Origin: a virus
Length of the DNA stretch: 20,282 bases
Strand: one strand, 5' to 3'
IMG/VR virus record: IMGVR_UViG_3300042539_000073
Coordinates: 1 to 20,282 of that record
Position 1 is the stretch's first letter, and the number at the start of each line of letters is the position of its first letter. The notes beneath the pieces were generated by a model. That model had not been told where the DNA came from and searched no databases. It saw nothing but the letters and a program-made list of their open reading frames with translations. This document shows positions 1 through 20,282 of the stretch, piece after piece. The position numbers and the translations under genes were made by a program.

Positions 1-78
1 ACCACGGCTTGTCTGCGCCTCTGCAATGGCAGCGTTGGCGGCTTCTGCTTGCTCTGGAGTGACTACGAATCCGATCAT
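1..78 (-). CDS. Unknown small phage protein, cut by left edge
   Basis: Only the first 26 codons are in the window; the reading frame stays open to the edge. It begins with an ATG at 78 that overlaps the stop of the preceding fibre-like gene as ATGA, the usual mark of translational coupling in this operon. The visible N-terminus is MIGFVVTPEQAEAANAAIAE, an alanine- and glutamate-rich stretch that looks helical. Its function cannot be judged from this fragment. Its place at the end of the head and fibre block suggests a small structural or lysis-associated protein, but that is inference only. Confidence 0.6.
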   Translation of the reverse strand, partial: MIGFVVTPEQAEAANAAIAEAQTSRG

Positions 79-914
79 GGTAAGGTAAGTCCGGTGCAGG
101 TTTCCCAAAGTGTTTTCAATCCGTCTGTGAACGCCTCTGCATCAGCCTGAGCCATGCCATCAGTCATTCCCGCTGCCCCGAGCTGTGCAGTGTTTGGTGC
201 ATAGTTTGCAATAGCCCCGTTGCTATTACCCGCTAACCAACACATTGGAATTGTTGAGTTGATTGCGGAACTGAGTGATAATTGAGAATTGCTCAATAAT
301 GAAGAGGCTCTTAGTAAGACAAACCTACTGAGTGATGTATTGCGACCAAGGAATTGAACGCCTCGTTGATCTCCTGCACTGAGGTCAGTAAGAAACAAGG
401 AGTTGTTCATTCCGCTAGACGCGAAACGCGCCGTATTATGACTGCCTGCCAAGAATAAGCGTGTAAGATTGCTTAATGATTGTGCGCCAAAATATCTTTG
501 GGTGTTTATTAAATTTAACGCGCTTGCTCCTGTTGTAAGCGCAAAAACTCCTGTCCCGTCTAACGTGCATCCTGCACCCCCAGGACTAACGTCTGAAAGA
601 AAATGCCCAGTCGTTCCATCTGTGGTCACATAGCCAGCCGTATGCGTCATTCCACCGACGAACGTGCCGCTAGTTAGTCCAACCATGTCAATAGCGTTTG
701 GAGCCGCTGCTGCCCAAATCGGTAGATACATACGCTTCAGCGAGGAATACCAGCCATCGGCTTTCCCTGTCTTTACGAAGGTATTGATAGCCGACTTCTG
801 CCCTCCGCTAACCGCGCCACCAGCAGCGACAACTGCATCAATGTATCCTTTAGCATCTGGATCAAGACCACCGACGAAGCCCCCGCCAAGCATATTTCCA
901 AGTGAGTAGTTCAT
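75..914 (-). CDS. Putative tail fibre or adhesin-like structural protein
   Basis: This is a 279-residue protein. Near the N-terminus (about residues 18-65) is a helical segment, DAVVAAGG then KSAINTFVKTGKADGW, followed by YLPIW. This pattern is familiar from phage and prophage surface proteins in which a short helical region precedes a beta-rich, glycine- and serine-rich body. The rest is rich in Gly, Ser, Thr and Asn with no membrane segment or signal peptide, as in a beta-structured virion protein. The start at 914 overlaps the upstream stop as TAATG, and its stop overlaps the next gene as ATGA. It follows the putative head-tail adaptor, so a role in a fibre, spike or other exposed virion part is likely. 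The exact function is inference, and no catalytic motif is visible. Confidence 0.6.
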   Translation of the reverse strand: MNYSLGNMLGGGFVGGLDPDAKGYIDAVVAAGGAVSGGQKSAINTFVKTGKADGWYSSLKRMYLPIWAAAAPNAIDMVGLTSGTFVGGMTHTAGYVTTDGTTGHFLSDVSPGGAGCTLDGTGVFALTTGASALNLINTQRYFGAQSLSNLTRLFLAGSHNTARFASSGMNNSLFLTDLSAGDQRGVQFLGRNTSLSRFVLLRASSLLSNSQLSLSSAINSTIPMCWLAGNSNGAIANYAPNTAQLGAAGMTDGMAQADAEAFTDGLKTLWETCTGLTLP

Positions 915-1528
915 TAGTAGCGCATCTGCATGTTAGCGTTTGTGAATATCCTGTTAGCGACAAGCTGTAAGGTGTGTTGCTCGTCAATGCGAATCATCTC
1001 CTCTTGAAGCAGCATATCAGCTTCTTGGTCTGCCAACGCAGCTTTCTCTTGTTGTCCTTCCGCACGAAGATAATCAGCATAAGTGCCATGCGCCATGTAT
1101 TGATACCACTCAGCAGGGATGGAGGTGGATTCCCCAAGCCCGTCACCGTAAGTATCGGTAAGTTGCGCCTTGTAGGTAACAAACGCCGAAGTAGGTGCGG
1201 TATTTCCAGCAACCAACTTAGCCCCATCTGCCGTCACCATAATGTCATACTCCTGAACGGAAGTAGAGACATACGGAGCTTGCACATGGATACGCAAGTA
1301 AGTGTCAATCGGACTCTTCCCCGACTCAGTGTAGGGAACTACATCGCTAGTTACAGCGCGTTCCTCACCGATCTTTAGGAAACGAGGCCAGTAATTCGTG
1401 GAACGATAAGCCCTCAAAGCCCTGCGGTTAATCAGAGCTTTAATCCTCCCAAGCTCCAGCGTAGCAAAGACAACCCCGCTTAGTGACTGGATCAAAGAAA
1501 GCAGTTCAGCGTAGGTTCTTGTTTGCAT
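914..1528 (-). CDS. Putative head-tail adaptor (head completion) protein
   Basis: A 204-residue soluble protein. The N-terminal half (about residues 1-60) is predicted helical and includes a basic stretch, INRRALRAYRSTNYWPRF. It is followed by a beta-rich middle with VPYTESGKSPIDTYLRIH and a glutamate- and glutamine-rich helix near residues 155-190. Helical N-terminus, short beta insertion and C-terminal helix are the general layout of connector-ring proteins that sit between portal and tail in podoviruses. Its place shortly after the major capsid and decoration genes fits. The start at 1528 overlaps the upstream TAA by one base (TAATG). No enzyme motif is seen. The assignment rests on context and general architecture, so it could instead be another minor virion protein. 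Confidence 0.5.
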   Translation of the reverse strand: MQTRTYAELLSLIQSLSGVVFATLELGRIKALINRRALRAYRSTNYWPRFLKIGEERAVTSDVVPYTESGKSPIDTYLRIHVQAPYVSTSVQEYDIMVTADGAKLVAGNTAPTSAFVTYKAQLTDTYGDGLGESTSIPAEWYQYMAHGTYADYLRAEGQQEKAALADQEADMLLQEEMIRIDEQHTLQLVANRIFTNANMQMRY

Positions 1529-1806
1529 TAGATATTCCCAGCTTTAAGGTGTGATTGTGATTTGAAAAAGTCACGGACAAAGGTGCGGTCATCCCAGCAC
1601 TCACTTCCGTATTTGTTTGCGAGTAGTAGATACTCACGTTGCGGAATAGAACCAACGGGTTTCCCCGCAATGGATTTCACTTCACGCATTTTTCTTGCTT
1701 CAGCAGCGGCTTCAATCTCCCTGCGTTTCTCCAAGCTCTCTATGAACTTGCGTCCAGAGCATAACTCACGGATAAGGGCAGCATTGATCTCTTCTTCTGC
1801 AATCAT
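1528..1806 (-). CDS. Small charged protein of unknown function
   Basis: A 92-residue protein with a strongly charged helical N-terminal half (EEEINAALIRELCSGRKF and EKRREIEAAAEARKMRE, residues 3-43). A compact C-terminal half contains KPVGSIPQREYLLLANKYG and ECWDDRTFVRDFF. I do not recognise the family with certainty. The ATG at 1806 begins directly after the T-rich tail of an intrinsic terminator (1807-1844). No Shine-Dalgarno sequence precedes it, so it is the first gene after a transcriptional attenuation point and should be made at lower level than capsid protein. Its stop overlaps the adaptor gene as TAATG, tying the two together. It may be a minor head protein or assembly factor; that is inference from position. 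Confidence 0.6.
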   Translation of the reverse strand: MIAEEEINAALIRELCSGRKFIESLEKRREIEAAAEARKMREVKSIAGKPVGSIPQREYLLLANKYGSECWDDRTFVRDFFKSQSHLKAGNI

Positions 1807-1844
1807 AAAGAAAGAAAGGGGAGGGAGATTTTACCTCCCTCCCC
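1807..1844 (-). terminator. Strong intrinsic terminator after capsid and decoration genes
   Basis: A perfect 10-bp GC-rich stem pairs 1818-1827 (GGGGAGGGAG on the plus strand) with 1835-1844 (CTCCCTCCCC), with a 7-base loop. Read on the minus strand it is followed at once by TTTCTTTCTTT (1817-1807), the classic terminator layout. It lies 10 bases beyond the stop of the decoration gene and directly before the ATG of the next gene. It probably gives partial termination, so that capsid and decoration are expressed more than the genes downstream. Confidence 0.85.
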
Positions 1845-1853
1845 AGTTTGGGT

Positions 1854-2288
1854 TTAGGCGTTGGACGCAAGGAGTCCAAGATCAAGGATCTTAACTCCGA
1901 TATACCACTCACCACCAGTTACAGTTCCGGTGAAGATAGGTTCGATAAGAACAGGCACAGCGGATGCCGTGTTGTTGATGTAATAACCAGCAGCGGTATT
2001 GACAAGAACGTCTCCAGTGTTGAAGGCAGCTTTGGTCAAACCATCGAGGTCAAGCGCGTCGATGAAATCATCGGGGTCTGCACCAGTGACACCAACGTCA
2101 AGGGTGAGGTTAGTCGATGTTCCAGCGAAGTCCGTCAACTCAAACACGCCGCAGGCAGTCACCACGCCACCAGGAGGGACGAGGGCGATTGTACGCTGTC
2201 CACCAGTGCCAATAGCAGTGATGTCAGCAGCGGTTAGCTTGTGGATGTCGGTAAACCCGTTAAACGATTCTTGAATAGTAGTTTTCAT
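1854..2288 (-). CDS. Putative capsid decoration protein
   Basis: A 144-residue protein immediately downstream of the major capsid gene. It is beta-rich and low in charge, with the alternating pattern of a small beta-sandwich: QRTIALVPPGGVVTACGVFE at about residues 30-50, TNLTLDVGV, and a C-terminal strand GGEWYIGVKILDLGL. Small beta-domain proteins encoded right after the capsid gene usually coat the capsid surface and stabilise it. There is no signal peptide or membrane segment. The ATG at 2288 has no Shine-Dalgarno sequence; the leader reads AAACTAAGAAACAAAT before the ATG, much like that of the capsid gene. A strong terminator follows, as expected for a highly expressed pair. The decoration role is inferred from fold pattern and position. 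Confidence 0.6.
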   Translation of the reverse strand: MKTTIQESFNGFTDIHKLTAADITAIGTGGQRTIALVPPGGVVTACGVFELTDFAGTSTNLTLDVGVTGADPDDFIDALDLDGLTKAAFNTGDVLVNTAAGYYINNTASAVPVLIEPIFTGTVTGGEWYIGVKILDLGLLASNA

Positions 2289-2307
2289 ATTTGTTTCTTA
2301 GTTTAGG

Positions 2308-3303
2308 TTAGTATGCGATTTTACCGTGGGCTTGGGGATGCTTACAGACAAGCGTTCCAACAACGTCAATGAAGCCGCGCTCGCCGCCACCTTGGTTCTC
2401 AAGGCGAGTAGCACCCATAGGAATCAGGGTGTTGAAGCCCAGATACTTAGGATTGATGACGTAGCCTACGTTGGTGCTAGCAGTTGGCATACAGCTTGGG
2501 TTGCCGTTCACTATCTTCACCAGACCGAAGTCGGAGTCATACAAGTTTACCGACAAGGTGATTTGCTTGCTCGTAGCGTCTTGGTTGACGTGGTAGGTAA
2601 CACCAGCGGATGAAGGAGTTGCACGGGTGAAGTTGCTGATAAGCTGGCGAAGTGCCACGTTAGCAACAAGGGTCAGGCTGTTCATCTCACCGTTACGGGC
2701 GAAGATGCTGCCAATCATCGTGTTGAACGAGGACTCACTAAGCGTCGAAGCAATGATCGAACCAGAAGGAGTGCGGTATGCAGCGGGGACTGGGTTGGTT
2801 GCTTGGGCGGTGGACTGAATCCACTTGCCAAGACCGCGCATTCCGTAAGGAGTGCCAGCACCGTTCTCAACCGTCATCTCGTTATCGGAGGCGATGGTTG
2901 CTTCGATGTCGCGCTTGATTTCACGCATGGACTTCGCTTCCGCTTGTGCCACGTTAGCTGGTCCGACACTGGTGACGGCTTGCTGAAGGTTGGACACAAT
3001 GTAGTCACGGCGCATGAGTTGGATGTAGTTTCCAAGACGGGCGCGATCCGCGAACTTGTCGGAGAACGAGGTAACGTCGGAACCTTCGCTGATACCCGTG
3101 GTTGCGGGGGATGCGAGGCTGTCAACAGTCCACTCGGTGTAGGTGGCAGATGCTTTACCCTTACCGCAGAGGGAAAGGATAGGAGTATCTTCTGGCGCAA
3201 GGATGGAAAGCTCGATGCTTAGATCCTCACGGTTGGAGACGGCGGAACCCTGACCGGACTTGGCGGCGGGGGCTGATGGCTGATATGTATTTGAGATAGG
3301 CAT
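2308..3303 (-). CDS. Major capsid protein (SU10-like, DUF5309 type)
   Basis: A 331-residue protein matching in pattern the HK97-fold capsid family of SU10-like phages. After a variable N-terminus it has REDLSIELSILAPEDTPILS and then TYTEWTVDSL (about residues 26-62), which is the family's N-terminal signature: an acidic helix, the dTP turn and an EW..DSL element. The conserved helical spine includes REIKRDIEATIASDNE and the GMRGLGKWIQS element (about residues 125-165). C-terminal strands include VGYVINPKYLGF. It lies between the scaffold and decoration genes, the standard head-gene order. The start at 3303 has no Shine-Dalgarno sequence, only the A-rich leader CCAACTAAGAAA. It would assemble into the icosahedral shell with the scaffold as template. 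The capsid role is well supported; the subfamily is recalled from its motifs. Confidence 0.88.
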   Translation of the reverse strand: MPISNTYQPSAPAAKSGQGSAVSNREDLSIELSILAPEDTPILSLCGKGKASATYTEWTVDSLASPATTGISEGSDVTSFSDKFADRARLGNYIQLMRRDYIVSNLQQAVTSVGPANVAQAEAKSMREIKRDIEATIASDNEMTVENGAGTPYGMRGLGKWIQSTAQATNPVPAAYRTPSGSIIASTLSESSFNTMIGSIFARNGEMNSLTLVANVALRQLISNFTRATPSSAGVTYHVNQDATSKQITLSVNLYDSDFGLVKIVNGNPSCMPTASTNVGYVINPKYLGFNTLIPMGATRLENQGGGERGFIDVVGTLVCKHPQAHGKIAY

Positions 3304-3321
3304 TTTCTTAGTTGGTTGAAT

Positions 3322-4332
3322 TTACTTGTATTTAGCGATTCTAGCAGCAACCCATTCTTCCGGACTCCCACTCTTTTCAAAGCGGCTGTATGCGTCCGTC
3401 ACCTTTGCCTTGGGGGATGTCGAGGACTTCGCAGCACCCGCTCCAAATGGGGACGGAGATGGACTGACTTTCAGTTTAGTCCCCACCGCAGGTTGCTTCT
3501 TGATTCTCGTTCCTCCATGGATGGAGTTGGCAGCATGAGCCAGGATGTATTCGATTTGGTAGCCAATTTCAGGAACTTGTTTGCGTAGCTTTTCGATAAG
3601 CGGGTCAGACATTAAATCCTTGAATTGTTTTCCGACAGTTGTGGTTTCATCCTTGATGTCGGGAACTTCTTCTTCTGCCGCAGCGATGTATTGACCTTTT
3701 AGCTGTTCCATCTGGGCGATCTGCTGAAGATGCGCCTGTTGAGCGGGAATGTATTTGGTCAACGCCTCACGTGCGTTTCGGTTAGCTTTACGAATCTGCT
3801 GCTTGGTGAACTCGCGGTCTCCAACTAGGATTATGTCTTCAGCACGATAATCTTCGTATTCCTCCAATAGTTCATCTGTTGAATCGAGGGTTTTCTCAAG
3901 CTCCTTGTATTTCGCCTTTAGGTCATCGAATGACTGTATTTCGCGGAATGGGTTTTGTTCTTGAGGGACTTCCTTGATTTCCGGCTGAGACTGAATCTTT
4001 TCCTCCAGGGCTTTCTTCTGAGCGGTTAGCTCGCCAATCCGTTGAAGGAGTCGGCTCTTACCCTTTTTGGCTAAAGATTGAATCTGCTCCGTGGTCAACG
4101 ACAGTAGATCAATTTCGCTTTCCTCTTCCTCCTCTTCGGGTTCTTCCTCTGTTTCGGTTTCCTCTTCTTCGGTGGGAATCTCTTCCTCCTCGGTTTCGGT
4201 TACTTCTTCTTCGGGTTGCTCCTCGGATTCAGGTTCTGGATTTTGTCTTGCCGTTCTCTGAGCTACAAGCTCTTCAAATGACAGGTTAGACACTGATTCG
4301 ATAGCTTCAGCGGTAGCTTCTGGATTGCTCAT
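3322..4332 (-). CDS. Scaffolding (head assembly) protein
   Basis: A 336-residue protein placed just before the major capsid gene, as scaffolds usually are. Residues about 32-73 form an almost pure glutamate tract with prolines and threonines. Residues about 75-215 are charged and heptad-like, consistent with a long coiled coil (KSRLLQRIGELTAQKKALEE). The C-terminus (about 275-336) is basic and proline/serine-rich and ends in a short amphipathic helix, SPEEWVAARIAKYK, the usual place for capsid binding. I chose the ATG at 4332, because the frame extends upstream only to a GTG at 4374 that would lie inside the candidate -10 element. No Shine-Dalgarno sequence is visible. It should guide procapsid assembly and then leave or be cleaved. 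The acidic tract is longer than in many scaffolds. Confidence 0.8.
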   Translation of the reverse strand: MSNPEATAEAIESVSNLSFEELVAQRTARQNPEPESEEQPEEEVTETEEEEIPTEEEETETEEEPEEEEEESEIDLLSLTTEQIQSLAKKGKSRLLQRIGELTAQKKALEEKIQSQPEIKEVPQEQNPFREIQSFDDLKAKYKELEKTLDSTDELLEEYEDYRAEDIILVGDREFTKQQIRKANRNAREALTKYIPAQQAHLQQIAQMEQLKGQYIAAAEEEVPDIKDETTTVGKQFKDLMSDPLIEKLRKQVPEIGYQIEYILAHAANSIHGGTRIKKQPAVGTKLKVSPSPSPFGAGAAKSSTSPKAKVTDAYSRFEKSGSPEEWVAARIAKYK

Positions 4333-4372
4333 ATTGGAAACGCCATTTACGCTCGGCGGTGCGATTTGCAGC

Positions 4373-4402
4373 ACACTAACGCAAATTTGTTACAGTTGTC
4401 AA
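4373..4402 (-). promoter_or_regulatory. Candidate sigma70-type promoter for head-gene block
   Basis: On the minus strand a perfect TTGACA (4402-4397) is followed after 18 bases by TAGTGT (4378-4373), or after 17 bases by TTAGTG. The -10 match is only partial. It lies about 40 bases upstream of the scaffold ATG at 4332 and points the right way to start the head block separately from the upstream operon. The perfect -35 and the location are the support; the poor -10 is the weakness. Confidence 0.35.
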
Positions 4403-4442
4403 TAGTGATGTTAAGGGGATAAAAATTCATTGAAACTTTTTC

Positions 4443-4471
4443 TTGCGTTGTCAGAAAAACCTGCGTAGATT
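4443..4471 (+). promoter_or_regulatory. Candidate plus-strand promoter for the island RNA
   Basis: TTGCGT (4443-4448) and TAGATT (4466-4471) are separated by exactly 17 bases. The matches are partial: the first three bases of the -35 and four of six bases of the -10. The predicted start, near 4478, falls on the first base of a hairpin (4477-4498) that pairs loop-to-loop with the terminator hairpin downstream. It is back-to-back with the minus-strand promoter candidate at 4373-4402. Confidence 0.3.
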
Positions 4472-4476
4472 TCTGC

Positions 4477-4583
4477 CGACGAGAGGTAGGACTCATCGTT
4501 AAAGTTTTCCACGCCGCCGCTTAATCGCATGGCTTAAAGGACTAGCACGGGTTTTCCTACCTCCTCGTGCTAGTCCTTTTCAT
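4477..4583 (+). ncRNA. Candidate phage small RNA with complementary hairpin loops
   Basis: No open frame explains this stretch. A first hairpin pairs CGACGAG (4477-4483) with CTCATCG (4492-4498) with one mismatch and shows AGGTAGGA in its 8-base loop. The downstream terminator hairpin (4536-4579) shows TCCTACCT (4555-4562) in its 16-base loop, an exact 8-nt complement of the first loop. The terminator loop also contains ACCTCCT (4559-4565), identical to the 3' tail of 16S rRNA. A promoter candidate ends at 4471 and a T-rich tail follows the terminator, giving a transcript of roughly 105 nt. This could be a trans-acting small RNA or a switch. The structure is read directly; that it is transcribed is inference. 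Confidence 0.45.
4536..4583 (+). terminator. Intrinsic terminator with perfect 14-bp stem
   Basis: AAAGGACTAGCACG (4536-4549) pairs perfectly with CGTGCTAGTCCTTT (4566-4579) around a 16-base loop, and TCATTT follows on the plus strand. On the minus strand the bases after the stem are AAGCC, so plus-strand use is favoured, though the stem itself is symmetrical. It would end a transcript begun near 4478. Confidence 0.65.
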
Positions 4584-4584
4584 T

Positions 4585-4860
4585 TAGGCTAGTTTCTCTT
4601 GGAACAAGTCAGCCAGGAGAACGGGCAAAGGGGTCGCAAGACTTCATCACCATTAGGCTCGCGGCTAGCTCTGACTCCGATCTGTCACCTAGCATCCGTA
4701 ACGGCTACAATCCGAAGCGGGGGGAAGAGCGTAAAACCGAATCAGGTCTCTGGAAGCAGGGGTTCTGCATGGTGAACCAAGGAACATAGGAATGCGGCAA
4801 CGCAGCCCTAAGAGATCGGTTTGGCTTTATCCTCTCGGGGAGAATCTTTTTGAGCGAAGC
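4585..4860 (+). ncRNA. Candidate structured RNA region upstream of the plus-strand genes
   Basis: No convincing gene covers this stretch, but several helices nest on the plus strand. AGTCAG (4607-4612) pairs with CTGACT (4671-4676) and encloses a 6-bp hairpin with a GCAA tetraloop (4630-4645). A bulged hairpin with CCG TAA CGG lies at 4690-4707. A long helix pairs AAACCGA and TCTCT (4734-4740, 4747-4751) with AGAGATCGGTTT (4811-4822) and leaves ATCAGG as a bulge. Inside that helix are GGTTC/GAACC (4761-4778) and TGCG-GCAA-CGCA (4793-4804). A weak hairpin and CTTTTT tail follow near 4830-4855. I do not recognise a known riboswitch, ribozyme or intron class. It may be a leader of the downstream gene or a separate RNA. 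Confidence 0.4.
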
Positions 4861-4920
4861 GAACTGATTCTTCTTGATTTGACTGAGAGAAAAGGGAAAC
4901 TAACCCCGCAACACAAAAAC

Positions 4921-5340
4921 ATGAACGATAAATTCCAATTAGGACACGCAGGATGGAGTCCAGATTACGACTCTAATAAACCTCGCAAGCCTAATAACCT
5001 GAAACGAACCGAAAATATGCCGAAAGAATTTAACTGCCCGAACTCCGGATACGACTGCGGATACCCTGCATGCGCTCATGCTGGCCAGTGCCGAAAACAC
5101 CCGATAGCCGTTCAAACCTACACGATTAAGGAGATCGCTGACTACATCGCAGGGTGGTCGATGGCTCCTTATAATGAGGTGGAGAAGATCGGGGCTGCTA
5201 CGCTCGCCAACGCTCTATCCCAACTTGAAGACGACCAAGACGGCATTGAAGCTGTCCGTCAGAGGAAAATTTATAGCAAGAACGCAATAGGTGAGGCACG
5301 GGCGGACAACGCCGCTCCGCCTCACCAGAAAGGAAACTAA
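4921..5340 (+). CDS. Unknown plus-strand phage protein with cysteine cluster
   Basis: A 139-residue protein on the strand opposite to the structural genes. After a hydrophilic start it has a cysteine cluster, CPNSGYDCGYPACAHAGQC (about residues 38-56), which could bind a metal. A helical domain follows with YTIKEIADYIAGWS and TLANALSQLEDDQDGIEAVR (about residues 66-120). That second half resembles small proteins seen in other phages, but I cannot name a family. The frame is open further upstream to 4792, through the structured RNA region; the ATG at 4921 is preferred because the protein character changes there. A later ATG at 5017 is also possible. An AAAGGGAAACTAACC motif lies some 16-30 bases upstream. 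Function unknown; an early or regulatory role is a guess from strand and position. Confidence 0.6.
   Translation: MNDKFQLGHAGWSPDYDSNKPRKPNNLKRTENMPKEFNCPNSGYDCGYPACAHAGQCRKHPIAVQTYTIKEIADYIAGWSMAPYNEVEKIGAATLANALSQLEDDQDGIEAVRQRKIYSKNAIGEARADNAAPPHQKGN
5290..5326 (+). repeat. Inverted repeat (hairpin) at the end of the first plus-strand gene
   Basis: GGTGAGGC (5290-5297) and GCCTCACC (5319-5326) are perfect 8-bp complements. Inside them GGCG (5301-5304) pairs with CGCC (5310-5313). The hairpin lies within the last codons of the gene ending at 5340 and just before the ribosome binding site of the gene at 5345. It could slow ribosomes, protect the message or tune the downstream gene. There is no T tract, so it is not a typical terminator. 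Confidence 0.5.
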
Positions 5341-5344
5341 CCAC

Positions 5345-5578
5345 ATGGAAACTTCGACACACGCCGCCCCGCCCGTTGATCTCGACCGACTTGTTCGGCT
5401 TTGGGAGTTGCTTCGCTACAATCGCTACACCCTATTCGCCGGAATCGTCTGGCGACCAGTTACCGGAGATGAAGGCGACGCATGGCTCCAATCATGGCGG
5501 AAATATCGAATGTCATGGCAAACCGCGTGGGACGTGGCTTGCGTGATTTATCCTCTCCCGAACAGCCAAGATCACTGA
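5345..5578 (+). CDS. Unknown small plus-strand protein
   Basis: A 77-residue protein with many aromatic and tryptophan residues: RLVRLWELLRYNRYTLFAGI (about residues 15-34), GDAWLQSWRKYRMSWQTAWD and CVIYPLP. No family is recognised, and there is no clear signal peptide or membrane segment. The frame opens at 5291 inside the previous gene, but the ATG at 5345 is chosen because AAAGGA (5330-5335) sits 9 bases before it and the start follows the upstream stop by four bases. The leader GGAAACTAACC repeats the one before the first plus-strand gene. It is co-transcribed with that gene and ends before a cluster of hairpins. The tight packing and good start signal support a real gene; the function is unknown. 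Confidence 0.6.
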   Translation: METSTHAAPPVDLDRLVRLWELLRYNRYTLFAGIVWRPVTGDEGDAWLQSWRKYRMSWQTAWDVACVIYPLPNSQDH

Positions 5579-5618
5579 CGCGCAGCGTTCAGTGTATCGA
5601 CATGTTCAAACAGAAGAA

Positions 5619-5698
5619 CCGTAGAGGATTAACCCCTACGGCTCTCTGAACACACAAACACGCCGAAAACGAAACGGCGAAGCAATAAAAGCAGAGAG
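5619..5698. terminator. Convergent terminator-like hairpin cluster
   Basis: Two hairpins lie between the end of the plus-strand genes and the end of the minus-strand small-gene cluster. CCGTAG (5619-5624) pairs with CTACGG (5636-5641) plus two inner G-C pairs. CGCCG (5661-5665) pairs with CGGCG (5675-5679) around a 9-base loop. A further 7-bp stem, CTCTCTG (5642-5648) with CAGAGAG (5692-5698), encloses the second. Read on the minus strand both hairpins are followed by T/G-rich tails (TTCTTCTGTTT and TGTTTGTGTGTT), so termination of the minus operon is more likely than of the plus genes. No perfect T run is present. Confidence 0.5.
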
Positions 5699-5708
5699 TG
5701 TTGAAATG

Positions 5709-5921
5709 TCAACCTTCTTTTTTCAACAAAGAGAGAAGCTCATCCAAGGTTGAAACGCTGCCTACAATCTTCATTACCTCGTTGGTATCTACACACTGGC
5801 GAAGGTCGGCAAAGAATCTCTCGCGCTCGTCTTGGATGAACTGGATGATTGCTTTGAACTCGTCACAATCGGATAGAGCGTTAACGGCTTGCTGGATGGT
5901 TGGCTTAGGTAGCGGGGTCAT
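5709..5921 (-). CDS. Small conserved-type phage protein, function unknown
   Basis: A 70-residue, mostly helical acidic protein with AIIQFIQDERERFFADLRQC (about residues 24-43) followed by TNEVMKIVGSVSTLDELLSL. This pattern, a DER-(x)-FF-DLR helix followed by an EVMK..GS...LDEL helix, resembles short proteins I recall from other phage genomes with no assigned function. The start overlaps the preceding HNH-like gene as ATGA. It also has one of the few good Shine-Dalgarno sequences here, AAAGGA (5935-5930), 8 bases before the ATG. It is the last gene before a hairpin cluster. It may act in packaging or head assembly given its neighbours, but nothing in the sequence shows this. Confidence 0.65.
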   Translation of the reverse strand: MTPLPKPTIQQAVNALSDCDEFKAIIQFIQDERERFFADLRQCVDTNEVMKIVGSVSTLDELLSLLKKEG

Positions 5922-6172
5922 TTGAGTCGTCCTTTAGGCTTGTTTTTTGCTGTGCGAGGAAACCCGCGATTCTTGCTTACGGAGGTAGAGGCGAGGTTGC
6001 TAGCGCGGTTGTCTTTCGGGTTGTTGTTCTTGTGGTGAACATCCTTGCCGTCTCCGTTGGATGCGATACCCAGCTTCACAGCCTTGGCACGTCCAGCGTT
6101 ACGACCAGCCCTGCGAGCGATCTGCTTGGGCTTCCCGTGATATTCCTGATACTCTTTTTTGTAGTCTCTCAT
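5918..6172 (-). CDS. Small HNH-like nuclease-fold protein
   Basis: An 84-residue, very basic protein. Residues 1-40 are helical and Arg/Lys-rich (RRAGRNAGRAKAVKLG). They are followed by GDGKDVHHKNNNPKDN and RASNLASTSVSKNRG (about residues 40-70), which match the beta-beta-metal HNH motif: His46-His47, Asn55, Asn59-Leu60 and a final Asn68 where many enzymes have His. Such small HNH proteins are frequent among phage packaging and head genes and may nick DNA during packaging. The frame opens at 6205, but the ATG at 6172 overlaps the upstream TGA by one base (TGATG), in line with neighbouring junctions, and gives the N-terminus MRDYKKEYQEYH. The final Asn may reduce activity or represent an HNN variant; catalysis is not proven. 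Confidence 0.75.
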   Translation of the reverse strand: MRDYKKEYQEYHGKPKQIARRAGRNAGRAKAVKLGIASNGDGKDVHHKNNNPKDNRASNLASTSVSKNRGFPRTAKNKPKGRLK

Positions 6173-6396
6173 CACTTCATTGATTTGCTCCCCTTGCACT
6201 TCCATTTGCGGCGGGAAAGTCGGTTCGGTGAATTGGGGTCAGACTTCCAATCACCTTTGATCTTGGCGGAACGGGCGCAGTACGAATCCCCACGTGCCGT
6301 GCCTGGGGAAATGGTAGCCCCCTTTTGCCCGAACTTCACGGTTCTTTTGCGTCCCGTGGCGGGATTGGTGACTATTTTTGTAAATCTCTTTTCCAT
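6172..6396 (-). CDS. Small basic conserved phage protein
   Basis: A 74-residue, lysine- and arginine-rich protein. Visible elements are NPATGRKRTVKFGQKGATIS (about residues 11-30), PGTARGDSYCARSAKIKG and DPNSPNRLSRRKWKCKG near the end. The GDSYCARS and SPN.LSRrkWkC strings are familiar from short uncharacterised proteins in many phage genomes near the portal. The two cysteines (about residues 40 and 67) could be structural. The ATG at 6396 overlaps the upstream TAA by one base (TAATG), and the gene ends in a TGATG junction with the HNH-like gene. No function is known to me. Positive charge and its place between portal and HNH-like genes suggest DNA contact; that is inference. Confidence 0.7.
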   Translation of the reverse strand: MEKRFTKIVTNPATGRKRTVKFGQKGATISPGTARGDSYCARSAKIKGDWKSDPNSPNRLSRRKWKCKGSKSMK

Positions 6397-6581
6397 TATG
6401 GTTCAATCAGATATTCGCAGAAAAAAGCAAGTATGGCAGGGGGAATAATCAGCGAGTATTGTTCTGGACGAGGGGCGGTTCTGCGTAGGCAGGTCTCGCA
6501 ACCTTCACGCCAGCCGGAATCCGCGCCGTCCTCAACCCATTCGCCATCACATCGGGCTACGTCACTGTTGAGCCTGTTCAC
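6396..6581 (-). CDS. Small four-cysteine protein, GTG start
   Basis: A 61-residue protein that begins at a GTG overlapping the upstream stop as GTGA. It has four cysteines, Cys11, Cys28, Cys31 (CETC) and Cys55, with CLRRTAPRPEQYSLIIPPA in the middle and FFCEYLIEP at the C-terminus. The CxxC pair and spacing suggest a small zinc-binding fold. The ending CEyLIEP is a pattern I recall from other short phage proteins without assigned function. It sits in the run of five small coupled genes after portal. A longer product in another frame is not supported by the overlaps. Function unknown; a packaging or head accessory role is a guess from context. Confidence 0.65.
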   Translation of the reverse strand: MNRLNSDVARCDGEWVEDGADSGWREGCETCLRRTAPRPEQYSLIIPPAILAFFCEYLIEP

Positions 6582-6724
6582 TTTTTCTTAGCGGTTTTAG
6601 CTGAGTCGCGGAAGTCTTTCGCAGTAGGTGCTTTCTTGCTGCCAACCTTGTTCATCTTCTCTCCGCTTCCGGCTGCGATGCGTTTGCGTTTAGCTGCGAT
6701 GTTTGAATAGAGTCCTTGTTTCAT
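6578..6724 (-). CDS. Very small basic phage protein next to portal
   Basis: A 48-residue protein, easy to miss. It begins MKQGLYSNIAAKRKRIAAGS and continues GEKMNKVGSKKAPTAKDF, ending in AKTAKKK. The order GLYsNI-aKRkRI-aAGSGEkM-GSK.aPTakdF is one I recognise from a very short, widespread phage protein located beside portal or head genes, though no function is assigned to it that I know. It is rich in Lys and Arg and likely binds nucleic acid or an acidic partner. The ATG at 6724 lies five bases past the portal stop, after an A-rich leader without a clear Shine-Dalgarno sequence. Its TGA overlaps the next GTG start as GTGA. Conserved-looking sequence and tight junctions support that it is real. 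Confidence 0.75.
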   Translation of the reverse strand: MKQGLYSNIAAKRKRIAAGSGEKMNKVGSKKAPTAKDFRDSAKTAKKK

Positions 6725-6728
6725 ATTG

Positions 6729-8795
6729 TTATTGTTCCATTCCTTGAGTTGTTACCCCACCCATCTCGGCGGGTGCTGTTCCGATACGTCCAATCTCGGC
6801 GTTCTGAGCCTGTTGTAGCTGGAATTGATACTGCCCTGCATACTTCTGCAAGCGAGCAGCGAAAGCCTCGTCAGACTGCGCCCTAGCCGCAACATCGGGT
6901 TGTTGAACGTATGCCTGAACCATCTGCATTGCAATCTGTGCGCCGTTCGGTTGCGCGGGGACTTCAATCCCAGCGAATATCTTAGCAAGGTCATCAGTGA
7001 CGTTCTTCGCCACCTTCTGCTGCGACTCTTCAACTGGCTGCAATACATAGTCGGCAAAGATAGGATTGATGGAAGAAGCAGCAAACTCAAGCAGCTTGTT
7101 TACATCCATGATGCCGTTACGATCCAACTGAACCAACTGAACCATGTTCTTCAACTGAGTCTCGGCTGTATCTGGGTCACTAGACAAGGAATCAAACGAA
7201 ACCATAATGGAGAAATCCTCATCGGGACTACCCTTAGTCATCACTTGTGGGTTAGGATTCCCCGTTACTTGGAAGAAAACCTCATCTGGTCCCATTCGCT
7301 GATACAGCTTCCAAGCCATCGTAAGAACGTCCTTAACATGGTCTAGGAACTTGCCTATGTAGTATTGCTGCCGCGCCGCCGAAAGGGGATTTTCAAGATC
7401 AAGACCAATAGCACGATCAGCTTGACTACGCATCGAAAGCTCACTTTCAACAGAGCCATTATCTTGCGGAGGAATCGGACCGAAAGCAATTTCACCCAAA
7501 CGCCGATACGGGACTCTGCGACCTGGACCCCAATCAGAAGGAGGACGTCCAGCAGGATGCATAAGAGGAGGTAGAGTTGCGAGAGACGCACGATCAATGC
7601 GGCTGTCACGTTCGGTCTTAATTTGCATCTGAGGACCACGGAGAATATCTGAAAAAGTTTGAACCTCATACATTCGTTTCTGGTCGTTGGCTAGGCGGGT
7701 GACTACGAAAGGGTAATCGTCGTATCCGTTAAGTAGCTCATGCTTGGCAAAGCCTTCTGTCTGGGGATGGAACACGGTGCAGTAAATACCCTCGGAACCG
7801 TCCTCTTCGTCAATCAAACGCTGATACGCATAGACAACCATCACAAGGTCATTGTCGTCTGTGATTGGAAGGCGTGTTTGGGTCTTAACCTTCTCGCCAT
7901 CGAGATACATAGAGTCTTTCCCGCGAAGGGTTTCAATGGCATTGTCCACCCATTCACGATCCCAGCCCTCGTTCGTTACCTTTTTCTCAAGCTCTTGAGC
8001 TGTGAGGAAGGTGCGCCAGAACATATACGGAGCGCGTTGCGGATCGGAAATGTAAGACGGGAACATCACTTCACCATCGGGAGCGCAAGCATAGACAACC
8101 GGACAGTCAACCGTTTGACGAGGAAGTGGGATTTCCGCCGCGCCCATCTTGCGAAGGTCTTTGATTGCTTTCTTCGCTCTTTTAGTGGAAAGGTCAGGGA
8201 AGGATTGCTGAATCAAATCAAGCAGCACCTCATCATCTTGTCCACTAAGTATCAACTCAACAAGGTCAGGGGATGCTTCTTGAATCTGCTCTAGGCTGAT
8301 GCTCTGGAGGTAAGAACGCTTCTCACGATTCCAACCAACGTAGGAAACCATAATCCCCTTCTCCATCAGGTAGTTCCCACCAAGCTCCATCTGACGTTTG
8401 AAGTCGGGAATGTAGGTGGAACGCATCCATTTCAGGAAGCCAGAAACAACCGCCGCCTTGGGCATTGCCGCCATCGAAGTTGGAAACGCTTTAATGTGGG
8501 AACGCTGGAGAGCCTGGTCAAACAGCGCAACATACATATCAATGCGCTCGCCAACCACGTTCACCTCTTGGTCAGAAGCACCTTGCCACGGGAAAGCGTT
8601 CGCCCCGTTTTTGCGTAGGTCGTCTGACTTCCCATCCCAGATATTCCGTCGATCATTGTAAGACCGCAAACAGGACTCAAAGTAGTAATCCAGATCAATC
8701 AAACAGGTGTCGTAAGCATTAGCCAACGCCATAATATCTGGCTCCTTGTCCACGTAAACAAGGGACTCATCTTCTATTTCTTGCAATGGATTCAT
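6729..8795 (-). CDS. Portal protein (head-to-tail connector)
   Basis: A 688-residue protein, in the size range of large podovirus portals such as P22 gp1 (about 725 residues). The N-terminal region has YNDRRNIWDGKSDDLRKNG followed by AFPWQGASDQEV (about residues 45-78), the FPW.GASD element typical of this portal class. The middle carries an ERDSRIDRASLATLPPLMHP segment and a long helix with YYIGKFLDHVKDVLTMAWKL, corresponding to the stem and crown. The C-terminus is Gln/Ala-rich and helical, as in the barrel of P22-type portals. Twelve copies would form the ring through which TerL pumps DNA. The start overlaps the upstream AT-hook gene as ATGA, and terminase lies just before that, the classic packaging order. 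Confidence is high. Confidence 0.88.
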   Translation of the reverse strand: MNPLQEIEDESLVYVDKEPDIMALANAYDTCLIDLDYYFESCLRSYNDRRNIWDGKSDDLRKNGANAFPWQGASDQEVNVVGERIDMYVALFDQALQRSHIKAFPTSMAAMPKAAVVSGFLKWMRSTYIPDFKRQMELGGNYLMEKGIMVSYVGWNREKRSYLQSISLEQIQEASPDLVELILSGQDDEVLLDLIQQSFPDLSTKRAKKAIKDLRKMGAAEIPLPRQTVDCPVVYACAPDGEVMFPSYISDPQRAPYMFWRTFLTAQELEKKVTNEGWDREWVDNAIETLRGKDSMYLDGEKVKTQTRLPITDDNDLVMVVYAYQRLIDEEDGSEGIYCTVFHPQTEGFAKHELLNGYDDYPFVVTRLANDQKRMYEVQTFSDILRGPQMQIKTERDSRIDRASLATLPPLMHPAGRPPSDWGPGRRVPYRRLGEIAFGPIPPQDNGSVESELSMRSQADRAIGLDLENPLSAARQQYYIGKFLDHVKDVLTMAWKLYQRMGPDEVFFQVTGNPNPQVMTKGSPDEDFSIMVSFDSLSSDPDTAETQLKNMVQLVQLDRNGIMDVNKLLEFAASSINPIFADYVLQPVEESQQKVAKNVTDDLAKIFAGIEVPAQPNGAQIAMQMVQAYVQQPDVAARAQSDEAFAARLQKYAGQYQFQLQQAQNAEIGRIGTAPAEMGGVTTQGMEQ

Positions 8796-9049
8796 GGTAT
8801 GTATTGGTAGTAGTCCCCAAGGTCGGAATCGACAAGGATAACACTAACTTCCTTCCCAATCAAGCGTTTTGACATTTGAGCGGGAACTTTGACGTTTACT
8901 CCAAAACCGTCGATCCTGCCGCGCATCCATGTCGGGTTGTTGCAAGCTCCTAAAATCACCGCTTTTAAGGGCGTTTCCGGCAATTCTACAACAGGCTCCA
9001 CAACCTTTGCGGGTCGTCCTCTTTTCTTCGGTTCTTTCTTCGCGCTCAT
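8792..9049 (-). CDS. Small protein with AT-hook, between TerL and portal
   Basis: An 85-residue protein. It begins MSAKKEPKKRGRPAK, where the RGRP core (residues 10-13) is an AT-hook that binds the minor groove of AT-rich DNA. The rest (about residues 27-84) is a compact beta-rich domain with LKAVILGACNNPTWMRGRID and KRLIGKEVSVILVD. The frame is open further upstream to 9100 inside the TerL gene. I chose the ATG at 9049 because a strong Shine-Dalgarno stretch precedes it and the N-terminus then looks natural. Its stop overlaps the portal start as ATGA. Position between motor and portal suggests a DNA-binding packaging accessory; the sequence itself shows only the AT-hook. I do not know a family name. 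Confidence 0.65.
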   Translation of the reverse strand: MSAKKEPKKRGRPAKVVEPVVELPETPLKAVILGACNNPTWMRGRIDGFGVNVKVPAQMSKRLIGKEVSVILVDSDLGDYYQYIP

Positions 9050-9050
9050 G

Positions 9051-10652
9051 TTAATAGCCTCCACCTCCCTGAGTTGTAACCAAACTGACGGAATTGTCAA
9101 CGTGATCTATTCCAGAAATTGCTGCGTAACGCAAAACGTCAATAACGTCCTTCCATGCCTCTTTTAATCCGCCGTCTCCGGTGTATTCTGACAACCCTTG
9201 GATGATGTTCTCGCAGTCGGAACTAATGTAGAAATGCGGGCGGTTGACAGAATCCAACGGCTTAGAAGTATCCCATGCCATTTTTCCGATCAATGCTTGC
9301 AGTCCGTCGTCAATATCCAATCCAGGAGCAGGGATGCAAACCATCCCAGATTCGTTCAAATCCTCAATAATGGAGGACGAACCGTCTTGAACCTGATACT
9401 TCGCGGCTCCTAGTCTAGGGTCGATTATTCGTTCAAAAATCTCTTCATCTTCCTCTACGTTCTCAATAAGCTCAATGTAGTCACGGATACCGTAGCCTTG
9501 CCCTTTTGCGCCCTCTCCAGGCATCCACTTGCCGTTCCGCCATTCCGCCCAGTCGCCTACGTCAACTCCAGGCCATTCGCGGTAAACCCAAAATGTTCCC
9601 GTTTCGTCCACGGCAATCCAGCACATGAACCAGTTCTTTGATCCAGCGGGGTCGATGATATGATACCTTGTGATGTTGGTCTTCGGTATCTTGTCCGGCT
9701 CCACCACGTTAACCACCTTGTTGAACTTGGGAAACTTGGTGGCGGCTGCTTTAGTTGGTATGCCGTAAGCCCTAATTAAGATTTCCTCTCTCGGTTTACC
9801 GATCAATGTTTGCTTTATTCGGTCGTAACCACCAAAAGGGTTATCTTGAGAGTGGAAATAATGGACAGTTCCCTTGATGTTTTTACACTCAAGAATTGTC
9901 GGCACGATCTCATTATCCAGAAGTTCAGCCTCTCGACTCTCAATAATCTTAGCTCCGTCAAGATACTGCTTTATCAATTCAGTGTATCCAAAAATAGGAG
10001 TGAACGTAAGCATCATCTTACTGTTTCTGGTCGCTAATCGGAATCTTAACGTGTCGATTATCTCTGGACCACCAAGCATCTCATCACACCATGCGCCAAT
10101 GTTTAGCCAAGTTGCTTCTTTTGATCCAAGCTCTGCGCCCTCAAGAATCGTTTGATTGTTTGCAAACGCTGCGTAGGTCTTAAAAGAAATACGGGAGCCA
10201 TTTGGAAGAATCAATGAGTTGTCAGTCCAGCCATTTTTCCTTGAGTAAGACAGATAGGTGTTCTGGCTTGTCTGCTTGCTCTTAAATTCGGCTGGCATCC
10301 AGTCATACACGGCAGCTTGTTGTTGACGAATAGAAACCTCGGCGTTTTGAGCGAAACAAAAAATGTCAGAATTGGGGTTTTCAATAGCCGCTTTAACCAC
10401 AAAGTAAGCACCGACCTGCGTTTTCGACGACCGATTTCCTCCGCTGATTAAGACTTCGTTTCTGGTTGATAAGTATTCTTCAACCTTCCTCCAGTTTTCA
10501 AACTTCCATCCATATCTAAACGGGTCTCTTGCCGCATTACGAATAGCCTCCTCACGAATTTGATGAAACTCCATCAATTCCTCAGCACTCATCTGAGTGA
10601 TTTCTTCATCCGTAGGAACGGGAAGAACTGGATGATCCGTCCACTTTAGCAT
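9051..10652 (-). CDS. terL: Terminase large subunit (packaging ATPase and nuclease)
   Basis: A 533-residue protein with both terminase domains. The ATPase domain has a Walker A-like GGNRSSKT (residues 71-78), an aspartate-glutamate Walker B at the end of TWLNIGAWCDE (181-191) and a coupling motif MLTFTP (214-219). The RNase H-like nuclease domain has Asp334 in HIIDPAG, Asp411 in IIDPRLG and an aspartate pair in KDVIDVLRYA (502-505) as likely metal ligands. It would pump DNA through the portal and cut the concatemer. The Walker A has Ser-Ser-Lys instead of Ser-Gly-Lys, which is a known kind of variation in terminases. The ATG overlaps the end of the HNH gene by seven bases (ATGCTAA). Length and motifs fit an intact enzyme. 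Confidence 0.93.
   Translation of the reverse strand: MLKWTDHPVLPVPTDEEITQMSAEELMEFHQIREEAIRNAARDPFRYGWKFENWRKVEEYLSTRNEVLISGGNRSSKTQVGAYFVVKAAIENPNSDIFCFAQNAEVSIRQQQAAVYDWMPAEFKSKQTSQNTYLSYSRKNGWTDNSLILPNGSRISFKTYAAFANNQTILEGAELGSKEATWLNIGAWCDEMLGGPEIIDTLRFRLATRNSKMMLTFTPIFGYTELIKQYLDGAKIIESREAELLDNEIVPTILECKNIKGTVHYFHSQDNPFGGYDRIKQTLIGKPREEILIRAYGIPTKAAATKFPKFNKVVNVVEPDKIPKTNITRYHIIDPAGSKNWFMCWIAVDETGTFWVYREWPGVDVGDWAEWRNGKWMPGEGAKGQGYGIRDYIELIENVEEDEEIFERIIDPRLGAAKYQVQDGSSSIIEDLNESGMVCIPAPGLDIDDGLQALIGKMAWDTSKPLDSVNRPHFYISSDCENIIQGLSEYTGDGGLKEAWKDVIDVLRYAAISGIDHVDNSVSLVTTQGGGGY
9058..9070 (-). promoter_or_regulatory. Strong Shine-Dalgarno deciding the 9049 start
   Basis: On the minus strand AGGGAGGTGGAGG (9070-9058) lies 8 bases before the ATG at 9049. 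It overlaps the last codons of TerL (the Gly-rich tail). It is the best ribosome binding site in the window and argues against the earlier start at 9100. Confidence 0.65.
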
Positions 10653-11164
10653 TTTGCAAACTCTCCCCTGATTTCTTGCGCTTTAAGCATGTAAGCGTTT
10701 GCCGCTGCTTCTCTTGTTTTGAATCTTCCGATGTTAACGCTCTTTCTGTTTACCATCATCTGCGCCCTCCATCTATTTGTTGTCTTGCAGAAAACCACTC
10801 CCTTCATTCCAGAGGTGTTGTTTTTATTGCAACCACGGTTGAACATATTTTCTGAACGGCTTGCGACTCTTAGATTTACAATTCTATTGTCTGACTTGTC
10901 TTCGTTTATGTGGTCAATATCTCCAATAGGCCATGAGCCATTGCAAAACGCCCAAGCTAATCGGTGCGCGTAATACTGCTTGCCAGAAATCCATATTGAA
11001 ACATATCCACGCCAATTTGCGTTTCCTGCAACATCACCAGCATTGCTAGTTTTTGTTTTTACCTTCCAGACAAAAATGCCCGTTTCTGAATTGTAATCCA
11101 AATAATCGGATATGTTCTTGACATCAATCAATTCTTCTGACTTATTTTTCTCAGCACTTTTCAT
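10646..11164 (-). CDS. HNH homing-type endonuclease with AP2-like DNA-binding domain
   Basis: A 172-residue protein. The HNH nuclease lies at about residues 60-105: YYAHRLAWAF, then DIDHIN (His85), Asn93 and NLRV around Asn97. An AP2/ERF-like DNA-binding domain follows at about residues 113-170 (NTSGMKGVVF, RWRAQMMV, IGRFKTREAAANAYMLKA). HNH plus AP2 is the standard layout of free-standing phage homing endonucleases, which cut related phages lacking the gene and so spread. It stands between the two terminase subunits. Its stop overlaps the TerL start by seven bases, so it is built into the operon and may be translationally coupled to TerL. A 64-base gap with a hairpin precedes it, and no Shine-Dalgarno sequence is seen before the ATG. 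Key residues look intact. Confidence 0.88.
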   Translation of the reverse strand: MKSAEKNKSEELIDVKNISDYLDYNSETGIFVWKVKTKTSNAGDVAGNANWRGYVSIWISGKQYYAHRLAWAFCNGSWPIGDIDHINEDKSDNRIVNLRVASRSENMFNRGCNKNNTSGMKGVVFCKTTNRWRAQMMVNRKSVNIGRFKTREAAANAYMLKAQEIRGEFAKC

Positions 11165-11185
11165 AGTAGTTTATGTTTTGTGTTA

Positions 11186-11227
11186 AAGCGTCTTCTGGAT
11201 CGCACATCCGGTTGACGCTTGTTTTTT
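11186..11227 (+). terminator. Hairpin with T tract antisense to the TerS-HNH gap
   Basis: AAGCGTC (11186-11192) pairs with GACGCTT (11214-11220). Inside, after a TT/TT internal loop, CTGGAT (11195-11200) pairs with ATCCGG (11206-11211) around the loop CGCAC. On the plus strand GTTTTTTAT follows, as in an intrinsic terminator, and the inner stem has a G-U pair that becomes a C-A mismatch on the minus strand. A plus transcript here would be antisense to the HNH gene. On the minus strand the hairpin may be a processing site or the remnant of the HNH insertion boundary. Confidence 0.45.
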
Positions 11228-11228
11228 A

Positions 11229-11810
11229 TCAAAGATCATTGGGTTCGTCAATGATTTCAGCATCAATCGCGCTTTCTCTGATTTTATTTGCAATCCTAGT
11301 TCGCGCTTCTGAAATCATTTTTGCAGCGTCATCAATGCTCGCCCCCTTGCGATGCTCCACAACGGTAGTCGCCATGCCGGTAAGTTGTGCCGCTTTATCT
11401 GTCAAAATGCCAACCGTGATTGCCAGCTTCTCAGGGGAAATCTTGGCAAGGCTGTCGGGGTCGTCAAATAGCTGTGTAGCGCGTTCAAACAACAAATCGG
11501 TGTATTCCTGCGCGGCGATGGCGTAACGCATGGAGAACTCCTTACGCTTCGTCTCTAGGGTATCGTTGTGCCGCCACTCCAGCCCACGGATTACGTCCCG
11601 CCCCATTCCCGTTTTCTTGGAAATCTCGCTTATCCTTGCGCCCTGAGATAAAAGGAACAACGCCAACGCTGCCTTGTGGGGAGCGTAATGCTCGACGTTA
11701 TTGCGGGAAAGAGACTTGGCACGTTCGCGCACCTCAAGGAACCACTCGCTCTTGTCAGGGCGGTCGTCGTAGTAGTTCTCTTTGAACTTCTCTAGTTTTT
11801 CGTCACTCAT
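11229..11810 (-). CDS. terS: Terminase small subunit (DNA recognition)
   Basis: A 193-residue protein. A helix-turn-helix lies at about residues 46-82 (ALALFLLSQGARISEISKKT then GMGRDVIRGLEW), suited to recognising the packaging site. It is followed by a helical oligomerisation region (ALETKR-like helices, EYTDLLFERATQLF, LAITVGILTDKAAQL; about residues 85-145) and an acidic C-terminus (DAEIIDEPND) that may contact TerL. This helix-turn-helix plus helical core order is that of many TerS proteins, and TerL lies downstream with only the HNH gene between. The start overlaps the end of the large upstream gene by eight bases (ATGAGTGA), with AAGG nine bases before it. No direct family hallmark is seen beyond this architecture, so the call rests on motif plus context. 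Confidence 0.75.
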   Translation of the reverse strand: MSDEKLEKFKENYYDDRPDKSEWFLEVRERAKSLSRNNVEHYAPHKAALALFLLSQGARISEISKKTGMGRDVIRGLEWRHNDTLETKRKEFSMRYAIAAQEYTDLLFERATQLFDDPDSLAKISPEKLAITVGILTDKAAQLTGMATTVVEHRKGASIDDAAKMISEARTRIANKIRESAIDAEIIDEPNDL

Positions 11811-14800
11811 TTCGTTGCGCCTTCTGCCTGATGCTTATGTTCAATACATCAGTCTCGGTCAATATCTTTTTCTTAACAAGCCTTCTGATTGCGGCTTGTG
11901 GATCGCGGCTTGATTGGATTTCTGGGAAAAGCCTTGCAACCTTCTCATCGGTTGGCAACCCAGCAAGCAATGCTTCCTTTGGAGAAAGAACAATTCCTTG
12001 GTTTCGCATCCTGTCTTTGTATGCTCCCAGAATCCTCTCACCAACAATCGGGTCTTTCTTTATGAAGTCCCGAATGTTTTGACGGGTTTCCGCATCATTC
12101 TTTCCAGTTATCTCATCCAGCATTTCGGATGTTGTCTTTTGCCTTGTCGGGTCGAATGGAATAAGTTTTCCTTCTATTAGATTGAGCGCATCTAAACTTG
12201 AGAAACCAACGTCCCTAAGCATCGGAATAATTGTTTCATCAGTCTCACCAAGTGTTCGGAGATTTTTCACATGGTCTAACATCTTCTGCATATTGCCAGC
12301 GTAGTTGCTTTGTGATTTTGCAATTAGGCTTTGATATTCTTCTGGCGTAACCCTGCCTGCTTGCAATGCGTATTGGTTTCCAGACATAGTTGACTTAATA
12401 CCTGCAATAGCCTCGTAAATACCATCCGCCTTAAACTTAAATCCATCTGGTATTTTTCTGACTTCCTCGCGTATTCCAAGTTGCCTTGTGACTTTTTCTT
12501 GGGTGGTTTTATCAGGTCTTTGCAATGCCGTAATCGTGGATGGAATAAATTCTTTAGCGAAATTACCAGCGCGTTCCAATCTGTTTTCAATGTAATCTGG
12601 ACTTTCTGATATTAGTTTGCCTGTTTCAAAGTCCCTGCCAGAAATCATTGATGTGCCAGCTTGAAGCGCAAACGAACCTTCTCCAACAAGCTCAGTGCTA
12701 AGAACCTTTAGGAGATTGCCAGTCCCTTCCTCTGCGTTTTCTCCCCTTAATATCGACATGACGGGATTTGCCAATATGGTTTGTGGTAAATAAACGGAAG
12801 TATTTATTGATCCAATAGAGCCATCTTTCTTGCGGTAAAGCAAAAGCGGTTTATCCCGTTCAAATTCTGCCGCAACAGTATCCCGATAAGCCCTTTCTTC
12901 TTCTTCCGTGAATGTCTCGCGGTTAAATTGGTTCAGCCCGTATGTTGCTGCGGCATAAGCAGTGGTCATCGCAACTGCTCTTTTGGCAGCTTCCTTCTTC
13001 ATTGCCGCTTGATTGACTGGAATATCCTTAAACTCATCTCCGAGCTTTGCCACAAAAGTTCCATTCATCATGTCTCTTATTGCCTTGGCTTGCTCAAACT
13101 GAGTCCTTGCAAACTCAAGAGAGTAGGTAACAAACTGAGGCATTACGCCAGCCCTTGAAAGTGCCTTCAGTTCAGGGCTTATTGAATCGTAGTTGGGGTA
13201 AGTCTTTGTTGTGAGTCTTGCTCCCATTTCTTTGATCTGCTCATCAGTAGCAGTTGGCATCATCTTTTTCAAGACGTGCATATTGTTCTCGTAGTTTACA
13301 ACTCTAAATATGTTATCGGGTAAACTGTAAACACGACCAGGAACATTAGTCACTTTCTCAAGAACCTTTCCAATGCGTTTCCCTTGAAGCCCAGCCTTGA
13401 GATCCTCATAGGCAATGTTGCCAGTTATCATTCCGCGCTTCTTGTAGTCCTCAAACTTCTGCAAAGTTATTGGAGGTGCTTCATTAGCGAACCTTTTGAT
13501 TACTGGCAAGCCGCCTAGCCTTGTCCCTCCAAGTGTTCCAAGTGCCATTTTCACAGCATTGCCAAGACCAAGGGCAGGATTCATTCCCGCACCGAGTGTT
13601 GCTGCAAGGTTGCTTGGGGCTTGGATCAAATAAGATGAAAGATTCCCAAGCACTTTAGCCGACTTCAAACCAGATACGGCAGTCTCATAAATATCCCCCA
13701 TTAAGCGAGCCGCAAGCAAGTTAGATTGTTCTTCTACTCCTCCTGCGTAAACCTTGTTGATTGCGTTCTGAGTGTAAGGATCAACAAACAATGGTTCCCC
13801 ATCAAACATTGCATCGCCACGTTTGAGTTTCAAGGGTTGAAGTCCCTGTTGGAAATTAGGATCAGACGCTTTTACTGCCATGCCAGAATCAAGCAAAGAC
13901 TTTGCAATCCTAGCATCAGATTCGTTGTATTCGTTGATCCTATTGAGAACGGATATGGTTGACTTTACTCTTTGTCCAGGTTGTGTAATCAGCCCAAGGT
14001 AATCTTCTAGCTCTTGTGAAACAACCTTTCTTTGCTTTAATACATTTGGAGTTCCTTTCCCCTGCATAAATGCAGAAAACTCCGTAGGATTCCCCTTCAT
14101 CTTTAACTGAAGTTCTGCCAAGTATTTGTTGGCTTCCTCTTCAGTCATTTTTTCTTCATCAAGCTGCTTTTGTTTTGCTTCAATTTGTTCTTTACTAGGA
14201 GTAGAACTAGCCTTGAGGTCTCTTTGATAAGCCTCGTTTGATTTACCTTCCCCACCAGGACGAATTCCATGGAATCTCCTTATTGCTTCTGCCTCGTTAC
14301 TTGGCATTCTGTAATCACGAATATACTCTTTCATCCGAGCATCCTTCATTTCGTCGGTAAGCCCAGTTGTTAGCCGACGTTTTAGCGCGTCATACTTCTC
14401 AGGGGATGGCGTGTAGTTTGGATTCTGGAAAAACTCATAACCTCTAGTCAGATAGTCGTCACGATTAAGGCTAGCCGCCAGCATATCTGACTTACCTTCT
14501 GGAAGTCGTTTCTCTCCGCTATTATCAAGATCAATCATCCGTTGCTGCTCTGCCCGTATCTTGCTTCTGCCAAATACAAGTTGCTCCAGCAGTTCAGGCG
14601 GTAAGTCAGGACGATCTTCACCATCAAGAAACGCTATTGCATCAGCCCGATATTGTGGGTTTGCATCAAGGTATGAGTCGATTCGACCACCTATGTTTGT
14701 TGCTGTTCCTTCAACAGCTTCCACGGAAGCCTTTGCTTTCTTTGCGGCAGTCGTTGCATCATATCCAATAACTCTAGTAGGAACTACTTTTGATGCAGTT

Positions 14801-15696
14801 GCCTTTGTTGCATTGCTTATGTATTCACTAACGCTGCCTTTGAAATTAGCAGGAGCCATTTTCAAATCATCTGGAGTAAGTCCAGCAGTAAGCGTGTCAA
14901 CTAAGTCAATAGTCGTTGGGTCGCCAGCTTCAATAAGTTTATTGATCTCATCAGGAGTCTTATTCCTTATTTTCCGTATGCCTGCGGTCAATCCTTTTTC
15001 GGCTACGCCAAGTCCACCGCCCAACGCTGCGCTTGTTCCCGCTCCGATTAAATAGTCTTTAAGCGAGTAATCTTCTTTGCCGCCAGCTTCTTCAACCGCC
15101 ATGTAAGCGGGAGTTGCCAATCCGCCAATAGCAACACCAGAAGCAATCGGTCTTTTGGCAATCGTGCCGGTAACTTTTGCTAGTTTACCTCCAGCTTTGC
15201 CAATCTTGCTTCCAGGAATTAAATTCAAAAGAGTGTCAATAGCCACTCTTCCATAATCAATATCACTTGCCCCTTCTATTTTTTGTGCCGCAATAGAACC
15301 TGAGACTCCGCCAGTTAATGCCCCTCCTACATACCCAATAAGAGCACCAGCAGGAACAGTAATTGGAGCAGTTGGACCTCCTAACGCACCTATTGCGGCT
15401 CCCCCAGCAGCCCCCCCCGCCTTCATGCCCTCTGCCAACACAATCTCAGCACCAAGTCCAGCAGCAATACGCCCTATGCTTGGGTCTTTCGGTTCTTCTT
15501 TCTTTTCTTCCTGCTTCTCTTCTTGCCTCGGAGCTTGTTTCCCAGAAAGATAATCTGCAATCTCATCAAGGGAATAGCCTTCTTCCATTGCATTCTTAAT
15601 GTCGTCACGACCTTCGGAAATATGCAATGCTATTTCTTGATCGGAGTAGCCCTCCTCACGCGCCCGTGAAAGGCTATCTCTTGTTAAGTCAGGCAT
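11803..15696 (-). CDS. Very large internal virion / DNA-ejection protein
   Basis: A 1297-residue protein. The N-terminus has two copies of a short helical repeat, EEGYSDQEIALHI and EEGYSLDEIADYL (residues 14-50), which I recall at the start of other phage ejection proteins. A Lys/Glu linker follows, then a long Gly/Ala hydrophobic stretch (about residues 75-135; AAGGAAIGALGG, GYVGGALTGGVSGS) that could enter or span a membrane. The central 250-750 region is charged and helical. At about 840-1000 a segment with AGVMPQFVTYSLEFARTQFE resembles large polyvalent-protein-associated domains found in giant phage proteins carried in the virion. By analogy with T7 gp16 it may be ejected to form a conduit for DNA. 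No lysozyme motif is visible. It begins two bases after the upstream stop. Confidence 0.72.
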   Translation of the reverse strand: MPDLTRDSLSRAREEGYSDQEIALHISEGRDDIKNAMEEGYSLDEIADYLSGKQAPRQEEKQEEKKEEPKDPSIGRIAAGLGAEIVLAEGMKAGGAAGGAAIGALGGPTAPITVPAGALIGYVGGALTGGVSGSIAAQKIEGASDIDYGRVAIDTLLNLIPGSKIGKAGGKLAKVTGTIAKRPIASGVAIGGLATPAYMAVEEAGGKEDYSLKDYLIGAGTSAALGGGLGVAEKGLTAGIRKIRNKTPDEINKLIEAGDPTTIDLVDTLTAGLTPDDLKMAPANFKGSVSEYISNATKATASKVVPTRVIGYDATTAAKKAKASVEAVEGTATNIGGRIDSYLDANPQYRADAIAFLDGEDRPDLPPELLEQLVFGRSKIRAEQQRMIDLDNSGEKRLPEGKSDMLAASLNRDDYLTRGYEFFQNPNYTPSPEKYDALKRRLTTGLTDEMKDARMKEYIRDYRMPSNEAEAIRRFHGIRPGGEGKSNEAYQRDLKASSTPSKEQIEAKQKQLDEEKMTEEEANKYLAELQLKMKGNPTEFSAFMQGKGTPNVLKQRKVVSQELEDYLGLITQPGQRVKSTISVLNRINEYNESDARIAKSLLDSGMAVKASDPNFQQGLQPLKLKRGDAMFDGEPLFVDPYTQNAINKVYAGGVEEQSNLLAARLMGDIYETAVSGLKSAKVLGNLSSYLIQAPSNLAATLGAGMNPALGLGNAVKMALGTLGGTRLGGLPVIKRFANEAPPITLQKFEDYKKRGMITGNIAYEDLKAGLQGKRIGKVLEKVTNVPGRVYSLPDNIFRVVNYENNMHVLKKMMPTATDEQIKEMGARLTTKTYPNYDSISPELKALSRAGVMPQFVTYSLEFARTQFEQAKAIRDMMNGTFVAKLGDEFKDIPVNQAAMKKEAAKRAVAMTTAYAAATYGLNQFNRETFTEEEERAYRDTVAAEFERDKPLLLYRKKDGSIGSINTSVYLPQTILANPVMSILRGENAEEGTGNLLKVLSTELVGEGSFALQAGTSMISGRDFETGKLISESPDYIENRLERAGNFAKEFIPSTITALQRPDKTTQEKVTRQLGIREEVRKIPDGFKFKADGIYEAIAGIKSTMSGNQYALQAGRVTPEEYQSLIAKSQSNYAGNMQKMLDHVKNLRTLGETDETIIPMLRDVGFSSLDALNLIEGKLIPFDPTRQKTTSEMLDEITGKNDAETRQNIRDFIKKDPIVGERILGAYKDRMRNQGIVLSPKEALLAGLPTDEKVARLFPEIQSSRDPQAAIRRLVKKKILTETDVLNISIRQKAQRNE

Positions 15697-15698
15697 CT

Positions 15699-16649
15699 TT
15701 ATTTGATAATTTCACCAAGTGGTATTTTACTTGGAACAGTTGCAGAGCTTTTGCCAAAATAAGAATCCAAAGTCTCGTCGGTAATATCTCCGTAAATATC
15801 TTCTGCTTTTAATGCTCTCAAGGTATTAAGCGCACCTATCCTATCTCCTGATTCATACAGAAGTCTAGCGCGCTCGTTAGCTCTTGTGTTTCTTTCTATT
15901 GGGTCAAGTGCAGGCTCTGGCAATTTCTGCATAGCAGCGTATGCTTCTGGGTTTGCGCCAATTTCAATTTGCCCTGCACTAGTAGCTGGAACGACTGGCA
16001 CTCCCTCAACTTGCGTAGTCATTACGTCACCAAGTCCAGGGACACTAGCGACTACCTCCCTTGTTGGTGAGTAAGCTCTTTCTGCAAATGCGGAGAATTG
16101 TTCGGCGTTCTGATTCCCAAATGGAATTGGAGTTCCCATATTGTTGTATCTAGTCCCAGATTGAGAACCGATAAGAACAATGTTTCCGTCAGCAAGTTGC
16201 CGTTGTTCTTTTTGCTCATTTGTCTGAACCTTGATTCCTGCATCTACTAACTTACCAATGCTATTTGCTAAAGCACGAACAGCACCTTGATCCTTAGAGA
16301 CAAAAGCATTTGCTGCGTCATTCAAAATAGCTGGAGGAATTGCTATGTTTCGGCTGTCAGCAACGCTAACAAGTTGCTCGATTGATCTGGCTACTTCATC
16401 TTTGGGTGTTCTTGCTTCCGCAGGAACGGTAAGATTCTTGGTATTCAATGCCATCAACTGACCTGAATACGCCTTTAGATTATCAATGTCCTTGTTTGCT
16501 ATTGCCTGTTGAAGATTGGAGTAAAGCATATTAGCCTGACTCTCCATCCCGTTTGCTCTTAGCGTATCAATAGCAGAATCAAGACTTGCAACTTTAGAGC
16601 GCAAGTTTGAATTAGGACTCAGAAGTGATGTTAATGGTTTTTCTGGCAT
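15699..16649 (-). CDS. Putative internal virion protein
   Basis: A 316-residue protein with no signal peptide or membrane segment. Residues about 15-75 form helices (LRSKVASLDSAIDTLRANGM, YSNLQQAIANKDIDNLKAYS) with a repeat-like layout, and a second helical stretch spans about 245-290 (ANERARLLYESGDRIGALNT). Between them is a less ordered segment with GTRYNNMGTPIPFGNQNAEQ and PTREVVASVPGLGD. I recognise no family. Its position among the Gln/Ala-rich proteins and the 1297-residue protein, all packed within a few bases, suggests it is stored in the head and ejected with DNA or forms part of the inner core. No Shine-Dalgarno sequence precedes the ATG; the leader is AT-rich. Confidence 0.55.
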   Translation of the reverse strand: MPEKPLTSLLSPNSNLRSKVASLDSAIDTLRANGMESQANMLYSNLQQAIANKDIDNLKAYSGQLMALNTKNLTVPAEARTPKDEVARSIEQLVSVADSRNIAIPPAILNDAANAFVSKDQGAVRALANSIGKLVDAGIKVQTNEQKEQRQLADGNIVLIGSQSGTRYNNMGTPIPFGNQNAEQFSAFAERAYSPTREVVASVPGLGDVMTTQVEGVPVVPATSAGQIEIGANPEAYAAMQKLPEPALDPIERNTRANERARLLYESGDRIGALNTLRALKAEDIYGDITDETLDSYFGKSSATVPSKIPLGEIIK

Positions 16650-16668
16650 TTGAATTTATTGAATAAAT

Positions 16669-17148
16669 TTACCATACAATTTGCGTCTCCTCAACGGTAT
16701 CAGAACTAGGTTGCATTGACATACGCATCTTCTGCATTCTCATTGCATCCATTTCACGTTCTCTTTTTAGACCCTCAAGGTCAAGCCTAGTCTTAAATCC
16801 TTCGGTAATGTTGAGTGCTTCAACAACCCTGTCAGCAAGCGGAATGTTCTGATCGCTAATGGCAAGAAGGCTTGGGTTAATCATGTCGGCGTATTCCGGC
16901 ATGGTTTGAACAATCAGCTTTCCTACATTCTCAGCTAACTTGATCTGTTTGTTTTGTTCCGCTTGTTCTTTTTTCCTCTCCTTGTATTCCTCACCCACCA
17001 TCGAGATCGTATTGCCTATGCTTTGCCCAAGGTCTGCAACCCCCTGTGCTTGCGTAGCAGCAGCATTAGCCATCCCGCTGTAATCCAGCTTGAATGACTC
17101 AGGGTTGATCCCCGAACCTAGCATCTGTCCTCTTCCGTAAGTCGCCAT
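16669..17148 (-). CDS. Putative small internal virion protein
   Basis: A 159-residue protein. The N-terminus is Gly-rich (YGRGQMLGSGINPESFKLDY). It is followed by an Ala/Gln helix (MANAAATQAQGVADLGQSIG; about 26-45) and a highly charged helix (EEYKERKKEQAEQNKQIKLA; about 53-72), then a methionine-rich basic helix near 125-145. This is the layout of small ejection-type proteins that lie beside a larger Gly/Ala/Gln-rich partner in podovirus genomes. It has no membrane segment. The ATG at 17148 lies 11 bases after the upstream stop behind an A-rich leader without a Shine-Dalgarno sequence. The role is inferred from composition and context; no specific family is recognised. Confidence 0.55.
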   Translation of the reverse strand: MATYGRGQMLGSGINPESFKLDYSGMANAAATQAQGVADLGQSIGNTISMVGEEYKERKKEQAEQNKQIKLAENVGKLIVQTMPEYADMINPSLLAISDQNIPLADRVVEALNITEGFKTRLDLEGLKREREMDAMRMQKMRMSMQPSSDTVEETQIVW

Positions 17149-17159
17149 ATTGTTGATTT

Positions 17160-18062
17160 TTACTTGAATAATGATCCAGCCTTACCAAGAGCAAGACCGC
17201 CAAGGGAAGCCCCGCCAGTCATCGGGGCAGTCAAAAGCGCACCGCCGATGCTCCCAAGCGCACCCATGAACCCCGCACTACGAGAAGCCTGTGCCTGTGC
17301 GTTGGCTTGTGCCGCCGCAAGTTGGTTAGCGCGTTGTGCCGCACCAAGGTTAAGCCCCACGGAAGTATCAAACAACTGAGGTGTTCCCGATCCAATTGCT
17401 CCAAGTCCCGTGTTGATGAACTGCTGCCCTTGCTGATACGACAATGGAGTAGAACCAAGAAGGTTTAGCCCTGGCTGGGTGTAGAACCTCTCTGCCACAT
17501 TGTAGGCGTTCTGTCCTGCTTGTGCTGCCTCGGCACGTTTACGAGCGAATACATCCTCACGCCCCATCACCTCGGAGGCAATAGCGGCGTTTCCACCAAT
17601 CCTGCCAGCCGCAGAAGCAGCTTCACGCGCTGTCTGTTGGTATCCGCGCTGTTCTTCTGGGCTGATTCTTTGGGATGCCGCTAATGCCCTTTGTGCCTCT
17701 GTATCGAAGCCTTGCACCACGCCAGCCTGTTCCGGCGACAACGCTTGCATCAATCCACGGGTAAGACCTGCTTGTCCGGTCATCTGACCGAGTTCCGCTC
17801 CCCTTGCCTCACCAAGCCCCATACCAGCTTGTTGCGCGGCTTGGTTGCTAAGACCAAAGATTCCTTGTTGTCCACCGGAACCGCTAAGGAACGATTGAAT
17901 ATCACCGAGATTCAGACCTTGGAACTGAGGACGGAATTGTTGCTCCTGCGATAATATCTGAGGCAATGCGCCAGACATACCAGAAACGTATCTCTGAATA
18001 TCTTTGCCAATGTCCATCTTTGGAGCTTTGACTGTTTTTGGTTTGCTAAATAGGCTGCCCAT
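17160..18062 (-). CDS. Putative Gln/Ala/Gly-rich DNA-ejection protein
   Basis: A 300-residue protein that starts MGSLFSKPKTVKAPKMDIGK, a Lys-rich head, and then is rich in Gln, Ala and Gly with long helices. Visible segments include SQEQQFRPQFQGLNLGDIQS (about residues 38-57), SPEEQRGYQQTAREAASAAG (about 134-153) and AAQRANQLAAAQANAQAQAS (about 241-260). The C-terminus is a Gly/Ala hydrophobic stretch (FMGALGSIGGALLTAPMTGG) that could associate with membranes. This composition and ending are usual in podovirus internal virion proteins released before the genome. The ATG follows the upstream stop by four bases. No enzyme motif is visible. The internal virion role is likely but inferred. Confidence 0.65.
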   Translation of the reverse strand: MGSLFSKPKTVKAPKMDIGKDIQRYVSGMSGALPQILSQEQQFRPQFQGLNLGDIQSFLSGSGGQQGIFGLSNQAAQQAGMGLGEARGAELGQMTGQAGLTRGLMQALSPEQAGVVQGFDTEAQRALAASQRISPEEQRGYQQTAREAASAAGRIGGNAAIASEVMGREDVFARKRAEAAQAGQNAYNVAERFYTQPGLNLLGSTPLSYQQGQQFINTGLGAIGSGTPQLFDTSVGLNLGAAQRANQLAAAQANAQAQASRSAGFMGALGSIGGALLTAPMTGGASLGGLALGKAGSLFK

Positions 18063-18066
18063 GATT

Positions 18067-18399
18067 TTATCGTAGTTTTGAGTAAAATTTTTCCATGCTT
18101 AACAAGCGAGTCCGTTCCGACCCTTTGAAGTCACGGCGAAAAGAAAGGTATTTGTAATCATCTTTGAAAGGGCGTAGTCCACTAAGCATATCGCCGCAAC
18201 ACATGGTGAAGTGAAGCGTGTCCGAATGCTCGAAAGCAACTGCTTTGTCAGGCTCGCTACTGTGTGAGTGGAAGCACAACGCAAAAACCTTGGGAGTTGA
18301 AAGAACAACGCCATAAGACAAATGCCAACCGATAAGGCTTTGCAGGTCAATGTTGTTTGATTCATAAAGGGTAAGGGCAGTTGCTAGGTGGGAGGTCAT
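18067..18399 (-). CDS. Small conserved-type protein, function unknown
   Basis: A 110-residue protein. The first half has LQSLIGWHLSYGVVLSTPKV and FALCFHSHSSEPDKAVAFEH. The second has SDTLHFTMCCGDMLSGLRPF followed by YKYLSFRRDFKG. The alternating strands with DTLHFTMCCG resemble short uncharacterised proteins I recall in other aquatic-type phage genomes, where they also lie between tail and internal virion genes. There is no signal peptide. The start overlaps the fibre stop as ATGA, giving translational coupling. A role in the adsorption or tail apparatus is possible by position only. Confidence 0.6.
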   Translation of the reverse strand: MTSHLATALTLYESNNIDLQSLIGWHLSYGVVLSTPKVFALCFHSHSSEPDKAVAFEHSDTLHFTMCCGDMLSGLRPFKDDYKYLSFRRDFKGSERTRLLSMEKFYSKLR

Positions 18400-19313
18400 C
18401 CTACAAACATTGCGTTGACTACTGTAAAATTGCCTTCGCTACCAGTTGCTGTGCTTGAAGCGTTAATGTCGCAAGATTGTTCTGTTGTTGCTGTTTCATC
18501 AGTTCCTCCAACAAATCCTTTGGTATCGCCATCAGTAAAGTTGGCAAATCCAGATCGTGCATAATTTGCATTTGGAAGGGCTGTTGTAAAATTAACGGCA
18601 TATTTTCCAGTTGCTAACAAGCTAACGCTTGAGACATTGCCAGATGCTCTAATAAGCCTGCGACTTAATGTAACATTACCAGTTAAGATTGTTCCTGACG
18701 TGCCATGCGTTACAGTGAAAACAGTATTACTAGTGACCCCCGTTACAACAAAAGCTCCATCTGCGGCTCCGCCAGATGTGAAATCCAAAAAGACTTTGTG
18801 TCCAACAATCAATCCGTGGTCAACAGATGTAGTTACCGTTACGGTTGTAAGCGTCCTAGAGTAAGTCCCGCCAATGTCATCTGCCGTTGTTCCATCAAAG
18901 TTTACCCATGCTCTAATCCCGTAAATAGGAGCCGCGCCAGTCTGCGCTCCATTCAGCTTGGGAGCAGTGATGGCAGCGTCTGCAATCTTTGCGGTTGTAA
19001 CGTTAGCGTCAAGAATCTTGGCGGTAGTTACGTTTGCATCCAGAATCTTTGCTGTGGTTACGTTTGCATCCAGAATCTTGGCAGTAGTTACTGCATTTGA
19101 CGCAAGAGCGTTGGCTGTAACAGCACCAGCCCCCATCTCATTTGAGGTAATCGTTCCCACCTTGAGCTTACCCGCCACCAAGGCAAGCGTTGTATTCCCA
19201 GCGGCTATCGCATCACTTGTGAACAACGTCTGGTCGATGATGTTGTTCATCGCCGTACTGGTAATCACTTGATTAGTAGCAAAAGTATCGGTTGTTTCTA
19301 CGACTCCAGGCAT
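18396..19313 (-). CDS. Tail fibre-like protein with decapeptide repeats
   Basis: A 305-residue protein. Residues 1-75 form an N-terminal region with VITSTAMNNIIDQTLF. Residues about 76-115 are four copies of a ten-residue repeat, TTAKILDANV with a degenerate last copy (TTAKIADAAI), likely a trimeric beta or coiled shaft. From about 130 a C-terminal domain begins with GIRAWVNFDGT and resumes at LIRASGNVSSV and YAVNFTTALPNANYA (about 220-252), a domain I recall from phage tail proteins. An extra beta module (about 150-215, VDHGLIVGHKVFLDF then NTVFTVTHG) lies between these halves. It probably binds host surface or forms part of a fibre. It starts just after the upstream tail gene stop and overlaps the next start as ATGA. 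Confidence 0.75.
   Translation of the reverse strand: MPGVVETTDTFATNQVITSTAMNNIIDQTLFTSDAIAAGNTTLALVAGKLKVGTITSNEMGAGAVTANALASNAVTTAKILDANVTTAKILDANVTTAKILDANVTTAKIADAAITAPKLNGAQTGAAPIYGIRAWVNFDGTTADDIGGTYSRTLTTVTVTTSVDHGLIVGHKVFLDFTSGGAADGAFVVTGVTSNTVFTVTHGTSGTILTGNVTLSRRLIRASGNVSSVSLLATGKYAVNFTTALPNANYARSGFANFTDGDTKGFVGGTDETATTEQSCDINASSTATGSEGNFTVVNAMFVG
18976..19095 (-). repeat. Four tandem 30-bp units in the fibre gene
   Basis: Units at 18976-19005, 19006-19035, 19036-19065 and 19066-19095 each encode ten residues (TTAKILDANV type). The two middle units share most bases, for example GCATCCAGAATCTT occurs twice, while outer units differ at several wobble positions. The length is a multiple of three, so gain or loss of a unit keeps the frame and would only change shaft length. 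Confidence 0.85.
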
Positions 19314-19314
19314 A

Positions 19315-20282
19315 TTACGATTGGGAAATGATTTGTCTGTTTGTCACGGAACCAGTGACCTTAATAGAGGTGATCTTAGGGGAACCGATTGTCCGTGTCA
19401 AGGTTAGGCTTCCTACGTAGCCACGAATCCCACCAAGGCGGAACCGGATGTTCCCCGTTTCATCTTCGGGAGCGGAACCAGTCCCGAGAACCGTGCCTCC
19501 AAGAAAGTCAGTTGTAGTTCCGATACTCTGATTGTTGTCAGGGTCTTCAGCCGCAAAGGAAATAGCATACTCACCAAGCCCACCATCAACGCATTGCATG
19601 GTAAGCTGCCCATCGGTGAACCGTTTACGGTCAAGATTGCCCAAGGCATACCCCCTAGTGGTCAAAGAAGAGTTAATCGGAAAGTTAGTTGTAGCCCCAG
19701 CCGACACCAAATTGTCCAAAGAACTCTCCGTAGCCTCCAGTTCATGCAATCCACCTAAGGAAGTCACCGCATAAATGCTATCGCGCTCCGATGCGCTGCC
19801 GATAATCAGGTTTTTGATAATAAAATCACTAGCCCCAAAGGTATCAATCGACTCCCAAGCCTTATTCAGGAAGTTGAACACCAAAATCGTGTTGTTTCCA
19901 AAAGCATCATTGGCTCCTGCGCCAGAATCCAACGCTACGGCAAGGTAATATCGGTTGTTGAACAGCACTGCAACAGCCTCAGCAGCCAGATTTTTGTTAA
20001 TTCGGTCAATGTATGGCTGGATATTCTTGGAAATAGGCTCATCTGCACCACGAAGGTTGTAATCATTCAGGAACTCGACGGCATAAACCCCGTCATCGGA
20101 TAGAAAAAACATAGCGTTACCCTTCATCACGACACTTTTTCTTGCCAAGCACCCAACTTCGGTAGTTAACTGCGTGACCTTGGTATCAGACAAGCTACCA
20201 ACAGTCCCGCTTATCAGATGCAAGCTATTCCGATTCAAGACAACTAAGCCGTCATCGTAGAATCCCTTCATCGCCACCAAAT
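19315..20282 (-). CDS. Podovirus tail protein, beta-propeller type, N-terminus missing
   Basis: At least 321 residues are visible; the frame runs off the right edge. The apparent first codon, TTG at 20280, is almost surely not the start, because the sequence already reads as the interior of a protein. Visible motifs are GLVVLNRNSLHLISGTVGSL, SDDGVYAVEFLNDY and ISKNIQPYIDRI, then NNRYYLAVALD and TILVFNFLNKAWESI. This alternation of short strands with Ser-Asp-Gly-Val-Tyr and (F)NNRYYLAV is the pattern of beta-propeller tail hub proteins such as P22 gp10 and similar podovirus stabilisation proteins, which close the portal channel after packaging. The C-terminal 100 residues are beta-rich. The fibre gene starts two bases after its stop. 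The family link is from pattern memory; similarity may be distant. Confidence 0.62.
   Translation of the reverse strand, partial: LVAMKGFYDDGLVVLNRNSLHLISGTVGSLSDTKVTQLTTEVGCLARKSVVMKGNAMFFLSDDGVYAVEFLNDYNLRGADEPISKNIQPYIDRINKNLAAEAVAVLFNNRYYLAVALDSGAGANDAFGNNTILVFNFLNKAWESIDTFGASDFIIKNLIIGSASERDSIYAVTSLGGLHELEATESSLDNLVSAGATTNFPINSSLTTRGYALGNLDRKRFTDGQLTMQCVDGGLGEYAISFAAEDPDNNQSIGTTTDFLGGTVLGTGSAPEDETGNIRFRLGGIRGYVGSLTLTRTIGSPKITSIKVTGSVTNRQIISQS

Follow-up and report, generated by a model that had tools for sequence, protein, structure and literature searches.

Between a scaffold-like gene and a group of small ORFs, a virus fragment from IMG/VR carries two closely spaced hairpins with exactly complementary loops. 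What keeps these loops complementary, and with which partner would they pair: each other within one RNA molecule, or the loops of another copy? The initial annotation took this region for a phage small RNA of roughly 105 nt, or a terminator/antiterminator switch, and knew of no described RNA with such a layout. We compared the region with its relatives in viral contigs, and this sequence comparison bears out the putative small RNA, with its kissing loops and its terminator end.

Genomic setting

The fragment of 20,282 bases, all of which was analyzed and is called the window here, encodes terminase, portal, scaffold-like and capsid proteins, all on the minus strand. The three-hairpin cassette described below is flanked by the scaffold-like gene (3322-4374, minus) and by an accessory island of small plus-strand ORFs (ATG 4921; Table 1). 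Searches of Pfam and PHROGs with the first ORF of this island gave no match. Further small ORFs lie at 5291-5649 on the plus strand, convergent with the late genes and within the variable island; the ORF at 5291-5578 had no Pfam match. Next to the terminase gene is an HNH endonuclease ORF of the PHROG 99 family (10646-11164, minus), which is likely a free-standing homing endonuclease.

A DNA search of named phages with the region and two of its relatives gave no match. The only clear named relative of this virus is phage C75C1 (capsid 53%, portal 54%), from which the cassette is absent. The 18 proteins scanned in a near-complete relative, G019, include ERF, DnaB, DnaA-C and HNH domains; an integrase was not found among them. 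A search for the host, by way of the downstream RNA in genome contigs, returned six matches of only 19-21 nt, which are chance.

A sigma-70-like promoter and a predicted three-hairpin RNA

Relatives were collected from viral contigs by capsid-protein scans and by pattern scans; three loci from the first pattern scan (L083, L089, L090) proved to be chance matches inside coding sequence and were discarded. About 100 IMG/VR loci, partly overlapping, show the same order of elements: a conserved sigma-70-like promoter, then a predicted three-hairpin RNA of ~105 nt. The promoter candidate, whose transcription start had been placed on the first base of the first hairpin, holds up in this comparison. 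In the window itself only 7 of 12 positions match the consensus, and a consensus promoter scan did not pick up 4443-4471; in 43 of 58 relatives, however, the sequence at this position (TTGAC-N17-TANNNT type) matches at 9 or more of 12, and across relatives the promoter ahead of P1 is of the type TTGAC/TTGCG-N17-TANNNT.

Table 1. Features of the cassette and its surroundings; positions are those of the window unless a locus is named.
Feature	Position	Strand	Basis or remark
Sigma-70-like promoter TTGCGT-N17-TAGATT	4443..4471	+	Predicted start near 4478
P1, 5' hairpin, conserved stem GACGA/UCGUY	4477..4502	+	Sequence, folds, alignment
P1 kissing strand GAGGTAGGA	4483..4491	+	Perfect complement of 4555-4563
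P2, small variable middle hairpin, GCC..GGC in the window	4513..4533	+	Window fold
P3, intrinsic terminator hairpin, interrupted U tract	4536..4583	+	14-16 bp
P3 kissing strand TCCTACCTC	4555..4563	+	Perfect complement of 4483-4491
Type A structured RNA element, about 275 nt	4588..4862	+	RNAalifold; read-through predicted
First small ORF of the accessory island	4921..5340	+	ORF list, ATG 4921
Examples of types A-F	4588-4862; L077:4231-4555; L002:4098-4420; L054; L027:3989-4243; L214:8010-8434

Both annotated hairpins are present. The first (4477-4498, CGACGAG-AGGTAGGA-CTCATCG) has one C.A mismatch and by energy forms as GACGA/TCGTT plus GAG/CTC (-8.5 kcal/mol). The terminator hairpin (4536-4579, AAAGGACTAGCACG-GGTTTTCCTACCTCCT-CGTGCTAGTCCTTT) is a perfect 14-bp stem, or 16 bp with the inner pairs, and folds at about -25 kcal/mol (z = -7.2); for the region as a whole, z is -4.1. 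The equivalents of P2 in relatives are paired hairpins, as judged by eye. On a scale of the d'Aubenton-Carafa type, P3 scores above 0, as an intrinsic terminator should, in 44 of the 49 distinct homologues. Its 33 distinct stem pairs contain mismatches at 7 of 462 pairs and 7.4% G-U, and 46-60 nt separate P1 from P3 in one RNA.

At the gathering score, none of the Rfam 15 covariance models matched the window or six relatives; the best was a weak match to LOOT, whose 15.3 bits fall below the cut-off of 46.4. We found no description of this RNA in the open-access literature. On the comparison of relatives it is a new RNA family, in which a tertiary or quaternary contact covaries unusually cleanly.

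The loops are exact and covarying complements

The loop match had been given as 8 nt. It is perfect, as claimed, and is kept in relatives, but it is 9 nt long in the window. In relatives the P1 and P3 loops are perfect Watson-Crick complements over 8-11 nt and fall into 22 different canonical loop pairs, or 19 when only the 8-bp core is compared. Though their letters differ, the following P1 loops each have an exact complement in P3: AGGTAGGA, AGGTAGCA, AAGTAGAG, AGGTCGAA, AGGTTGCA, GACCGAAA, AAGTCAGA, GAGTTGGA, AGATAGGA, AGATGAGG, AGGTTGGA, AGGTAAGA, AAGTGAGG, GAGTCGGA, AAGTAGGA, AGGTCGGA, GAGTAAGC, GACGGGGG and AAGTGAGA. Five further pairs form a second class of reversed polarity, with pyrimidines in P1 and purines in P3. 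Compensating changes in the loops, which the initial annotation had proposed to look for among related phages, are present: the complement is kept and letters change on both sides in every column of the core, where all 176 pairs are Watson-Crick and none is G-U. The strictness of this helix is striking beside the 7% G-U of the terminator stems.

Such a difference between core and stem would be explained if the complementarity arose at the DNA level, by template switching that copies changes between the arms, and were mutational rather than selected. However, the two arms are short, with about 60 nt between them, and the match falls exactly in two loops, above conserved stems and downstream of a conserved promoter; we regard an origin of this kind as extremely unlikely.

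As the cassette detector demanded 8 complementary bases, circularity was checked with sets picked without that demand. When the terminator stem alone was searched for, the complement was present in 38 of 39 homologues; five other stem matches fell in unrelated coding sequence or read a palindromic stem on its reverse strand. It was likewise present in 18 of 18 homologues found by P1 only, in 14 of 14 found by the flipped terminator only, and in 25 of 26 found by the linker only (one unrelated match left out), and loops reached through the downstream-RNA search were complementary too. A single locus, L223 (640-760), accounts for the failure in both incomplete sets: it joins the P1 of one allele to the P3 of a second, as a recombinant (an allele hybrid) or a misassembly would. 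Two divergent loci, L155 and L163, have only 6-7 complementary bases, counted by eye.

These blind searches are the main evidence for loop complementarity. Pairs were also counted on strands anchored at the loops, with a constant artificial spacer linking them, since plain MAFFT misregisters the P3 loop. In that alignment 97% of cells pair and the covariation score is 0.845 (0.286 when shuffled, with 0.845 reached by 0 of 500 shuffles), a count that is biased if taken alone because anchoring aligns on the complementary stretch; a one-base slide lowers the score to 0.16 or less. Because complementarity stays perfect in relatives with different loops, chance is ruled out, and on this comparison the pairing between the P1 and P3 loops is real.

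No third site shared or covarying with the loops was found elsewhere in the phage in 14 contigs, so that each loop has the other as its partner. This bears on a possible role as an antisense regulator, in which a C/U-rich, anti-Shine-Dalgarno-like P3 loop would target mRNAs and the P1 loop would act as its lid. Most P3 loops are indeed pyrimidine-rich (ACCUCC), but the loops vary widely, the flipped class has a purine P3 loop, there is no conserved second target, and no clear Shine-Dalgarno sequence was seen at the ORFs examined; we consider this role very unlikely.

The initial annotation also proposed that the first stem could open into a 12-bp duplex with one bulge, competing with both hairpins. 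The duplex exists (-20.5 kcal/mol), but beyond the kiss, where P1 would extend into the stem of P3, it does no better than shuffled flanks, and a role as a competing antiterminator is not supported.

The partner of P1 may be the P3 of the same molecule or that of another, and complementarity alone does not tell the two apart. If the kiss is intramolecular only, an exact loop-loop helix would fold a stable, pseudoknotted small RNA that acts on a protein or host RNA elsewhere, and the loop letters would drift together or be exchanged with the cassette. The 46-60 nt spacing of P1 and P3 in one RNA, the strictly Watson-Crick pairing and the lack of a covarying third site in the phage contigs agree with this reading. 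Its difficulty is the behavior of the loops among close relatives.

Loops as alleles of an accessory element

Among locus pairs whose downstream RNAs are at least 85% identical, 151 of 221 have different loops (the pairs are not independent). L208 and L206, for example, are 99.6% identical downstream and carry the loops CGAAGTAGGA and GAGGTCGGA; L059 and L250 have the same loop pair ahead of different downstream RNAs (types C and A). Two genomes, G007 (L168/L169) and G002 (L182/L183), each contain two cassettes, of opposite loop polarity and at different loci; the loops are complementary over 9 bases within a cassette, but over at most 5 between the two. In these comparisons the loops behave as alleles: loop pairs switch together on unchanged stems and downstream RNA, which suggests that the loops are a specificity tag.

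This allelic behavior is an argument for recognition between molecules. Loop pairs that differ at 97-99.6% downstream identity exceed slow drift unless the cassette recombines, and we judge a purely intramolecular kiss to be possible, though improbable on balance. The main alternative to intermolecular recognition is recombination of the cassette without selection.

Of 180 capsid-relative loci that extend far enough upstream (overlapping contigs counted), 79 had no detected cassette, some of them with a capsid protein 94% identical; the cassette is thus an accessory element. This distribution bears on a further possibility, in which P1 kisses the P3 of the next RNA to give a dimer or ring, with private loops that would exclude siblings. 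The phi29-family pRNA has two complementary loops in one phage RNA, with complementarity kept through change, and the two loops of the cassette covary likewise; the cassette also adjoins head genes. Unlike pRNA, however, the cassette is not near-universal, and its size and folds differ, with a terminator at the end and a kiss of 8-11 bp. Large structured phage-borne RNAs with conserved intermolecular kissing loops do exist (GOLLD and ROOL; PMC12286853); they are larger than the cassette RNA, which has no Rfam match. Since the cassette is missing from many close relatives, it is no essential packaging part, and we think a homo-oligomer clearly improbable.

What follows the terminator

P3 is usually followed, within a few tens of bases, by one of at least six elements of ~170-300 nt (types A-F). 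Types A and C are covarying structured RNAs: RNAalifold gives type A 77 pairs, 19 of them kept through two-sided changes, and type C has two-sided changes at 10 of 58 pairs. Types B, D, E and F are conserved in sequence and non-coding-looking; type B contains a tRNA T-arm-like GGTTCAATCC. No Rfam match was found for the downstream elements in the loci searched. The elements are swapped behind the same small-RNA module, and in two loci (L008, L024) an ORF begins 32-38 nt past P3 instead, leaving a cassette without a large RNA.

At the junction of P3 with the downstream element, the promoter match never exceeds 8 of 12 among relatives. Because no promoter comparable to that of P1 is found there, the downstream element is likely expressed by read-through of a leaky P3. 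In a broader sense the cassette may still be a terminator/antiterminator switch, since past P3 lies a conserved RNA element or an ORF and the junction lacks a promoter like that of P1.

Discussion

How, then, could a small RNA with two mutually complementary loops serve the phage? Our best reading is that this phage RNA, possibly a leaky leader, recognizes itself specifically through its kissing loops. Transcription would begin on P1 from the sigma-70 promoter, and P1, P2 and the terminator P3 would make up the ~105-nt RNA, whose P1 and P3 loops would kiss in a helix of 8-11 strictly Watson-Crick pairs with both stems closed. P3 would terminate most transcripts, some polymerase continuing into the large structured RNA or the small ORFs. 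The released RNA would recognize its own kind, be it a further copy or its nascent leader; RNAs from sibling phages, or from a second cassette elsewhere in the genome, would go unrecognized. Most likely this would serve for self-specific feedback on read-through, with a logic like that of plasmid antisense attenuators.

We hold this explanation, an accessory cassette whose allele-specific tag provides feedback on its own read-through, tentatively, as something a little short of probable. Against it, no antiterminator fold is supported, a purely intramolecular kiss accounts for the complementarity without a role in trans, the allele swaps may reflect a short cassette recombining in the ordinary way, with no selection, and the cassettes of L008 and L024 stand without a large RNA. 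The wider proposal of RNA-only phage self-recognition, with both halves of the tag in one small RNA that is proof against siblings and second cassettes and gates large RNAs, seems to us rather unlikely.

Parts of the proposed feedback have precedents. In ColE1 RNA I/RNA II and other plasmid incompatibility loops, loop alleles set self and non-self by kissing; there the partners are opposite-strand transcripts, whereas the cassette has both loops in one RNA. The P4 CI RNA is a short, leader-derived phage RNA with complementary segments that determines immunity specificity. The c4 RNA of P1 and P7, a short phage RNA from a leader, also has complementary segments and determines immunity specificity (PMC12197685). 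Both pair with separate leader or mRNA sites, in contrast to the cassette, for which 14 contigs contained no shared third site. Antisense transcription attenuators of the pT181 type combine a 5' sensing hairpin with an intrinsic terminator, take their specificity from kissing loops, and yield orthogonal variants by loop changes (PMC4878617). By sequence, the cassette resembles them in placing an intrinsic terminator behind a 5' sensing hairpin. It differs in apparently having no separate antisense gene, in the mutual complementarity of its sensor and terminator loops, and in that no antiterminator strand was found.

Behind the cassette lie at least six kinds of phage RNA element that appear to be undescribed, and the natural alleles of the cassette alter specificity on a fixed scaffold. 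If pairing in trans is confirmed, the cassettes would offer a natural collection of orthogonal kissing-loop terminators, ready for use, and would represent RNA-only recognition of self and non-self among phages.
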